NCBI RefSeq assembly: GCF_023703795.1
Contig: NZ_CP098518.1
Span: 3,286,001 to 3,350,000 of the forward strand
DNA from: Haloplanus sp. HW8-1
GTDB taxonomy: Archaea > Halobacteriota > Halobacteria > Halobacteriales > Haloferacaceae
Length of the DNA: 64,000 nt
Reading direction: 5' to 3'
Below, one piece after another: positions 1 through 64,000 of this stretch. The notes under the pieces are model-generated. The model had not been told where the DNA came from. It saw nothing but the letters and a program-made list of their open reading frames with translations, and did no database searches. A program made the translations under genes and the position numbers. The stretch's first letter is position 1. Each line of letters starts with the position of its first letter.

Positions 1-366
1 AACCGGACGAACGGCGGCGTGGCGATGGTCGGCGACGGCGTCAACGACGCCCCGGCGCTCGCGGCCGCGACGGTCGGCGTCGCGATGGGCGCCGCGGGCA
101 CCGACACCGCCATCGAGACGGCCGACGTGGCGCTGATGGGCGACGACCTGACGCGACTGCCCTACCTCGTCGCCCTCGCCCGGAAGGCAAACGGCGTCAT
201 CAAGACGAACATCTGGTCGTCGTTGGGCGTGAAACTGGTACTCGCCGCGGGCGCGCCCCTCGGCCTCGTGGGCGTCATCCACGCCGTCGTGATCGGCGAT
301 ATGGGAATGAGTCTCGCCGTGACGGGCAACGCGATGCGGCTGGCGAACGTCGAGCCGGGGGAGTGA
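1..366 (+). CDS. C-terminal end of a heavy-metal P-type ATPase (partial)
   Basis: The frame is open from the first base, so the gene starts outside the window; the GTG at 19 is internal. The visible 121 residues contain the hinge motif [10 protein letters not shown] of P-type ATPases, followed by the ATVGVAMG and TADVALM segments and two C-terminal membrane helices. This is the end of the P domain and the last two helices of a P1B-type pump exporting Cu, Zn, Cd or a similar ion. Metal specificity cannot be read because the CPx helix lies upstream. Confidence 0.95.
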
Positions 367-450
367 CCGCCGTTACGGCGCCGGACGATACGGCCGTCCG
401 ACCGACTGCGGCGTCACTGCTGTGTTCAGAGACGGAGCAAGAGTGAGACG

Positions 451-486
451 GTGCGATTTTCGAGTGCTCGATGCTCGAAATCACAC
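451..486. repeat. Near-palindromic inverted repeat between ATPase and psiE-like genes
   Basis: GTGCGATTTTCGAG (451-464) faces CTCGAAATCACAC (474-486) across a 9-base spacer. The arms match except for one extra T and one substitution. It lies about 35 bases upstream of the TATA box at 521 and about 85 bases after the ATPase stop. It could be a regulator operator or an RNA hairpin; nothing decides between these. Confidence 0.5.
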
Positions 487-520
487 GCCCCGACGTTGGG
501 ACCCGCCCCGGTCCCGTCGC

Positions 521-529
521 TTTTATATC
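521..529 (+). promoter_or_regulatory. TATA box of the PsiE-like gene
   Basis: TTTTATATC is centred about 26 bases before the GTG start at 551, the spacing of haloarchaeal leaderless promoters. It supports choosing GTG 551 as the start. Confidence 0.65.
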
Positions 530-550
530 TCGGAACGGTAGTTTCGCGGC

Positions 551-1084
551 GTGTCGCGCGACGACGGGAACGCGAACGGAAGCACCGAGGGTGACGAGCC
601 ACCCACGGAGTCGCTCGATCCCGAGGGCCGCGAGACCTCGGTCGGATCGAGTTGGGTGGCCGACGCGACCAATCGGTTCATCCACGGCGTCGAACTCGTC
701 GCGGCCGCCGTCTTCGCCCTCCTCTTTGCCATCGGCGTCGTCGACCTCGTGATACAGATCGTCCAGGCGGCCCTCGCCGGACGGATCACCGACCCGCTCG
801 TCGTCATCGGCTTCATCGACACTGGTCTCCTCCTCCTCATCATCGTCGAAGTGTACGAGACGGTCATCGCCTACACCGAGGAGAGCGAGACGCGACGGAT
901 CGTTCGTCTGGTTATCTACACCGGCGTCATCGCGATGGTGCGAAAGACGATCATCTTCCGAACCGGGGAGTACGCGACGTCACAGGACGCCCTCTTTGCC
1001 GCCATCGCGTACACCATCCTCATCTTCGGTCTCGTCGCGTTGCTCCTCGTCGAACGCGGGCAGGGCGAACGACTCCTGAACTGA
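551..1084 (+). CDS. PsiE-like integral membrane protein
   Basis: 177 aa from GTG 551. An acidic, polar N-terminus of about 45 residues precedes four hydrophobic helices. The segment with VEVYETVIAY and RRIVRLVIYTGVIAMVRK resembles the phosphate-starvation-inducible PsiE family (family recognition by eye). The function of PsiE is unknown; this is a cytoplasmic-membrane protein. The frame agrees with the TATA box at 521. It stands between the metal ATPase and a hydrolase with no clear operon partner. Confidence 0.8.
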   Translation: MSRDDGNANGSTEGDEPPTESLDPEGRETSVGSSWVADATNRFIHGVELVAAAVFALLFAIGVVDLVIQIVQAALAGRITDPLVVIGFIDTGLLLLIIVEVYETVIAYTEESETRRIVRLVIYTGVIAMVRKTIIFRTGEYATSQDALFAAIAYTILIFGLVALLLVERGQGERLLN

Positions 1085-1119
1085 CGCGGGCTTTTGTGCC
1101 TGCGGCCGTACGCCCGGAC

Positions 1120-2007
1120 GTGACCGACCCCGTCCGTCCGCGTCCGTCCGAAGGCGAGTCGACCGTCGTCGAGAGCAACGGCGTTCGCCTCCACGTCGTC
1201 CGAACCGGTCCGCCCGACGGGACGCCGGTCCTACTCTTGCACGGCTTTCCCGAGTGCTGGTACGGGTGGACGCCGGTGGCCGGTCACCTCGCCGACGCGG
1301 GCTACCGCGTGCTCGTTCCCGACCAGCGCGGGTACAACGCCAGTGAGAAGCCGTCTGGCGTCGGCGCCTACCGGCTCCCGACGCTCGCCGCGGACGCCGC
1401 GGGCGTGTTGGACGCCGTCGATATCGGGGCCGCTCACGTCGTCGGTCACGACTGGGGGGCTGCGGTGGCCTGGTGGCTGGCGCTCGATCACCCCGACCGG
1501 GTCCGATCGCTCGCGGCGCTGAACGTCCCGCATCCGACCGTGATGCGGCGGACGCTCGGCCGGTCGTGGGACCAGCGCCGCCGGAGCTGGTATTTCGCCG
1601 CCTTCCAGGTGCCACGCGTCCCCGAACTGGTCGCGAAGGCGGGGAACTACCGCCTCTTCGAGCGGTCGATGCGAGAGTCGAGTCGTCCGGGGACGTTCGA
1701 CGACGCCGACTTCGAGCGATACCGGGCGGCGTGGCGACAGCCCGGGGCGCTCACCGCCACGGTGAACTGGTATCGGGCGGTGGCACGGTACCCCCCCGAC
1801 GAGCGCACCGATCCGGTCGAGCCGCCGACCCGCGTCGTTTGGGGTGCGCAGGACCGCTTCCTCCGGGCGACGATGGCAAGGGAGAGCGTCGCCTACTGCC
1901 GGGACGGGCGGGCGATCCTGCTCGACGACGCCACCCACTGGCTCCACCACGAGTTCCCCGACCGGGTGGCCGGCCACCTGCGGGACGGGTTCGAGGCGGC
2001 GGACTGA
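1120..2007 (+). CDS. Alpha/beta-fold hydrolase, epoxide-hydrolase-like
   Basis: 295 aa from GTG 1120. HGFPE at residues 41-45 forms the oxyanion region, GHDWGA carries the nucleophile Asp111, WGAQDRF supplies a likely acid and ATHWLHHE the catalytic His. An Asp nucleophile with HGxP is characteristic of epoxide hydrolases and haloalkane dehalogenases; the substrate is unknown. The start was chosen because TTTTGTG at 1092-1098 lies about 25 bases upstream; GTG 1096 is an alternative that would add eight residues. Probably cytoplasmic. Confidence 0.88.
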   Translation: MTDPVRPRPSEGESTVVESNGVRLHVVRTGPPDGTPVLLLHGFPECWYGWTPVAGHLADAGYRVLVPDQRGYNASEKPSGVGAYRLPTLAADAAGVLDAVDIGAAHVVGHDWGAAVAWWLALDHPDRVRSLAALNVPHPTVMRRTLGRSWDQRRRSWYFAAFQVPRVPELVAKAGNYRLFERSMRESSRPGTFDDADFERYRAAWRQPGALTATVNWYRAVARYPPDERTDPVEPPTRVVWGAQDRFLRATMARESVAYCRDGRAILLDDATHWLHHEFPDRVAGHLRDGFEAAD

Positions 2008-2123
2008 CCTGCGAGGCCGGGGACTGGACGCCGAACGGGTGACGGCGGTGACGGCCGGGGATCGCGGCCGGCGTGACCGGCGGGAGCGCCACGCCTTTGA
2101 CCCACGCGCGGCGAGCGACGGGT

Positions 2124-3128
2124 ATGCCGGATCTCGGAAAGATCGACCGCGGCGTCTTCGAGCGACACGTCCGACCGCGGCTGGGTGCCGACCGCGACGA
2201 CGTGCGCCTCGGCCCGACGCCGGGCGTCGACTTCGGTCTGCTCGACGTGGGCGACCGAGTCGTCGCCATCGCCACCGACCCCGTCTCCATCCTCCCGGCT
2301 CTCGGCTTCGAGCGTGCCGGGCGGTTCGCCCTCGACGTCGTCCTCGCGGACGTGGCGGTCAGCGGACTGGCGCCCTCGCATCTCGCCATCTCCTTCTCGC
2401 TGCCGCCGTCGATGAGCGACGACGACTTCGCGGCGGCGTGGGAGGGACTCCACGCGGAGGCCCGCGACCTCGGCGTGAGCGTCGTCACCGGCCACACTGC
2501 CCGCTACGAGGACTGTTCGTTCCCGTGGGTCGGCGGCGCGACGGCGCTCGCCATCGGCGACGCCGCGGACGTGGTCCGCCCGGACGGCGCCCGTCCCGGC
2601 GACGATTTGGTGGTGACACGGGGGCCGGCCGTCGAGACGACCGGATTGTTGACGACGCTCTTTCCCGAGCGGATCGACCTCGACCCGGAGACGCTGGCGA
2701 CGGCCCAGGAGCGACTGGCCGAGGCGAGTTGCGTCCGCGACGCCCTGACCGCCGCGGCCGCGGGGCCCGTGACCGCCATGCACGACGCCACCGAGGGCGG
2801 CCTCCACGGCGCACTCGTCGAGATGGCACGGAGCGCGGGCGTCCGCCTCGACGTCGAACGGGACCGCGTTCCGATCCGTCCCGGAGTGCTGGCGACGTGT
2901 CGCGCCCTCGATATCGACCCGTGGACCGCCACGACGTCGGGATCGCTCGTCGCGACAGTCGATCCCGCGGGGACCGACGACGTGCTAGCGGCCCTCGACG
3001 ACCGAGGTACGGCCGCCGCCCGCGTCGGCCGCGTCGTCGAGGGTGAGGGCGCCTTCGTCGACGGCGAACGGGTCGAGGCGCCGACGGTCGACGCCTCGTG
3101 GGCGGCCTACTCCCGGCTCTCGACCTGA
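2124..3128 (+). CDS. AIR synthase-related protein, HypE-like
   Basis: 334 aa from ATG 2124. The N-terminal AIRS-type domain has the ATDPVSILPALGFERAGRFALDVVLADVAVSGL pattern (first part of it ATDPVSI); the C-terminal half has MHDATEGGLHGALVEMARSAG split as MHDATEGG and GALVEMA. These are hallmarks of the PurM/HypE/SelD/ThiL superfamily of ATP-binding enzymes. It looks closest to HypE, but no other hydrogenase maturation genes are visible and the HypE C-terminal Cys is absent. It probably activates an unknown substrate with ATP. The true role is uncertain. An upstream GTG/ATG at 2073 is possible but lacks promoter spacing. Confidence 0.85.
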   Translation: MPDLGKIDRGVFERHVRPRLGADRDDVRLGPTPGVDFGLLDVGDRVVAIATDPVSILPALGFERAGRFALDVVLADVAVSGLAPSHLAISFSLPPSMSDDDFAAAWEGLHAEARDLGVSVVTGHTARYEDCSFPWVGGATALAIGDAADVVRPDGARPGDDLVVTRGPAVETTGLLTTLFPERIDLDPETLATAQERLAEASCVRDALTAAAAGPVTAMHDATEGGLHGALVEMARSAGVRLDVERDRVPIRPGVLATCRALDIDPWTATTSGSLVATVDPAGTDDVLAALDDRGTAAARVGRVVEGEGAFVDGERVEAPTVDASWAAYSRLST

Positions 3129-3187
3129 CCGGTGGGGCGGGACGGCCGCCGTCGACGGTCGACACGGGAGAACCGAAAGGACGGAAC

Positions 3188-3763
3188 TCAGTCGAAGTCG
3201 CGGCGCATGGCGATTTCGAACCACGGACAGAGCCGGAGCTGTCGGTACCACGCGGGGTGGTCGTGGAGGTGGTCGTAGTCCACCCACAGGCGGCCGGCGA
3301 CCTCCGCCTCGTCGGGATCGAGCGACGTATCGTCGAGCGTACACTGCAGGACGGAACAGACCTCCCACTCCAGGCCCGCGTTCTCGTAGTAGCGCTTGTA
3401 CTCGAACTTGTCCGTCACGCGGAGGTCGTCGTACTGTTCGGTGGTGACGCCGAGTTCGTCGACGAGGCGCTGGCGCGTGGCCTCCTTCTGGGTCTGGCCC
3501 GGGCGAGGGTGGGAGGCGACGGTGCCGTCCCAGTGGGTGTCCCAGAGGCGCTTGTCCGGCGCGCGCTGGGCGAGAAGTACTCGGCCCTCGCCGTCGAAGA
3601 CGAGGGCGGTGAAGGCGCGGTGGCGGACGCCGTCCCCGGTGTGTGCGTCGAGGCGGTTGACCGTTCCCTGTTCCTGATCGTCGGCGTCGACGGCGATGAC
3701 CTCCTGTTCGGCGTTGGGATGTCGTTCCGACGCCCCGGCGTCGCCGCCCTCGTTCGCAGGCAT
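3188..3763 (-). CDS. idi: Isopentenyl-diphosphate delta-isomerase type I-like (Nudix)
   Basis: 191 aa. The Nudix fold is clear: HWDGTVASHPRPGQ leads into QKEATRQRLVDELG, and WEVC supplies the downstream Glu. The family interconverts IPP and DMAPP for archaeal lipid and carotenoid synthesis. Compared by eye with E. coli Idi (SVCGHP), the catalytic Cys position is Ala here (TVASHP), so true isomerase activity is not assured. A TTAG-type TATA lies near 3790. Other isoprenoid genes in the window are the polyprenyl synthase at 29.7 kb and hmgA at 42.5 kb. Confidence 0.85.
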   Translation of the reverse strand: MPANEGGDAGASERHPNAEQEVIAVDADDQEQGTVNRLDAHTGDGVRHRAFTALVFDGEGRVLLAQRAPDKRLWDTHWDGTVASHPRPGQTQKEATRQRLVDELGVTTEQYDDLRVTDKFEYKRYYENAGLEWEVCSVLQCTLDDTSLDPDEAEVAGRLWVDYDHLHDHPAWYRQLRLCPWFEIAMRRDFD

Positions 3764-3808
3764 GGCCGACGTTGCGTGAGGGAGGCTAATGGCGTCTTCG
3801 GTGCGCGG

Positions 3809-4747
3809 TCAGACTGCGCCCGTCGCGGAGAGGTACTGGGCGCCGAACAGCACGGTGTTGTAGAGCCCGTGGACGAGGGCGGGGACGACGAGGTTGCGAC
3901 TCCGCTCGTAGAGGTAGCCGAGGACGAGTCCGAGGGTGGCGGCGACGGTGACGTAGGGGACCCGCGAGCCGCCGCCGCCCGTGAGCGCGATCCAGTGGAC
4001 GAGGCCGAACAGGACACTGGAGAGGGCGATGGCGACTGCGGGCCCCCAGGTCCGCCGGAGGATGCCCTGGACGCCGCCCCGGAAGACGAGTTCCTCGAAC
4101 GGGCCGACGAGCAGGACGGCGACGGGGATCATATAGAGGAAGTAGCGGGGGTCCTGCTGACCGGTGACGACCACCTGGTTCTGGGCCACCTCGACGCTGA
4201 GCGCCGTCAGCAAGCGCGCGATGACGATCTGGGCGCCGACGAGGGCGACGACGCCGACGGCGATCAGGCCCACCTGACGGAGGGACGGTCGGCTGATCCG
4301 CACGAGATCCCAGTCCCGCGTGATCGCGAGGTAGCCGCCGACGGCGACGCCGAAGCCGACGAACTGGAGGACGGCGCCGACGACCCGGTACTCGAGGGTG
4401 CCACGCGTGAGGAGGCCGGCCGCGGTCAGCGCGTTCGCCCCGAGGCCGACGACTGCCGTCGCCGTGAGGAAGGCGGCGAGAACGAGCAGGAGGCTCCGGA
4501 GGAGGTCCCGCCCTCTGGCGGCGAGCGGCGCGCGTCGTCGCTCGGCCGCGGCCGGGAGGGCGCCGAACCGGTCGCGGCGGAGGTAGTAGCCGGCGGCAAA
4601 GACCAGCCCGAGGACGAGGGTCGCCACCGCGAGGACGGCCGCGTGATCGCTCTCTCGGAGCGACGCGTCCTGATGAACGAGCGTCGCGAGCACCAGCCCG
4701 CCGAGCAGGTGGAGCATCGCCCCCAGCACGAGGAGGTCGTTGACCAT
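3809..4747 (-). CDS. CPBP-family intramembrane metalloprotease
   Basis: 312 aa with about eight membrane helices. The three family motifs are present in order: EELVFRGG (EExxxR), FGLVHW (FxxxH) and HGLYN (HxxxN) near the C-terminus. CPBP/Abi proteins are glutamate-type membrane proteases related to Rce1. In archaea their substrates are unknown. It sits between idi and pgi on the same strand, with 45 bases to idi; no functional link is evident. Confidence 0.9.
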   Translation of the reverse strand: MVNDLLVLGAMLHLLGGLVLATLVHQDASLRESDHAAVLAVATLVLGLVFAAGYYLRRDRFGALPAAAERRRAPLAARGRDLLRSLLLVLAAFLTATAVVGLGANALTAAGLLTRGTLEYRVVGAVLQFVGFGVAVGGYLAITRDWDLVRISRPSLRQVGLIAVGVVALVGAQIVIARLLTALSVEVAQNQVVVTGQQDPRYFLYMIPVAVLLVGPFEELVFRGGVQGILRRTWGPAVAIALSSVLFGLVHWIALTGGGGSRVPYVTVAATLGLVLGYLYERSRNLVVPALVHGLYNTVLFGAQYLSATGAV

Positions 4748-4776
4748 ACCGGCCCCAATTGGCCCGAGAGTAAGTA

Positions 4777-6063
4777 TCAGTCGATGACCAACCGCCGTTT
4801 CTCGCCCACTGCGTCGGCCTCGGGGAAGTCACCGCCGCCGAGCAGGCCGCGGGCGGCGCGTTTCCCCCACTCCACCGCCGGCTGGGTGAACGTCTCGACG
4901 CCGGCGAGTTCGCCGTACATGACACAGGCCGCCTCCATTCCGTAGAGCAGTTCGCCCACGCCGTGTGCGTCCACGCGGTCGATTTCGATCCGGACGTTCG
5001 GACAGTTCGCGGCGGCGAGACTCGCCTCGGTCGCCCGGAACTCCGCGTCGAGTAGGCTCCCGAGGCTCCTGCCGCCGAGATACGCGAGACCCTCCAGATC
5101 CGTCTCCGGGATCGGCTCCTCGGGGCGGTCCAGCGGGCGGACGAGCGTCACGACTTTGTCCCGAGGGCCGGCGCGGTAGAGCTGCAACTGGGAGTGCTGG
5201 TCGGTCGCGCCGAGCGCGCGGGCTGGCGTCTGGCCGACGGCGTCCTTGCCGAGGCTCTCGGCCCACAGTTGAGCGAACCACTCGGCGAAGGACTCCAGCG
5301 ACTCCGCGTAGGGCATCACGGCGTTGATCCCGGCGCCCCGGCGCTCCAGCGCGTAGCAGGCGGCGCCGTAGGCGTAGGCGGGCGACTCGAAGAGCGACCC
5401 CGCGAGCCGGTCGGCCTCGGCCCGGGCGCCGGCGAGGAGCGCGTCGAGGTCGCCGCCGCCGAGGGCGACCACCGGAAGGGCGACCGTCGAGAGCGCCGAG
5501 AAGCGTCCGGGGACGCCCGCGGGCACGTCGAGGGCAGGCAGGTCGTGGCGCTCGGCGAGGCGGCGGAGGTTGCCCTCGGGGCCCGTCGTGACCAGCGTGC
5601 GTTCGGTCCAGTCGACGCCCGCGTCGGCCATCGCCTTCCGGACGACCAGGAAGTTCGCCAGCGTCTCCGCGGTCGTCCCGGAGCGGGAGACGACGTGGAC
5701 GACGGTGTCGGCGAGGGGAACCGCATCGAGGACGGCGCGGACGCCGGCGGGGTCCACGTTGTCGAGGACGTGGTGGTCGACATCGGCGCCGAACGCGTCG
5801 ACGAGCGTCGCGGCGCCGAGGGCGCTCCCGCCGATGCCGACGGTCAGGACGGCCGCGGGGGCATCGAAGCGATCGACCGCGGCGCGGACGACGTCCGGGT
5901 CGGCGGTGGTCGGCAGGTTCAGCGCCGCGTAGCCGTGTTCGGCGTCGGCGCGGCCGCGTTCGATCCGGTCGTGGGCGGCGGCGACGCGGTCGTCCAGTCG
6001 CTCCAGTGCCTCGCGGGTGAGTCGGGGGTCGGCGCCGAGTGCGTTGCCGAGGTCGACGTGCAT
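4777..6063 (-). CDS. pgi: Glucose-6-phosphate isomerase
   Basis: 428 aa from ATG 6063. It interconverts glucose-6-phosphate and fructose-6-phosphate in gluconeogenesis and sugar catabolism. SIS-type signatures are visible: TVGIGGSALGA, VVSRSGTTAET for phosphosugar binding, then PYAESLESFAEWFAQLWAES and ATDQHSQLQLY holding the conserved catalytic His. The length fits haloarchaeal PGI. The start is supported by TTTTGC about 25 bases upstream. The frame stays open far upstream but without sensible protein. Confidence 0.96.
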   Translation of the reverse strand: MHVDLGNALGADPRLTREALERLDDRVAAAHDRIERGRADAEHGYAALNLPTTADPDVVRAAVDRFDAPAAVLTVGIGGSALGAATLVDAFGADVDHHVLDNVDPAGVRAVLDAVPLADTVVHVVSRSGTTAETLANFLVVRKAMADAGVDWTERTLVTTGPEGNLRRLAERHDLPALDVPAGVPGRFSALSTVALPVVALGGGDLDALLAGARAEADRLAGSLFESPAYAYGAACYALERRGAGINAVMPYAESLESFAEWFAQLWAESLGKDAVGQTPARALGATDQHSQLQLYRAGPRDKVVTLVRPLDRPEEPIPETDLEGLAYLGGRSLGSLLDAEFRATEASLAAANCPNVRIEIDRVDAHGVGELLYGMEAACVMYGELAGVETFTQPAVEWGKRAARGLLGGGDFPEADAVGEKRRLVID

Positions 6064-6140
6064 GCCCAAACCGGGGTCGCGCGCCAGCAAAACCGTTTCC
6101 CGTTCGGTACGCGTTTCTCGGCTCGAAGCGTCGAGGTGGG

Positions 6141-6147
6141 GTTTAAT
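6141..6147 (+). promoter_or_regulatory. TATA element of the DUF3592 gene
   Basis: GTTTAAT is centred about 28 bases before ATG 6172, consistent with a leaderless transcript. Confidence 0.5.
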
Positions 6148-6171
6148 GAGCCGACGCGATTCGCATCGTTC

Positions 6172-6633
6172 ATGGAGATCAACGGTCCATCGAGCCGTCT
6201 CGGGATCGCCATGCTGTTGCTCGTGGGCCTCGCGTCGATCGGGTACGGGGCCTACAGCTACAGTACACAGTCCGCGGCCCTCGACTCCACCGAAGAGGTG
6301 ACCGTCACCGTCACCGAGACGTCGGTGGCGAAAGACGGCGGCAAGACCGTCTCGTACGAGCCGCGGGCGACGTTCGAGTACACGTACGGCGGCGAGCGAC
6401 ACACCGCCTCGAACGTGTATCCGGGGACGCTCGGCAAGGACTTCGACACGGCGGAGGCGGCCAGAGCCGAACTGGAACCGTACGAACCGGGCGAGACGGC
6501 GACCGCGTACGTGCCGACCGACGACCCCGGGAACGCCTTCCTCGAACACGAACGCTCCACCAAACCCCTCCTCCTGATCGGTGCCGGCGTCTTCTTCGCG
6601 CTGAGTGCGGTGTACTCGGGGATTCGGAACTAG
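6172..6633 (+). CDS. DUF3592-type membrane protein
   Basis: 153 aa. An N-terminal helix (GIAMLLLVGLASIGYGAY) and a C-terminal helix (LLLIGAGVFFALSAVY) flank an extracytoplasmic beta-rich domain. The YTYGGERHTAS and YEPGETATAYV segments are typical of DUF3592. No enzymatic motif is seen; the function of the family is unknown. Its end overlaps the convergent neighbour's stop by four bases. Confidence 0.75.
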   Translation: MEINGPSSRLGIAMLLLVGLASIGYGAYSYSTQSAALDSTEEVTVTVTETSVAKDGGKTVSYEPRATFEYTYGGERHTASNVYPGTLGKDFDTAEAARAELEPYEPGETATAYVPTDDPGNAFLEHERSTKPLLLIGAGVFFALSAVYSGIRN

Positions 6634-7376
6634 ACGCCCCACCGCAGGTAGACCATCACGACGACGATGGCGAGTTGGAAGAGCCCCTGTAGTCCACTGA
6701 GCCGGGCGTTGCGCATCCCGATCCGACTGACGACCTCGGGGTCCGGATCGCCGGACTGGAGCTGCCGGTAGATCCGCACCTCGCCGGGGAGGAGGACGCC
6801 GAACCCGAGCACCGTGAGGACGGTGACGATGGCGAGCGCGAGGGCGATCGTCGGGCGCGTCATGCCGAACGCGGAGGCGGTGACGGCGAGGTAGGCGCCG
6901 CCGCCGAGGAGGGCAACGGCGAAGGCGGCCAGCCACCGCGGATCGTCGAAGGCGTCGAACTGCCAGCCCAGCAGGAGGAGCGCGGGGACGGTCGTGGCAA
7001 GGGTCAAGAGGGCGATCCAGGGGGCGGCGTGTGGGAACAGTCCCATGCGCTCGGCGAGGGTGACGCCGCCGCCGATGGTGACGAGCGCGAGCGACGGCAT
7101 CAGGAAGGCCATCTTGGGGGTGAACCGCTCGAAGACGCTCGCGCGCGCCTCGACGGAGAGGCCGCCGAGCACCGGCCCGAGGACGATCGCCATGAAGAGG
7201 TCGATGCCCGTCCACAGCACGCCGGCCATCACGTGGACGTAGCTGTGCTGGACGATCGGTGCGAACGCGAGCGCGTAGACGAGGGCGGCGACCGGTACCG
7301 CGACGGCGCCGACGGCGAAGGCCGGATTCGCTCGATTCCCCATGCCCCGAATCGTTCCCCGAACGGTCGCTGCCAT
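6630..7376 (-). CDS. Multi-pass membrane protein, CopD-like
   Basis: 248 aa from ATG 7376, with about seven or eight membrane helices. HSYVHVMAGVLWTGIDLFMA resembles the His-rich helix of the CopD/DUF2269 group of membrane proteins; this is a loose match by eye. TTTTGA at 7401-7406 gives leaderless promoter spacing to ATG 7376; ATG 7343 is an alternative start 11 codons in. Role unknown, possibly heme- or copper-linked. Confidence 0.7.
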   Translation of the reverse strand: MAATVRGTIRGMGNRANPAFAVGAVAVPVAALVYALAFAPIVQHSYVHVMAGVLWTGIDLFMAIVLGPVLGGLSVEARASVFERFTPKMAFLMPSLALVTIGGGVTLAERMGLFPHAAPWIALLTLATTVPALLLLGWQFDAFDDPRWLAAFAVALLGGGAYLAVTASAFGMTRPTIALALAIVTVLTVLGFGVLLPGEVRIYRQLQSGDPDPEVVSRIGMRNARLSGLQGLFQLAIVVVMVYLRWGV

Positions 7377-7416
7377 GTGGGTGGCGACCGGCCGAGCGGT
7401 CAAAAGCGTTGGTCCA

Positions 7417-8373
7417 TCAGAGGAGGGCGCCGCTCCGGAGCAGCGCGATCAGGAGGGTCAACACCGGGACGCTCGCGAGCGTCGTGACGAAGATGGTCAT
7501 GGTGAGATACTCGGAGGCGGAGAGCCCCTCGCGCTCGGCCACGTCGCTGTACGAGAGGGTGAGCGCGAGGGGGATGAGCGCGACGGGCGTCGCACACAGC
7601 AGGACGAACACCCGAGCGACGGGGACGTCGCCGAACGTGCCCAGCGCGAGCGCGACGCCGAGGCCGACGAGCGGTGCGACGAACAGTTTGATGACCGCCG
7701 GACGGATCACGCGGCCGACGCTGGCGTACTCCAGACCGTACAGCTGGATGCCGACGATGACGAGCATCAGCGGGATGGAGGCGTCGCCCACGAGGCTGGT
7801 GGTCGACATGAACGTACCGCCGGGCGGCGGTGCGACACCGAGCAGGCGGACGGCGGCGGCGGCGGCGACGGCGTAGACGAGCGGGAGGCGGAAGATCTCC
7901 TTGATCGCGCCGATGCCGGCCTCGCCGCCGCCGCGGGAGGCGACGTAGACGCCGAGGGTGTACATCAGAAACGACTGGGTCGTCATGTAGATGACGGCGG
8001 TCGTCCGGCCGATGTCGCCGAAGGCGAACTCCGCGAGGGGGATGCCGTAGAACCCCACGTTGGGGAGCGAGCCCGCGAGGACGTCGGCGCTCCGGTAGGG
8101 TTCCGGGACGCCGAGCAGGCGGTCGGCGAGTTCGGTGAGGGCCATCATTGCGGCGACGAACAGCACCACGCCGGCGACGAGGGTGGCGACGGTGTCGCCG
8201 CTCAGCGACGTCGTGGCGACGCTGTGGAAGACGAGCGCAGGCAAAAAGAGATAGAGCGCCACCCGGTTCAGCGGCTCCACCTCGACGTCGAGGACGGCCG
8301 CGAGGAGGCACCCGAGCCCCATGACCGAGAGGATGGGGAGGACCGCGGAGGTGAACGCGGAGACGAGGGACAT
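7417..8373 (-). CDS. AEC-family transporter
   Basis: 318 aa from ATG 8373, about ten membrane helices in two five-helix halves. FLPALVFHSVATTSL and the GSLPNVGFYGIPLAEFAFG region (first part GSLPNVGFYGIPL) match the auxin-efflux-carrier/AEC family, which moves organic anions or similar solutes. The substrate is not predictable. It is divergent from hisS, with about 100 bases between starts. An in-frame start 26 codons upstream adds a non-hydrophobic, implausible extension. Confidence 0.88.
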   Translation of the reverse strand: MSLVSAFTSAVLPILSVMGLGCLLAAVLDVEVEPLNRVALYLFLPALVFHSVATTSLSGDTVATLVAGVVLFVAAMMALTELADRLLGVPEPYRSADVLAGSLPNVGFYGIPLAEFAFGDIGRTTAVIYMTTQSFLMYTLGVYVASRGGGEAGIGAIKEIFRLPLVYAVAAAAAVRLLGVAPPPGGTFMSTTSLVGDASIPLMLVIVGIQLYGLEYASVGRVIRPAVIKLFVAPLVGLGVALALGTFGDVPVARVFVLLCATPVALIPLALTLSYSDVAEREGLSASEYLTMTIFVTTLASVPVLTLLIALLRSGALL

Positions 8374-8476
8374 GGACGGGGAGAGGCCACCCGGGAGGCT
8401 CAACCTCCGTGTGGGAGCAAGAGATTCCGATACCGAAAGGGCAGGTTTCAAGCGCGGCGGGCGCCGACGACGCGGT

Positions 8477-9775
8477 ATGTACGACCGACTGAAGGGGTTC
8501 CGCGACTTCTACCCCGAGGAGATGGCCGCCCGGCGGGCGGTCGCCGACGTCTTGGAGGGGACGGCCCGCCGGTACGGGTTCCGGGAGATCGGCACCCCGG
8601 CGCTGGAGGCCGTCGATCTCTACACGGACAAGAGCGGCGAGGAGATCGTCGAGGAACTGTACGCCTTCGAGGACAGAGGGGGCCGCCACGTCGCCATGAC
8701 GCCGGAGTTGACGCCGACGGTGGCGCGGATGGTCGTCGCGAAGGGCCAGGAACTCCAGAAGCCGATCAAGTGGATGTCGACCCGGCCGTTCTGGCGGTAC
8801 GAGCAGGTCCAGCAGGGACGCTTCCGCGAGTTCTACCAGACCAACGTCGACGTCTTCGGGTCGGCCGACCCGACCGCCGACGCGGAGATCATCTCGTATG
8901 CGGCCGACGCGTTGACGACGCTCGGACTGACGGCGGGGGAGTTCGAGTTCCGCGTCTCCCACCGCGACATCCTCGGCGGCCTCCTCCGGGCGTTCGACGC
9001 CGACGTTGACGTCCGCGAAGCGATCCGCGCGGTCGACAAATCCGAGAAGATCGAGGCCGCGCAGTATTACGACCTGCTCCACGACGCCGGCCTCTCCTAC
9101 GGCCAGGCCGAGCAGTTCGACGAGTTGCTGTCGAGCGAGGACCTCGACGAACTCGTCGACTTCGCCGGCACCGACGACGTGGCGGCGGCCGTGGGGAACC
9201 TGCAGGCCGTCCTCGACGCCGCCGCCGACTTCGGCGTCCGCGAGCACTGTTCGGTCTCGCTGGAGACGGCCCGTGGCCTCGATTACTACACCGGCACCGT
9301 CTTCGAGTGTTTCGACACGCAGGGCGAGGTGTCCAGGGCCGTCTTCGGCGGCGGCCGGTACGACGACCTGATCGAGAGCTACGGCGGCCAGCCCACCCCG
9401 GCGGTGGGCGTCGCCCTCGGCCACGCCACGCTCTCCTTGCTCCTCGAACGGGCGGGCGTCTGGCCCGAGGAGGCGCTCACGACGGACTACTACGTCCTCT
9501 CGGTGGGCGACACCCGGGGGACGGCCGCGCGGGTGGCCCGCGACCTCAGGGATCGAGGCCACGTCGTCGAGACCGACCTCGCCGATCGGAGTTTCGGCGC
9601 GCAGATGTCCTACGCCGACGGCGTCAACGCCGAGACGGTCGTCATCGTCGGCGAACGGGACCTGGAGAACGGCGAGGTGACGATCAAGGCGATGGAAAGC
9701 GGCGACCAGACGACCGCACCCGTCGACGACTTCCCGGGCGAGCGCGACCGACCCACGTACGACGACTTCGTCTGA
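8477..9775 (+). CDS. hisS: Histidyl-tRNA synthetase
   Basis: 432 aa from ATG 8477 (MYDRLKGFRDFYPEE). Class II motifs are visible: motif 2 around RPFWRYEQVQQGRFREFYQ (ends at YEQVQQGRFREFYQ), the HisRS-specific ARGLDYYTGTVFE and GGGRYDDLI, then motif 3 GVALGHATLSLLLER. The C-terminal anticodon-binding domain covers about the last 90 residues. It charges tRNA-His in the cytoplasm. The length is normal. Confidence 0.97.
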   Translation: MYDRLKGFRDFYPEEMAARRAVADVLEGTARRYGFREIGTPALEAVDLYTDKSGEEIVEELYAFEDRGGRHVAMTPELTPTVARMVVAKGQELQKPIKWMSTRPFWRYEQVQQGRFREFYQTNVDVFGSADPTADAEIISYAADALTTLGLTAGEFEFRVSHRDILGGLLRAFDADVDVREAIRAVDKSEKIEAAQYYDLLHDAGLSYGQAEQFDELLSSEDLDELVDFAGTDDVAAAVGNLQAVLDAAADFGVREHCSVSLETARGLDYYTGTVFECFDTQGEVSRAVFGGGRYDDLIESYGGQPTPAVGVALGHATLSLLLERAGVWPEEALTTDYYVLSVGDTRGTAARVARDLRDRGHVVETDLADRSFGAQMSYADGVNAETVVIVGERDLENGEVTIKAMESGDQTTAPVDDFPGERDRPTYDDFV

Positions 9776-9893
9776 TACATTCGGGGCCCGGAAGCGGCGC
9801 TCCGTCGTTGCAGGGCCGGGATCGCCGCGCCTCCTCGTGACCGTCGCCGCGCCGCCCGACGCCCATTTGTACCGGGCGGCCGGAGTGTCGCCG

Positions 9894-10703
9894 ATGCCGA
9901 CGCGCGCCTTCCGTCTCGCCTACGACGGCCGCCCCTACTCGGGCTTCCAGCGACAGCCCGACGTACCGACCGTCGAGGACGTCCTTCTGGCCGCCCTGCG
10001 TGATCGCGACGTACTCGACGAGGGGCGGGACGTCCCGCCGGGCTACGCGGCCGCCGGGCGGACCGACGCCGGCGTCTCGGCGCTCGCCCAGACCGTCGCC
10101 TTCGAGGCGCCCGACTGGCTCTCGCCCGCCGCGCTGAACGGTGCGCTCCCCGCGACGGTCCGGGCGTGGGCACACGCCGACGTGCCCGACGGCTTTCATG
10201 CCACCCACGACGCCCGCCGTCGGACCTACCGCTATCACCTGTACGCGCCAGCCCTCGACGACGGCCGGGCGCGGGCGGCGCTCGACCGACTGTCCGGCGA
10301 GGGCGACTTCCATAACCTCACGACAGACGACAAGGGGACGGCTCGGCGTCTCGACGCAACCTGCGACCGCGACGGCGACTTCCTCGTCCTCACGCTGTCG
10401 GCGGGCGGGTTCGCCCGGCATATGGTCCGCCGGATCGCCGCTCTCGTCCGGGCGGTCGGCGCCGGCGAGAGCGACCTCGACCGCGTGGACCGGGTCCTCG
10501 GCCCGGACTCCCTCGACGGGCCGGCCGGGGTGCCCACCGCGCCGGCGACGCCGCTCGTCCTCGCGGACGTCACGTATCCGGGTGTCGATTTCACGGTCGA
10601 TCCGGACGCCGCCGAGAGCGCCCGCGAGGCCTTCGCGGACCGGCGGGTGGCGGCGCTGACCGCCGCGCGGGTCGGCGGCGACCTGTGTGACGGGATCGAG
10701 TGA
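9894..10703 (+). CDS. truA: tRNA pseudouridine(38-40) synthase
   Basis: 269 aa from ATG 9894. FRLAYDGRPYSGFQRQP at the N-terminus and the catalytic AAGRTDAGVSAL motif (Asp) identify TruA, which isomerises uridines in the tRNA anticodon stem-loop. FHATHDARRRTYRYHLY and GFARHMVRRI are further family blocks. CATTTGTACC at 9864-9873 sits about 27 bases before this ATG, which favours it over the in-frame start 19 codons upstream. Confidence 0.95.
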   Translation: MPTRAFRLAYDGRPYSGFQRQPDVPTVEDVLLAALRDRDVLDEGRDVPPGYAAAGRTDAGVSALAQTVAFEAPDWLSPAALNGALPATVRAWAHADVPDGFHATHDARRRTYRYHLYAPALDDGRARAALDRLSGEGDFHNLTTDDKGTARRLDATCDRDGDFLVLTLSAGGFARHMVRRIAALVRAVGAGESDLDRVDRVLGPDSLDGPAGVPTAPATPLVLADVTYPGVDFTVDPDAAESAREAFADRRVAALTAARVGGDLCDGIE

Positions 10704-10772
10704 GCGGAGCGGGGCAGAACGGGACCGGGTCTTCCCGACGAGCTAAAATCCCGGGGCCGTGTAGCAACCCCT

Positions 10773-11402
10773 ATGCCAGAGCGCACAGCCGTCGTACTCG
10801 CTGGCGGCCGGTCGACGCGGTTCGGCGACGCCGACAAGGCCGTCGCCGACCTCGCGGGGACGCCCATGATTCGACGGGTGGTCGACCGGGTCGCCCCCGC
10901 CGTCGACGCCGTCGTGATCAACTGCCGGGGCGCCCAGGTGCCGGCGATCCGGGAGGCGCTCGCCGGCGTGGCCGTCCCCGTCGCGTTCGCGGAGGACGAC
11001 TACCCCGACGAGGGGCCGATGGCGGGTATGGCGACGGGGCTCCGGGCCGTCGAGAGCGAGTACGCCTTCGTCGTCGCCTGCGACATGCCTTTCGTCGAGG
11101 CCGACTTCGTGGCGCACCTGTTCGAGCGCGCAGCGGGCCACGACGCCGCCGTTCCGCGGCCGGAGCAGTGGTTCGAGACCACGCACGCGGTCTACCGGGC
11201 GCCCGCGATGGCTGACGCCTGCGAGGCGGCCCTGTCGGCGGGCGAGGAGCGAATCGTCGCGCCACTGTTCGATCTGGACTTCGTCGTCGTCGACGCCGCG
11301 GCGGTACGGGAACACGGCCACCCCCGCACGTTCGAGAACTGCAACACGCGGGCGGACTTCGTCGACGCCGAGCGGCGGCTGGAGGAGTCTAGTAGCGATT
11401 GA
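10773..11402 (+). CDS. mobA: Molybdenum cofactor guanylyltransferase
   Basis: 209 aa. VVLAGGRSTRFGDADKA is the nucleotidyltransferase signature (LAGGxSxRxGxxK), and VVACDMPFVE carries the metal-binding Asp. MobA links GMP to molybdopterin. The gene ends ...SSSD-stop, and the AGC GAT TGA lies in the left terminal repeat of the inverted-repeat element at 11393-11463. It is convergent with yqeC, which suggests a molybdenum-related locus. Confidence 0.92.
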   Translation: MPERTAVVLAGGRSTRFGDADKAVADLAGTPMIRRVVDRVAPAVDAVVINCRGAQVPAIREALAGVAVPVAFAEDDYPDEGPMAGMATGLRAVESEYAFVVACDMPFVEADFVAHLFERAAGHDAAVPRPEQWFETTHAVYRAPAMADACEAALSAGEERIVAPLFDLDFVVVDAAAVREHGHPRTFENCNTRADFVDAERRLEESSSD

Positions 11403-11463
11403 AACTGGTTGCCCAGCCTATCGGACGCCGTACTGCGATCGGCTGTGTGACTCTCAATCGCTA
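11393..11463. repeat. 71-bp inverted-repeat element, copy 1
   Basis: Perfect 10-bp terminal inverted repeats TAGCGATTGA (11393-11402) and TCAATCGCTA (11454-11463) enclose a second stem, CAGCCTATCG (11414-11423) with CGATCGGCTG (11436-11445), 9 of 10 paired, and a 12-base loop GACGCCGTACTG. A related copy on the other strand is at 38954-39023. The mobA stop lies in the left arm and the yqeC stop in the right arm. Candidates are a MITE/PATE-like palindromic element, a bidirectional terminator, or a structured 3' UTR. Confidence 0.85.
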
Positions 11464-12191
11464 CGACGGTCGACCACGTCGACGACCGACGGGTCGGCCA
11501 TCCGCGCGAGGACGACCCGCGGCACGTCGGCACGCGCGTGGACGGCCGCCGCGATCTCGCGGCCCGTCGCCGCTAGGTCGTCGTCGTCGACCATGTTGAT
11601 CAGCGGAACGACCGTCGCCGTCGGCGGCACGCGCTTGTGCCCGCCCAGTCGGTGGGCGAGGACGGTCCCGACGTCCTCGGGGGTGATCGGCTCGCCGAGC
11701 GAACGACCGGTGAGGTCGGCCACCCGCTCCGGTCGATGGACGTTGTCGTCGGCGAGGGGGGCGCCGACGACCCGGGCGCTCGCGACGGGGATCACGGTGT
11801 CGGCGGTCGCGGGAATCTGTGGCTCGCGCTCGTTCGGTGCCTTCAGGAGCCGAGTTCGTGCCCCATCGGCTTTCGCCAGCACCGTTCCGTGGCCGGGCGT
11901 GGCCCGGATGGCGGTGACGGTCTCGCGGTCGTAGCCGAGGTAGCGATCCGACCGTTCCCGTTCGGGGACGAGTCCGAGCGGCCACTCGGTCGCGTCGCGG
12001 AGTGTGCCCACGGGGTCGCGCGTGACGCGCACGTCGGCGACGTGGTCGTCGAAGATGGGGATGCGAACCGTCGCGGTCACGACGGCCCGCTCCAGCCGGT
12101 CCGCGAGGGCGTACAGCGTCGTCTTCTTGCCGCCGGCGCCGACGACGCAGACGAGTTTCGCGTCCGCCGACAGCGCCTCGATGAGATCCAT
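11454..12191 (-). CDS. yqeC: YqeC-like selenium/molybdenum cofactor protein
   Basis: 245 aa. CVVGAGGKKTTLYALAD is a P-loop (GxxGxKT), and KADGARTRLLKAP plus TVVPLINMVDD are typical of the YqeC family, linked to selenium-dependent molybdenum hydroxylases. A role in molybdoenzyme cofactor insertion or modification is inferred from the family and from convergent mobA. The stop TGA (AGC GAT TGA) lies in the right terminal repeat of the 11393-11463 element. No selenium genes such as selD are evident here. Confidence 0.82.
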   Translation of the reverse strand: MDLIEALSADAKLVCVVGAGGKKTTLYALADRLERAVVTATVRIPIFDDHVADVRVTRDPVGTLRDATEWPLGLVPERERSDRYLGYDRETVTAIRATPGHGTVLAKADGARTRLLKAPNEREPQIPATADTVIPVASARVVGAPLADDNVHRPERVADLTGRSLGEPITPEDVGTVLAHRLGGHKRVPPTATVVPLINMVDDDDLAATGREIAAAVHARADVPRVVLARMADPSVVDVVDRRSD

Positions 12192-12244
12192 GACCCCCGG
12201 TTTCGCGTCCAGTCACTTCGGCGTATCGACGGTGGCGGCGACGG

Positions 12245-12844
12245 CTACGGCGACCCGTCGCGGCCACGGACCACCGTCTGCTCGTGGGCGGGGAACACCG
12301 CGTCGACGGCGTCGTCGCCCTCGCGGTCGGCGAGCAGCGTCCGGAGTTCGGCCTCGTAGTCGGCCTGGGGGACCGCCTCGCTCGGCCCGGAGACCACGTC
12401 GAGGTGTGCGTCGACGAGGCGGTCGACCGCACCCCGCCCGAGTCCGGCCAGCGGAGCGAGGTAGTCGACGTCGTGGCGGTCTTCGAGGCTCTGGGCCGTC
12501 GCCCGCGAAACCGTCGGGACCCGGTCGTCTCGGCGGGTGCCGTCGGCGACCGCGGTCACGTCGAGGGCAGCGGCGCGTTCGAGCGCGTGCTCGTGGACGG
12601 ACTGGATGCCGTGGCGGGGATAGCCGTCCGCGACCATCCGGTCGACCGCCTCGACGGCCACGGCGCGATCCAGGTCGAGGGTCCGGAAGGGGAGGTCGAG
12701 TCGGGCGGCCGCCCGACTGGCGTGGCGCCAGTCCGAGCCGATCCCGAACGTGCCGGTGACGAGCCGGACCTCGTAGAACCGGTCGAGCCAGAGCGCCGCG
12801 AGCGCCGAATCCTTCCCCCCGCTGAACAGGAGGGCGGCGTCCAC
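12245..12844 (-). CDS. PP-loop (N-type ATP pyrophosphatase) superfamily protein
   Basis: 199 aa from GTG 12844. LLFSGGKDSALAAL at the N-terminus is the SGGxDS PP-loop, which adenylates substrates in tRNA-modifying and amidotransferase enzymes. DGTRRDDRVPT is a second conserved block. The substrate is not known. The GTG overlaps the TAG of the PDCD5 gene by one base (TAGTG), implying translational coupling and a shared transcript. It is shorter than most tRNA-thiolation enzymes and lacks obvious Cys pairs. Confidence 0.8.
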   Translation of the reverse strand: MDAALLFSGGKDSALAALWLDRFYEVRLVTGTFGIGSDWRHASRAAARLDLPFRTLDLDRAVAVEAVDRMVADGYPRHGIQSVHEHALERAAALDVTAVADGTRRDDRVPTVSRATAQSLEDRHDVDYLAPLAGLGRGAVDRLVDAHLDVVSGPSEAVPQADYEAELRTLLADREGDDAVDAVFPAHEQTVVRGRDGSP

Positions 12845-13203
12845 TATCGACGGCGGATGTCGAAGCTCTTGTCCGGAGTCAGTTCCTTCAGCAGTTTTCG
12901 CATCTGGTCTTCGTCGATGCGGTCCTGGATGCGACCGCTCTGGGCGAGGGCGACGACCTGCTGTTCGACCTTGTCGGCGACTTCGGGTTTCGACATCTGG
13001 ACGGCGTTGAGTCGCTGGCGCGCGCCGTCTGTGAGGTGCTGTTTCAGGAGCGCCTGTTTCTGGGCTTCGGCCTGCTCCTGGGCGGCCTGCTGGGCCTCGG
13101 CTCGCTCGCCCCCGGCGCCGCCCTCTTGGGCCTGCTCTTTGAGTTCCTGCATCTTCTGCTGGCGAAGCTCTTCGAGTCGTTCGTCGTCGGGGTTTCCACT
13201 CAT
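12844..13203 (-). CDS. PDCD5-related DNA-binding protein
   Basis: 119 aa. An acidic, Gln- and Ala-rich coiled-coil N-terminus (about residues 8-50) precedes a helical core with [18 protein letters not shown] and [21 protein letters not shown] (first part [12 protein letters not shown]), then LLKELTPDK. This matches archaeal PDCD5/TFAR19-like proteins, which bind nucleic acid or chaperonin. It follows rps19e with 50 bases between them, a common archaeal arrangement. Confidence 0.93.
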
Positions 13204-13253
13204 GGATATGAATTCCGTCGAAACGGTGAAAACGATTTCGGAGGGTCGGGCGC

Positions 13254-13709
13254 TCAGGCGTACTTCTCGAGTTCGGGGCGGTCGAGGTCGTCGAGCACGT
13301 CCGCGGCGACCTCGTCGAGGAAGCTCTGTCCCTCGGGCGTGACGACGCGACCCTCACCCTGTGCGGTCGCGATCAGGTCCTCCTCTTCGAGCTGCTGGAG
13401 GATCGTCCGGATGATGTTCTTGCTCCCGGGCTCGGTGTGTTTGGCGGCGACACGGTAGCGGGTCGACCCCTGCTTGCGGTCGCCGTAGGCAGTCGAGAGA
13501 CGGTCGACGCCGACGGGGCCGTCGACGGCGACCTTTCGGAGGAGACTCGCGGCGCGGACGTCCCAGAAGTCGTCCTGTTGGGGGGGGAGTTCCTTGCTCG
13601 ACCCCGTCTTGGCGTAGTTCACCCAGTCGGGCTCCTCGGTGCGGTCGGCGAGCCGGTCGGCGAGCTCGTCGATGAGCGCGTCCGCCGGCACGTCGTAGAG
13701 AGTTACCAT
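13254..13709 (-). CDS. rps19e: 30S ribosomal protein S19e
   Basis: 151 aa from ATG 13709 ([13 protein letters not shown]). [37 protein letters not shown] (core [11 protein letters not shown]) and QLEEEDLI are the S19e winged-helix blocks. It is an archaeal/eukaryotic small-subunit protein without a bacterial homologue. The start is fixed by the TTTAAA promoter at 13735-13740, 27 bases upstream. It heads the PDCD5/PP-loop cluster. Confidence 0.96.
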
Positions 13710-13733
13710 TGGCGCAGGATTCCCGTGGACGGC

Positions 13734-13741
13734 GTTTAAAC
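13734..13741 (-). promoter_or_regulatory. rps19e: TATA element of rps19e
   Basis: GTTTAAAC, itself palindromic, is centred about 28 bases before ATG 13709 on the minus strand. Confidence 0.6.
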
Positions 13742-13809
13742 CCATCGTATTCGGTGCGCGATCGGGTGGCTCGTCGGAGGCGAAGGGGTCCGGAGTCGGC
13801 TCCCGTCGG

Positions 13810-14850
13810 CTACGGGACGGGATCCGACCGGAGGCCGACTACACCGGTCACGAGGCCGCCCAGTACCGTCGGCGTCCAGTAGATCATCCCACGGAAGACG
13901 ACGACGGCCGCGAGCGCGACTGGCTCGGTGACCGCCGGGAGCGGCGCCGCCACGAGGAGGACGACCAGCACGCTCTCGATGCCGCCGGCGCCGCCGGGGA
14001 GGGGGGTCACGCCCGCGATGGCCCCGATTGGGACGACGAAGAGCGCGACCGACAGGGGGATGGGCGTCCCGATGGCCCGGAAGGCGAGCCACAGGCCGAG
14101 CATCTGGCAGAACCAGCCGATCGAGGAGAACGCGAGTGCGATCGCGAGCCCCCGGGGATTCGCGGCCACGCGCTCGATGGCGCGAAAGAACCCGTTGATC
14201 CGGCGTTCGATGCCGCCGACCGTGGGAACCGGAACGCGAGGGACGTGACGCGCCACCCGTCGAACGGCCGGCGTGAGGACGCCTACGATCCGGGCCTCCA
14301 GCCGATAGCGACGCTGCCAGCCGAGATAGACCAGCGCCGGCACGCCGACGGCAAGCCCGATCACCGCCACCAGGGCGAGTTCGAGTCGGCTGTTCGTGCC
14401 GAACGCCGTCTCGGTGACGAAGTAGCCGACCCCGACGAGCGCGATGGTGATGGAGGGGACGAAATTGAGCGTGTCGACGCTCGCGATGGCGGCCAACCCC
14501 GTCTCGTACTCGGTGTCGGCGACCCGCGAGATGAGCAGGGCGGTGATCGGCTCGCCGCCCGCCTGCCCGAAAGGGGTGACGTTGTTCGAGAACATCGCTC
14601 CCGTGAACACGAACAGCGCTTCGGGCACCGTCAGCGACACCCCGAGCACGTCGAGGACGACCCGGAGGGCGAGGCCCCAGGCCGCCAGCCACCCGAGCGT
14701 CACGAGGAAGACGAGGCCGACGAGTCGGAGGTCGGCACCCGAGAGCGTCGAGAGAAGGTCGTCGACGCCGACGAGTGAAAAGAGGACGGCGAAGACGACG
14801 AGCGCGCCGACAAAACCCAGGACGGTCGCCCGAATGCGTCCGCCAGCCAT
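13810..14850 (-). CDS. UPF0104 / lysylphosphatidylglycerol-synthase TM-type flippase-like protein
   Basis: 346 aa from ATG 14850, about eight membrane helices. FTGAMFSNNVTPFGQAGGEP and GVTPLPGGAGGIE are signatures of the LPG synthase TM region / UPF0104 family. Members are proposed lipid or lipid-sugar handling proteins in the cytoplasmic membrane. There is no aminoacyl-transfer domain. CATTAA at 14875-14880 gives the promoter spacing for ATG 14850 rather than the ATG at 14877. Confidence 0.88.
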   Translation of the reverse strand: MAGGRIRATVLGFVGALVVFAVLFSLVGVDDLLSTLSGADLRLVGLVFLVTLGWLAAWGLALRVVLDVLGVSLTVPEALFVFTGAMFSNNVTPFGQAGGEPITALLISRVADTEYETGLAAIASVDTLNFVPSITIALVGVGYFVTETAFGTNSRLELALVAVIGLAVGVPALVYLGWQRRYRLEARIVGVLTPAVRRVARHVPRVPVPTVGGIERRINGFFRAIERVAANPRGLAIALAFSSIGWFCQMLGLWLAFRAIGTPIPLSVALFVVPIGAIAGVTPLPGGAGGIESVLVVLLVAAPLPAVTEPVALAAVVVFRGMIYWTPTVLGGLVTGVVGLRSDPVP

Positions 14851-14945
14851 ACGTCCTTCGAGGGCTAGCCGACGCATTAACCCACCGGATCGGCGTCGGT
14901 CCCGGCCCCGGCACCGTTTTTGGTTCGCGGCCGCGAACGGCGGTC

Positions 14946-15815
14946 ATGGACGAACGGAGCGCGCTGGCCGCCCTCGCCCGGACCGTCGACGGCGCGGGCG
15001 ACGACGCGGCAGTGATCGACGGGCTGGTCTTGACGACGGACATGCTCCACGAACGGACCGACTTTCCGGCGGGAGTGAGCCGATACACGGCCGGCTGGCG
15101 GGCGATCGGGGCGTCGCTCTCCGACGTGGCGGCCATGGGTGGCGAGGCGACGGCGGCCGTCGCGGCCTACGGGGCCCCGGCGTTCGATCCCGACGAGATC
15201 GACGCGTTCGTCGGTGGCGCGACCGACGTCTGCGAGACGGTCGGCGCCCGGTACGTCGGCGGCGACCTCGACGATCACGACGAGTTCACCGTCGCGGGCG
15301 CGGTCGTGGGTCGCGTCGCGGATCCGGTCTACCGGCACGGGGCCACTCCCGGCGACGGCGTCTACGTGACCGGCACGCTCGGCCGGACGGCCGCCGCGAT
15401 CCGCGAGTTCGCGGCCGGGAACGCGGACCGGGGGAACGCGCTCTTCCGGTTCGAACCGCGGGTGGCGGCCGGGCGGGCGCTGGTGTCCGTCGCCACGGCG
15501 ATGATGGACTCCTCGGACGGACTGGCTCGCTCGCTTCACCAGCTCGCGGCGGCGAGCGACTGCGGGTTCGACGTCTCGTGGGACCGCCTGCCGGTCGACG
15601 AGAGCGTCGACGCCGTCGCGGACACCGGGACGGAACGCCGGGAGCTGGCGACCTTCTTCGGCGAGGACTTCGAACTCGTGTTCACCGCGCCGCCGGCAGA
15701 GTTGGAGGCGGTGCGAGACTCGGTGTCGGTCCCCGTCACCCGGATCGGCCGGGTGACGACGGCCGACGTCGTCGCCGACGGCGAGGCGCTGCCGGATCGC
15801 GGGTACGGCCACTAA
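14946..15815 (+). CDS. thiL: Thiamine-monophosphate kinase
   Basis: 289 aa from ATG 14946. GAGDDAAVI is the GDDxA nucleotide/metal motif, followed by TTDMLHERTDFP, GWRAIGASLSDVAAMGG and MDSSDGLARSLHQL, all typical of ThiL in the AIR synthase superfamily. It makes thiamine diphosphate. The N-terminus is slightly short, starting directly before DERSALAALAR. The stop overlaps the convergent protease stop by four bases. Confidence 0.93.
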   Translation: MDERSALAALARTVDGAGDDAAVIDGLVLTTDMLHERTDFPAGVSRYTAGWRAIGASLSDVAAMGGEATAAVAAYGAPAFDPDEIDAFVGGATDVCETVGARYVGGDLDDHDEFTVAGAVVGRVADPVYRHGATPGDGVYVTGTLGRTAAAIREFAAGNADRGNALFRFEPRVAAGRALVSVATAMMDSSDGLARSLHQLAAASDCGFDVSWDRLPVDESVDAVADTGTERRELATFFGEDFELVFTAPPAELEAVRDSVSVPVTRIGRVTTADVVADGEALPDRGYGH

Positions 15816-16939
15816 CCGAGCAACTGGATGGGGACGAGCAGGAAGCAGAGCGCGCCGAGGGCGAAGGTGACCATTCCGAGGAGCTGTCGCTTCCAGCCGA
15901 TCGGCGTCTCGTCCGCGGGGTTCGCGGGGCCGTTGTACGCGATGACGGTCGCGAATAGGCCCCAGACGGCCCACAGACCGACGGACTCGTTGACCCCGAG
16001 GTCACGGACGTAGTAGAGGTAGGCCGCCAGGGAGAACAGACCGAGAGGCACGAGCGAGGCGAGCGTCTCTTGGCGGCGGCCGAGCATCGCTCGGACCATG
16101 TGTCCGCCGTCCAGTTGCCCGACCGGGAGTAGGTTGAGGACGGTGAAGAACATCCCCACCCAGCCGCCGATGATGACCGGGTGGACCGTCTTGGTCGGAT
16201 CGGCGTAGCTGGTCGGCCGATCGAGCGCCCGAGCGATCAAATCGAGCAGCGGCGGATTGTTGAAGATGATGATCCGCCCGGGCGCCTCGACGACCCGCGA
16301 CGGGATGGTCATCGGGTCGAGCGAGAGACCGACAGCGGTCACGACGACGGTCGCAGCGAGGCCGGCGAGCGGGCCGGCGACACCGATATCGAACAGCGTC
16401 TTTCGGTCGGGCATCCGTCCGCGCATCCGGATGATGGCACCGAGCGTCCCGAACGGGACGATGAAGGGGATGAGATACGGCAGGGAGACGTCGACGCCGT
16501 GATATCGACCGACGAGGTAATGTCCCAGTTCGTGGGTCGTCAACACCCCGAGGACCGCGGCGGTGAAGGGCCACGCCCGCAGGGCGAGCAGCGGGTTGGC
16601 TGCGAGTTCGGACGGGGGAATGTAGTACCACGCCACGGCGCCGACGACGAGCGTCGAGAGCACCGTCGCGACGAAGAGGGCGACGTTCGTCCACGGGACG
16701 CCGTCGATACGGCCGTCGGCGGGGGTGGCGACGACGACCGTCTCCCACGGTTCGCGGCCCGCCTCCAGATCCAATCGGTAGCCCGCACGGCGGAACGGCT
16801 CCCGGAGTTCGTCGACCAGCGATCGCTTCGGGACCAGTGGCTCGCCGTAGTAACGAACGCTGTCGCCGTCGCGGTCGGTTTCACGGACGTAAAACACCGC
16901 TTCGAGGGCATCGGACGGTGGCCCGTCGACTCCGTCCAT
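15812..16939 (-). CDS. Site-2 protease (M50) family membrane metalloprotease
   Basis: 375 aa from ATG 16939 (a GTG one codon upstream is possible). An N-terminal soluble region of about 80 residues precedes about seven helices. TTHELGHYLVGRYHGVDVSLPY gives the zinc site HExxH (HELGH), and NLLPVGQLDGGH gives the third ligand. It cleaves membrane proteins in regulated intramembrane proteolysis; the substrate is unknown. A TTTTATAC promoter at 16964-16971 fits the start. Confidence 0.92.
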   Translation of the reverse strand: MDGVDGPPSDALEAVFYVRETDRDGDSVRYYGEPLVPKRSLVDELREPFRRAGYRLDLEAGREPWETVVVATPADGRIDGVPWTNVALFVATVLSTLVVGAVAWYYIPPSELAANPLLALRAWPFTAAVLGVLTTHELGHYLVGRYHGVDVSLPYLIPFIVPFGTLGAIIRMRGRMPDRKTLFDIGVAGPLAGLAATVVVTAVGLSLDPMTIPSRVVEAPGRIIIFNNPPLLDLIARALDRPTSYADPTKTVHPVIIGGWVGMFFTVLNLLPVGQLDGGHMVRAMLGRRQETLASLVPLGLFSLAAYLYYVRDLGVNESVGLWAVWGLFATVIAYNGPANPADETPIGWKRQLLGMVTFALGALCFLLVPIQLLG

Positions 16940-16963
16940 CACGACCGGGTAAGACGTTCGACG

Positions 16964-16971
16964 GTATAAAA
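16964..16971 (-). promoter_or_regulatory. TATA box of the site-2 protease gene
   Basis: TTTTATAC on the minus strand, about 28 bases upstream of ATG 16939. Confidence 0.65.
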
Positions 16972-17048
16972 CCCGTGACGGCGAGGCAGGACGGGGCGGC
17001 GAGAAGACGGGACGGGGCGGTGGTGGCGCAGCGGGGACAGGGGACCGA

Positions 17049-17303
17049 TCAGGCGGCCTCGATCCGCCACGTGGTCGCGCTCGTGTACGACCACTTCTCG
17101 ACGGAGAGGTCCGATGCCGACTCGCTGAGTTTGACCATCAGGGCGCCGATCTCCTTGGGCGAGAGATCGACCTCGTCCGCGATGAACTTGCTCTTGAAGT
17201 AGTGTTCACCGTCCTGGGCCTTCGAGAGCAGGTACTGCTTGAGCCGCTCCTCTTTGGACGCACTATCGTCGGAATCGGTGGAGGGGTCTGCGGTTGCGCT
17301 CAT
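17049..17303 (-). CDS. Small haloarchaeal protein, DUF7123-like
   Basis: 84 aa from ATG 17303. After an acidic Ser/Asp-rich stretch comes a helical domain with ERLKQYLLSKAQDGEHYFKSKFIADEVDLS (key part YFKSKFIADEV) and a strand-rich end KWSYTSATTWRIEAA. The pattern suggests a small winged-helix-like fold; I believe it is the family called DUF7123, widespread in Halobacteria. Function unknown. It has an unusually AT-rich upstream region with a TATA at 17341-17349. Confidence 0.8.
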   Translation of the reverse strand: MSATADPSTDSDDSASKEERLKQYLLSKAQDGEHYFKSKFIADEVDLSPKEIGALMVKLSESASDLSVEKWSYTSATTWRIEAA

Positions 17304-17517
17304 TGGTTGTCGCCTCGTCCATCCGTACACCCCGGAGGATGTTATAAAGGCAGGAACGTTCGGAGCAGTTCGGGCAGTTTTACCCATTTGGCCGACTTCA
17401 CGAAACGTTCAAGACGTTTTACGAACCTACGAGACATTTTACAAGCTATTCTGAGGATTTGTTTCTTTAATTTCTAGATGTATATAACTGCGGCCGACCG
17501 GGCGCCGATTCGGGGAT
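17304..17517. other. AT-rich intergenic region with three TTTTAC motifs
   Basis: This 214-base gap between the DUF7123-like start and the moaE end is much more AT-rich than its surroundings. On the minus strand it has TTTATAAC (17341-17349) near the DUF7123 start and a second TATATA (about 17481-17488). TTTTAC occurs at 17378-17383, 17417-17422 and 17437-17442; the last two are 20 bases apart. A long leader or regulator sites are possible. Confidence 0.6.
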
Positions 17518-18300
17518 TCAGGCCTTCTCGTGGATCCAGAACTCCTCGTCGACCGTGGATTCCTTCTTGAAGATGGGGACTTCGTCCTTGAGGCGGTTGA
17601 TGCCGTCCTCGACGGTCTCGAAGGCTTCCTCGCGGTGGCCCGCGAGCACGACGACGAACACGATATCTTCGCCCTCCTCGAGGACGCCGGTGCGGTGGTG
17701 CATCAGCACCTCGAACACGCCGTCACGCGCTTCGAGCTCCGATCGGATAGTCCGCATACGATCGGCGGCGACGCCCTCGTACTTCTCGAACTCCAGTTGA
17801 GTGGTCGGCGCGTCGTCCTCGGAGTCTTTCACCCGGACACGGCCGGTGAACGTGGCGATGGCACCCGACCGCTCCGCGAGCGGCGAGGTCTTCGCTCGCT
17901 CCACGAGGGATTCGAGCGTCACCCGCGGGTCGAGGTCGGCGACGAGGTCGTGGATGGCATCGAGGTCGGCGTCCTCGACGTCCGGAACCGCGAGACGGGG
18001 ATCCCCATACGGCTCGGCGTCGTCGATGGCGACCGTCGGGAGGTGCGCGTCGTCGAAGCCGACGGTGAGGGCGTGATCGTACTCCGGGGTCAACGAGTCG
18101 AGGAGGTCGTCGAGGGTCTCGCCGTCGCCGGCGCCGATCCACGACCCGTCCGCGGAGAGGCCGTAGGCCGCGCCGGCGTCGGTGTCGCGGGCGGCGGTCT
18201 CGGGGAGCGTCTCCACGGTCGCGACACGGCCGTCGAGTCGGGGGACGAGCCTGTCGGCCAGATCGACGGCTCCCGGGCCGACGATATTGAGCGTCTTCAT
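17518..18300 (-). CDS. moaE: Molybdopterin synthase catalytic subunit MoaE with an N-terminal extra domain
   Basis: 260 aa. Residues about 140-260 form MoaE: AIATFTGRVR, EFEKYEGVAADRM, LMHHRTGVLEEGEDIV (ends GVLEEGEDIVFV) and VPIFKKESTVDEEFW with the catalytic Lys pair. MoaE transfers sulfur into precursor Z to make molybdopterin. Residues 1-110 look like the MobB domain fused to MoaE in haloarchaea, but VGPGAVDLADRLV has no GKT/S, so this domain cannot be an ordinary P-loop GTPase. The TATA is not obvious. Confidence 0.88.
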   Translation of the reverse strand: MKTLNIVGPGAVDLADRLVPRLDGRVATVETLPETAARDTDAGAAYGLSADGSWIGAGDGETLDDLLDSLTPEYDHALTVGFDDAHLPTVAIDDAEPYGDPRLAVPDVEDADLDAIHDLVADLDPRVTLESLVERAKTSPLAERSGAIATFTGRVRVKDSEDDAPTTQLEFEKYEGVAADRMRTIRSELEARDGVFEVLMHHRTGVLEEGEDIVFVVVLAGHREEAFETVEDGINRLKDEVPIFKKESTVDEEFWIHEKA

Positions 18301-18387
18301 ACGTCGAGAAGCGGACGCGGACCCTTAACTGTGACCCGACGGGCCGGGACCACGCGGACGACTCACGCACGGTCGGCGGCTTGACAA

Positions 18388-18396
18388 CCCTTAAGC
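18388..18396 (+). promoter_or_regulatory. TATA-like element of the pyrH-lysS operon
   Basis: CCCTTAAGC lies about 30 bases before ATG 18422. Confidence 0.45.
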
Positions 18397-18421
18397 CGGC
18401 CTCGGGGCTACCCGATGGGTA

Positions 18422-19138
18422 ATGCGAGTCGTGATCTCCATCGGCGGGAGTGTCCTCGCCCCTGACCTCGACGCCGACCGCATCGCGGGCCACGCGTCGG
18501 CGGTCGAGGCGCTCCTCGACGAGGACTGCGAGGTCGGCGCGGTCGTCGGAGGTGGCGGCGTCGCCCGCGAGTACATCGGGACGGCGCGCTACCTCGGCGC
18601 CAACGAAGTACAGTTGGACCAGTTCGGCATCGACGTGACGCGGCTCAACGCCCGCCTGTTGATCGCGGCGCTGGACGGCCTCTCCGCGCCATCGCCGGCC
18701 CACGATTACGAGGAGGCCGGCGAGGCCCTGCGCCGTGGCGACGTCCCCGTGATGGGCGGGGTGATGCCCGGCCAGACCACCGACGCCGTGGCCGCGGCAC
18801 TCGCGGAGTACGTCGACGCCGACCTGCTGGTCTACGCGACGAGCGTCGACGGCGTGTTCAGCGCCGATCCCGCGAGCGACCCCGACGCGGAGCGGTACGG
18901 CCGGCTCACGGGCGCGGAGCTCGTCGACCTGATCGCGCCCATGAGCCGCGGCGCTGGCGCCTCGGCCCCGGTGGACCTGCTTGCGGCGAAGCTCATCGAG
19001 CGGTCGAAGATGCGGACGATCGTCCTCGACGGGACCGATCCCGACCGGATCGAGGCGGCCATCCTCCGGGGCGAACACACCGGAACCGACGTGGTGCCCG
19101 AGGGCTGTGAGACGGATCCGGACGGCTGGAACCGATGA
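18422..19138 (+). CDS. pyrH: UMP kinase
   Basis: 238 aa. VISIGGSVLAP, VVGGGGVAREYIG and MPGQTTDAVAAALAE are the archaeal UMP kinase (amino-acid-kinase fold) motifs; DLLVYATSVDGVFSADP binds the nucleotide. It phosphorylates UMP to UDP in pyrimidine synthesis. Its stop overlaps the lysS start (ATGA), so the two genes form one operon. Confidence 0.95.
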   Translation: MRVVISIGGSVLAPDLDADRIAGHASAVEALLDEDCEVGAVVGGGGVAREYIGTARYLGANEVQLDQFGIDVTRLNARLLIAALDGLSAPSPAHDYEEAGEALRRGDVPVMGGVMPGQTTDAVAAALAEYVDADLLVYATSVDGVFSADPASDPDAERYGRLTGAELVDLIAPMSRGAGASAPVDLLAAKLIERSKMRTIVLDGTDPDRIEAAILRGEHTGTDVVPEGCETDPDGWNR

Positions 19139-20739
19139 CCGACCACAACGCCTTCTGGGCCGACGACGTCGCCGACGAGATCGAGGCCCGGGACCCCGAC
19201 GAGCCGATCGTGATCAAGGGCGGCGTCTCCCCGTCCGGCGTCCCCCACCTCGGCCACTTCAACGAGATCATGCGCGGCTACTTCGTCGCGAGCGTCCTCC
19301 GGGAGCGGGGCCACGAAGTGCGACAGGTGTTCACCAGCGACGACCGCGATGCCCTGCGGGCGGTGCCGCGACGACTCGCCGACGGGAACTGGACCCTCGT
19401 CGGCCTCGGGGAGGTCGACGCCGGCGCGCTGGGACGCAACCTCGGCAAGCCCTACACGGACATCCCGGACCCGTTCGGCGAGAGCGACTCCTACGGCGCT
19501 CACTTCACCGACCTCCTGGCACGGAGCGCCGAGGCCGTCGGCGTCCCCGTCGAGATGGTGTCGAACACCGCCCTCTACGAGGCCGGCGAGTTCGAGGCGG
19601 TCACTCGCGAGGTGCTCGAAAAGCGGGACCTCGCCCGCGAGGTGCTCGCCGAGTATCAGGACGGCGTCGACGAGGACTACGTGCCCTTCATGCCCCAGTG
19701 TTCGGCGTGCGGACGGTTGACACAGGACGTCCGCGACGTCGACCTCGACGCCGGCGAGGTCGCGTACGTCTGCTCGGGGCTCGACGCCGGCGGCGACCAC
19801 ATCGACGGCTGTGGGAACGAGGGCGTCGCCACGCTGCGACAGGGAAAGTTGCCGTGGCGCTTCGAGTGGCCCGCCCAGTGGAAGGTCCTCGGCGTCGACT
19901 TCGAACCCTTCGGGAAGGACCACGCCGAGGGGTCGTGGCCGAGCGGCGAGGAGATCGCCCGCCGCGTGCTGGATGTTCGGCCGCCGGTCCCCATGACCTA
20001 CGAGTGGTTCACGCTCGACGGCGAACCCCTCTCCTCGTCGTCGGGCAACGTCGTCACCGTCGACGAGGTGCTCGACCTCCTCGAACCCGAGGTGTTGCGC
20101 TACTTCTTCGTGCGCAACCCGAAACGCGCCAAGGATTTCGACCGCGAGCGGATCGACCTGCTGGTCGACGAGTTCGACCGGTTCGAACGGGTCTACTTCG
20201 GCGAGGCCGACGATCCGGACCTGCAACCCCTGGCGGATCGGGCCTACCCGTTCCTCGTCGACGAGGTGCGGAAAGAGCGGGTTCGGCTGCCCTACACGTT
20301 CGCGGCGGTCCTCGGCATGACCGACGACCGCGACCTCCGGATCCGAATGGCGCGCAACCAGGGGTTCATCGACGACGACACGCCCGCGTGGGCGGTCGAG
20401 GCGGCGCTCGGCCGCGTCGAGCGCGCACGAACCTGGGCCGAACGGATGGACAACGCGTACAACTACCGCCTCCAGGCCGCGTTGCCAGAGACGGACTTCG
20501 ACGACGACACCGTCGCCGCGCTGGAAGACCTCGCGAACTTCGTGGCCGAGGGCCACGACGGCGAGGCGATACAGGGGCAGATGTACGAGATTCCACGCGA
20601 CCACGGGGTCGACGTCGGCGACTTCTTCGCCGCCGGCTACCGGCTCTTCTTCGACGACACCGAGGGCCCACGGCTCGGGGAGTTCCTCGGCGAACTCGAC
20701 GAGTCGTTCGTGGTGACGCGGCTCCGACGCGAGGGGTAG
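19135..20739 (+). CDS. lysS: Lysyl-tRNA synthetase, class I
   Basis: 534 aa. SPSGVPHLGHFNE carries the class I HIGH motif (HLGH) and PLSSSSGNVV the KMSKS-like loop. CSACGRLTQDV and the later GCGNEG belong to a zinc-binding insertion. EVLRYFFVRNPKRAKDF marks the archaeal class I LysRS helical domain. It charges tRNA-Lys; the class I form replaces the usual class II enzyme in many archaea. Length normal. Confidence 0.96.
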   Translation: MTDHNAFWADDVADEIEARDPDEPIVIKGGVSPSGVPHLGHFNEIMRGYFVASVLRERGHEVRQVFTSDDRDALRAVPRRLADGNWTLVGLGEVDAGALGRNLGKPYTDIPDPFGESDSYGAHFTDLLARSAEAVGVPVEMVSNTALYEAGEFEAVTREVLEKRDLAREVLAEYQDGVDEDYVPFMPQCSACGRLTQDVRDVDLDAGEVAYVCSGLDAGGDHIDGCGNEGVATLRQGKLPWRFEWPAQWKVLGVDFEPFGKDHAEGSWPSGEEIARRVLDVRPPVPMTYEWFTLDGEPLSSSSGNVVTVDEVLDLLEPEVLRYFFVRNPKRAKDFDRERIDLLVDEFDRFERVYFGEADDPDLQPLADRAYPFLVDEVRKERVRLPYTFAAVLGMTDDRDLRIRMARNQGFIDDDTPAWAVEAALGRVERARTWAERMDNAYNYRLQAALPETDFDDDTVAALEDLANFVAEGHDGEAIQGQMYEIPRDHGVDVGDFFAAGYRLFFDDTEGPRLGEFLGELDESFVVTRLRREG

Positions 20740-20749
20740 CCGATCGCGT

Positions 20750-21088
20750 TCAGTCCTGCCAGTCGGGGTCGGTCCGCGGCGGGCTGAAGACGTCGACGCC
20801 CTCGAACGGCTCGTCACTCCGGTTCTCGACGGCGTGTGGCACCTCGCCGGGGATGACGTAGGTGTCGCCGGCGCTCACGACGCGCTCCTCGCCGTCGACG
20901 ACGAACACGGCTTCGCCACGCGTCGCGAGGCCACCCTGTTCGTGTGGGTGGCTGTGTTCCGGCACCCTCGCACCGGGGTCGATGGTGTACCCCTGAACGC
21001 TCATCTCGTCGCCCGCGGCCAACTGGGAGAGGTGGACGTCGGGGACCGCTTCGGTCGTCTCGGCGTCGTCGCTGGATCGGATCTGCAT
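20750..21088 (-). CDS. Cupin-domain protein
   Basis: 112 aa from ATG 21088. One beta-barrel cupin: PEHSHPHEQGGLATRGEAVF holds the first metal-binding motif (HSHPHEQ ... E) and DTYVIPGEVPHAVEN the second (PxxxPH). It probably binds a divalent metal; the small-molecule ligand is unknown. It stands alone, convergent with lysS at a 10-base gap. Confidence 0.88.
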   Translation of the reverse strand: MQIRSSDDAETTEAVPDVHLSQLAAGDEMSVQGYTIDPGARVPEHSHPHEQGGLATRGEAVFVVDGEERVVSAGDTYVIPGEVPHAVENRSDEPFEGVDVFSPPRTDPDWQD

Positions 21089-21128
21089 GTGGCGCCCACG
21101 GTGTCCGGAGGGTATAAATCTCCGCCCC

Positions 21129-21476
21129 TCACCCGCCCACGACACCGATCGCGTCGCCCTCGCCCACCCCGTCGGCGGCGCCCGCGGGAAGTTCGATCAC
21201 CGTATCGGCCGTGGCGCGCCCCAGCCCGGTCCAGGCCGACAGGCGGGCGACGCGTTCGACTCGCCCGTCGCGAATCCAGAGAGCGTCGATGTCGAAGGGG
21301 ACGGCGACCATGTGGAGCGTCCGGGGAGTGGCGCCGTCGAAGGGAAAGACGAGGGCGTCGCCGGGGAACGAGCGGCGGAACATGAGACCGCGGGCCTTCG
21401 CGAGGAGGGTGTCGGCGACGGTCACGTCGGCGGCGAGGACCCGGTCGCCGTCGTCGCGGTGGACGACTCGCGTCAC
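21129..21476 (-). CDS. DUF192-family protein
   Basis: 115 aa from GTG 21476. LAADVTVADTLLAKARGLMFR, FPFDGATPRTLHMVAVPFDIDALWI (core HMVAVPFDIDALW) and ADTVIELPAG are DUF192 signatures; the family is a small beta-barrel of unknown function. The GTG overlaps the TAG of the upstream membrane gene by one base (TAGTG), so translation is probably coupled. No signal peptide is seen, unlike many bacterial members. Confidence 0.88.
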   Translation of the reverse strand: MTRVVHRDDGDRVLAADVTVADTLLAKARGLMFRRSFPGDALVFPFDGATPRTLHMVAVPFDIDALWIRDGRVERVARLSAWTGLGRATADTVIELPAGAADGVGEGDAIGVVGG

Positions 21477-22213
21477 TAGAGCCGTCCGGAGGCCGTCGCG
21501 TTCACCCGATCGGAGCGCGACGCGCCGGTCGAGGACTCGCCGATGGACTCGCTGATGGCGGTGAAGGCGGCGGCACCCGCGGCGGCCGTGGCCCCGGTGA
21601 CGACGACGCCGACGGCGAGTTCGACGACGGGAGAGAGCAGGGTTGTCAGCGTAGCGACGACGACCAGGGCGAGCGGAACGGCAGCGACGGCGAGTCCGAC
21701 GGCCGCGATCCGGGCGCGATTGCCGCGGGCCCGTTTCCACGTCCGGTCGACCGCTCGGCCGATCGGATCGCCGTCGGCGGCGACGGCGACGAACACCAGC
21801 GGCAGGTGGACGAGCACGACGAGGCCGGGCACGACGAGCGCCGCGAGGCCGAGTCCGGCTGCGACGACGCCGCCGACGGCGACGACGACGGCCCGCGCGT
21901 AGACCAGCACCGTCTCGATCGGCGTCTCACCGGCACCGAGCGCGTCGGCCTCGGGCGCGAACGACCGGACCAGCGCGGTCAACACGGCGACGCCGGCGAC
22001 GGTGGCGGCGGTGAGGCCGCCGACGGCCCCGAGCCCCGTGAGGGGAACCGTCAGGTAAGTCGTCCCGAGGCTCGACGCCAGCCCGGTGCGGGCGAGCAGC
22101 GTGTTGAGCGAGACGTTCCACGCGGCGTTGACGACGAACAACGTGACGACGAGTGCGGCGGTCCGGGGGCCAACGCCAACCCCGCGACCTGCGGACGAAT
22201 CCTGGAGGGTCAT
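21476..22213 (-). CDS. Haloarchaeal multi-pass membrane protein
   Basis: 245 aa with about five or six very hydrophobic Ala/Val-rich helices. AVDRTWKRARGNRARIA is a basic cytoplasmic loop also seen in haloarchaeal DUF4013/DUF7847-type proteins. No catalytic motif is visible; function unknown. It is coupled to the DUF192 gene. It is divergent from a lipoprotein gene at 22383 across a repeat-rich intergenic region. Confidence 0.7.
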   Translation of the reverse strand: MTLQDSSAGRGVGVGPRTAALVVTLFVVNAAWNVSLNTLLARTGLASSLGTTYLTVPLTGLGAVGGLTAATVAGVAVLTALVRSFAPEADALGAGETPIETVLVYARAVVVAVGGVVAAGLGLAALVVPGLVVLVHLPLVFVAVAADGDPIGRAVDRTWKRARGNRARIAAVGLAVAAVPLALVVVATLTTLLSPVVELAVGVVVTGATAAAGAAAFTAISESIGESSTGASRSDRVNATASGRL

Positions 22214-22382
22214 CGTGCGTGTCTGTGCGGCGACGACGACCTATATGTTTTTATCGAATTCTGATATGTGTCTGACGCACGTCGCACAGACCGTCTCGGA
22301 AGCGTGAAATCAGCTCGTTCGCGTCTCACGTGTGTCTGACAGCATCGATACGTTTTACTGATATGGACCCGGAGGGTCAGTC
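22214..22382. promoter_or_regulatory. Divergent promoter region with repeated TGTGTCTGAC
   Basis: 169 bases between divergent starts. A minus-strand TATA (ATAAAAACATATAG, 22242-22255) serves the membrane protein. TGTGTCTGAC occurs at 22267-22276 and 22331-22340. GTCTGTGCG (22222-22230) and GTCGCACAGAC (22281-22291) are partly complementary arms. TTTTACTGATATG near 22352-22364 could be the TATA for the lipoprotein gene. These may be binding sites for a shared regulator. Confidence 0.5.
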
Positions 22383-23345
22383 ATGGATCGACGTGCCTTC
22401 CTCGTCGCCCTGACCCCTCTCGCGGCCGGTTGCTTCGGCGGACAGCCGAGCGAATCGAACGCCACCGCGACGGCCACCTCCACCGGGACGCCCGAATCGA
22501 CGCCCACCGAGACGCCCGAACCGACCGCGACGCCGACGGCCACGGCCACGCCGGAGCCGGAGGCGTCCGAGGCGGCGGCGGAGTTGATAAGCACTGCACA
22601 GGGACAGCTCGCCGAGGCCGTCTACGTCTACACCGACGGCGTCACCGGCGACCTCATGTCGGTGACGGCCGACACGGAGTCGTTCAGGGCACGCGAGGTG
22701 CTCCTCCAACTCGACGGTATCCAGCGGACGCTCGTCGAGGCGGAGGCCGAGGCGACGACCGAGGACCAGCGGGAGACCATCGAGGCCATCGACGCCATGC
22801 AGCAGTTCCTCACACACTCGACCGACGCCCAGTCGTGGCTCATCGAGGGACACGACGCGCTCACCGAGGCGTACTCCCACATGGACGACGACGATCTGGG
22901 CGACGCGGAGGACGACGTCGAGCGGGTGAAGACCGCCGCCGATCAGGTCTCGGAACCGATCGAGGCCATCGGCGCCGAGACGGAGGAGTCGCCGGCGGCG
23001 GCCGTCGATGCCATCGACGCGGACGAGCACGGCGCGAAGGTGACCCAGTTGACCGACGAATCGGAGGTCCTCACCACCCTCGCCGACGACGCAGACGACA
23101 TCCGAAACGGCGTCACCCTGCTGTCGCGGGCACGCGACGAAATCGACGACGACCGGACCGATCGAGCCGCCGACACGGCCGATCGGGCCTACGACACGTT
23201 GAACGACGCCGAGGACCGCCTCGACGACCTCCTCGACGACTTCCCGGAGCGTGCCAGCGCCTTCGAGACCGTCGCCGAGGATCTGCGGTATCTCGCCTCG
23301 CGGAACGCGGACGACGCCGACAGCATCTACGAGCAGTACAACTGA
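22383..23345 (+). CDS. Predicted lipoprotein, helical acidic protein of unknown function
   Basis: 320 aa. The N-terminus MDRRAFLVALTPLAAGC has twin Arg plus a lipobox (LAAGC), so export and lipid anchoring via Cys17 are likely, possibly by the Tat route. A Thr/Pro/Ala linker (about residues 25-62) is probably glycosylated. The remaining 250 residues are highly acidic helices with heptad-like repeats and no recognised domain. It may form a surface helical bundle. Confidence 0.75.
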   Translation: MDRRAFLVALTPLAAGCFGGQPSESNATATATSTGTPESTPTETPEPTATPTATATPEPEASEAAAELISTAQGQLAEAVYVYTDGVTGDLMSVTADTESFRAREVLLQLDGIQRTLVEAEAEATTEDQRETIEAIDAMQQFLTHSTDAQSWLIEGHDALTEAYSHMDDDDLGDAEDDVERVKTAADQVSEPIEAIGAETEESPAAAVDAIDADEHGAKVTQLTDESEVLTTLADDADDIRNGVTLLSRARDEIDDDRTDRAADTADRAYDTLNDAEDRLDDLLDDFPERASAFETVAEDLRYLASRNADDADSIYEQYN

Positions 23346-23420
23346 AGCGGCGAATCCGGTGTCTCAAACGCGTCTTTGAATCAACGGAGGTTCTTTGCCT
23401 CGACGAGCGGAAGACGGGAT

Positions 23421-23630
23421 ATGGAGACGGACGACCGCGGCTGTCCGAAGTGTGGATCGGCCGAGACCGACGTGGGGAAGATCTCCACGACCGGCGGCGG
23501 CCTCAGCAAGATGTTCGACATCCAGACCAACTCCTTCCGGGTGGTGTCGTGTGTGAACTGTGGCTACTCGGAACTCTACCGCGACACCGGCTCGCGGGGG
23601 AGCGACATCGTCGACGTGTTCCTCGGGTGA
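23421..23630 (+). CDS. Zinc-ribbon protein, DUF2082-like
   Basis: 69 aa from ATG 23421. CPKCGS and CVNCGYSELY form two zinc knuckles about 35 residues apart, with GKISTTGGGLSKMFDIQ between them, matching a small nucleic-acid-binding Zn-ribbon family (DUF2082/COG3478). The next ORF begins directly after its stop, which suggests an operon. Confidence 0.85.
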   Translation: METDDRGCPKCGSAETDVGKISTTGGGLSKMFDIQTNSFRVVSCVNCGYSELYRDTGSRGSDIVDVFLG

Positions 23631-23828
23631 ATGGCCGGCGAGGGAGCGGTCGTCATCGTTCTCCTCCTCGGCCTCGGGGCACCGCTGGTGCTGTACGCCC
23701 TGGTCCGGGCGGAACACGAGGACCGCGAGGTGATGGATCGGGCGGCGGCCGAACGGGCCGCACGCCGGGACCTGTCGGACGAACGGGACGGCCAGCGGCG
23801 TGACCGGGGCCGGAACCGCGACCGCTGA
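23631..23828 (+). CDS. Small single-pass membrane protein
   Basis: 65 aa starting immediately after the TGA of the zinc-ribbon gene. One N-terminal helix (VVIVLLLGLGAPLVLYALV) is followed by a highly charged Arg/Glu/Asp tail. No family recognised. The tight spacing and good codon pattern in the first 45 codons support a real gene. Confidence 0.65.
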   Translation: MAGEGAVVIVLLLGLGAPLVLYALVRAEHEDREVMDRAAAERAARRDLSDERDGQRRDRGRNRDR

Positions 23829-23840
23829 CGGCGACACCCT

Positions 23841-23866
23841 ACTTATACCCCCCGAACCGGTTCGGG
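23841..23866 (+). promoter_or_regulatory. TATA box followed by a perfect 16-bp palindrome
   Basis: ACTTATA (23841-23847) is followed by CCCGAACCGGTTCGGG (23851-23866), a perfect palindrome. A palindrome directly after a TATA box is a classic repressor-operator position. It lies about 75 bases before the multicopper oxidase ATG and just before a 20-codon ORF at 23867. Farther on, GGGGG-TTTGT-CCCCC (23906-23920) could fold or act as a second promoter element. Confidence 0.6.
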
Positions 23867-23929
23867 ATGTGGCGACGCCGTTGCCGACCCGCGAGAACCG
23901 TCGAGGGGGGTTTGTCCCCCGCGGACTGA
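23867..23929 (+). CDS. Possible 20-residue leader peptide
   Basis: ATG directly after the 23851-23866 palindrome opens 20 codons (MWRRRCRPAR...LSPAD) ending TGA at 23929, 12 bases before the oxidase ATG. The ATG is 22-26 bases from the ACTTATA box, so a leaderless transcript could begin with it. There is no conservation evidence, and it may be chance. Confidence 0.25.
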   Translation: MWRRRCRPARTVEGGLSPAD

Positions 23930-23941
23930 CGCCTAGTCGTT

Positions 23942-25087
23942 ATGACGAAGCAAGTCGGTGCACCCGGAACGAAGCTCTCGCGTCGGCAGTTCATCGCGGC
24001 GACCGGAACGACGGGGGTGCTCGGCCTCGCCGGTTGTGCCGCGCCGACGAACGACCCCTCACGTGCGGACGCCGCGACGGCGGCCCAGCGGTCGGCCGGG
24101 TCGCTCCCGGCCGCGGCCAAGCCACAGGTCGTCGACGTGACCGAGCAGAGCAATCAGGTGACGCTACGGGCGGTCACTTCGACGCTGCCGGTCCACCCCG
24201 GTGACGCGATGGGCGGGCCGGTCGAGTTGCCGCGAGTCTGGGCGTGGCAGGCCGATGACCGTGCGCCGAGCGTGCCCGGGCCCATCATTCGGACGACCGA
24301 GGGGGAAGACGTCGAGGTGACCCTCGACAACACCGACGCCGACATGCCCCACACCGTCCACTTCCACGGCGTCCGCAAGACGTGGGAGAACGACGGCGTC
24401 CCGACGACGACGGGGATGACGGTGATGCCCGGCGAGAAACACACCTACGAGATCCCGGCGAACGTGCCCGGGACCCACCTCTACCACTGTCACTACCAGA
24501 CCCACCGGCACATCGACATGGGAATGTACGGGGTCTTTCGGGTCGATCCGAAGGGGTACGAACCGGCCGACCAGGAACTGTTCATGACGGTGAAAGAGTG
24601 GGATTCCCGGCTCAACCGGAAGATGGCGGGCGAGGACGTCAGCTACAGTCCCCGGAATCGCCAGCCCGACGTGTTCACCATCAACGGCCGCGCGGCGCCC
24701 CGAACCCTCCATCCGGAGGACGGCTCGCCGGTGCTCGTCTCGCAGGGCGACACCGTCAGGATACACTTCGCGAACAACGGCTACATGAACCACCCGATCC
24801 ACACCCATAACCACCGGTTTCGGGTGGTCGAGAAGGACGGATCACGGATTCCCGACGTCGCTCAGTACGAGGAGGACATCCTGAACATGGCCCCGGCCGA
24901 GCGCAAGACGATCGAGTTCGAGGCCGACGCCGACCCCGGCATCTACCTCATGCACTGTCACAAGGTCAGCCACGCGATGAACGGGAACTTCTACCCCGGT
25001 GGGATGGTCGGCGCCATCGTCTACGAGTCGGTGATGGACACGGATATCTTCGGCCAGTTGATGGAGTACGCGGGATACGAACCGTAG
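23942..25087 (+). CDS. Multicopper oxidase, two-domain type, Tat-exported lipoprotein
   Basis: 381 aa. SRRQFIAATGTTGVLGLAGC is a twin-arginine signal with a lipobox Cys, so it acts outside the cell. Domain 1 has HTVHFHG and HLYHCHYQTH; domain 2 has HPIHTHNHRF and LMHCHKVSH. These are type 2/3 and type 1 copper ligands. Two cupredoxin domains fit a trimeric laccase-like or nitrite-reductase-like enzyme. The substrate is unknown. A palindromic candidate operator lies upstream. Confidence 0.92.
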   Translation: MTKQVGAPGTKLSRRQFIAATGTTGVLGLAGCAAPTNDPSRADAATAAQRSAGSLPAAAKPQVVDVTEQSNQVTLRAVTSTLPVHPGDAMGGPVELPRVWAWQADDRAPSVPGPIIRTTEGEDVEVTLDNTDADMPHTVHFHGVRKTWENDGVPTTTGMTVMPGEKHTYEIPANVPGTHLYHCHYQTHRHIDMGMYGVFRVDPKGYEPADQELFMTVKEWDSRLNRKMAGEDVSYSPRNRQPDVFTINGRAAPRTLHPEDGSPVLVSQGDTVRIHFANNGYMNHPIHTHNHRFRVVEKDGSRIPDVAQYEEDILNMAPAERKTIEFEADADPGIYLMHCHKVSHAMNGNFYPGGMVGAIVYESVMDTDIFGQLMEYAGYEP

Positions 25088-25126
25088 TCGAACACGTTCA
25101 TATCCGTCGGGGCCGACCACTCCACC

Positions 25127-25693
25127 ATGGAGCGGACGCCGACGGGAACCACGGTCGGGGTCGACGACCCCTACGACCACGCCGACCGCTGTGACCACCT
25201 GACATCGGACGGTCGCTGTCGGTTCGCGCTGGAACGTGCCGGCGACGGCGGGGGACGACGTTCCCCGAGTAGCCGGCCGTCGGCCGGCGACGACCCCGAG
25301 TTCGCCGCCGCCCGCCGTGCGGAGGGGTACGACTGCGTCGTCGCCGGCGACGCCGAGTGGTGTGACTGTCCCCACTACCGCTCGACGACCGACGGCCGCG
25401 AGTGTCGGCGCTGCGGGCTCGACGAGGTGCGGATGGCTCACGACGACGCCCGGCCACTGCTGGAAGAACACCACCTGTCCTACGGGGGGGCCGACGACGG
25501 TGACGGCCCGACCCACGAGATCACGGTCGCGCTCTGTCGCTGGTGTCACGCGAAGGTCCACGCGGGATGGGCACGGATCGACGACGGCGTCAATCCCGAC
25601 GCGGAGGCCCTCGCGGCCCGCGAGGAGCGCCGAAGCGCGGAGCGAGCGGAGTTCGGGTTCCGGACGGCCGCCGAGCGGGACGACCGGGAGTGA
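25127..25693 (+). CDS. Cys/His-rich HNH-like protein (DUF7097-like)
   Basis: 188 aa. The N-terminal CDHLTSDGRC, a central CDCPHYR ... CRRCG and a C-terminal EEHHLSYG plus CRWCHAKVHAGW give several zinc sites. The last part resembles an HNH/treble-clef nuclease fold (HH ... CxxCHxxxH). I believe it is the haloarchaeal family DUF7097. Nuclease activity is not proven by these residues. Confidence 0.72.
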   Translation: MERTPTGTTVGVDDPYDHADRCDHLTSDGRCRFALERAGDGGGRRSPSSRPSAGDDPEFAAARRAEGYDCVVAGDAEWCDCPHYRSTTDGRECRRCGLDEVRMAHDDARPLLEEHHLSYGGADDGDGPTHEITVALCRWCHAKVHAGWARIDDGVNPDAEALAAREERRSAERAEFGFRTAAERDDRE

Positions 25694-25745
25694 CCCCGAG
25701 TCGGTTCCGGTCCCCTTTTAGGCGCTACCGCCCTATTCGGGCGTA

Positions 25746-26294
25746 ATGACCCGGATCGTCGTCGTCGACAATCACGGCCAGTTCACGCATCTGGAGCGGC
25801 GGGCGCTCCGCGACGCGGGCGTGGACACCGAAATCGTCGACAACACCACGCCGCCGGCTGACCTCGACGCGGACGGCCTCGTCCTCTCGGGGGGACCCGA
25901 CATGGACCGCATCGGACGCTGTGGCGAGTATCTCGGCATGGACGTGCCGGTTCTCGGCATCTGCCTCGGCATGCAGATCATGGCCGCGGAAATCGACGGC
26001 GCGGTCGGCGCGGGCGACTACGGCGGCTACGCCGACGTCGACGTGCGGATCGTCGACGACGCGGACCCACTCGTCGGCTCGCTCGCCCCCGAGACGCGGG
26101 TGTGGGCCAGCCACGCCGACGAGGTGGTCGACCTCCCGACGGGCTTTACTCACACCGCCACGAGCGACGTCTGCGAGGTCGAGGCGATGAGCGACCCGGA
26201 CCGGGAGCTCTACGGCGTCCAGTGGCACCCCGAGGTCGCCCACACCGCGGAGGGCGAGGACGTGTTCGAGAACTTCATCGCCCGCTGTCGGTGA
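25746..26294 (+). CDS. guaA: GMP synthase glutamine amidotransferase subunit A
   Basis: 182 aa. A stand-alone class I glutaminase: LSGGPDMDRIG, catalytic Cys in LGICLGMQIMAAE, and QWHPEVAHT with the His-Glu of the triad. Archaea split GMP synthetase into this subunit and a separate ATP-pyrophosphatase subunit, which is not in the window. It supplies ammonia for XMP to GMP. Confidence 0.95.
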   Translation: MTRIVVVDNHGQFTHLERRALRDAGVDTEIVDNTTPPADLDADGLVLSGGPDMDRIGRCGEYLGMDVPVLGICLGMQIMAAEIDGAVGAGDYGGYADVDVRIVDDADPLVGSLAPETRVWASHADEVVDLPTGFTHTATSDVCEVEAMSDPDRELYGVQWHPEVAHTAEGEDVFENFIARCR

Positions 26295-26417
26295 CGTCGC
26301 GGGTCGTCCGACCCGTCGGTGGATCGCGGTGGCGATTCGGGGATCCTCCGGGGGACCGTGACGACGGCCCTACTGAAGGGAGAGATTTACCACGCCCCGA
26401 CTCGTCGGGCCGACTGA

Positions 26418-28328
26418 ATGACGGCGACCCAGTCCGACCTCGCGGGGCTGTCGCGGTACATCTTCACCGCCCCCAGTTGGTACGCCAGCCTCGGGTTCGC
26501 CCTGATCCTGGCCGCGATGGCCGGCATCGCGGCCTTCGACTCGGGGGACACGTCGCCGACGTGGCGGAACCTGCTCATCCTGGGGCGTGACGCCTGGCAG
26601 GGGATCTTCTTTATCGGCCTCCCGACGATCATCGCGTCGGTGGGGACGACCGGCGTCGACCGGTACGTCGGCGGCAAACTCACGCCGAACCGGTCGTCGT
26701 TGCTGGCGCTCCTCTCCGAGGTCATCCTCGTCGCCATCCTCACCGTCGCAGGCATCGTCTCGCAGGTGACGATGCTGGGCCAGACGTTCGTCTACGACGC
26801 GCTGGTGATCGCATTGGCCTCCATCTTCGCCTTCCGGCTGCTGGTCGTCATGGCCGTCTCACAGTCCTCGCTGCTGATCGCCGCGGTGCCCGCCAGCCTC
26901 CAGACCGTCGTCTCGGCGGTCTTCCTGTTCGTCTACAGCGGGACCGTCCGCTTGCTGGAACTCGGCGGTCCGCTCGTGGACGCCTACCTGATGCCCTATC
27001 TCTCGCGGGCCTCCGAGGCCCCGCCCGAACTGTGGGTCATCGACGCCAACCACTTCCAACTGCTCGCGATCACGTGCGTGCTCTACGCCGGCGCCGTCTA
27101 CACGTTCATCCGGGTGATCGACCGACCGTGGCAGCGCAGCCTCGGGGTCTCCGTCCTCGACTTCATCCGCGGATTCGTTGGGCACGTGGCCGAGGGCTCG
27201 CGCGAACTGGAGGATTTCTTCGAGAAACTCGGCGAGGAGGCCATCGTCCCCGTGACGGTGCTTTCCTTTCGCTCGGCCGACGGCGACGAGAAGGCCCGGT
27301 TCGTCCTCCCGATGATCCACCCGGGGCCGATGGGGGAGATCGGGGGCGGTAACTTCCCCGTTCGGGTGGCCGAACACACCGAGGGGCTGGTCTTTCCGCC
27401 CCACGCCACCGCAGGCCACGACTTCAACCTCGTGACCGAACGCGAGGTCGACACCATCCTCGACGCCATCGACGACGCCGAGGAGCGACTCACGTACGTT
27501 GAGGAGGCGTCGCGGAGCGTCCGCACGGAGTCGGGCGAAGTGTCGATGCTCGGGCAGGCGTTCGGCGACGACGCCCTGCTGATCGCGACGTACGCGCCCG
27601 GGTTCGCCGACGACGTGGAGTTCGGCGTCGGCCTGTCGGCGGCCGCCGAGGCCCGCACCGTCGGCCTCGACGACGTACTCCTCGTCGACGCCCACAACTC
27701 CAACAACGGTCTACAGGGCGAGGACCTCGGGCACGTCACCCCGGGGAGCGAGCGCGCGTTCGACATGATCACGGCGGCCAAGCGGGCCGGGCGGCGACTG
27801 GGCGAGGCGCCGCGTGGCCCGATCCGCCTCGGCGTCGCCTGGGACCGGACCGAGTGGGACGCGCTGGACGGAATCGGTCCCCTCGGGATCCGCGTCGCCG
27901 TCGTCGAGGTCGACGGCCAGCAGACGGCGTACGTCCTCGTCGACGGCAACAACATGGTCCCCGGACTCCGGAGTCGCGTCCTCGATGCGGTGACCGCCGT
28001 CGCCCCGGTCGACGCGGCGGAGGTGATGACGACCGATACGCACATCGTCAACAGCGTCGAGGCGGACAACCAGGTAGGGTCGGCCATCGACCACGGCGAG
28101 TTCGTCGCGCTGATCGAACGACTCGTCGGGGAGGCCGTCGACGACCTCGAACCGGTGTCGGCCGCGCTGGCGACCGAGCGCACGACGGTGACCGTCTTCG
28201 GCAACGACCGGACGGAGACGCTCGCCAGTCACGCGAACGCCCTCGTCTCGATGGGCGGGGCGCTCGCCGCCGTCATCATCCTCGCCGCCATGGCGGCGAG
28301 CGTCCTGATCTTCTTCCTCACAGGCTGA
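26418..28328 (+). CDS. DUF2070-family membrane protein
   Basis: 636 aa. About six or seven helices fill residues 1-240, then a long soluble domain with FVLPMIHPGPMGEIGGGNFPVRV (core MIHPGPMGEIGGG), FPPHATAGHDFNLV, VDAHNSNNG and a final helix. His/Asp clusters suggest a metal site. The family is archaeal, of unknown function, and possibly a membrane-linked metal-dependent enzyme. It overlaps the convergent zinc-finger gene by 11 bases. Confidence 0.88.
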   Translation: MTATQSDLAGLSRYIFTAPSWYASLGFALILAAMAGIAAFDSGDTSPTWRNLLILGRDAWQGIFFIGLPTIIASVGTTGVDRYVGGKLTPNRSSLLALLSEVILVAILTVAGIVSQVTMLGQTFVYDALVIALASIFAFRLLVVMAVSQSSLLIAAVPASLQTVVSAVFLFVYSGTVRLLELGGPLVDAYLMPYLSRASEAPPELWVIDANHFQLLAITCVLYAGAVYTFIRVIDRPWQRSLGVSVLDFIRGFVGHVAEGSRELEDFFEKLGEEAIVPVTVLSFRSADGDEKARFVLPMIHPGPMGEIGGGNFPVRVAEHTEGLVFPPHATAGHDFNLVTEREVDTILDAIDDAEERLTYVEEASRSVRTESGEVSMLGQAFGDDALLIATYAPGFADDVEFGVGLSAAAEARTVGLDDVLLVDAHNSNNGLQGEDLGHVTPGSERAFDMITAAKRAGRRLGEAPRGPIRLGVAWDRTEWDALDGIGPLGIRVAVVEVDGQQTAYVLVDGNNMVPGLRSRVLDAVTAVAPVDAAEVMTTDTHIVNSVEADNQVGSAIDHGEFVALIERLVGEAVDDLEPVSAALATERTTVTVFGNDRTETLASHANALVSMGGALAAVIILAAMAASVLIFFLTG

Positions 28329-28521
28329 GTTCGCGCGTGTCCACCGCGTCACAACTCGGACACCGGTGCCGGTACTCGACGCGCCGGCCGGCAGCGGCGG
28401 TCACGCGCCACTCCACCTCGCGGTCCTCGTGTCCACAGGCCGGACACGCCGCCCGTGACTCCTCGTAGTGGGCCCGAAGCCGGCCGAACGGTGTCGACGC
28501 GGATCGATCCTTCATTGACAT
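28318..28521 (-). CDS. Small zinc-finger protein, HVO_0649-like
   Basis: 67 aa from ATG 28521 (a second ATG two codons in). CPACGHED and CPSCDAVDT form one zinc-ribbon, after a conserved TPFGRLRAHYEES block. I recognise it as the haloarchaeal HVO_0649-type zinc-finger family. GTTAAC about 27 bases upstream is a plausible TATA. Probably binds nucleic acid or protein; function unknown. Confidence 0.82.
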   Translation of the reverse strand: MSMKDRSASTPFGRLRAHYEESRAACPACGHEDREVEWRVTAAAGRRVEYRHRCPSCDAVDTRELSL

Positions 28522-28613
28522 ACGTTACCATTAGTCAGGAAACACGTTAACTCTTTGTACCGTTCGGCGGTGGGTCCCGAAAGCAGAAATATCCGGACGG
28601 TCTACGGAGTGGC

Positions 28614-29729
28614 GTGCTCCTGGTGCTCTGTGTGGACCTCGACGACGACCTCGGCCGAAAGACCGGCATCGAGACGCCGGTCGTCGGCCGCGACGCCGTC
28701 AGGGACGCCGCCGTCGCCCTCGCCACGACGGATCCGGAGGACTCCGACGTAAACGTCATGTTCCAGGGACTGCACGTGCTCGACGACCTCCGGGACGAGG
28801 AGAGCGAGGAGGTGGAGGTGGCGGCGGTGACGGGCGTCCAGGGCAGCGAGGTGCGGGCCACCCGCGCGGTCGGCGAGGAGGTCGACCGCGTGCTCGCGGG
28901 ACTCGCCACCGGGGAGTCGGTGCGGGCCATCGTCATCACCGACGGCGCCCAGGACGAGTCGGTCCTGCCGGTCATCCGGTCGCGGGTCCCCATCGACAGC
29001 GTCCGCCGGGTGGTCGTCCGGCAGGCACAGGACCTGGAGTCGATGTACTACACGATGAAGCAGGTGCTCGCGGATCCCGAGACCCGCGGGACGCTTCTGG
29101 TACCGCTCGGCATCCTCCTGTTGATCTACCCCTTCGTCACCATCGCCACCTTCTTCGACATCCCGGGTGCGGCGGTCCTCGGCCTCATCTCCGCGCTGCT
29201 CGGCCTCTACACGCTGTTCCGGGGGCTCGGCCTCGAATCGACGGTCGACGAGGTCGCCGATCGGGTCCGGAACGTCCTCTACGCCGGCCGGGTGACCATC
29301 ATCACGTACGTCGTCGCGGCGGCGCTGCTGATCGTCGGCGGGGCCGAGGGCGTCTCGACGCTCCGGACCGTCGAGGCGGGCGTCCCCGGCGACCCGTCGG
29401 CGGTGACGGTACTCGCTGCGCTCGTCAACGGCGCCATCCGATGGTTCGCCGCGGCGGGGATCACCAGCAGCCTCGGGCAGATCACCGACGAGTATCTCGC
29501 CGACCGGTTCAAGTGGCGCTACCTGAACGCCCCCTTCTACGTCGCCGCCATCGCGGTCGTCCTCTATGCCGTCTCGGGGTTCCTCCTCCCGCCCCTCGAC
29601 GAGGTGACGACGCTCACGCTCACGGACCTCGCGGTGGCACTCACGGTGGGAACCTTGCTCGGCGTCCTCAGCACGCTCACCTTCGCCATCGCGGAGTCAC
29701 GGTATCCGACCGGCGTCGATCCGGCCTAA
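28614..29729 (+). CDS. DUF373-family membrane protein
   Basis: 371 aa from GTG 28614 (VLLVLCVDLDDDLG). The N-terminal 150 residues form a soluble Rossmann-like domain with CVDLDDDLG, and about six helices fill the rest (ITYVVAAALLIVGG, FYVAAIAVVLYAVSG). This architecture is DUF373, an archaeal family of unknown function. It ends four bases inside the convergent prenyl synthase gene. Confidence 0.88.
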   Translation: MLLVLCVDLDDDLGRKTGIETPVVGRDAVRDAAVALATTDPEDSDVNVMFQGLHVLDDLRDEESEEVEVAAVTGVQGSEVRATRAVGEEVDRVLAGLATGESVRAIVITDGAQDESVLPVIRSRVPIDSVRRVVVRQAQDLESMYYTMKQVLADPETRGTLLVPLGILLLIYPFVTIATFFDIPGAAVLGLISALLGLYTLFRGLGLESTVDEVADRVRNVLYAGRVTIITYVVAAALLIVGGAEGVSTLRTVEAGVPGDPSAVTVLAALVNGAIRWFAAAGITSSLGQITDEYLADRFKWRYLNAPFYVAAIAVVLYAVSGFLLPPLDEVTTLTLTDLAVALTVGTLLGVLSTLTFAIAESRYPTGVDPA

Positions 29730-30568
29730 CGCTCCCGGACGACGACGAACTCCGCGAGGTCCTGGAGATAGTCGACCGCGTCGACCTCCTCGGTGTCGGC
29801 CGCCGCCAGTGCCGCCAGCGCCCGGTCCGACTCGCGGCGTGCCCGCTCGTTGGCCGCCTCGGGCGAGATGTCGGTCACCTGCACCAGTGACGGGCGGTCC
29901 ATCTCCGCGTCCTGCCCCGTCGGCTTGCCGAGGTCGTCCGCGTCGGCAGTGGCGTCGAGCACGTCGTCGCGGATCTGGAAGGCGACGCCGACTCGTTCGG
30001 CGTAGTCGCCGAGCGATTCGACGGTGAAGGCGTCGGCGCCGCCCGCCACCGCACCTAGCTCCGCCGCCGCCCGAAAGAGAACCCCCGTCTTCCGGCGTGC
30101 GAGTTCCATGTACTCCGACTCGTTCGTCGGACGGGCGACCAGTTCCGTCGCCTCGCCCTCTCCGAGTTCGACCATCGCCTCGGCGACGATCCGCATGGCG
30201 CGTTCGTTCTCCGAGAAGAGCGCGAACGCCTCGCCGAGCAGGCCGTCGCTGGCGACGATGGCCGGCCCGTAGCCGAAGGCCTCCCACGCGCTCGGCGTGC
30301 CGCGGCGCACCGCCGAGCGGTCGATGATGTCGTCGATCACCAGCGACGCGTTGTGGACGAGTTCGACACCCACCGCGAAGTCGACGGCGTCGGCGGGGCT
30401 CCCACCGACCGCCTCGCAGGTCAGCACTGTCACCGCGGGGCGGACCCGTTTGCCCCCGGCGAGGGCGACGTGTTCGAGTTCCGCCGCCAGTTCCGGGGGC
30501 TCGACCGCCTCGACGAGCGCCTCCAGCCGGTCGTTCACCAGACCGACGCGACGATCCAGATACTCCAT
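29726..30568 (-). CDS. Polyprenyl diphosphate synthase
   Basis: 280 aa from ATG 30568. The first Asp-rich motif is LVIDDIIDRS and the second FQIRDDVLD, with GGKRVRPAVTVL and ELVHNASL around them. It condenses IPP units to geranylgeranyl-type chains for archaeal lipids or quinones. It is rather short for the family (about 300-350 residues); the first aspartate motif spacing is of the short DDxxD type. The gene precedes etfBA by 38 bases at its start side. Confidence 0.92.
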   Translation of the reverse strand: MEYLDRRVGLVNDRLEALVEAVEPPELAAELEHVALAGGKRVRPAVTVLTCEAVGGSPADAVDFAVGVELVHNASLVIDDIIDRSAVRRGTPSAWEAFGYGPAIVASDGLLGEAFALFSENERAMRIVAEAMVELGEGEATELVARPTNESEYMELARRKTGVLFRAAAELGAVAGGADAFTVESLGDYAERVGVAFQIRDDVLDATADADDLGKPTGQDAEMDRPSLVQVTDISPEAANERARRESDRALAALAAADTEEVDAVDYLQDLAEFVVVRER

Positions 30569-30606
30569 TGCCCGGGCGAAAGGGCGGGCGCGGCAAGTAC
30601 GTGACG

Positions 30607-31566
30607 CTATGCGAACCGCTCGATGAGTTCGGGAACGACCTCGAACAGGTCGTCGACGATCCCGTAATCCGCGATGTCGAAGATCGGCGCGTCGGGATCG
30701 GTGTTGACGGCGATGATCGTGTCCGCACCCTTCATCCCCGCGACGTGCTGGACCGCCCCGGAGATTCCGAGCGCGAGATAGACCGTCGGCGTGACGACCT
30801 TCCCCGACTGTCCGACCTGCCGGTTTTTCGGTAGCCAGCCGTTGTCGACGATGGGGCGCGAGGCCGCGACGGTCGCGTCCAGTGTGTCGGCCAGTTCCTC
30901 GACCAGTTCGAGGTTCTCCTCCTCCTCGATCCCTCGGCCGACCGAGACGATGAACTCGGCCTCGCCGATGTCCACGTCCCCGGCGCCGACCTCCTCGAAC
31001 CCACGCACCGTCGACCGCATCGACGCCTCGTCGACGTCGACGTCGAAAGGGATGATCTCGGCGTCGCCGTGGTCCTCCGCCGGGGGCCACTCGCCGCCCC
31101 GGACCGTCACGGTGACGGGGTCGGCCGCCACCTCGACCGTCGTCTCCACTTTCGACCCGTACATCTCGCGGGTGACGACGAGGCCGTCCGCGACCGTCAG
31201 GTCGACCGCGTCGCTGACCATCGGTGTCGAGAGACGCGTCGCGACCGCGGGGGCGTAGTCGAGACCGTTCACGCTGTTGGGCAGGAGGAGGACGCTGGGC
31301 TCGACCGACCCGGCGAGTGCCGCCGTCGCCGCCGCGTACACGTCGTGATTGAACTCCTCGCCCTCCTCGACGGTGTGGACGGCCTCGACGCCCGCGCGGT
31401 TCAGCCGTTCGCCGAAGCCGTCGACGTCGCCGCCGATCACGGCGACGTGCAGGTCTCCACCCAGGTCGTCGGCCAGTTCGCGACCCGCGGTGAGCAACTC
31501 GAAGCTCACCGGCCGGAGTTCGCCCCGCCGGTGTTCGGCGACGGCGAGGACGTCACCGTCGCTCAT
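30607..31566 (-). CDS. etfA: Electron transfer flavoprotein, alpha subunit
   Basis: 319 aa. The C-terminal FAD-binding half has QVGQSGKVVTPTVYLALGISG (core GQSGKVVTP), GAVQHVAGM and NTDPDAPIFDIADYGIV, diagnostic for EtfA. With EtfB it passes electrons from acyl-CoA and other dehydrogenases to the quinone pool. Its ATG overlaps the etfB stop by four bases (ATGA), making an operon etfB-etfA. Confidence 0.96.
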   Translation of the reverse strand: MSDGDVLAVAEHRRGELRPVSFELLTAGRELADDLGGDLHVAVIGGDVDGFGERLNRAGVEAVHTVEEGEEFNHDVYAAATAALAGSVEPSVLLLPNSVNGLDYAPAVATRLSTPMVSDAVDLTVADGLVVTREMYGSKVETTVEVAADPVTVTVRGGEWPPAEDHGDAEIIPFDVDVDEASMRSTVRGFEEVGAGDVDIGEAEFIVSVGRGIEEEENLELVEELADTLDATVAASRPIVDNGWLPKNRQVGQSGKVVTPTVYLALGISGAVQHVAGMKGADTIIAVNTDPDAPIFDIADYGIVDDLFEVVPELIERFA

Positions 31567-32354
31567 TCCGCACCCACCCCCGCATCCCGCAGGACCGTCT
31601 CCAACTCGGCGGCCGTCTCTTCGGGACTGCCCTCGAAGAGTGTGGCGTCCGACTCGCTTTCCGGTTTCGCCATCCCCGAAAGCGTCATCTCGCCGTCGAG
31701 GACGGCCGGATCGAGGCCGAGGTCGTCGAGCGTTCGCACGTCGAGGTCCTTGCGCTGGGCTTGTCGGATCCCCCGCAGGCTCGCGTAGCGCGGGTCATTG
31801 ATCCCCGTCTGGATCGTCAGCACGGCGGGCAGGGAGACGGTCGTGAGTTCCTCGACGCCGCCCTCGAGTTCCCGACGGACGGACGCCTCCTCGCCGTCCA
31901 GTTCCAGATCGTTCACGACGGCGGCCCACCCGTAATCGAGGTGTTCGGCGAGGGCGACGCCCGTCGCTCCGAAGCCGTCGTCGGCGGCCTGCACGCCCGA
32001 GAGAACGAGATCCGGCGTCTCCGCCTCCGCGACGGCCGCGAGGACGCGGGCGGTCGCCGTCGGCTCGACCAGATCCGCCTCCGCGAGTGCGTCGTCCCAG
32101 ACGCGGACCGCGCGGTCGACGCCCTTCGCCAGGGCCATGCGGATCGTCTCCTCGCTCCGCTCGGGACCGACCGTGACGGCGACGACCTCCACATCGTCGT
32201 CACGGTTCTCGGCGATCCGGACGGCCGCCTCGACGGCGTAGTCGTCCCACTCGTTGAGGTCGTATTCGAGGAACTTTTCGGGGATCGTCAACCCCTCGAT
32301 CTCGAAGTCATCGGCGACTTCGGCGACCTCCTTGACGGTCACGAGAACCTTCAT
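31563..32354 (-). CDS. etfB: Electron transfer flavoprotein, beta subunit
   Basis: 263 aa. NEWDDYAVEAAVRIAE, DLVLSGVQAADDGFGATGV (core GVQAADDGFGATG) and LPAVLTIQTGINDPRYASL match the EtfB signature with the AMP-binding loop. First gene of the etfBA pair. It acts in the cytoplasm, feeding beta-oxidation electrons to an ETF dehydrogenase not present here. Confidence 0.95.
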   Translation of the reverse strand: MKVLVTVKEVAEVADDFEIEGLTIPEKFLEYDLNEWDDYAVEAAVRIAENRDDDVEVVAVTVGPERSEETIRMALAKGVDRAVRVWDDALAEADLVEPTATARVLAAVAEAETPDLVLSGVQAADDGFGATGVALAEHLDYGWAAVVNDLELDGEEASVRRELEGGVEELTTVSLPAVLTIQTGINDPRYASLRGIRQAQRKDLDVRTLDDLGLDPAVLDGEMTLSGMAKPESESDATLFEGSPEETAAELETVLRDAGVGAE

Positions 32355-32396
32355 GCTCGGCTCCTTTCCGGGCCGGGAGTAAACGTTTTCCGGAGG

Positions 32397-33608
32397 CTAC
32401 GCGTCGGGGTCCTCGTCGGGCAGGGAGATGAGATTCTCGCGGCCGAGACGAAGCTTCTCGACCCGCCCGTCGTCGGCCATCGTCGAGAGCAGTTGCGACA
32501 CCTTGGCGTCGGACCACCCCGTCTCCCGGACGATCCGTGCCTGCTTCATCCGCCCGCCGTTCTCGTCGAGGAGCCGTTCGACGCGTTCTTCGTCCGAGAG
32601 CAACGACGGATCGACCCCGTCGTCCGCATCCTCATCCTCGTCTTCGTCTTCCTCGCCGTCCCCGTCATCGGGGAGCGACGCGCCCGACTCGGTCGCCGTC
32701 CCGTCGGCACCGTCCGCGGCGTCTGCCGGGGAAGCGGCGGTCGGGTCCTCGTCGGGCGGGGTCGGCGCCGCCGCGCCGTTTGGACGGTCGTCTCCCGAGT
32801 GCGTCCCCGTACCGTCACTGCGGCGGCGAGCGTAGATCGCGGCGGCGACGAGCCCCATCCCCACCAGCAGGGCGCCACCGACGAGCGCCCAGGGCGTCGA
32901 CTCCTCCGGCGGTTCGGTCGCGGTGCGCTGATAGGAGATGGTGAGGGGTTCGCGGAACGTGTGTGGGCCTTGGATGACCACCGAGCCGTTGTCGAGGCCG
33001 AACCGCGTATCGGTCACCCGGTAGCCGGACGGCGTGTCGACGACCAGTCGCTGCGACGGGCCGATCGAGGCGAGCCACGTCCGGTTCTCGGGCATCAAGA
33101 CGGCGTCCTCGATGACGAATCCGTCCTCGGTGCTGGTGACGAAGTTCGTCCACGTGAACGTGAGGCTGAGGACGCCGGTTCCGTTGGTGATCGTGGCGTT
33201 CCGACGGAGGTTCCGGATCGACATCTCCCGTCCGGTCGCGTCGCTCGCTTGCCCGGCGAGCGTCCGGAAGAACCGCCCGTCGAGACTCGTCTCGGCGTCG
33301 CCGGCTTCGAACGCGCGGCCGTACCGTTCGAACGCCGCCCGGTCGACCGACGACGAGAGGTTGTAGTGAATCGAGACGTTCCAGCGGGCGTCCCCGGCGG
33401 GGTCGGGGTCGATGTAGAACCGGGTGACTATCGGGTCGTCGATGCGAGCGAAGGACGGCCCCGCAAGTGCCGGGCGGTCGACGGGTGACGGAGGGACGGT
33501 GCTCCCCGTCCGGTCCGGGGAGGGACCACCGATCCCGGCGACGGCCGTCGCGGGGAGCGTCCCGGTGAGAATGATCAGGAGGGCGAGGAGGGGCGCGGCG
33601 ATCCGCAT
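32397..33608 (-). CDS. Membrane-anchored helix-turn-helix protein with an external domain
   Basis: 403 aa. A signal peptide (residues 1-25) leads an external beta-rich domain (about 40-265) with Asn-rich stretches, one helix (LVGGALLVGMGLVAAAIYA), then a very acidic linker (EEDEDEDEDADD) and a C-terminal winged helix with GGRMKQARIVRETGWSDAKVSQLL (core RETGWSDAKVSQLL). This layout resembles haloarchaeal DUF7345/DUF7343 regulators that sense outside signals and bind DNA inside. Targets unknown. Confidence 0.82.
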   Translation of the reverse strand: MRIAAPLLALLIILTGTLPATAVAGIGGPSPDRTGSTVPPSPVDRPALAGPSFARIDDPIVTRFYIDPDPAGDARWNVSIHYNLSSSVDRAAFERYGRAFEAGDAETSLDGRFFRTLAGQASDATGREMSIRNLRRNATITNGTGVLSLTFTWTNFVTSTEDGFVIEDAVLMPENRTWLASIGPSQRLVVDTPSGYRVTDTRFGLDNGSVVIQGPHTFREPLTISYQRTATEPPEESTPWALVGGALLVGMGLVAAAIYARRRSDGTGTHSGDDRPNGAAAPTPPDEDPTAASPADAADGADGTATESGASLPDDGDGEEDEDEDEDADDGVDPSLLSDEERVERLLDENGGRMKQARIVRETGWSDAKVSQLLSTMADDGRVEKLRLGRENLISLPDEDPDA

Positions 33609-33738
33609 TACTTCGTGCGTCTCGATGAGACGGCAAAACGCTTTCCATCGTCACAGAGGCCCTGTCGGCGAGATAGCGGCCGTCAGACGCGAGACGGAAG
33701 GCGGGTGTTTTAGTAGCAGGCGATTGTACCGCCGCGGG

Positions 33739-35103
33739 ATGAGAGCCCTCCCCGTTCTCGTGGTTGCCCTCCTCCTTTCGTCCACGGTCGGGGCCACGGG
33801 TGGCCTCGCCGGGGTCGTCTCCGAGCCCTCGCCACCGGCGCCCGCACCCGAATCCGGTCCCGAGCCCGCAGCGCTCGACGCCCCGGTCGTCGCCCAGACC
33901 GACGAGAACCGCACCACTCTCCGGCAGATCAACGTCCTCGACGTGCCACCGGAGTCGGTCGACCGGTCGGTCGTCGCCCGACACTACGTCGACCTCGGAC
34001 CCGCCGTTGGACTCTCGACCAACGCGACGACCCACCGCCTGCGGACGCTCGCGATGGTCGAACGAGTACGGCGCGCCGAGACGACCGACCTGCGGCGCGA
34101 ACGCCTCCTTGCGGCGCTTCGGGACCTGGAGACGGCGGTAGACGAACTGGACCGCCGGCAGACCGCCGCGGTCGACGCGTACAGCCGCGGCGAACTGACC
34201 AGCCAGGAACTGCTCGTCACGCTGGTCGGCATCAGCATCACCGCACAGGAACTCAACGACCGGCGGACGCAACTGGAGGAACTGTCCGCCGACACGCGCG
34301 GCTTCGACATCGACCGCGGGCGGCTGGCCTCGATCGGGAACCGCCTCTCTGCGTTCATCGGACCGGTCCGGGGACACGCCCGTGCGGTACTCCGTGGCAA
34401 CGCCGACCCCCATCGGTTCTACGTCGCGACGGGCGCCGGGGGGGTCACCATCTCGACCATCATCGGCGACACGTACGTCCGGGAGGCGTACCGGGGTGAC
34501 CTCCGAAACGGCGCTGGCTCCGCCATCGAACTCGAAGTCGCCCTCGACATCGTCGCGGAGAGCTATCCGGTCATCTGGAACACGACCCGCGAACAGACGC
34601 AGGTGTTCGGCGGCGGCGAGACCTACCCCGTCAGGATCGGCCACAGCAGGGGGGACTTGACCGCGTACGTCGACAGCGACGCCCGCATCGTCTACGCCGA
34701 ACACCAGCGACGACCGCTGGAGACGGTCGTCACGGACCAGCGTCTCGAGCGCGCCGACGGCGGCCTGCGACTCGTCGTGAACCACACGTACCCCGGTGGC
34801 CCCGTCCAGATACGGGTCGTCGACGAGGCGACCGACGATCCCGTCGAGGCGTCCGTCACGATCAAGGCCGGACCGACGCCCCCGGAACCGGTCGGCACGA
34901 CCGGTAGCGACGGCACACTCTGGACGCTCTCGCCCAACCGACAGTACACCGTCACCGTCGAAGCGCGGGGCACGAACGTCAGCACCGTCGTCGTGCCGGG
35001 TGTCCCGCCGCGGGTAGTGGGCGGCGGGGACGGCGGGGACGGGAACGCAACGGCGACGGCGACGCCGATGGACGGCGCCGTCGCTGACCTTTATCACCCG
35101 TGA
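33739..35103 (+). CDS. Secreted protein, DUF7096-like
   Basis: 454 aa from ATG 33739. A Sec-type signal (RALPVLVVALLLSSTVGA) is followed by a Pro/Ser linker, an alpha-helical region (about 75-200), a beta region with many Asn/Thr and an Ig-like C-terminal domain (VQIRVVDEATDDPVEASV). I believe this is the haloarchaeal DUF7096 group. It ends close to the next secreted gene (16 bases), suggesting an operon. Confidence 0.75.
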   Translation: MRALPVLVVALLLSSTVGATGGLAGVVSEPSPPAPAPESGPEPAALDAPVVAQTDENRTTLRQINVLDVPPESVDRSVVARHYVDLGPAVGLSTNATTHRLRTLAMVERVRRAETTDLRRERLLAALRDLETAVDELDRRQTAAVDAYSRGELTSQELLVTLVGISITAQELNDRRTQLEELSADTRGFDIDRGRLASIGNRLSAFIGPVRGHARAVLRGNADPHRFYVATGAGGVTISTIIGDTYVREAYRGDLRNGAGSAIELEVALDIVAESYPVIWNTTREQTQVFGGGETYPVRIGHSRGDLTAYVDSDARIVYAEHQRRPLETVVTDQRLERADGGLRLVVNHTYPGGPVQIRVVDEATDDPVEASVTIKAGPTPPEPVGTTGSDGTLWTLSPNRQYTVTVEARGTNVSTVVVPGVPPRVVGGGDGGDGNATATATPMDGAVADLYHP

Positions 35104-35119
35104 CGGCGCCAGCCGGCCC

Positions 35120-35551
35120 ATGGCCGACCGGATCGCAGCGGGACTCCCCGTCGCCGTCGTCCTCGTCCTCGCCGTCGGCGGTGTCGCACTCGGGACGCTG
35201 CCAGCGGCGCCGCCGACCGTCGCGGCGACCCTCTCGGTCGACGGGGACCGCGTCCTCCTCACCCACCGTTCGGGATCGGCGGTCGACGTGCACCGACTGG
35301 ACGTGGTCGTGCGTGTCGACGGCGATCCGCTCGCTCACCAGCCGCCGGTCCCGTTCTTCTCGGCCCGAGGGTTCCACTCCGGACCGACGGGGCCGTTCAA
35401 CGCCGCCGCCGATCCGACCTGGACGCCGGGCGAGCGGGCCGCCTTTCGCGTCGCGTCGACGAACCGTCCGTCGATCGCTGCCGGTCGGCGCGTGACCGTG
35501 GACCTGCGGTGGAACGGGAGACGACTCGCGACCCTGTCGGCGACGGCGTGA
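35120..35551 (+). CDS. Small secreted or pilin-like protein
   Basis: 143 aa. One N-terminal helix (PVAVVLVLAVGGVALGTL) and a beta-rich body (SVDGDRVLLTHRSGSAVDV, ending with WNGRRLATLSA). The body resembles the ATL-SVDGD-LTH-SGDAV fold of archaeal DUF1628-type pilins, but there is no classical pilin cleavage site. Probably membrane-anchored and extracellular; function unknown. Confidence 0.65.
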   Translation: MADRIAAGLPVAVVLVLAVGGVALGTLPAAPPTVAATLSVDGDRVLLTHRSGSAVDVHRLDVVVRVDGDPLAHQPPVPFFSARGFHSGPTGPFNAAADPTWTPGERAAFRVASTNRPSIAAGRRVTVDLRWNGRRLATLSATA

Positions 35552-36172
35552 CTACTCGGGGACGTGAGCCAGCGTCGTGATCGCGATTTCGGGATTGTAC
35601 GCCGGCCCCATCGTCACGTGGGTCACCTCGGCGAACCCGGCCTCGTCGAACATCCGGTCGGCCTCCGCCTCGTCGTAAAAGAGCATGATCGCGTCGGCGA
35701 CGCGTTGGAACACCGAACTGCTGGGATAGTTGGGACCGACGACCAGCACCGGCCCCCCGGGTTTCACGATCCGCCGGAACTCGGCCAAGGCGTCGACCGG
35801 GTTCGGCCAGTACTCGATGGAGCCCGACGACCAGACCGCGTCGAAACTGTCGTCGGCAAAGGGGAGGCGCTCGGCGTCGCCTCGGTAGAAGTTCACCTCG
35901 TCGGTCCGGCCGAACTTCTCGAACGCCTTCTCCATCTGGTGGATGCTCTGGTCGAGTCCGTGGACGTCGTCGGTGTACCGGAGCAGGCCCTCGGTGCCGA
36001 AGCCGGTGCCACAGCCCACGTCGAGCACCCGATCGTCGGGAGCGAGATCGAGGAGTTCCAGCGCTTCCGCACGCATCTCCTCGTTCCAGATGAACGGGTT
36101 GACCCGGTCGTACACCGTCGAGAGGTACTTGTAGAACAGCCGCGCCCGGGACTTGTCTTCGAGGATCCCCAT
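35552..36172 (-). CDS. SAM-dependent methyltransferase, MPBQ/MSBQ-like
   Basis: 206 aa. RLFYKYLSTVYDRVNPF at the N-terminus, VLDVGCGTGFG (SAM motif I), GDAERLPFADDSFDAVW and FRRIVKPGGPVLVVGP are class I methyltransferase motifs. The first block and YNPEIAI resemble plant-type MPBQ/MSBQ and menaquinone-modifying methyltransferases, so a respiratory-quinone target is plausible. A TTATG-like element sits about 27 bases upstream. Confidence 0.85.
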   Translation of the reverse strand: MGILEDKSRARLFYKYLSTVYDRVNPFIWNEEMRAEALELLDLAPDDRVLDVGCGTGFGTEGLLRYTDDVHGLDQSIHQMEKAFEKFGRTDEVNFYRGDAERLPFADDSFDAVWSSGSIEYWPNPVDALAEFRRIVKPGGPVLVVGPNYPSSSVFQRVADAIMLFYDEAEADRMFDEAGFAEVTHVTMGPAYNPEIAITTLAHVPE

Positions 36173-36231
36173 TTAAATCCCGGTTGGGGTTCGATCGTCA
36201 TAACGATGGGGATTCCGTGGTGGAACGCCGA

Positions 36232-36417
36232 CTACCGCATCCGGTCGAGCGAGCGGGCGGTCTCCCGATCGGCGGTGATCCACTCGGTGGCCAGTCTCCC
36301 GGTGTCGGGGGTAAAGATCGTCAACTCCGCGGGATCGGTCGGGTCGTCGAAGAGACACTCCAGTTCGAACTCGGGGAGCGACCGCAGGTCGACCGTCGAG
36401 GCGTCCGTGGCCGACAT
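36232..36417 (-). CDS. Small haloarchaeal protein of unknown function
   Basis: 61 aa. The sequence DLRSLPEFELECLFDDPTDP followed by ELTIF and EWITADRETARSLDRMR looks like a short conserved haloarchaeal domain (similar to DUF7511-type proteins; uncertain). It starts three bases after the stop of the 47-residue zinc-finger gene, so both probably share a transcript starting near 36564. Confidence 0.7.
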   Translation of the reverse strand: MSATDASTVDLRSLPEFELECLFDDPTDPAELTIFTPDTGRLATEWITADRETARSLDRMR

Positions 36418-36420
36418 CGA

Positions 36421-36564
36421 TCACCCGCGACAGCGTACGCACAGTTTCCGTGCGGCCGCATCGGCGTCGGCGGGTGCGACCTGTCCACAGCCCACACATT
36501 GGATCCGGGTGCGGGCGTACTCGGTGTGAGAGGCGATACGGGACGTGTTTCGATTCTGGCTCAT
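36421..36564 (-). CDS. 47-residue CxxC zinc-finger protein
   Basis: ATG 36564 to TGA 36421. The protein has CVGCGQ and CVRCRG, two CxxC knuckles about 20 residues apart, preceded by an Arg-rich start (MSQNRNTSRIASHTEYARTR). A TATA (TTATTTGTATACC on the minus strand, 36582-36594) lies about 25 bases upstream of the ATG. It is followed by a second small gene at a 3-base gap. Function unknown, probably a zinc-ribbon regulator or protein partner. Confidence 0.8.
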   Translation of the reverse strand: MSQNRNTSRIASHTEYARTRIQCVGCGQVAPADADAAARKLCVRCRG

Positions 36565-36752
36565 ATGATACCATACGTTCAGGTATACAAATAATTTTGG
36601 ATTCAGTGAATGGTTTTCGGCGCTTAGTATCCACGATACCGAAAGAAATTCGCGGATACGAGTACGATCGTCCGTCAGTCCGGAAAAAGATGTGATCGCG
36701 AGCGGCGTGGCTCGGCGGCGGTGGGGCGCGGAAAACGGGGAACGAAGCGTGG
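36565..36752. other. AT-richer intergenic region
   Basis: 188 bases between the zinc-finger start and the thioredoxin end, noticeably AT-rich near 36565-36630. It holds the zinc-finger promoter (36582-36594) and a GTATCC (36628-36633) with GGATAC (36655-36660) inverted pair. No gene is visible. Confidence 0.6.
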
Positions 36753-37019
36753 TCAGGCGCCGGCCTGTTCGAGGGCCGATTCGATGTCCGGCCGCTGAGT
36801 CACGCCGACGAAGCGGTCGACGATGCCGTCGTCGTTCTCGACGACCACGGTCGGGAGGGACTGCACTTGGTACTCGTTGGCGGTGTCCTGGTCCTGTTCG
36901 ACGTCGATCTTCTCGAACTCGACGTCCCCGTAGTCGGCGGCCAGTTCCTCCAAGACCGGGTCCTGTGCGTCACAGGGGCCACACCAGTCGGCGTAGAAAT
37001 CGAGCAGTCGAACGGTCAT
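36753..37019 (-). CDS. Thioredoxin-fold protein
   Basis: 88 aa from ATG 37019. [26 protein letters not shown] carries the redox WCGPC, and [12 protein letters not shown] has the cis-Pro. It is shorter than usual thioredoxin (about 105) because the N-terminal strand is missing. It is a dithiol reductant or oxidant in the cytoplasm, divergent from sec61beta. Confidence 0.92.
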
Positions 37020-37121
37020 TGGTCCGTGGCTCGCTACCGGAGCGACCCCGATAAGCGTTCCCCATCCGGCGGTGCCCGCCGGAGCGAAACGTTTAGGCGC
37101 GCGACGGCCCCAGAGGGGCGT

Positions 37122-37286
37122 ATGAGTGGAAGTCAGGGCGGCGGCGGACTGATGTCGAGTGCGGGGCTCGTCCGCTACTTCGACGCGGAGGACCGCAACG
37201 CCATCCGGATCGATCCCAAGACCATCGTCGCGTTCGGCGTGCTCTTCGGCGTGCTGGTGCAGGTGCTGAACGTCGTCTCGCTGTAG
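37122..37286 (+). CDS. Preprotein translocase Sec61beta subunit
   Basis: 54 aa. [41 protein letters not shown] (parts: [21 protein letters not shown]) with one C-terminal helix is the archaeal Sec61beta/SecG type. It is the third subunit of the SecYE channel. The next gene, pdxT, starts directly after its TAG, so they share an operon. Confidence 0.93.
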
Positions 37287-37889
37287 ATGGGCGAGCGTCG
37301 AATCGGGGTCGTCGCCGTCCAGGGGAACGTGAGCGAACACGTCGCGGCGATCGAACGGGCGGCGGCGGCCACGACCGATGCGGTCTCGGTCGTCGAGATC
37401 CGCGAGGCCGGGATCGTTCCCGACTGCGACGCCCTCGCGCTCCCCGGCGGCGAGTCGACGACCATCTCCCGTCTGCTGGGCTCGGAGGGCATCGACGAGG
37501 AGATCATCGCCCACGTCGAGGCGGGAAAGCCGGTACTTGCGACGTGTGCCGGCCTCATCGTCGCCTCGCGAGACGCCCGAGACGCCCGCGTCGATACGCT
37601 CGGCGTCGTCGACGCCGCCGTCGACCGCAACGCCTTCGGCCGACAGGTCGACAGCTTCGAGGCCCCTCTCGACGTCGCCGGCCTCGACGAGCCCTTTCAT
37701 GCCGTCTTCATCCGCGCGCCCGTCGTCGACGACGTAGGTCCGGGGGTGACGGTACTGGCCACCGTCGAGGACCGGCCCGTAGCGATCCGCGACGGGCCGG
37801 TGGTCGCCACCGCCTTCCACCCCGAACTCACCGACGACGACCGCCTGCATCGGCTCGCGCTCTTCGACCCCCTCGAGGCGACGGCGTAG
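37287..37889 (+). CDS. pdxT: Pyridoxal 5'-phosphate synthase glutaminase subunit
   Basis: 200 aa. VVAVQGNVSEHVAAIE, LPGGESTTISRLLG and VLATCAGLIV (nucleophile Cys) with AFHPELTDD (His/Glu) are PdxT motifs. It releases ammonia for PdxS to make PLP. PdxS is not in the window. It follows sec61beta without a gap and precedes hisE by 37 bases. Confidence 0.95.
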   Translation: MGERRIGVVAVQGNVSEHVAAIERAAAATTDAVSVVEIREAGIVPDCDALALPGGESTTISRLLGSEGIDEEIIAHVEAGKPVLATCAGLIVASRDARDARVDTLGVVDAAVDRNAFGRQVDSFEAPLDVAGLDEPFHAVFIRAPVVDDVGPGVTVLATVEDRPVAIRDGPVVATAFHPELTDDDRLHRLALFDPLEATA

Positions 37890-37926
37890 CGACAGGCCCT
37901 TGCCCCCGCCGGCCGTCCGGCCGTCC

Positions 37927-38235
37927 ATGACCGACGAAGACGACCCGGCACCCGACGCCGTCCTCGACGCGCTCTTTGCCACCATCGAGGACCGCCGCGA
38001 CGAACTCCCGGAGGGCTCCTACACGGCCTCGCTGTTCACCCACGACAAAGGTGAGAACGCCGTCCTCGAGAAGGTCGGCGAGGAGGCCACCGAAGTCGTC
38101 CTCGCGGCGAAGGACGACGACCACGAGGACCTCGTCGCCGAATCCGCGGACCTGGTCTATCACCTCCTCGTCCTGCTGGCGATGAAGGATCTGACCGTCG
38201 ACGACCTGCGCGCGGAACTGGAAGAGCGATTCTAG
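37927..38235 (+). CDS. hisE: Phosphoribosyl-ATP pyrophosphatase
   Basis: 102 aa from ATG 37927. LPEGSYTASLF, KVGEEATEVVLAAK and ESADLVYHLLVLLA are HisE helical motifs (MazG-like), with the Glu pairs binding Mg. It catalyses the second step of histidine synthesis. Convergent with npdG; stops overlap by four bases. Confidence 0.95.
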   Translation: MTDEDDPAPDAVLDALFATIEDRRDELPEGSYTASLFTHDKGENAVLEKVGEEATEVVLAAKDDDHEDLVAESADLVYHLLVLLAMKDLTVDDLRAELEERF

Positions 38236-38900
38236 TCGAACCGCACGCCGAGGTCGTGCATCCCCTCGTTGTTCGTGGCGACGTTGATCAACAGCGGCGT
38301 CAGCGCCTCGATTTCGGGGGCGTTGGCGAGCCCACCGGCGTCGAGGGGACGGAGACCGTCGATGCCGTCGGCGAGGAGCCGAACCGTCTCCTTGGCGTCC
38401 GGATCGTCGGCGACGAGGAGCGTGTCGATGCCGAGGTCGGCGTCCAGGTCCGCGAGGCGGCCGGCCGCGAGGTTGTGGAACGCGCCGACGACGGGGATAC
38501 CCTCGGGGGCGGCGTCGACGGCCAGTCGCGTCACGCTCCCCGCGCTGGGGCGGTGGTAGTGAAAGCCGTCCTCGTCGCGTTGCATCCCGGTCGCGGGCGT
38601 GACGAGCACGTCGCCGTCGTCGAGGGAGTCGGCGACCGCCTCGACGGTGTCGCTGACGTGGTAGGCGGGAACCGCGAGGACGACGACGCTCGCCCGGTCG
38701 GCCGCCATCGCGTTCTCGAAGCCGTTCACCTTGCAGTCGACGCCGCGACTCGACAGTTCGACTTCGTACTCCTCGGCTTTCGTACGGGCCTTGTCGGGAT
38801 CACGCGACCCGATCACCACCTCGTGGTCGGTGTGGAACGCCCACCGGAGGGCGAGCCCTCCGCCGATGTCGCCGGTACCGCCGAGTAGTGCGATTCGCAT
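38232..38900 (-). CDS. npdG: NADPH-dependent F420 reductase
   Basis: 222 aa. The N-terminal Rossmann motif GGTGDIGGGLALRWA with EVVIGSRDPDKA binds NADPH. VVLAVPAYHVSDTVE and VVGAFHNLAAGRL are family blocks of F420H2:NADP oxidoreductase. It links the F420 and NADP pools. A TTACTT-like TATA lies about 27 bases upstream. Confidence 0.92.
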   Translation of the reverse strand: MRIALLGGTGDIGGGLALRWAFHTDHEVVIGSRDPDKARTKAEEYEVELSSRGVDCKVNGFENAMAADRASVVVLAVPAYHVSDTVEAVADSLDDGDVLVTPATGMQRDEDGFHYHRPSAGSVTRLAVDAAPEGIPVVGAFHNLAAGRLADLDADLGIDTLLVADDPDAKETVRLLADGIDGLRPLDAGGLANAPEIEALTPLLINVATNNEGMHDLGVRFD

Positions 38901-38953
38901 GGTCCGACTGTGGACCCGCGGGAAGTAAGCGTGTCGGGAGTGGCCTTATAGTC

Positions 38954-39023
38954 GCGATCGAACGTCATTGCACAGCTGATCGCAGTACGGCGTCCGATCG
39001 GCTGGGCAAACCGTTTCAATCGC
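38954..39023. repeat. 70-bp inverted-repeat element, copy 2
   Basis: On the minus strand it begins GCGATTGAAACGG (from 39023) and ends TTCGATCGC (38954), giving near-perfect terminal inverted repeats. The inner stem (CAGCCGATCG with CGATCAGCTG, 9 of 10 paired) and the 12-base loop GACGCCGTACTG match copy 1 at 11393-11463; about 49 of the first 53 bases are identical. The 39016-39201 gene ends GGC GAT TGA inside the repeat, as mobA and yqeC do in copy 1. Confidence 0.85.
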
Positions 39024-39201
39024 CACGATATTCTCCGCCGACGGCGACGAGGTAGGCGACGACGATGGCGACGACGGCGCCCGGGAGGAATCCCCTGAGT
39101 AGCGTGTACGGGTCCGGCGGCGAGGTGAGGGCGACGACCACGACCACGACAGCGACGAGGGCGGCCGCGACGGCGACGAACCGGAACGGATCGGGCCTCA
39201 C
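39016..39201 (-). CDS. Small two-helix membrane protein
   Basis: 61 aa from GTG 39201. Two hydrophobic helices ([18 protein letters not shown] and [17 protein letters not shown]). The GTG overlaps the TGA of the HAD hydrolase gene, so translation is likely coupled. Ends YRGD-stop within the copy-2 repeat. No family recognised. Confidence 0.7.
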
Positions 39202-40058
39202 GACTCCAGCAGGGCCGGCAGGTCGTTCACCGTCTCGATCACTGCCGCGGCGCCGGCATCCTCGTAGGCCAGACGTCCCGACTCGCCGGTGAGGCCGCCG
39301 GTGAGGACGCCGATCCCGTGGTACGTCCGGTCGGGATCGGTCGCGGCCGCGTTCGCCGCGGTCCGCACGTCGTCGAGCGTATCGCCCGCGAAGGCGACCC
39401 GCTCCGCGTCCAGCCGCTCCGCCAGCGTCGTCAGCGCCCGAGGGTGGGGTTTGCCCTCGTCCCAGTCGTCCATCGTGAATCGGCGGGCGTCGGGGACCGA
39501 CAGGCCGACCCGGCCGAGGGCGATGGTCGCCTCGGCGGCGGGCCGTCCGGTCAGGACGCCGACCGGGAAGCGATCGGTGAGCCTTTCGATCGTCGCGTCC
39601 TCGACGAGGACGGGTTCGTCGTGGATGTAGCCGCGGGCCTCGAAGGGTGGCTCGGCGCCCTCCAGGTCGCGGTAGAGGTCCGCACCGAGGTAGAGCGCCT
39701 GGAAGGTCTCGCGCAGTTGCCCGGGATCCCAGCGGTCGAAGGCGTCGTCGCCGATGTCGGCGTCCCGAACGACCGCCTCGGCGGCGTCGAGTCCGCCCCC
39801 TGCGGCGGCGACGGCGTCGGTGAACGTCGCGACGTCGCCCTCGTATCCCGCCTCGCTGGCGAGGACGTAGAGCGCCGCCGCGTACGTGAGTTCCCAGTCG
39901 TTGTTGAAGCCGCCGGCGTCCTTGAACCGCTGTACTCCGGCGTCGTCGACCGTCCGTCCGTACACCCGGTCGACGGACTCGACGATGGCCCGGCGGTAGG
40001 AGTCCGCCACGTCGACGAGCACGCCGTCGATGTCGAGGACGACCGCGTCCGCGTTCAT
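39198..40058 (-). CDS. HAD-superfamily hydrolase, TIGR01548-like
   Basis: 286 aa. [19 protein letters not shown] is HAD motif I (DxDGVL), [13 protein letters not shown] motif II, and [18 protein letters not shown] motif IV with two Asp. The long cap insertion (about residues 40-160) and [12 protein letters not shown] match the TIGR01548 subfamily, often near histidine or aromatic biosynthesis genes. A phosphatase role is likely; substrate unknown. Confidence 0.88.
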
Positions 40059-40340
40059 GTGCCGTGGCCGTCGCGTCGGGGCAAGTGCTTTTCCATCCCT
40101 CCTCGATCGGGGGGACCGCGTCGCCGTCGGGGTCGGTCGGGATCGCCGGTCGCCGGTTCACCCGCTCTAAGCGGCTCCCGCTCGACGGCGACGGAGTGGT
40201 CCTCCACGCCGTTTCCCGCATCCCGCGAGCGTTCGCGGCCGAGCAGGTCCCGTAGAAGCGCCGCGTTCGGGACCGTCACTTCGAGCGCCGTGTGCGGGAC
40301 ATCCAGGCGGTCCGATGCGTCGGACGGGGGGATACGGTGC
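40059..40340. other. Intergenic region with possible decayed coding remnants
   Basis: On the minus strand, two short stretches look coding by their GC3 bias but lie in different frames. One is near 40200-40310 (LDVPHTALEVTVPNAALLRD then LLGRERS), the other near 40080-40160 ([17 protein letters not shown]). Neither has a plausible full gene. It could be a decayed gene or a long leader. No RNA gene is seen. Confidence 0.35.
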
Positions 40341-40961
40341 CTACTCGACGCGTGTGCTGATCTCCTCGGCGATCCGGCCGCCCGGGTAGCGAAGCTGGCC
40401 GCTCTCCACCTCGTAGACGTAGCCGTGGACCGTCGCGTCGACCAGCGGGTGTTCGTCGAGATAGCGCACCTGGGCGGCGCAGGCCTTATGGATATCGTCG
40501 GTCATGCGCACCCAGTCGGCCACGCCCGCGTCGCCGATGGAGAGTTCCGGAAGCGCGGGGTCGAGGTCGACGTCGTCGAGGCTGCCGCCCGCCGCGGCCT
40601 CCAGTCCCTCGACGACGGCGTCGTCGGGCGCGCTCATCATCCCGCAGTCGGTGTGGTTGACGACAATGATCTCCTCGGTGTCGAAAAACTGGGTCGTCAG
40701 CGCCGCCGACCGGATCACGTCGTCGGTCACCTTCCCGCCCGCGTTGCGGTAGATCTGGGCGTCGCCGAGTTCGATGCCGAGCGCCTCCTCCACGGGGATG
40801 CGCTCGTCCATACACGCGATGACGAGCAACTGCTTGTCCGTCGGAATCCCCTTCCGTCGCCGCCGGGCCCAGTCGGCGTGGGCGTCGACGGCCGCGTCGA
40901 CGGAGGTGTGGTGGTGGCCCGGTTCGCGGTCGGCGTCACCATCGTGTGTGTCTTCGGACAT
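40341..40961 (-). CDS. Beta-type carbonic anhydrase
   Basis: 206 aa from ATG 40961. LLVIACMDERIPVEEALG carries the zinc Cys and Asp-Arg dyad (CMDER), and VVNHTDCGMM holds His and Cys. This is the beta-class fold, hydrating CO2 to bicarbonate. An extended His-rich N-terminus (GHHHTS) is present. A longer in-frame start exists upstream but the added sequence is Arg/Pro-rich and implausible. Confidence 0.9.
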   Translation of the reverse strand: MSEDTHDGDADREPGHHHTSVDAAVDAHADWARRRRKGIPTDKQLLVIACMDERIPVEEALGIELGDAQIYRNAGGKVTDDVIRSAALTTQFFDTEEIIVVNHTDCGMMSAPDDAVVEGLEAAAGGSLDDVDLDPALPELSIGDAGVADWVRMTDDIHKACAAQVRYLDEHPLVDATVHGYVYEVESGQLRYPGGRIAEEISTRVE

Positions 40962-41017
40962 ATCCTCCGGTGGGGGCGCCGGCGGCTTCGCCGTTGAGCC
41001 CTCGGCAACGATGCCCG

Positions 41018-41431
41018 CTATCTCGGACGGGCGAGATACAGCGTCTCGCGGCCGACCGACTCGCGCTCGACCGGGACTGTCGGCTCCTCGAAGCCGAGGG
41101 TGGTAAAGCGGAAGTCGGCGCCGGCGGCGCGGGCCACGTCGCGGGCGGGACACTGGAGTTCGGCCGGGAGGTTGAGGGCGTAGACGGCATCGGCGCGGTA
41201 GGGGGGGCCCGGATGCCCGCCGTCGCCGAGACTCTCGGCGCGCGCCACCACGTCGTCACGGACGAAGGTCACGCCGTCGGGGACGGGCACCTCGACCACA
41301 TCGACGGCAGTGACCGTACACCCGGCGTCGGTGAGGGCCGCCGCAACTGCCGGCCTGCGACCGATCCCCACCTCGACGAGGCGGTCGTAGGCGGCGAGTC
41401 CGTCGACGATTTCGGCGCGCGTGGCGGTCAC
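41018..41431 (-). CDS. UPF0146-family protein
   Basis: 137 aa. LVEVGIGRRPAVAAALTDAG is a SAM-type motif I variant, DVVEVPVPDGVTFVRDDV (core VPDGVTFVRDDV) and YALNLPAELQ are UPF0146 blocks. The fold is methyltransferase-like, but the function is unknown. Divergent from the archaemetzincin gene, with about 40 bases between starts. Confidence 0.88.
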   Translation of the reverse strand: MTATRAEIVDGLAAYDRLVEVGIGRRPAVAAALTDAGCTVTAVDVVEVPVPDGVTFVRDDVVARAESLGDGGHPGPPYRADAVYALNLPAELQCPARDVARAAGADFRFTTLGFEEPTVPVERESVGRETLYLARPR

Positions 41432-41470
41432 GTCGGGATATTTATAGCGGGGCCGCGCTTAATCTCTCGC

Positions 41471-41992
41471 ATGCTCGTCGACATCGTGCCGATCGGGGAC
41501 GTGCCGGCACAGGTGAAACGCGAGGCTTCTTCCGGTCTGCGGGCGGTCTACGACTGTGACGTGACGGTCCACGACGCCCAGCCGATCCCCGACGGCGCGT
41601 TCGACCGAAGTCGGAACCAGTACCGCGCCGAGGAGTTCATCGAACTCGCCAGCCGCGAAGGGTCCGGCGAGAAGAACATCGGCATCACCTCCGAGGACCT
41701 CTACTACCGTCGCCGGAACTACGTCTTCGGCCTCGCGTACCTGAACGGCAACGGCTCCGTGGTCTCGACCTATCGTCTCCAGACCTCCTCGGACGGGGGT
41801 ATCACCTCCAAACCCCAGTCGGAGGTGTTCGCCGATCGCGTGCGCAAGGAGATCATCCACGAGATCGGCCACACTGTCGGCCTCGAACACTGCGACAACG
41901 AGCGCTGCGTGATGAGTTTCTCGCCCACCGTCCGCGAGGTCGACAAGAAAGAGCAGAACCTCTGTGGCTCCTGCGACCGGACGCTGTTCTAG
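41471..41992 (+). CDS. amzA: Archaemetzincin-type zinc metalloprotease
   Basis: 173 aa from ATG 41471. HEIGHTVGLEHC is the metzincin HExxHxxGxxH zinc site, followed by CVMSFSPTV with the Met-turn (CVM) and a second zinc site in CDNERC ... LCGSCDRTLF (CxxC). This is the archaemetzincin signature with the extra zinc finger. Peptidase substrates are unknown. TTTATAG at about 41440-41447 is a plausible TATA. Stops overlap the ybhB-like gene by four bases. Confidence 0.94.
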   Translation: MLVDIVPIGDVPAQVKREASSGLRAVYDCDVTVHDAQPIPDGAFDRSRNQYRAEEFIELASREGSGEKNIGITSEDLYYRRRNYVFGLAYLNGNGSVVSTYRLQTSSDGGITSKPQSEVFADRVRKEIIHEIGHTVGLEHCDNERCVMSFSPTVREVDKKEQNLCGSCDRTLF

Positions 41993-42441
41993 GGCGCGTA
42001 CGTCCCCTCGTAGGTCGCCTCCTCGACGACGTGTCCCTCCATCGCCCGCTCTAAGTCCTCGAGCGTCGCGCCGGCCGGGACCTCCAGTTCGTCGTCGAGC
42101 GCGAACAGCCGGAACCGGTAGGTGTGCTCCCCGTCCGGCGGGTTCGGACCGCCGTAGCCCACTTCGCCGTAGTCGTTCTCGCCCTCGACGGCGGTGGCGG
42201 TCTCGGTCGACCAGTCCTCGGGGATGCGTTTGCGCGTCGGGTTGACGTTCCACACCAACCAGTGTCGCCACACCTTTCCCGCGGGTTCGAGCGCGTCGGG
42301 GTCGTCGACCACGAGGACGAGCGACGCGGCCTCGGTGGGGGCGTCGGTGATCTCCAGGGGCGGGTTGACGTTCTCCTCGGTGTAGCCGTACTGTCGGGGG
42401 ATCGGGTCGCCGTCGCGGAAGGCGGGACTGGATAGCTCCAT
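41989..42441 (-). CDS. YbhB/YbcL (PEBP-like) family protein
   Basis: 150 aa from ATG 42441. MELSSPAFRDGDPIPRQY, NVNPPLEITDAP, LVVDDPDALEPAGKVWRHWLVWN (core WRHWLVWN) and GYGGPNPPDGEHTYRFRLFA are PEBP motifs (DPD and the GxxxPPxGxHxY region). Members bind phosphate-like ligands; function in archaea unknown. It is divergent from hmgA. Confidence 0.93.
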   Translation of the reverse strand: MELSSPAFRDGDPIPRQYGYTEENVNPPLEITDAPTEAASLVLVVDDPDALEPAGKVWRHWLVWNVNPTRKRIPEDWSTETATAVEGENDYGEVGYGGPNPPDGEHTYRFRLFALDDELEVPAGATLEDLERAMEGHVVEEATYEGTYAP

Positions 42442-42523
42442 ACGTGGGCCTGCGCGCCCCGACGAATTATGTTTGGTGCACGGACCGGTAACGCTTAGGC
42501 GCGGGGCCAACCACGGGTCGGGC

Positions 42524-43753
42524 ATGACCGACGATTCGGGCACGACCGACGCGAGCGCCCTCGTCGAGCGGGTCCGCGACGGCGACCTGCGCGTCCACGA
42601 ACTCGAAGACCACGCCGACGCCGATACGGCGGCGACCGCACGCCGACGCCTCGTCGAAGCCGAGACGGGTGCCGACCTCGACGCCGTCGGCGCCTACGGG
42701 TTCCCCGCCGACCGCGCCGACGCGAACGTCGAGAACATGATCGGCGCGGCCCGGATCCCGATGGGCGTCGCCGGGCCGGTGACCGTCGACGGCGGCGCGC
42801 TGGCCGGCGAGCGGTACCTCCCGATGGCGACGACCGAGGGGGCCCTGGTCGCCAGCGTCAACCGCGGCTGTTCGGTGATCGACGCCGCGGGCGGCGCGAC
42901 CGCCCGGGTCACCAAGTCGGGGATGACCCGCGCGCCCGTCTTCCGGGTGGGCGACGTGGCCGAGGCCGAGGCGCTCGTCGAGTGGGTCCGTGACCACGAA
43001 GACCACCTCCGCGAGGCCGCCGAGGCGACGACCAGCCACGGCGAACTCCGGGGAGTGACTCCCTACGTCGTCGGCGACTCGGTCTTCCTCCGGTTCCGGT
43101 ACGACACCAAGGACGCGATGGGGATGAACATGGCCACCATCGCCACGCGGGCGGCTGCCGACCTGATCGAAGCGGAGACGGGCGCGTCGCTGGTCGCGCT
43201 CTCGGGCAACCTCTGTACGGACAAGAAGCCGGCCGCGATCAACGCCGTCGAGGGGCGAGGACGAAGCGTCACCGCCGACGTGACGATCCCCCGCGAGGTG
43301 GTCGAGGAGCGTCTCCACACCACGCCCGGGGCGGTCGCCGAGGTGAACACCCGCAAGAACCACGTCGGGAGCGCGAAGGCCGGCAGTCTCGGCTTCAACG
43401 CACACGTCGCCAACGTCGTCGCCGCGATGTTCCTCGCAACGGGGCAGGACGCCGCCCAGGTGGTCGAGGGGGCCAACGCCATCACGACCGCCGAGGCGCG
43501 CGAGGAAGGCCTCTACGTCAGCGTCTCGCTCGCGAGTCTCGAAGTGGGAACCGTCGGCGGCGGCACGAAACTGCCGACACAGAGCGAGGGCCTCGAACTG
43601 CTCGGCGTGGCCGGTGGCGGGGACCCGGCCGGATCGAACGCCGACGCCCTCGCCGAGGCGATCGCCGTCGGCGCGCTTGCCGGCGAACTCTCCCTGATCG
43701 CGGCACTCGGTTCGCGCCACCTCTCCTCGGCCCACGAGTCGCTCGGACGGTGA
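42524..43753 (+). CDS. hmgA: Hydroxymethylglutaryl-CoA reductase (class I)
   Basis: 409 aa from ATG 42524. ENMIGAARIPMGVAGP, PMATTEGALVASVNRG, RVTKSGMTRAPVF, KDAMGMNMATI, GNLCTDKKPAAIN and VGTVGGGTKLPTQ are the NADPH and HMG-CoA binding blocks, with the catalytic Glu, Lys and Asp in these motifs and His in SSAHESLG. It is the rate-limiting mevalonate step for archaeal lipids. No membrane domain, as usual in archaea. Confidence 0.97.
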   Translation: MTDDSGTTDASALVERVRDGDLRVHELEDHADADTAATARRRLVEAETGADLDAVGAYGFPADRADANVENMIGAARIPMGVAGPVTVDGGALAGERYLPMATTEGALVASVNRGCSVIDAAGGATARVTKSGMTRAPVFRVGDVAEAEALVEWVRDHEDHLREAAEATTSHGELRGVTPYVVGDSVFLRFRYDTKDAMGMNMATIATRAAADLIEAETGASLVALSGNLCTDKKPAAINAVEGRGRSVTADVTIPREVVEERLHTTPGAVAEVNTRKNHVGSAKAGSLGFNAHVANVVAAMFLATGQDAAQVVEGANAITTAEAREEGLYVSVSLASLEVGTVGGGTKLPTQSEGLELLGVAGGGDPAGSNADALAEAIAVGALAGELSLIAALGSRHLSSAHESLGR

Positions 43754-43768
43754 GGCCGTACGGTCGAC

Positions 43769-44296
43769 CTACAACAGCCGGTACGTGCCGTCGGACTCGC
43801 TGACCTCCCCCCGGCACACCAGCCGATCGAGCAGGTCGGCCGCGGCGTCGGCCGGGACGCCGTGGTCGGCCGCGTACGCGACCACGGCGGCCTCGTCGGG
43901 GGCATCGAGCGTGCGAAGGGCGTCGCGAACGACGGCCGGTCGGCTCCGATTCCCGGCGGTCCCGGTCGCCCGCTCGCCCGCCGCCTCGGCGGCGTCAGCG
44001 TCGATCCCTGCCGCGTCGAGATACTCGTCGTCGTCGACGACGGCCTCGTCGGCCGCAGCGTCCATGTCGGCGGCGTGCGGCGTCGCCGCGAACACGTCGG
44101 TCGCGTCGGCCCGCTCCGCGAGCATCGCCGCGCGGGCCTCGCGGGCCTCGTCGCGGTCCGTGGCGGTGTAGAAGCGCTTCAGGCTCGCCGTCCGATGACG
44201 GTGTCGACAGCGGGGACAGGTCGCCGTTTCGGCCGTTTCGGGGTCCGCGAGCAACCACAGCGCGTGACACTCGGAGCAGCCGACCACCGCGTACAT
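43769..44296 (-). CDS. DUF5817-like zinc-binding protein
   Basis: 175 aa. MYAVVGCSECHALWLLADPETAETATCPRC (parts CSECHALW, CPRCRHRH) is an N-terminal zinc ribbon, then a long acidic Ala-rich linker and a C-terminal winged-helix-like region (VVRDALRTLDAPDEAAVVAYAADHG, GEVSESDGTYRLL). I believe it is DUF5817, a haloarchaeal family of unknown function, likely nucleic-acid-related. Confidence 0.82.
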   Translation of the reverse strand: MYAVVGCSECHALWLLADPETAETATCPRCRHRHRTASLKRFYTATDRDEAREARAAMLAERADATDVFAATPHAADMDAAADEAVVDDDEYLDAAGIDADAAEAAGERATGTAGNRSRPAVVRDALRTLDAPDEAAVVAYAADHGVPADAAADLLDRLVCRGEVSESDGTYRLL

Positions 44297-44341
44297 GTCG
44301 AGGGGTTGCTCGCTATCGGTAATGAACCCGTCGCCCCAACG

Positions 44342-45112
44342 CTACGACAGCGGCTCCGCGCGGTCGAGATACCGCTCGACCGATCGCTCGGCCCAGTCGA
44401 CGACTGCGGCGTCGTCGCTCTCGAGGAGTGGCCCTGGCATCCCCTCGAGGTCGGTCGACCCGACGAAGGCGTGACGGTCCGCGACGCCGAGGGCGAACGG
44501 CACGTCGTCGACGACGTGGACCGCGACGCTCGACGCGTCGAGCAGACACCGGAACCGGTCGCAGTACGCCGGCGAGAACCGGGACGGGGTGGGCGTGGCG
44601 TCTTCGAGGACGAGCGTCACGTCGGGGGGCCGGTCGCCAGTCACCCGGTCTACGAGTTGTTCGACCGTATCGCGGAGGAGAAACGGCGCGACCTCCCGCA
44701 CCTCCGTCGCCTCGGCACGGAGTTCGAGGAGTCGGTCCACGGGGGCGGTGGGGTCGTCGTCGGGTCGAACCACGGTGGCGTCGGCCAGTACCTCGACGTC
44801 GAGGTCGAACGCCGAGGCCGGGGTCCGTTCGAGAAAGGGTCGGAACCGGCGGGCAGTCCGTGCCCGGTCGCGGAAGCGGTCGTAGGCCGAGAGTATCGCC
44901 TCACCGAGCGCCGTGAGTTCGTACCCGTCGGCCGCGGGACGCACCCAGCCACGCGACTCCATCGTCCGGAGCGTGCGCTTCAGCGTTCGGCGGGACGTCG
45001 CCACCCGCTCTTCGAGTCGCCGTGCCGGGAGCGCCCCGGCGTCACGGAGCGCAGTCAGGGTCTCGGGACGCGTCTCCGACCCGAGCAGGTATTCGAGAGC
45101 GCCGTCCGACAT
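44342..45112 (-). CDS. Winged-helix transcriptional regulator, DUF1724-type
   Basis: 256 aa. The N-terminal wHTH (GALPARRLEERVATSRRTLKRTLRTMESRGWV; core VATSRRTLKRTL) is followed by an acidic sensor domain with LRDTVEQLVDRV and the FALGVADRHAFVG core. This pairing matches the methanogenesis-regulator FilR1/DUF1724 architecture in haloarchaea. Targets unknown; it faces a second regulator at 45255. Confidence 0.85.
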   Translation of the reverse strand: MSDGALEYLLGSETRPETLTALRDAGALPARRLEERVATSRRTLKRTLRTMESRGWVRPAADGYELTALGEAILSAYDRFRDRARTARRFRPFLERTPASAFDLDVEVLADATVVRPDDDPTAPVDRLLELRAEATEVREVAPFLLRDTVEQLVDRVTGDRPPDVTLVLEDATPTPSRFSPAYCDRFRCLLDASSVAVHVVDDVPFALGVADRHAFVGSTDLEGMPGPLLESDDAAVVDWAERSVERYLDRAEPLS

Positions 45113-45221
45113 CCGTCCCTATCCAGTGACTCGTCGGGGGGCTAAAACCCCCGGCGTGATCCACCATGCAGGCGGCGGACTGCGTCCCGGAGATTGCCGA
45201 GACAGTCGCCGGGGGCCAAGC

Positions 45222-45228
45222 GTATATG
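45222..45228 (+). promoter_or_regulatory. TATA element before the ArsR-like regulator
   Basis: GTATATG centred about 30 bases before GTG 45255 supports that start over GTG 45246. Confidence 0.45.
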
Positions 45229-45254
45229 TGCGCGTATCACGCACAGTGCGAACG

Positions 45255-46151
45255 GTGACCGAGGACACCGAGAGTCTGCGTCCGGACGACGCGTTCACGC
45301 TGCTGGCCGACCGGACGCGCATCAAGATCATCAGGGCGCTCGGCGACGCCTCGACGCCCGGCGTTCCCGAGACGCTCCCCTTCTCGGAGTTGCGACGCCG
45401 GGCGGACATCTCGGGGAGTGGTCGGTTCAACTACCACCTGAAACAGCTGGTGGGGCAGTTCGTCGAGGAGACCGACGAGGGCTATCGCCTCAGCTATCCG
45501 GGCGTCCGGGTGTATCAGGCGATGAAGGCCGGCACTTTCACCGAACGAGTGCGGATCGAGCCGTTCGAACTCGACGCGACCTGTCACGTCTGTGGCGCTC
45601 CGCAGGTGGCCGGCTACCACGACAGCATGTTTCGGGTGCGGTGTCGCGACGAGGCGGGCGACTGCGGCGCGGTGTTCTACAAGTATTTCTGCCCGCCGAG
45701 CAGTCTGACCGAGCGCGAACGGGCGGGCGTCCTCCGGGCGGCCAACCAGCGCATCCAGCGCGAGATCGCGTCGATGGCGAAGGGCGTCTGCCCCTGGTGT
45801 TGTGGGCGAATAGACGCTCGCGTCCTGCCGACGGACGCGGAGATGCCCCAGCGGGACAACCCGGCCATCGAACACCGCGTCCTCCACACCTGTGACACCT
45901 GCGACGGATCGCTCTATACGCGACTCGGCGGACTCGTGGTCAGCCATCCCGCCGTCGTCTCCTTCTTTCACGACCACGGCGTCGACGTGACGCGCCGGCA
46001 CGTCTGGTCGCTCCCCTTCGCGTCCTCCGACGAGCGGACGACGGTCACGGGGAGCGATCCCTGGCGGGCCACGGTCCGGGTCGGCTGCGAGGGCGACGTC
46101 CTCCGCGTGCGACTGGACGACGAGCCCTCGGTGGTCGAGGCGTGTCGTTGA
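45255..46151 (+). CDS. ArsR-like helix-turn-helix protein with zinc-binding C-terminus
   Basis: 298 aa from GTG 45255. The N-terminal HTH has FTLLADRTRIKIIRALGDAS and SELRRRADISGSGRFNYHLKQL (ArsR style). The rest has CHVCGAP, CPWCCGRI and CDTCDGS zinc knuckles and hydrophobic-aromatic blocks (PFASSDERTTV). The C-terminus resembles DUF7351. Probably a haloarchaeal regulator; effector unknown. Confidence 0.82.
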   Translation: MTEDTESLRPDDAFTLLADRTRIKIIRALGDASTPGVPETLPFSELRRRADISGSGRFNYHLKQLVGQFVEETDEGYRLSYPGVRVYQAMKAGTFTERVRIEPFELDATCHVCGAPQVAGYHDSMFRVRCRDEAGDCGAVFYKYFCPPSSLTERERAGVLRAANQRIQREIASMAKGVCPWCCGRIDARVLPTDAEMPQRDNPAIEHRVLHTCDTCDGSLYTRLGGLVVSHPAVVSFFHDHGVDVTRRHVWSLPFASSDERTTVTGSDPWRATVRVGCEGDVLRVRLDDEPSVVEACR

Positions 46152-46368
46152 GCGGGGGCAGCCGATCCGCCACGCCGTTCCGGGGGCGAGTCCCGCCGCT
46201 ACGTGGGCCCCCGAGACAGTCGTAGTGACGGGACTGTCCCGCGTCGGCGCGCCCGTGGTCGCCGACCGTCTCGACGTCCACCGGTTCGTGGGCGGTCGCG
46301 TCGCGGCCACGCCCGATTGATCGGTATCACACCGGACGGGGCTGGCGATCACTGGGAGCGGTGTCGGG
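46152..46368. other. Intergenic region with a 31-codon ORF
   Basis: The 217 bases between the ArsR-like gene and the surface protein contain a GTG-started ORF (46225-46320) of 31 codons (TGLSRVGAPVV ... RVAATPD) on the plus strand. GC3 is coding-like but there is no recognised motif; it may be a remnant. Nothing else is visible. Confidence 0.35.
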
Positions 46369-47970
46369 CTACCGCCGGAGCCACCATCCGCCCCCGACGA
46401 GTAGGACGACGACGGCGACGATCCAAGCGGCGAGGACGGCCGTGTCGGTCGGCCCGGACGGCGCGGTGACGGTGACGGGGACCTCGTACGTGCCGACGGG
46501 GATCACCTCGCCGTCGGGTCGTTCGCCCGTGACGTTCATCGTCACCGAGGAGTGGGTCGGTACCGCGTCCTCCGAGACTGTGAGGCCGAACGCGAACGTC
46601 GCCGTCTCGTTGGGTCCCAGCGCCGCGACGTAGGCGTGTCGCGATTCGGTCGAGAAGGGCGCCGTGACGAAAATCCGGGCGACTACGTCCCGAAGCGGAA
46701 CGCGCGCGACGTTTCGCACGCGGACGGCCAACCGGTTCTCCGTGTCGACGTCGACGGTGGCCGCCTCGGGCGTGACCACCAGCCAGTCCCGTTCGGGTGC
46801 GACCTGGACCGACGGTTCGAGCGGGTCGCTCACCTGCCGATTCCGGCGGTCGTCGCGGTACCTGACGGTGAGGTTCAACTGCTGGGTCGTGGGGGTCGCG
46901 CGGTCCGCGACGTCGACCTCGAACGTGAACGAGCGGCGCTCCCCGGGAGCGAGTCGCCCCAGTGCTACCTCGGCGTCCGTGGGATCGAGGTTCGGGTTCG
47001 ACGACCGGTAGACGAGCACCGCGTCGTGGACCGTCCGCGGCCCGGTGTTCGTGATCGTCCCTCGGATCGTGCCGGGTTCGCCGACGTGGAGGACACCCGA
47101 GACGTTCGTCGTCGCGAACGTCTGCTCGACGAGGGGCGTGATCCCGGTCGTCACGTTGCGAGAGGTGCGCTCGACACCGTCGCGGTCCCGGTAGCTGACC
47201 CGGCCGGTCAGCGGATACTCGCGGACGACCGCGTCCGAGGTGGCGCTTGCGGTGAACTCGAAGGTTCGGTTCTCGCCGGGTGCCCACGTCCCCGCGAACG
47301 CCCGTGCACCGGTCGACTGCGATCCGAGACGGAGTTCCTCGGACGGGGCATCGAGTCGTAACGTCGCGTCGCGTGCGGGGGCGGTGCCGACGTTACGGAC
47401 GGTGACCGAGACGTTGCCTCGACCACCAACGCCGACGGTCGAGGCGGCGTCGACGATCTCGAAACGCGGGACGTCTCGGATCGAGAGCGTCAGATAGTAC
47501 CGCTGGTCGTGGTAGCTGTCGACGAACTCCGGCGGAGTGGTCCCGTAGTCGACGAAGAGAGTGTACGTGTACTGTACCCGGACGGGAATCCGGTAGGTTC
47601 CCGGCGTCGCGTCCTCGGCGACGGTGATCGAGACGGGGTACGGGCCGGCGGTTCCCACGGGGACGCTTCCCGCCGGATAGCGTCCCGTATTGACCTCGAT
47701 GGGTGCCGAACCGGGCATGACGGTGAACGTCAGCCCGCGGGCGGTCGTCACGCGATCGACGTACTCCGACGGCCCGGCCCGCCGCAGGTCGCCGCTGTTC
47801 GAGAGGTACACCGGCAGGGAGACCTCTTCGCCGGGAGTCACCTGGTGGTCCGGGCTGAACACGGCGATCTCGGGGGAGCCGATGACCTGACCGGCACCGA
47901 GGGCCGGGGACACGGCCGCGAACAGGAGCGTCAGAGCCACGACCGCACCGAGGGCTCGTCGTCCAGTCAT
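46369..47970 (-). CDS. COG1361-type extracellular repeat protein
   Basis: 533 aa from ATG 47970. A Sec signal (RRALGAVVALTLLFAAVSPALGA; core VVALTLLFAAVSP), several NEW3/CARDB-like beta repeats with NVSVTVRNVGTAPA and TNTGPRTVHDA, and a C-terminal helix plus WWLRR anchor. This is the COG1361 S-layer-like class. It is the third gene after an ABC ATPase and permease on the same strand, so it may be the exported or accessory partner of that transporter. Confidence 0.85.
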   Translation of the reverse strand: MTGRRALGAVVALTLLFAAVSPALGAGQVIGSPEIAVFSPDHQVTPGEEVSLPVYLSNSGDLRRAGPSEYVDRVTTARGLTFTVMPGSAPIEVNTGRYPAGSVPVGTAGPYPVSITVAEDATPGTYRIPVRVQYTYTLFVDYGTTPPEFVDSYHDQRYYLTLSIRDVPRFEIVDAASTVGVGGRGNVSVTVRNVGTAPARDATLRLDAPSEELRLGSQSTGARAFAGTWAPGENRTFEFTASATSDAVVREYPLTGRVSYRDRDGVERTSRNVTTGITPLVEQTFATTNVSGVLHVGEPGTIRGTITNTGPRTVHDAVLVYRSSNPNLDPTDAEVALGRLAPGERRSFTFEVDVADRATPTTQQLNLTVRYRDDRRNRQVSDPLEPSVQVAPERDWLVVTPEAATVDVDTENRLAVRVRNVARVPLRDVVARIFVTAPFSTESRHAYVAALGPNETATFAFGLTVSEDAVPTHSSVTMNVTGERPDGEVIPVGTYEVPVTVTAPSGPTDTAVLAAWIVAVVVLLVGGGWWLRR

Positions 47971-48088
47971 CGGCGCCGGCGGTCCGATCGCCGCGATCGA
48001 CCTCGGTCGGCGGGCACCGGGAGGGGGACGTCCGCGTTCATGCCCCGGAGTGGCCCCCGACGGCGCATAAATGCATAGGCCGGGACCG

Positions 48089-48877
48089 CTACACGTCGCG
48101 TCGCTGGAAGTGACGGAGACTGGCGACCACCAGCGCGGTGGCGACCACGAGCAACAGGAGCGGATCGACGAGGTCGACGGTCTCGTGGAGGAGGATCGCG
48201 GTCGGATCGATATATCGGGTCGGACTGACTGCACCCAGCCACTCGGCGTCCGTCCCGAGCGTCACCGAATCGAGCATGAAGAGGAGGAAGACGAGCGCGA
48301 TCCCCCCGCGCTGTGCGGTGTCACCCCGGTCGAGGACGACCGAGAGCAGCAGGCCGATGCCGCCACAGACGAGGAGGTACGGGACCGAGAGGAGGTGGAC
48401 GACGACGAGGTAGTAGGGATCGAGGGGATAGTCGACGGCGACGGTGCCGCCGAACACGAACAGCGGCATCGTCAGGTTCAACACGGCGATGGGGAGGCCG
48501 AGGGCGAGGAACTTCTCGGCGGCCACGCGCTTGCGCGAGACGGGTGCCGCGAGCACCAGGTACAGCCGGCCGGATTCGACGTCGTCCGCGAGAACACCCC
48601 CGGCCGTGTACGCCATATAGAGGCCGAGCAGGAGGACCCAGATAGTCTGGTACACCTCCGCCGCGACGAACCCCTCGATGGTGGTGTACGTTTCCGCACC
48701 GAACCCTTCGCGGACGGACTCCGGGAGGGACTGGATCAGGGCGTCGATGTCGGCGCTCGACTCGGCGATGGTCGGGTAGATGTAGATGACCAGCAGCGCG
48801 AACGCGCCGAGCAGAACGGCGAGGGCGAGGGTTCCACGGAGGCGCTGGCGTGCCTCGTACCGCGTCGTCTCAAGCAT
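48089..48877 (-). CDS. ABC transporter permease (ABC-2 type)
   Basis: 262 aa with about six helices. YEARQRLRGTLALAVLLGAFA starts the first helix; EVYQTIWVLLLGLYMAYTAGGVLADD and LAAPVSRKRVAAEKFLALG (core RKRVAAEKF) are ABC-2 permease motifs. It pairs with the ATPase upstream (ends overlap by eight bases). The likely role is export of a lipid, drug or peptide. Confidence 0.9.
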   Translation of the reverse strand: MLETTRYEARQRLRGTLALAVLLGAFALLVIYIYPTIAESSADIDALIQSLPESVREGFGAETYTTIEGFVAAEVYQTIWVLLLGLYMAYTAGGVLADDVESGRLYLVLAAPVSRKRVAAEKFLALGLPIAVLNLTMPLFVFGGTVAVDYPLDPYYLVVVHLLSVPYLLVCGGIGLLLSVVLDRGDTAQRGGIALVFLLFMLDSVTLGTDAEWLGAVSPTRYIDPTAILLHETVDLVDPLLLLVVATALVVASLRHFQRRDV

Positions 48878-49754
48878 CGTCGTCCCCGTAGAAATGCATG
48901 AAGACGTCCTCTATCGGCGGTTCGTCGATCTCGACGTCGACGATTCGTCGGGTGGCGAGGGCCTCGAACAGCGCGTCGTAGTCTCCGGTGAAAGTGAACT
49001 GGGCTTCGCGCCCCTCGGCGGCGAAGTCGACGACACCCTCGATCCCGAGTGCCGACTCCGTCAGGGGCCGCTCGGTGTGGACGCGGACGCGCTTGCCCCC
49101 GCGGGCCAGCAGTTCATCGACGTCCTCGACGGTGACCAGTCGGCCGTCGCGGATGATCCCCACCCGATCACAGACGCGGCGAACCTCACCGAGGACGTGC
49201 GAGGAGAAGAAGACGGTCGTTCCCCGGTCCCGTTCCTCGCGAAGAAAGCGGTTGAACGCCTCCTGTTTGAGCGGGTCGAGCCCGGAGGTCGGCTCGTCCA
49301 TGACGAGCAGGTCGGGGTCGTGCATGAACGCCTGCACGATGCCGAGCATCTGCCTGTTGCCGGTGGAGTACTCCCGGATCTTCCGGTCGAGCGGCGGCGT
49401 GAACAGATCGAGCAGTTCGTCGCGGCGCTCGTCGCCCTTGAGTGCGGCCTGGTAGTCGAGAAACTCAGCGCCGGTGACCGAGGGCGAGAACGCCGGTTCT
49501 CCGGGCAGGAAGCCGATCCGGGCGCGTGTCTCCCGCAGGGCCGCCGCGTCGCGTACGTCGGCCCCGAGGACCCGCGCGGTGCCCGCTGTCGGCGACTGAA
49601 AGCCCATGAGTTGGCGGATCGTCGTCGACTTGCCCGCACCGTTCGGCCCGAGGTAGCCGAAGATTTCGCCGTGCGCGATGGAAAATTCGAGACCCTCGTT
49701 GGCCAGGGTGTCGCCGTACGCCTTGGTGAGGCCCTGCACCTCGATCGCAGCCAT
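48870..49754 (-). CDS. ABC transporter ATP-binding protein
   Basis: 294 aa from ATG 49754. GPNGAGKSTT (Walker A), EYSTGNRQMLG (signature variant), LLVMDEPTSGLDPL (Walker B) and FFSSHVLGEV (H-loop) are clear. The C-terminal region (about residues 215-294) is typical of drug or exporter ATPases. Operon: ATPase, permease, COG1361 protein. Confidence 0.94.
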   Translation of the reverse strand: MAAIEVQGLTKAYGDTLANEGLEFSIAHGEIFGYLGPNGAGKSTTIRQLMGFQSPTAGTARVLGADVRDAAALRETRARIGFLPGEPAFSPSVTGAEFLDYQAALKGDERRDELLDLFTPPLDRKIREYSTGNRQMLGIVQAFMHDPDLLVMDEPTSGLDPLKQEAFNRFLREERDRGTTVFFSSHVLGEVRRVCDRVGIIRDGRLVTVEDVDELLARGGKRVRVHTERPLTESALGIEGVVDFAAEGREAQFTFTGDYDALFEALATRRIVDVEIDEPPIEDVFMHFYGDDDA

Positions 49755-49829
49755 GCTCCCGTCCACGCGACGACGGGAGATATATCCCGGGTCGATAATG
49801 CCATCCCTCCGGCTGCCGTACCCACGCCC

Positions 49830-50144
49830 ATGACCGTCGTTGCGCTGTTGAGCGTCGCACCGGTTCGGGAGGGGAGCATGGCCGACGAGGTGGCGGACGC
49901 GGTCGCCACACTGGACGAGTTCGACGTTGCTTACGAGACGAATCCGATGGGAACGGTGATCGAGGCCGACGACGTGGGCACGCTCTTTGCGGCCTGCGAG
50001 GCCGCCCACCGCGCGGTGGACGCCGACCGCGTGAGCACGGTGCTGAAAGTCGACGACAAGCGGACGAACGACGACCCGGCGGCGGCGAAAGTGGAGGGGG
50101 TCGAGGAGGCGCTGGGACGGGAGGCGCGGGGAGACCGGGAGTGA
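49830..50144 (+). CDS. Thiamine-binding protein (MTH1187 family)
   Basis: 104 aa from ATG 49830. VVALLSVAPVREGSMADEVADAV, YETNPMGTVIEAD and RVSTVLKVDDKRT are DUF77/MTH1187 blocks; the fold is a small ferredoxin-like dimer that binds thiamine or related ligands. The acidic C-terminal tail is extra. Stand-alone, upstream of mch by 49 bases. Confidence 0.9.
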   Translation: MTVVALLSVAPVREGSMADEVADAVATLDEFDVAYETNPMGTVIEADDVGTLFAACEAAHRAVDADRVSTVLKVDDKRTNDDPAAAKVEGVEEALGREARGDRE

Positions 50145-50193
50145 GCGGACGCCACCGACAACCCATTTAACCGAAAGCGCCCAACCCGCCGGC

Positions 50194-51126
50194 ATGGAGA
50201 GTCTCAATCGGATGGCCGTCGAACTGGTCGACGAAGCCATCGACTTCGCCGGCGAACTCAACGTCGACGTGACCGAACTCGGGTCGGGGGCGACGGTCCT
50301 CGATTTCGGCGTCGAGGCGGCCGGTGGCCTCGAAGCCGGACTACTGCTCGCAGAGATCCAGACCGCGGGACTGGCGACGATCCAGACCCGCATGGACGAG
50401 GTGGCGGGGACGCCGTTCCCCCACGTCGAACTGACGACCGACAAGCCGGCGCTCGCCCTGCTCTGCTCGCAGAAGGCGGGCTGGGAACTGGTGGCCGAGG
50501 GCATCGACGGCCTCGGCTCGGGACCGGCGCGGGCGCTCGTCGGCGAGGAAGGCGAGTTCGAGGCAGTCGGCTACTACGACGAGTTCGACCTGACGGTGCT
50601 GACCGTCGAGGCGGCGACGCTGCCGGGCGACGGCACCGCCGAACAGGTGGCCGATCGGGCGGGCGTCGCCCCCAGCGGCGTGTTCCTGCCGACCTATCCG
50701 ACGGGGTCGATGGCCGGCAGCGTCAGCGCCGCGGCCCGGGCCCCCGAACTCGCGCTCTTTCGTCTCTTCGAACTCGGCTACGACCCGACCGACGTGGTGT
50801 CGGCGGCCGGAAGCGCGCCGGTCGCGCCCGTCAGCCACGACGAAGGGGTCGCGATGGGCCGCACCAACGACGCGCTGGCCTACGGCGGGCAGGTGTATCT
50901 CCAGGTGCGCGAGGACTTCGATCGGTTCGACGAGGTGCCCTCGACCGCCGCCGCCGAGTACGACACCCCATTCGAGCAGGTGTTCGAGGCCGCCGACTGG
51001 GACTTCTACGAGGTGCCAGAGTCGGTCTTCGCGCCCGCACAGGTCACCGTCGACGTGATCGACGGGCCGACCTACGCGCTGGGCGAGACGAACCACGATC
51101 TGCTGGCCGAATCCTTCGGGCTGTGA
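50194..51126 (+). CDS. mch: Methenyltetrahydromethanopterin cyclohydrolase
   Basis: 310 aa. ESLNRMAVELVDEAIDFA, VELTTDKPALALLCSQKAGW (core CSQKAGW), GSGPARAL and SHDEGVAMGRTNDALAYGG match Mch, which hydrolyses methenyl-H4MPT. Haloarchaea are not methanogens; the enzyme serves C1 metabolism in them (inference). The stop overlaps the next gene's GTG by four bases. Confidence 0.94.
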   Translation: MESLNRMAVELVDEAIDFAGELNVDVTELGSGATVLDFGVEAAGGLEAGLLLAEIQTAGLATIQTRMDEVAGTPFPHVELTTDKPALALLCSQKAGWELVAEGIDGLGSGPARALVGEEGEFEAVGYYDEFDLTVLTVEAATLPGDGTAEQVADRAGVAPSGVFLPTYPTGSMAGSVSAAARAPELALFRLFELGYDPTDVVSAAGSAPVAPVSHDEGVAMGRTNDALAYGGQVYLQVREDFDRFDEVPSTAAAEYDTPFEQVFEAADWDFYEVPESVFAPAQVTVDVIDGPTYALGETNHDLLAESFGL

Positions 51127-51614
51127 AGTTCAAACTCGTCCCCGCCGCCCCCGACGAGTTCGGCGTCGTCGAACGCGCCCAGCGGGCGGTGCCGCTCGTT
51201 CCCGGCGCCGAGGACGACTGCTGTGCCCGCCTCATGTCCCGCCTCGATCTCCCGAGCCGCGACGTCGCGCGGACCTGGCTCACCTTCCTGCGCGCCCTCG
51301 ACCTCGCCGCGGAGACGCCCTCGGGATTCCGGCGGACGGACGTCGAGCCGACGGTCGCGGGCTGTCGCGCGGCGCTGATCGATCGGGTGTTCGCTGCCGC
51401 GGCCGTCCGGGATGCGCTCGACGACGACCCACGAACCGCCGTCGCCGTCTTCGAAACCGTCCGCGGGACGGTACCCGCCTGGGAGCGGCACAAGAACCCG
51501 TCGCGCTGGGAGTCGGTCTGGCAGGAGCGCGTCGAGGACCTGCTCGGGTGGCTCGTGCTACTGGACGCCGCCGAGCAGGTCGACGACGAGCCGGCGCGGT
51601 ACGTTCGCCGCTGA
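51123..51614 (+). CDS. Conserved haloarchaeal helical protein coupled to mch
   Basis: 163 aa from GTG 51123 (GTGA overlap with the mch stop). KFKLVPAAPDEFGVVERAQRAVPLVPG begins it, and KNPSRWESVWQERVEDLLGWLVLLD ends the helical body. Two neighbouring Cys (EDDCCARL) are notable. No known domain. Coupling to mch suggests related C1 metabolism or regulation. Confidence 0.7.
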   Translation: MKFKLVPAAPDEFGVVERAQRAVPLVPGAEDDCCARLMSRLDLPSRDVARTWLTFLRALDLAAETPSGFRRTDVEPTVAGCRAALIDRVFAAAAVRDALDDDPRTAVAVFETVRGTVPAWERHKNPSRWESVWQERVEDLLGWLVLLDAAEQVDDEPARYVRR

Positions 51615-51667
51615 CTCGCGCGATCGAATCCGGGTCCGTTAACTCGCCGCGACGACTACGGCCGGCG

Positions 51668-52174
51668 ATGGCAGACGACTACGGCGGTATCGTCGGCGCC
51701 TTCCCCTACGCCTTCCGGGCGAGCGACTCGCGACTGTTCCGATCGTACGTCGTCCTCGGCGGACTGCTGACCGTCGCCGTTGCCCTGCTTTTCGTCACCG
51801 CCGTGATCGGTGTTATCGCGGGCACCGTCGGCGGCGGCGGAACGCTGACTCTCTCGCGGTCCTTCTTCGCGGTGGTCGGCCTGCTCGTGGTCGTCCCTCT
51901 CGTCGCTCCGGTGTTGTTCGTGGCGCGTCGTCACCGACGGGCGGGCGGGAGCGACGGCCGGTACGACGCCGGCCTCGCGGCGAGTGGCTACCTGTTCGCC
52001 CTGTCGCTGTACGTCGGCGTCGTCGCTTCGGTCCCACCCGCCCAGCAGGCGACGCCGACCGGGACGCTGGCGCCAGTCGTCGCGGCGCTGTACGGCCTGC
52101 CGCAACTGGTCGGGATCGGACCCCCGCTGGTCGCCGCTGGGCTCTTCTTGCTCGTACATCGCTGGCTCCGCTAG
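51668..52174 (+). CDS. Four-helix membrane protein
   Basis: 168 aa from ATG 51668. DDYGGIVGAFPYAFRASDSRLFRSYVVLGG (core AFPYAFRASDSRLFR) precedes four helices; LLVHRWLR ends it. A haloarchaeal membrane family of unknown function. It overlaps the convergent TVP38 gene by four bases. Confidence 0.7.
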   Translation: MADDYGGIVGAFPYAFRASDSRLFRSYVVLGGLLTVAVALLFVTAVIGVIAGTVGGGGTLTLSRSFFAVVGLLVVVPLVAPVLFVARRHRRAGGSDGRYDAGLAASGYLFALSLYVGVVASVPPAQQATPTGTLAPVVAALYGLPQLVGIGPPLVAAGLFLLVHRWLR

Positions 52175-52845
52175 CCCGGGTCGGCGTACGAGCGCCCGGC
52201 GTAGACCAGTGCGGCGACGAGTGCGATCCCGGCGAGCGCCGTGAGCGCGGCCAGCGGTCGGGAGGCGGCCGCCCGGTTCCCGGCGTAGGCGACGAGTGCG
52301 AACGAGGGCGCCCGGCCGACGACGACCAAGATGAGGAGCGTTCGGAGACGCATCGTCGAGACGCCCGCGAGCGCACAGAGCAGGTCGTCGGGGAAGGTCG
52401 GAAGAAGAAAGAGAGCAAACAGCGCCAGGGGACCGGTGTCGTCGGCGATGGTGTCGAAGCGATCGACTGCGTCGGTGTCGAAGGTGCGCTCGACGAACGG
52501 GCGACCGAAGCGACGGGCGAGCGCGAAGGCGATTGCGCTCCCGATGGTGACCCCGAGCATGCTGTACAGGAAGCCGGGCCAGGTGCCGAACAGGTAGCCG
52601 CCGACGCCGCCGAGCGCCTGGCCCGGGACGGGCGCGACGACGACCTGGACGGTCTGGAGAGCGACGAATCCCAGGGGGGCGTACGGGCCAAGCGAGTCGA
52701 GGATCGCACGAAGCCATCGGGGGTCGGCCAGAAACGGGGCGAACCGCCAGAGAGCGAATGCGGCGACGAGGAGGAATGCGGTGACGAGAAGCGCCCGTCG
52801 GATCGCTCGGCGACGGGTGGCCGGCGAGGCGAACGGATCGATCAC
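52171..52845 (-). CDS. TVP38/TMEM64-family (VTT domain) membrane protein
   Basis: 224 aa, about six helices. PVPGQALGGVGGYLFGTWPGFLYSMLGVTIGSAIAF (core GGYLFGTWPG) and LPTFPDDLLCALAGVSTMRLRTL (core FPDDLLCALAG) are the SNARE-associated/VTT blocks. DedA-related proteins probably scramble lipids. It begins inside the PHP gene's end by four bases, so the genes PHP, TVP38 and the CDP-alcohol transferase form a run. Confidence 0.88.
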   Translation of the reverse strand: MIDPFASPATRRRAIRRALLVTAFLLVAAFALWRFAPFLADPRWLRAILDSLGPYAPLGFVALQTVQVVVAPVPGQALGGVGGYLFGTWPGFLYSMLGVTIGSAIAFALARRFGRPFVERTFDTDAVDRFDTIADDTGPLALFALFLLPTFPDDLLCALAGVSTMRLRTLLILVVVGRAPSFALVAYAGNRAAASRPLAALTALAGIALVAALVYAGRSYADPG

Positions 52846-53504
52846 ACCAGCAGCGCCGCGTTGGCGAGGTACTTCCGGAGGAACTGTCCGGTGGTGGTCC
52901 GGCGCCCACAGGGCGTCGTCCGGCCCGCTCGGATGGCGTCGAGGAGGGCGTCGGTAGTCAGCGGGTTGGCATCGACGGCCACCTCGGTGAAGCCGCGGCC
53001 GACGAGCGACGCGGAGTGGGCGTCGCTGGCACCGATACCGGGGAAGCTGTGGCGGCGGGCAAACGACTGCGCCTGCTCGTTTCGGACGCCGAGGAGGGTG
53101 TGGGCGTTGTGGACTTCCACGGCGTCGGGGGCGGCGTCCTCGATGGCCGACGCCGAGGCGCCGTGACGGGAGCGCTGAAACGGATGGGGGACGACGCTCA
53201 GGCCGCCGAGAGAGCGGACGGCGTCGACGGTGACGGGGAGCGAGCGCCCGGGGTCGGGTCGGCTCTCGACGCCGAGGGCGAGGAGGTGGCCGTCCGCCGT
53301 CGACACCTCGACGCCGGGCACGGCCAGCAGGTCGTAGTCGGGGGCGCGTTCGACCGCCCGGAGCGACGCCTCGATGGCGTCGTGGTCGGAAATGGCGAGG
53401 GCGTCCAGCCCCGCGTTCGCGGCGCGGTCGAGCAGGCGGTCGACCGGCGCGTCGGCGTCGTAGGAGGCCGCCGAGTGGACATGGGGATCGAACCGGACCG
53501 TCAT
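52842..53504 (-). CDS. PHP-domain phosphoesterase
   Basis: 220 aa from ATG 53504. FDPHVHSAASYDADAP (HxH motif), LAISDHDAIE, VPGVEVSTADGHLLALG, VVPHPFQRSRHGA and GASDAHSASLVG supply the metal-binding His and Asp. PHP hydrolases act on phosphate esters or nucleotides; substrate unknown. Its ATG overlaps the stop of the CDP-alcohol transferase gene by four bases. Confidence 0.92.
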   Translation of the reverse strand: MTVRFDPHVHSAASYDADAPVDRLLDRAANAGLDALAISDHDAIEASLRAVERAPDYDLLAVPGVEVSTADGHLLALGVESRPDPGRSLPVTVDAVRSLGGLSVVPHPFQRSRHGASASAIEDAAPDAVEVHNAHTLLGVRNEQAQSFARRHSFPGIGASDAHSASLVGRGFTEVAVDANPLTTDALLDAIRAGRTTPCGRRTTTGQFLRKYLANAALLV

Positions 53505-54199
53505 ACCGCCCCGAACTCGATGGCGAGGCTGAGCGCGACGGCGACGGAGCCGACTCCGGCGACCAGCCAGTGTCCCACGTCGGTTTTGTACGCCCGGTAG
53601 CGCGAGGTCATCAGCGGGCAGACGGCGACGACCGTCAGCCCCGCGAGCCAGCCGTTCCAGGGGTCGACAAGCGTGATCAGATAGTAGTTCGCCAGCACGA
53701 CGACGTGAGTGTGGACGACGGTAGTGCCGACGTAGTAGCTCTCGTCGCCGTCGGAACCGAAGCCCTCGGTGGTGTGGCGGACGAGTCGGAGACCGCCGAA
53801 CATCAGGAGGACGAAGCCGACGACGACGCTCACGACCGGGTGGGGCGCCATCGTGAAGTGATAGAGCAACGCGGCCGAGACGACGTAGACGAACACGTCG
53901 ATGAACGAGTCGATGCCGCGTCCGAACCGGGAGACGGAGCCGGTGGTCCGGGCGTAGAAGCCGTCGAGTTTGTCGAAGACGAAGCCGCCGAGGACGGCCA
54001 GTATCGCCCAGTTCGGTTCGCCCCGCAGGAACAGGACGCCGCCAACCCACGCACAGAACAACGCGGCCAGACTCAGCCAATCGGCGCCGCCGAGGCGCCC
54101 GACCATGTTGCCGTCGCGCGACGATTCGATAACCCGACTCGCCCGGCCGTCGAGCCCATCGATCACACCCAGCATCGCGGAGAGTCCCTTGTTCGTCAT
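53501..54199 (-). CDS. CDP-alcohol phosphatidyltransferase
   Basis: 232 aa from ATG 54199. The family motif DKLDGFYARTTGSVSRFGRG followed by IDSFID (DxxDGxxAR...GxxxDxxxD) is complete. About five helices. It joins a CDP-lipid to an alcohol in archaeal phospholipid synthesis; the alcohol (glycerol phosphate, serine or inositol) is not clear. ATG 54235 would add 12 residues; AT-rich sequence upstream fits either start. Confidence 0.9.
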   Translation of the reverse strand: MTNKGLSAMLGVIDGLDGRASRVIESSRDGNMVGRLGGADWLSLAALFCAWVGGVLFLRGEPNWAILAVLGGFVFDKLDGFYARTTGSVSRFGRGIDSFIDVFVYVVSAALLYHFTMAPHPVVSVVVGFVLLMFGGLRLVRHTTEGFGSDGDESYYVGTTVVHTHVVVLANYYLITLVDPWNGWLAGLTVVAVCPLMTSRYRAYKTDVGHWLVAGVGSVAVALSLAIEFGAV

Positions 54200-54235
54200 G
54201 ACGCCTCTACGCGAACGATCCAGCGCCCGAACCAT

Positions 54236-54317
54236 AAATTTTCGCCCCGTGAGTATATAATATAAAGTTAAATATATACATTCCTCTCAGTATATATTCA
54301 TCATCTTTCTACAAGCG
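54236..54317. other. AT-rich spacer upstream of the IS
   Basis: About 80 bases of strongly AT-rich sequence (TATATAATATAAAG and similar) between the CDP-alcohol transferase start and the insertion element. It may hold the transferase promoter and the IS target site. No gene is visible. Confidence 0.6.
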
Positions 54318-54322
54318 GGAAA

Positions 54323-54342
54323 CCCCGCCGTTTACCGCGGGG
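54323..54342. repeat. Left-end palindrome of the IS
   Basis: CCCCGC-CGTTTACC-GCGGGG hairpin, 6-bp stem; a typical IS200/IS605 left-end recognition structure. Confidence 0.7.
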
Positions 54343-54440
54343 AGGAACGCGACACGGTGAGAAACAACCGCCGTTCGGTGGCCGACCGACTCCCCACACC
54401 AAACGCAACCTGCATGAATGTAAGGTTCTACACATGAAGT

Positions 54441-55541
54441 ATGGCGGAGGTACGTCGCACGGTCGTCGTCAAACTCGATATGGACGACAGCGACGCGACT
54501 CTCCTCCACGGAACCGTCAAGCAGTACCTGTGGGCGTGCAACTACGTCGTCCAAGACGCGTGGCAGGACGACTACAAGCCCACCTCGAAAACCAAACTCC
54601 ACGACCGGACGTACTCCGACGTTCGCGAACAGACACGGCTTCAAGCCAACCTCGTTCAATCCGCACGCAACAAAGCCGCCGAAGCCATCAAGGGCGTCGT
54701 CGCCCGCTGGCAGAACGGCAAGAAGGCGTCACAACCACACTTCACGACCCCATCCGTCAGATACGACAAACGGAGCGCGACGTTCTACGACGACCGCGTA
54801 TCCCTCTCCACGGTGAACGGACGTATCGAAGCCGAATACGTCTTTCCACCAGAGGGAGACAACCCGCACACGAAGTTCCTCCACGACGACGACTACGAGG
54901 TCACGGGTGCGACGCTCCAGTACCGCGACGCGACGGACACCTTTTTTCTCCACATCGGAACAAAGGCCGATGTGGAGTCCGAGATACCGGACGAAGGCGA
55001 CGCCGAGAACAGCACAGTCCTCGGCGTGGACCTCGGTATCGAACAGATTGCCGTCACGTCAACCGGAATGTTCTGAAGCGGCGACTACCTCAATCACCGC
55101 CGTCGGGAGTACGAGCGGGTGCGTGGCGACCTGCAACGGACAGGTACGGAATCAGCCCATCGAACCATCGAACGGATGGGCGACCGAGAAACACGGTGGG
55201 TCGAAGATTACCTGCACCGGATCTCGAAAGCCATCGTCAAAGAAGCCGTCGCGCACGACTGCGACCGGATAGCCTTCGAGGAGTTGACCGACATCCGCGA
55301 CCGGATGCCGGGCGCCAAGAAGTTCCATACGTGGGCATTCCACCGTCTGTACGACTACACGGCGTACAAGGCCGAAGCGGAGGGAATCAAAGCCATGCAG
55401 GTAGACCCAGCGTACACGTCAAAACGTTGCTCGAAGTGCGGGACGACGCTGGACGAGAATCGTCCGTCACAAGCGAGGTTCTGTTGCCAGAAGTGCGGGT
55501 ACGAGGTTAACGCGGACTACAACGCGGCGAAGAATATCTGA
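54441..55541 (+). pseudogene. tnpB: TnpB, interrupted by one in-frame TGA
   Basis: 366 codons. The frame reads through TGA at 55074-55076 (codon 212), where relatives usually have TGG (a FWSGD-type motif). All RuvC-like residues look intact: Asp197 in LGVDLG, Glu280 in FEEL, Asp359 in NADYNAAK, and CSKC...CQKC zinc ligands. TnpB is an RNA-guided DNA nuclease. The single stop makes a 211-residue fragment plus a 140-residue GTG-started fragment, so it is probably inactive unless read through. Confidence 0.9.
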
Positions 55542-55694
55542 TTTCGGCTACTCCGTGCGGAGCAAAAGTCTCCGCATGGAGGGGCGACACGTCACCTCGC
55601 CCTGAAGTCGGGGACGCTGAACGTGAATGGCGGCTACTCGCCTGCCACCCAGTAGGGTCGGCCAGAACGGGAGTTCACCGACAAGCTCCGCCCT
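55542..55694 (+). other. 3' region of the IS with possible guide RNA
   Basis: About 150 bases between the tnpB end and the GNAT stop with repeated GCGGAG-like pairs (CGTGCGGAGC, GTCTCCGCATGG) that could fold. TnpB elements carry an omega-RNA at this place. The guide cannot be read without the exact right end. Confidence 0.4.
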
Positions 55695-55705
55695 TTAGGG
55701 CGGAG
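55686..55705. repeat. Right-end palindrome of the IS
   Basis: CTCCGCCC-TTTA-GGGCGGAG, a perfect 8-bp stem. The GNAT gene's TAA stop lies in its loop (55695-55697). Confidence 0.8.
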
Positions 55706-56279
55706 AAGGTGACTCCGCCGTGACCGGGCGTCGCCGCCGGCGGACGAGGGGGCCGAGGCGGTCGTAGGCGTGGCGTGCGACCCGTTCGTAGCCGCGGGAC
55801 TCGAAGGTCCACTGCGACGGGCGGTTGTCGACGGCGATCAGCGCGGCGGCCGTGTCGGCGCCGTGGTCCGCGGCGGCGGCGTTCGCGGCGGCGACGAGCG
55901 CCGAAGCGATCCCCCGCTGGCGGTGGTCGCGGTCGACGTAGAGGCGGCGGACGTAGCCGCCGTCGAAGCTCATCTCCCGCCCGAGTTCCGGCACCGGTAC
56001 CGTCGCCCCGGCGCTCAGGAACAGGTAGCCCGCGAGGGCGTCGCCGTCGACGGCCGTCAGGACCGTCTCCGCGTCGACGAGTTCCTCGACCGGCACGCCG
56101 TCGGGGAGCGCCGCGGGGTCGGCCGGCCCGATATCGACGCCGGCGGGCGGTGCGGCGTCGTCGGTCGGGAGGTCGGCCCGGTACTCGTAGAGACGGCTCA
56201 CGGTGACACCCAAGTCGTCGAGGCGGGCGTGGAGTCGCTTGCCGAACCGGTTGCGCGTCACCCGCCAGAGCGGAAGCAT
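55695..56279 (-). CDS. GNAT-family N-acetyltransferase
   Basis: 194 aa. VRRLYVDRDHRQRGIASALVAAA carries the acetyl-CoA loop (QRGIAS in RDHRQRGIASAL); TFESRGYERVARH is the C-terminal strand. The last residues (ESPSPP-stop) and the TAA come from the right-end palindrome of the IS, so the original C-terminus may have been cut or replaced. Substrate unknown. Confidence 0.85.
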   Translation of the reverse strand: MLPLWRVTRNRFGKRLHARLDDLGVTVSRLYEYRADLPTDDAAPPAGVDIGPADPAALPDGVPVEELVDAETVLTAVDGDALAGYLFLSAGATVPVPELGREMSFDGGYVRRLYVDRDHRQRGIASALVAAANAAAADHGADTAAALIAVDNRPSQWTFESRGYERVARHAYDRLGPLVRRRRRPVTAESPSPP

Positions 56280-56362
56280 CGACCGGTGGTCGCGGCGCGA
56301 GCGACAAAGATCATTCGCGCCGTGACGAAACGCCGAAACCCGTCGACCACCTACCGTCGCCC

Positions 56363-56833
56363 ATGAGCGACGAGAAGACCGGGACCTTCCTCGCGACGGC
56401 GGCCGACGACGACTCGGCCATCCTCACCGACGTGGCGGACGGACAGGTCCACACGCTCGCGACGAATCCGGACGTGACCGTCGGCGAAGCGATCGAGGGG
56501 ACGGTCACACCGGAACCGCCGCTGGAGGTGGCGTGGCGGCTCACCGACGTGACCGACCGGTGGACGATCAGCGTCGAGGAGAGCGCGGAGGCGCCGACGA
56601 CGCTCGCCCGCGAGGTCGCGGCCGAGCAGGCAGTCGGCGAACTCACCCGCCGCGAGCGCGCGGGGACGGGCGAGGTTCACGTCCTCACCGTGTCGGAGGC
56701 GGAGACGGAATCGGCCGTCGCAGACGTGTTGGACGACACCGAGGGCCTCCGCTCGCGGGCGGCCCGCCTCGGCGTCGCCCGCGTCGTCGTGCGCTCGGAA
56801 CCGGGCGTGGTGAGCGTGCGATACCTGCCGTAG
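56363..56833 (+). CDS. DUF5812-like protein
   Basis: 156 aa. KTGTFLATAADDDSAILTDVADGQVHTLA and EGTVTPEPPLEVAWRL suggest an N-terminal beta domain; TESAVADVLDDTEGLRSRAARLGVARVVVRSEPGVVSVRYLP (core LRSRAARLGVARVVVRSEPG) closes it. I believe it is the haloarchaeal family DUF5812, function unknown. No signal peptide. Confidence 0.82.
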   Translation: MSDEKTGTFLATAADDDSAILTDVADGQVHTLATNPDVTVGEAIEGTVTPEPPLEVAWRLTDVTDRWTISVEESAEAPTTLAREVAAEQAVGELTRRERAGTGEVHVLTVSEAETESAVADVLDDTEGLRSRAARLGVARVVVRSEPGVVSVRYLP

Positions 56834-56847
56834 CCCGGAAACTGTGT

Positions 56848-57642
56848 CTACGCGGTCCGGGGCGAGGCCGCCTTCAGGAACGCCCGTACCTCGGCGGCTA
56901 CGCGGGCCGGCGCCTCGGTCGGACCGCCGTGGCCGACGCCCTCGATCTCGACGAGTCGGGCGTCGGAGAGGGCCTCGCTGATCGCGCGCACGCTGTCGTG
57001 GAGGTGGGCGGGCCCCTCGCTCCCGGCCAGAAGGAGTGCCGGCGCGTCGACGTCGAGCGAGTCGGGCAGCGGGTGAGCTTCGATCGCCCGGTTCATGCGA
57101 AGCGAGTTCTCGACGTGGTCGACGGGAGCGGGCCAGACCGGCCACTCGTCGAGCCAGGCGTCGAAGTCGTCGATCTCGCCGCCGTGGACCACCTCACGGA
57201 GGTGGAGCTTCGCCGCTCCCTCGCGGTCGCCGGCGTCGAGACGTGTCTGCATCCGGGCGGCCAGGTCGGCCGACTCGCGGTACTCGTCGTCGAGGTAGGC
57301 GGGCTCGAAGGCGACGACGCCCGCGACGGGCGCGCCGCGGGCGGCTTCGATGGCCTGGAGTCCGCCGAATGAGTGGCCGAACAGCACCGGCTCGCCCTCG
57401 ACCGCGTCGATCACGGCCCGGGCGTCCGCTACCTCGCGTTCGATGCTGTAGGCCGCGGCGTCTCCGCTGTCGCCGCGGCCGCGGCGGTCCGGAACGACGA
57501 CCGTGAAGTCGTCGGCGACGTGCGGGACGAACGGGTCCCAGTACCGCCGTGTCAGGCCGCCGTGGAGGAGGACAAGCGGCGGGCCGTCGCCGCGTCGTTC
57601 GTACGCGATGCGCGTGCCGTCGGCGGAAGTCACCGTCTGCAT
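56848..57642 (-). CDS. Alpha/beta hydrolase
   Basis: 264 aa. LVLLHGGLTRRYW (oxyanion), PDRRGRGDSG, LFGHSFGGLQAIEAA (nucleophile Ser in GHSFGG) and GVGHGGPTEAP (His) form the catalytic set. A Ser nucleophile points to esterase, lipase or hydrolase activity. Substrate unknown. It ends about 15 bases from the convergent DUF5812 gene. Confidence 0.92.
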   Translation of the reverse strand: MQTVTSADGTRIAYERRGDGPPLVLLHGGLTRRYWDPFVPHVADDFTVVVPDRRGRGDSGDAAAYSIEREVADARAVIDAVEGEPVLFGHSFGGLQAIEAARGAPVAGVVAFEPAYLDDEYRESADLAARMQTRLDAGDREGAAKLHLREVVHGGEIDDFDAWLDEWPVWPAPVDHVENSLRMNRAIEAHPLPDSLDVDAPALLLAGSEGPAHLHDSVRAISEALSDARLVEIEGVGHGGPTEAPARVAAEVRAFLKAASPRTA

Positions 57643-57686
57643 GACTGGATGCGCACATCGATCCGCCGTCGGCCAAACGCTGACTC

Positions 57687-58394
57687 TCAGTCGTGCGGGC
57701 CTTTATTAGCGTCCGGCAGGGGCGGCCACGTCGAGGCCACGGTCGTCTCGACGAGGTGGGTCTGGGCGCGGCGAAGCCGCTCCGAGAGCGAAGAGGCGGT
57801 GATCCCGAGTTCGGCGGCGACGTCGTCGAGCGATGCCCGCCGCGGGATCTCGAAATAGCCCATGCCGTAGGCGGTCCGAAGCGCCTCCCGTTGTGGATCA
57901 GTCAGGCCGTCGCCCGGCGCCGCCGGTTCGCCGTCCCGCGAGAGTCGCCGCAGCCGGAAGTCGTCGTTGCGCACCCAGAACGTGCGAAATTCGTCGAACG
58001 CCTCGCGATCGGCGAACCAGCCGTGCTGGATCCAGCCGTTCGGCGTGACGCGGATGCGATCGACGATGGCCTCGGTCGTCGCCAGCGCCCGGAGGTCGTC
58101 GAGGTCGTCGAGGTGGTCGTCGAGCAGGGCGTCCATCCCGACGGCGGGGCGGATCTTGTACCGGCGCGTCTCGCCCGCTCGCCCGACGAGCGTGTACGTC
58201 GCCACGAACGCCGCCGACTCGAAGGCCCGTTCGACCGCCGTCCCCGACTCGCCCGTCGCGTGGACGAGGAAAGGCGGGCGGTCACCGTGGTTGAACTGAA
58301 TCTCCACCTCCAGCGTCGCCCCCGGGACGGCCGCGGCGACGCCGACGAGCGGCAGGTGCTCGCAGGTAATCTCGTACTCGGCGACGAGTCCCAT
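57687..58394 (-). CDS. Bacterio-opsin activator-type HTH regulator
   Basis: 235 aa. The N-terminal half has an acidic sensor-like domain; the C-terminal HTH_10 is LTDPQREALRTAYGMGYFEIPRRASLDDVAAELGIT (core REALRTAYGMGYFEIPR) with ITASSLSERLRRAQ as recognition helix. The class is widespread in haloarchaea and often controls local metabolism genes. It may act on the hydrolase or other neighbours; targets unknown. Confidence 0.92.
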   Translation of the reverse strand: MGLVAEYEITCEHLPLVGVAAAVPGATLEVEIQFNHGDRPPFLVHATGESGTAVERAFESAAFVATYTLVGRAGETRRYKIRPAVGMDALLDDHLDDLDDLRALATTEAIVDRIRVTPNGWIQHGWFADREAFDEFRTFWVRNDDFRLRRLSRDGEPAAPGDGLTDPQREALRTAYGMGYFEIPRRASLDDVAAELGITASSLSERLRRAQTHLVETTVASTWPPLPDANKGPHD

Positions 58395-58524
58395 ACGTCC
58401 CGATGACCGGTAGCGCTAATGGGCGTGTCGGTGGCTCAGGGGGGGCGTCGTCCCGGAACGCGCCCGACCGTCCGTTCCAGCGGACATAAGAAGGCTTAGT
58501 AGGCGTCGGGGTGGACCGGCGGGC

Positions 58525-59400
58525 ATGGTAGCGTTCGAAGTACCGGAGATCGACTACACCCGGTACACGAATCGCCAGCTTGCGGCCGTACCGCTCGCGG
58601 TGCTCGCCGTTGCCCTCCTGATCATCGCGGGGTGGTATGTCGCGACCGGCGTGCCGGTCACCCCCGGCCTCGATTTCACCGGCGGCGCCGAAATCCGCGT
58701 CTCCGTCGACGCACCGGACGGGCAGGCACGCGAACAGATCCAGCAGGCGTTCGATCCGAGCCCGGAGACGATCCGGCAGGTGGGTACCTCGGACACGTAC
58801 ATCCTGACGTTCCAGACCGAGGAAGTCGGCATCTCGGCGCTGGAAGAGCAGGCCAGAGCCGCGGGCTTCTCGGTCGAGTCGAGCTACAGCGTCTCCGCGT
58901 CCTTCGGCGCTCGGACGCAGCTCCAGGCGCTCTTGGGCGTCGCCGTCGCCTTCCTCGGGATGAGCGTGCTCGTCTTCCTGATGTTCCGGACGTTCGTCCC
59001 CTCCATCGCCGTGGTCGTCTCCGCCTTCTCCGACATCGTGATTCCGGTGGCGCTGATGAACGTCCTCGGCATCGAACTCACCCTCGGAACCGTCGCGGCG
59101 CTGCTGATGATCATCGGGTACAGCGTCGACTCCGACATCCTGCTCAACAACCACATCCTCCGACGGTCGGGGGGGTTCTACGAGTCGACACACCGGGCGA
59201 TGCGGACCGGCGTCACCATGACGCTCACCTCGCTCGCCGCGATGATCGTCATGACGATCGTTGCGACGCTGTTCGGGATCCAACTGCTCGCCGCCATCGG
59301 GACCGTCCTCGTGTTCGGTCTCGCCACTGACCTCATGAACACCTACATGCTCAACCTCAGCCTCCTGCGCTGGTACAAGTACGAGGGGGTGGGTAACTGA
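58525..59400 (+). CDS. secF: Protein-export membrane protein SecF
   Basis: 291 aa, six helices. TPGLDFTGGAEIRV is the SecDF P1-like sequence, and MIIGYSVDSDILLNNHILRR is the proton-relay helix-4 block (DSD). The gene order secF-secD and the TGATG overlap with secD are typical of archaea. It drives or pulls secreted proteins across the membrane. Length normal. Confidence 0.95.
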   Translation: MVAFEVPEIDYTRYTNRQLAAVPLAVLAVALLIIAGWYVATGVPVTPGLDFTGGAEIRVSVDAPDGQAREQIQQAFDPSPETIRQVGTSDTYILTFQTEEVGISALEEQARAAGFSVESSYSVSASFGARTQLQALLGVAVAFLGMSVLVFLMFRTFVPSIAVVVSAFSDIVIPVALMNVLGIELTLGTVAALLMIIGYSVDSDILLNNHILRRSGGFYESTHRAMRTGVTMTLTSLAAMIVMTIVATLFGIQLLAAIGTVLVFGLATDLMNTYMLNLSLLRWYKYEGVGN

Positions 59401-60962
59401 TGGGCGTCGTTCGCGAGAACTGGCGGATCCTCCTGCTCGTGGTCGTGCTCACCGCGAGCCTCTTTGCCCTGTTCTCGCCGACGATGGCGTCCGGTGAGGG
59501 GGCCGACGCCCCGGGGCGCGCGAGCAGCGGCGCGACCAACCTCCAGTACGGGCTCCAGCTCTCGGGCGGCACGCGCATCCGCGCACCCCTGATCGGCGTC
59601 ACCGCCGAGGCGGTCGAGTTCGAGGGCACCCAACCCCCACAGATCGAGCGTGACGTCGCGGGTCAGCTCGACAACGTGACCGTCGCCGACGTGATCGTTC
59701 GACCGACGAGCCAGTCGACCGGCACAGTCGAGGTGACGGCCGACGGGGTCACACCCGAGGACCTCGGCGGCGCGCTCGATGCGGCCGGGTACACCTACGA
59801 CTCGACGCGTGACGGCGTCACCGAGGAGACGCGCCAGCAGACCGTCAGCATCCTCTCGAACAAGATCAACGAGGCGGGGCTCTCCGGCGGGACGGTCCAG
59901 CAGATCACCACCCCCACCGGCGAGAACTACGTCCTCATCGAGGTGCCCGACGAGAACCGCCAGCAGGTGGTCGATCTGGTGAACCAGCGCGGGAACGTCC
60001 GTGTCGACACCTACTATCCGACCGACGACGGGACGTACGCCCAGACGACGGTGCTCGAACGGGACGACTTCCAGAGTATCGGGACCGCCAAGCAGGGCGG
60101 CGAGGGACAGTTGCCCAACGTCCCGGTCGTCGTTCGCGAGAGCGTCGCCCCCGAGTTCCAGCAGCGGATGATCGATACGGGCGTCGCCCAGGCCGGCGGC
60201 TCCCGGTGTCGGTACGGTGCGGCGCCGAACAGCACCGACCCCTGCCTGTTGCTGATCGTCGACGGGGAGGTCGTCAACGCCTTCGGCATGAGTCCGGGAC
60301 TGGCGAGCGGCATGCAGTCCGGTGACTGGGCGCAGGATCCCCGGTTCATCCTCCAGACCCAGAACTTCAGCGAGGCCCGACAGGTGGCCGTCAACCTCCG
60401 GGCTGGCGCGCTCCCCGCCGCCCTCGACATCGGGCCGGACGGCGAGGGAACCTCCTCGTTCATCTCGCCGAGTCAGGGGCAGCAGTTCCGCACGAACTCG
60501 CTGCTGACGGGACTCATCGCCGTCTTCGCCGTCGCCGGCGTCGTCTTCCTCCGCTACGGTGAGGTGGAGGTCGCGCTGCCGATGATCGTCACCGCGCTCT
60601 CGGAGGTGGTGATCCTGCTCGGCTTCGCGGCCGGGATCGGCTACCCGCTCGACCTCTCGGTGATCGCCGGCTTCATCGCGGTCATCGGGACGGGGGTCGA
60701 CGACCTCATCATCATTGCCGACGAGGTGATGGCCCAGGGCGACGTGAACAGTCGCCGCGTCTTCCAGTCGCGGTTCCGGAAGGCGTTCTGGGTCATCGGT
60801 GCCGCCGCCGCGACGACCATCATCGCGATGAGTCCGCTGGCGGTCCTCTCGCTCGGCGACCTCCAGGGTTTCGCCATCTTCACCATCCTCGGCGTCGTCG
60901 TGGGCGTCCTCCTCACCCGGCCCGCCTACGGTGACATCCTGCGCGCGCTGCTGACGCGGTAG
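59400..60962 (+). CDS. secD: Protein-export membrane protein SecD
   Basis: 520 aa, first helix NWRILLLVVVLTASLFALF, large external P1 domain (about residues 50-360) and five C-terminal helices. LQYGLQLSGGTRIRAPL is the DLxGG-type block and FIAVIGTGVDDLIIIADEV is the proton-relay motif (GVDD). It works with SecF and SecYE. ATG 59400 overlaps the secF stop by one base. Confidence 0.95.
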   Translation: MGVVRENWRILLLVVVLTASLFALFSPTMASGEGADAPGRASSGATNLQYGLQLSGGTRIRAPLIGVTAEAVEFEGTQPPQIERDVAGQLDNVTVADVIVRPTSQSTGTVEVTADGVTPEDLGGALDAAGYTYDSTRDGVTEETRQQTVSILSNKINEAGLSGGTVQQITTPTGENYVLIEVPDENRQQVVDLVNQRGNVRVDTYYPTDDGTYAQTTVLERDDFQSIGTAKQGGEGQLPNVPVVVRESVAPEFQQRMIDTGVAQAGGSRCRYGAAPNSTDPCLLLIVDGEVVNAFGMSPGLASGMQSGDWAQDPRFILQTQNFSEARQVAVNLRAGALPAALDIGPDGEGTSSFISPSQGQQFRTNSLLTGLIAVFAVAGVVFLRYGEVEVALPMIVTALSEVVILLGFAAGIGYPLDLSVIAGFIAVIGTGVDDLIIIADEVMAQGDVNSRRVFQSRFRKAFWVIGAAAATTIIAMSPLAVLSLGDLQGFAIFTILGVVVGVLLTRPAYGDILRALLTR

Positions 60963-60990
60963 GTCCGGCCGCCTTTCGCCGGAGCGAGGC

Positions 60991-61629
60991 TCAGAACTCG
61001 GATAGTGACGACTGTTCGGCGGCCGCAAGCACGTCGTCACACGTCGCCCACGACGCTCTGGCACACGCCGGCAGGTGACCGTGTTCGTCGACGTAGTCGG
61101 CGAGGAACGCGCGCGTCCGCTCGTCGCCGGGATAGCCGCTACCCACGTCGCCGAACGCCTCGGTCAGCGCCTCGATACGAGCGTCCCGCTCGACCTTGGC
61201 GAGAACGCTCGCCGCCGCGACGTGGGCGTGCCGTTCGTCCGCGCGGTGTTCGGCCTGCATCTCCACCGCGGTGTCGACGGCCTCCCGGACGCGGCGTCCG
61301 AACCGGGCGGCGTCCACGTCGCCCGCGTCGACGACGACGTGGTCGCCGTCCCCCGCCACCGCGGCGATGGCCTCGGCCTGTGCGGCGACGGTCAGACCGT
61401 TCATATCCGTGGCCGGGTCGTCGATCCGGGCGGGCCGTACGACAGCCACCTCCGCCGCGACGGCGTCGGCGGCGCGGAGGCGTTCGGCGAGGTCGTTCCG
61501 CCGTTCGGACGACAGCCGCTTCGAGTCGTCGACGCCCGCCGGAATCGCGTCGGCGGGCGCCCGCACCGCCGCTGCGACCATCGGTCCGAGTACCGGTCCC
61601 TTGCCGGCCTCGTCGGCGCCGATCTGCAT
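60991..61629 (-). CDS. rnhB: Ribonuclease HII
   Basis: 212 aa from ATG 61629. IGADEAGKGPVLGPMV (DE), VDDSKRLSSERR, AEHRADERHAHVAAASVLAKVERDARI (core AASVLAKVERDARI) and GSGYPGDERT are the RNase HII catalytic and loop motifs. It cleaves RNA in RNA-DNA hybrids. GCTTTG at 61652-61658 is a TATA-like element 27 bases upstream. Confidence 0.95.
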   Translation of the reverse strand: MQIGADEAGKGPVLGPMVAAAVRAPADAIPAGVDDSKRLSSERRNDLAERLRAADAVAAEVAVVRPARIDDPATDMNGLTVAAQAEAIAAVAGDGDHVVVDAGDVDAARFGRRVREAVDTAVEMQAEHRADERHAHVAAASVLAKVERDARIEALTEAFGDVGSGYPGDERTRAFLADYVDEHGHLPACARASWATCDDVLAAAEQSSLSEF

Positions 61630-61947
61630 AGCCGCAGGTGCACGGACCGGAGACAAAGCCGTTGGGGTACGTCTCGGCGGGGGACCGGCCGAAGCAGCGT
61701 CGGCGTCCCGGCCGTCGCGGGCGAGTCTTCCGTTCCGTCCTCCGTTCGACGCTCCGCAAGCAGTTCGATCGGTTCGTGGTGTCGACACATGGTGGCGCTC
61801 CCGACGGGTTCGGCAGCCACGGAACCGTAACCGTCGGCCGTGACGCCGGGCCGAAGGTATAGGTGTGTCGGGATGTTACACGTCCCCACTCGCCGTCGGT
61901 CGGGTGCCCGGACGCCCGGGCGTGGTCGTCGGCTCGCTCACCCATCC
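61630..61947. other. Intergenic region between rnhB and moxR
   Basis: 318 bases. It holds the rnhB promoter (61652-61658) and a GGTATAGG near 61856-61863 that may serve moxR with a leader of about 60 bases. A plus-strand ORF of 74 codons (61638-61862) has no recognisable motif. No RNA gene is seen. Confidence 0.6.
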
Positions 61948-62910
61948 ATGACGGACGCAGGCATCCCGGAATCGGATCATGCGGACCAGGTACCGCCGCT
62001 GTCGGTGTCCGCCGCCGCGACGCTCACCGACCGAATCATCGACAACGTCGAGGAGGTCATCGTGGGCCAACACGACGCCGTCGAACACATTCTGGTCGCG
62101 GTCCTCGCTCGTGGTCACCTCCTCCTCGAGGACGTGCCCGGCGTCGGCAAGACGGTCCTCGGGCGCGCCGTCGCCACCTCCGTCGACTGCTCGTTCAAGC
62201 GCGTCCAGTTCACGCCCGACCTCCTCCCCTCGGACGTCACCGGCGTCAACGTGTTCAACCAGAAGACCCGGGAGTTCGAGTTCCGTCCCGGTCCCGTCTT
62301 CGCGAACGTCGTCCTCGGCGACGAGATCAACCGCGCGCCACCGAAAACACAGGCCGCGCTGCTGGAGGCGATGGCCGAAGAGCAGGTAACCGTCGACGGG
62401 GAGACCCGCGCCCTGCCCGACCCCTTCACCGTCATCGCGACACAGAACGACGTGGAGCCCGGGCGCACGTACGACCTCCCGATGGCCGAAATCGACCGCT
62501 TCATGAAGAAACTCCGCCTGGGCTACCCGAACGAGGACGAGGAAACGGCGCTGCTGGAGCGAGTCGCCGGGGACCACCCCATCGAATCGCTCGACTCCGT
62601 TGCGAGCCTGGACGACCTCCGGGGCGCCCGCCGGACCGTCGCGGACGTCACGCTGAGCGAACCCATCCGGCGATACGTCTCGCGGCTGGCGACACACACC
62701 CGCGAGAACGCGACCCTCGGCGTGAGTCCCCGGGGCGCCATCGCGCTCGTCCGTGCCGCACAGGCTCGCGCGGTGCTGAACGGCCGCGACTATGCCGTCC
62801 CCGACGACGTTCAGACGGAGGCACCGAGCGTCTGGAGCCACCGCATCGATGCCGATCGACCGGGACGCGACGTCGTCGACGCCGCGCTGGCGAGCGTCGT
62901 GGTGGAGTGA
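61948..62910 (+). CDS. MoxR-type AAA ATPase
   Basis: 320 aa from ATG 61948. LLEDVPGVGKTVLGRA (Walker A), VVLGDEINRAPPKTQAALLEAM (Walker B, sensor region), PDPFTVIATQNDVEP and YDLPMAEIDRFMKKL are MoxR motifs. MoxR proteins act as chaperones for partner proteins encoded nearby, here the DUF58 protein. The operon continues with DUF58 and a further gene. Confidence 0.95.
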   Translation: MTDAGIPESDHADQVPPLSVSAAATLTDRIIDNVEEVIVGQHDAVEHILVAVLARGHLLLEDVPGVGKTVLGRAVATSVDCSFKRVQFTPDLLPSDVTGVNVFNQKTREFEFRPGPVFANVVLGDEINRAPPKTQAALLEAMAEEQVTVDGETRALPDPFTVIATQNDVEPGRTYDLPMAEIDRFMKKLRLGYPNEDEETALLERVAGDHPIESLDSVASLDDLRGARRTVADVTLSEPIRRYVSRLATHTRENATLGVSPRGAIALVRAAQARAVLNGRDYAVPDDVQTEAPSVWSHRIDADRPGRDVVDAALASVVVE

Positions 62911-62911
62911 G

Positions 62912-63976
62912 ATGCCGCCGCGCATCCTCCCGACGCGACGTGGTCTCGCCGTCGTCGCCGTCGCAGGCGCCGGGTTCGCCATGGGGGCGACGTTCGGCCC
63001 GCGGTCGCTCGACGCCGTCGTCCTCCCGGCCGGCATCGTCCTCCTCGCCGCGGGCGTCCAGCTCGCCCTACTCGATTCACCCCGTGCCGAGCGTACGACC
63101 CCGCCGGCCGGCGATCCGGGTTCGACGCGGACGGTTCGGCTCGCCGTCGCCACCGACACTCCCGTCACCGCCGTCGTCCACGATCGCCTCCCCGACGGTG
63201 TCGACGGCGACGCCGCAGTGACGGGGCTGATCGGGAGAGAGCCGTTCGCCTACACGGTGACCTACCGCGAACGTGGCGCACACGTGCTCGGCCCCACCAC
63301 CGTGAGCGCCCGGGACGTTCTCGGCCTCGCGCGGCGCACCTTCGTCCTCGACCGGCGGGACACCGTGCTTGTGTATCCACGGGTGTTCTACCCATCGGCA
63401 CCCGTCGGCGAGCGGTTGCGGGCGCTGGCGCACCCGGATCGGGGTGTCGAACGCGGCGCCTTCGACCACCTCCGGGAGTACGCCCGCGGCGACTCGCTGC
63501 GCGACGTCCACTGGAAGTCGAGCGCCAAGCGTGAAGCTCTCGTCGTCCAGGAGTTCGCCGATGACGGCGACCGGCGGACGGTGACCATGGCGGTCGGTGC
63601 CGCATCCGGCCGGGCCGACGCGATGGCGGAGGCGGCCGCCACCGTCGGCTACGCCCTCCTCGACGAGGGGATCTCCGTGTCGCTGACGACCCCCGACGGG
63701 CGGCTCAGCCTGACACCGGGGGACGCCAGTCGACTGCTCGCTCACCTCGCCCGCGTCGACGCCGGTGACGTCGGGGCCGACGCCGACGTCGTCGTCCACG
63801 CGGACGACGAGGTGACGGTCCGTATCGACGGCACGTTGCAGCCGTTCGATCCCGGTCGGCGTCGGCGGATCGGGAGCGGCGACGGCGACGGATGGGCGGA
63901 CGGGGACGGGGACGACAGCTCCCAGGGGACGCGCGCCGCCGACCGACCGACGTCGATCACGGAGGTGCGGGCGTGA
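62912..63976 (+). CDS. DUF58-domain protein
   Basis: 354 aa from ATG 62912. Two N-terminal helices (AVVAVAGAGFAMGATF, VVLPAGIVLLAAGVQLA), then a large domain with HLREYARGDSLRDVHWKSSAKREALVVQEF (core EYARGDSLRDVHWKSSA), the DUF58 motif. MoxR-DUF58 pairs often come with transglutaminase or VWA proteins. Its stop overlaps a GTG start by four bases. Confidence 0.93.
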   Translation: MPPRILPTRRGLAVVAVAGAGFAMGATFGPRSLDAVVLPAGIVLLAAGVQLALLDSPRAERTTPPAGDPGSTRTVRLAVATDTPVTAVVHDRLPDGVDGDAAVTGLIGREPFAYTVTYRERGAHVLGPTTVSARDVLGLARRTFVLDRRDTVLVYPRVFYPSAPVGERLRALAHPDRGVERGAFDHLREYARGDSLRDVHWKSSAKREALVVQEFADDGDRRTVTMAVGAASGRADAMAEAAATVGYALLDEGISVSLTTPDGRLSLTPGDASRLLAHLARVDAGDVGADADVVVHADDEVTVRIDGTLQPFDPGRRRRIGSGDGDGWADGDGDDSSQGTRAADRPTSITEVRA

Positions 63977-64000
63977 GCGTCGAGGCCGGCCGCGGCGACG
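63973..64000 (+). CDS. Start of the next operon gene (partial)
   Basis: GTG at 63973 overlaps the DUF58 stop (GTGA), giving VSVEAGRGD before the window ends. In haloarchaeal MoxR-DUF58 operons the next gene is often a transglutaminase-like membrane protein; the nine codons visible cannot confirm this. Confidence 0.45.

Follow-up and report, generated by a model that had tools for sequence, protein, structure and literature searches.

Introduction

IS630 is reported to prefer the TA of CTAG as its target (Tenzen and Ohtsubo 1991, as cited in PMC2170065), and ISY100, a member of the same family, duplicates the TA (PMC2170065). RUP of Streptococcus pneumoniae (107 bp, IS630-Spn1) is a short, non-coding element that has IS630-like terminal inverted repeats, inserts at TA and is predicted to form a long hairpin (PMC2229807, PMC3049150), and the Correia elements of Neisseria are small, with terminal inverted repeats, TA termini and a stem-loop. 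Among haloarchaeal elements, the small mobile repeats (SMRs) of Haloquadratum walsbyi, such as HqIRS41 (80 bp), are non-coding, about 80-110 bp long and have prominent inverted repeats (PMC3119063); they have been described without a target duplication or a related transposon. PATEs are short dispersed palindromic mobile DNA of haloarchaea that lacks terminal inverted repeats and derives from IS605-type elements (PMC3119063). In the REP/RAYT system, the GTAG-tagged REP is a hairpin of 20-40 bp that has its GTAG tag, unpaired, at one end, and the enzyme is a tyrosine transposase (PMC3733652).

Here we describe a repeat that lies between two convergent genes in a 64,000-nucleotide stretch of the Haloplanus sp. 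HW8-1 genome, referred to below as the window. We conclude, with a probability of about 0.82, that it is a MITE of the IS630/Tc1-mariner type, non-autonomous and moved in trans. Our residual doubt concerns the mover and the empty sites that have TG or CA at their centre.

Results

The repeat in the window is a worn copy of a dispersed palindrome of fixed length, 86 bp, with the structure C-TA-[TAGTAGC...GCTACTA]-TA-G. The features of the locus and of the second copy in the window are as follows.

10773 to 11402, plus strand: MobA-like NTP transferase (PF12804), its last residues, SSSD, encoded by the element
11390 to 11464, minus strand: element remnant, 75 bp left, with the TA/TATA target-site ends lost and a 3-bp internal deletion (from alignment with 13 other host-genome copies and the empty site in same-genus relatives)
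11392 to 11402: outer arm GTAGCGATTGA, whose TGA at 11400-11402 now terminates the mobA-like gene as its stop codon
11414 to 11423: inner arm CAGCCTATCG
11424 to 11435: 12-nt centre (loop) GACGCCGTACTG, not conserved across the family
11436 to 11445: inner arm CGATCGGCTG
11454 to 11464: outer arm TCAATCGCTAC, whose minus-strand TGA at 11456-11454 terminates the YqeC-like gene as its stop codon
11454 to 12191, minus strand: YqeC-like protein (PF19842), its last residues, SD, encoded by the element
38946 to 39031, plus strand: second element copy, 86 bp, in the opposite orientation to the window copy

The initial annotation had recorded an inverted repeat with a double stem at 11393-11463, and this is real: the perfect arms TAGCGATTGA / TCAATCGCTA are present there, with pairing that extends one base further out, nine of ten positions are paired between the inner arms, and the loop is as it had been given. 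The related copy that had been noticed elsewhere in the window was also found, inverted and with a loop identical to that of the window copy. The fold of the window repeat is better than chance (z -4.1, 0/200 shuffles as good), and that of the intact family consensus has a z of -9.7. The true ends of the element had been missed, however, as intact copies are 86 bp long and run from CTATAGTAGC to GCTACTATAG. In most same-genus relatives the two convergent genes abut at this locus and the element is absent, while one relative (G002) has a diverged copy in the orthologous intergene. Both genes now stop inside the element, within its arms, the MobA-like product ending in ...SSSD-TGA and the YqeC-like product in ...SD-TGA. 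In another Haloplanus (L059, G001), the intergene orthologous to 11390-11464 is occupied by an unrelated palindrome (GGAGGAGCGTTCGTAAGCCACTGCCGGACC...) in about four tandem copies, from which it appears that the site attracts several repeat families.

The length of the element is the same in 182 of 190 end-matched copies, and it is 86 bp in 40/40 copies of a sample fetched regardless of their ends, which is too short for a transposase; coding capacity is absent. Conservation was measured over 37 representatives below 88% identity, all of which have long terminal inverted repeats. In these, TATAGTAGC shows no variation on one side and next to none on the other, alongside G15, C28, G61 and C72, and asymmetric boxes, AAGTCATTGC on one side and AACTGTTTRC on the other, distinguish left from right. 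The conserved 12-nt loop of the initial annotation turned out to be an artefact of comparing two copies, since the loop is where conservation across the family is lowest, its columns carrying about 0.3-1.2 bits of information compared with 2.0 at the termini. In one further copy (L229:7877) the centre of the 86-bp element is interrupted by another GC-rich palindrome (CCGCGGTTCTCGCTCACGTCGCTCACTCCGAACCGCG).

From the supposedly unusual loop it had been proposed that the repeat is a functional RNA or a protein-binding site, and these conservation values do not support the proposal. An RNA conserved for its structure (a small RNA, a terminator or a processing hairpin) would account for the co-variation of the arms, where 86% of cells are paired over 33 pairs, 14 of them changed on both sides, and where the covariation is 0.243 compared with 0.138 after shuffling and at most 0.08 after sliding. 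It would also fit the slight surplus of G-T mispairs (78) relative to A-C ones (51), which is too weak as a test of strand. Terminal inverted repeats that are recognised by a single transposase co-vary in any case, and the co-variation therefore does not demonstrate an RNA. The orthologous locus being empty in most congeners, the invariant parts being the termini and no Rfam family matching the window, we regard a functional RNA as very improbable.

The host genome contains at least 23 copies, 14 detected by BLAST and at least nine more by a covariance model. By BLAST, copies occur in 29 of 147 relatives, and by the covariance model in 116 of 292 sampled Halobacteria genomes (about 40%), representing 33 of 76 genera; those genomes of genus g14 that were listed for that model had no copy. 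A pattern scan of GTDB genomes gave, among the matches listed, almost exclusively named haloarchaea, including Natrinema, Halobellus, Haloferax, Halogeometricum, Natrialba and Haloplanus. Large plasmids carry the element densely as well, at 253 places across 53 records. Among the best of the plasmid places listed, just one overlapped an annotated feature, the rest being free of annotation at the match or belonging to records without any. No match was obtained in the phage collection, and the full element was present in none of the viral contigs with pattern matches that were fetched. One bacterial match (L189), considered as a family member, looks like chance, being 93 bp long with an unrelated interior. 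A literature search by sequence string returned nothing relevant. The initial annotation had named an absence of further copies in relatives and of compensatory changes as the mark of chance similarity or local duplication; copies are abundant and the arms co-vary. A chance palindrome or a recent local duplication, for which the earlier two-copy comparison was the only argument, is refuted by the copies in this genome and the hundreds elsewhere, and we give it practically no weight. The suggestion of a dispersed palindromic, MITE-like mobile element is thus borne out.

At 19 further loci with Natrinema or Haloplanus copies, the empty site mostly consists of four bases in the place of the element, the tetramers being CTAG, TTAG, TTAA, CTAC, CTGG, CCAG and others. 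The centre of each was read from the nearest relative, and the Natrinema flank query for empty sites covered 3614 of 4800 bases. TA is central in 10 of the 19 empty sites, compared with 1.3% TA in the window (p about 1e-14). The other nine have TG/CA or another centre, and nearly all filled sites have TA at both ends; in Natrinema, the empty site of most relatives reads TG or CA rather than TA, whereas the filled sites are nearly always TA. We read the TG/CA empty sites as cases where CTAG arose by one transition before the insertion, the alternative being a relaxed target whose original dinucleotide was lost. Where the empty sites of relatives are non-TA, the TA would have been duplicated. 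Tandem copies share a single CTATAG, as would result if one copy inserted into the terminal TA of another. The tetramer CTAG occurs 12 times in the 64-kb window, compared with 236 CTGG and 295 CCAG, and this avoidance of CTAG bears on the target preference.

Where a coding frame, as judged by GC3, reaches the insertion, the target TA lies at the first codon position, within the stop codon, in 31 of 39 cases (p 4e-9); both flanks are coding in eight copies. CTAG consists of two overlapping convergent stop codons. Many insertions fall exactly at stops because TA is rare in GC-rich genes outside stop codons and CTAG is where convergent stops abut.

The TG/CA empty sites had also raised models involving a serine or tyrosine recombinase or a Y1 (IS200) enzyme, from which unequal junctions, or junctions where no bases are lost, would be expected; these models were set aside once IS630 ends were matched. 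A search for DDE_3 identified IS630 group A in a Haloplanus genome, G003, with ends beginning CTATAGTAACCGTTAGAA and CTATAGTAGGCATTAGAAGTAATTGCT; copies of this 1.06-kb IS630, with ends separated by 1059 bp, are spread over the class and carry two overlapping ORFs, one with HTH and one with DDE_3. The ends of the element align with those of group A in register at 23/29 and 20/29 positions, a similarity short of identity that was reached in 0 of 20,000 shuffles, and they fit group A better than three other IS630 groups of G003. The difference between left and right at positions 19-22 is parallel in the two, GTCA vs CTGT in the element and GTAA vs CTTT in the IS ends. The element and IS group A also show a moderate association across genomes, with an odds ratio of 3.4 (p 5e-5, uncorrected for kinship). 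G003 itself contains about 20 IS630 copies in at least four groups, together with at least 14 identical or near-identical 86-bp elements, which are a recent burst.

IS group A is absent from the window's own genome and from most Haloplanus, and DDE_3 had no match in G006, G151 and 16 of 25 other element-rich genomes, some of which hold near-identical copies. An autonomous copy with the element's ends was found neither in about 190 neighbourhoods nor, by pattern, in two burst genomes, which yielded truncations only, and no full-length IS with exactly these ends was found. With many carriers devoid of IS630, the mover may have been lost after a burst, may have come from outside or may be something else. 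It could be that the element is what the Haloquadratum authors call an SMR, mobilised by an enzyme other than IS630 that would put TA...TA in place of the central YR of C-YR-G without a target duplication. Besides the carriers lacking IS630, it would suit the empty sites that are often CTGG or CCAG and, once filled, have TA at both ends, and a fixed 86 bp, which is odd for a MITE. Elements might then persist and burst in genomes devoid of IS630 through a different host or mobile enzyme (C-YR-G to C-TA...TA-G), with the 86 bp held by a constraint on how the two ends are brought together. We consider such a mover unlikely, as the ends and those of IS630 group A have left- and right-specific boxes in common that align in register, the empty sites are very strongly enriched in TA, and a single transition separates CTAG from either CTGG or CCAG.

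A second palindromic family in Haloplanus, of about 82 bp (ATACGG...CCGTAT; L072:318-404, L028:1571-1655, L030:1423-1503 and L025:2740-2821), has the inner boxes AAGTCATTAC / ACTGTTTAC in common with the 86-bp element, and one of its copies is nested within such an element. Its ends are similar to those of IS630 group D of G003, a less strong instance of the same pattern of matching ends.

Discussion

Our results suggest that this MITE is moved by an IS630 transposase, or was in the past. The element would amount to little beyond two transposon ends in a head-to-head arrangement (TAGTAGC...GCTACTA, 80 bp), in which the left end and the right end of the 1.06-kb haloarchaeal IS630 can be recognised. 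An IS630-family transposase acting in trans would bind both ends, excise the element and paste it at a TA, preferably that of C-TA-G, with duplication of the TA. Insertions would then often fall at a stop-codon TA between convergent genes, and at the window locus both genes now end at in-frame stops of the element itself.

This explanation accounts for a class-wide haloarchaeal repeat that lacks annotation in the records examined, and a model and exact ends are now supplied for its annotation. The scarcity of TA in GC-rich coding DNA, except at stop codons, provides a concrete reason for its siting between convergent genes. The case is also a warning that arm covariation in dispersed palindromes is by itself no evidence of an RNA.

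Among the known systems, PATEs had been offered as a candidate kind, and they resemble the element in being short, dispersed and palindromic mobile DNA of haloarchaea; its long terminal inverted repeats rule out this identity. The element does not match the GTAG-tagged REP either, since it is 86 bp long and its GTAG is paired and present at both ends. The Correia elements share its small size, terminal inverted repeats, TA termini and stem-loop and differ in host domain and size, a likeness that is drawn from descriptions and not from sequences. RUP is alike in all the features given above, but the element differs from it in its fixed 86 bp, its GC-rich interior, its class-wide presence in Halobacteria, its frequent occurrence without any IS630 in the same genome and its strong bias to stop-codon TA. 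The SMRs, compared by description only, are similar in host, length, inverted repeats and lack of coding capacity. Their terminal inverted repeats are defined as unrelated to any transposon, whereas the ends of the element are related to IS630 group A. The element is thus a new family of a familiar kind, ordinary in kind and wide in reach, and set apart from the SMRs by their description.
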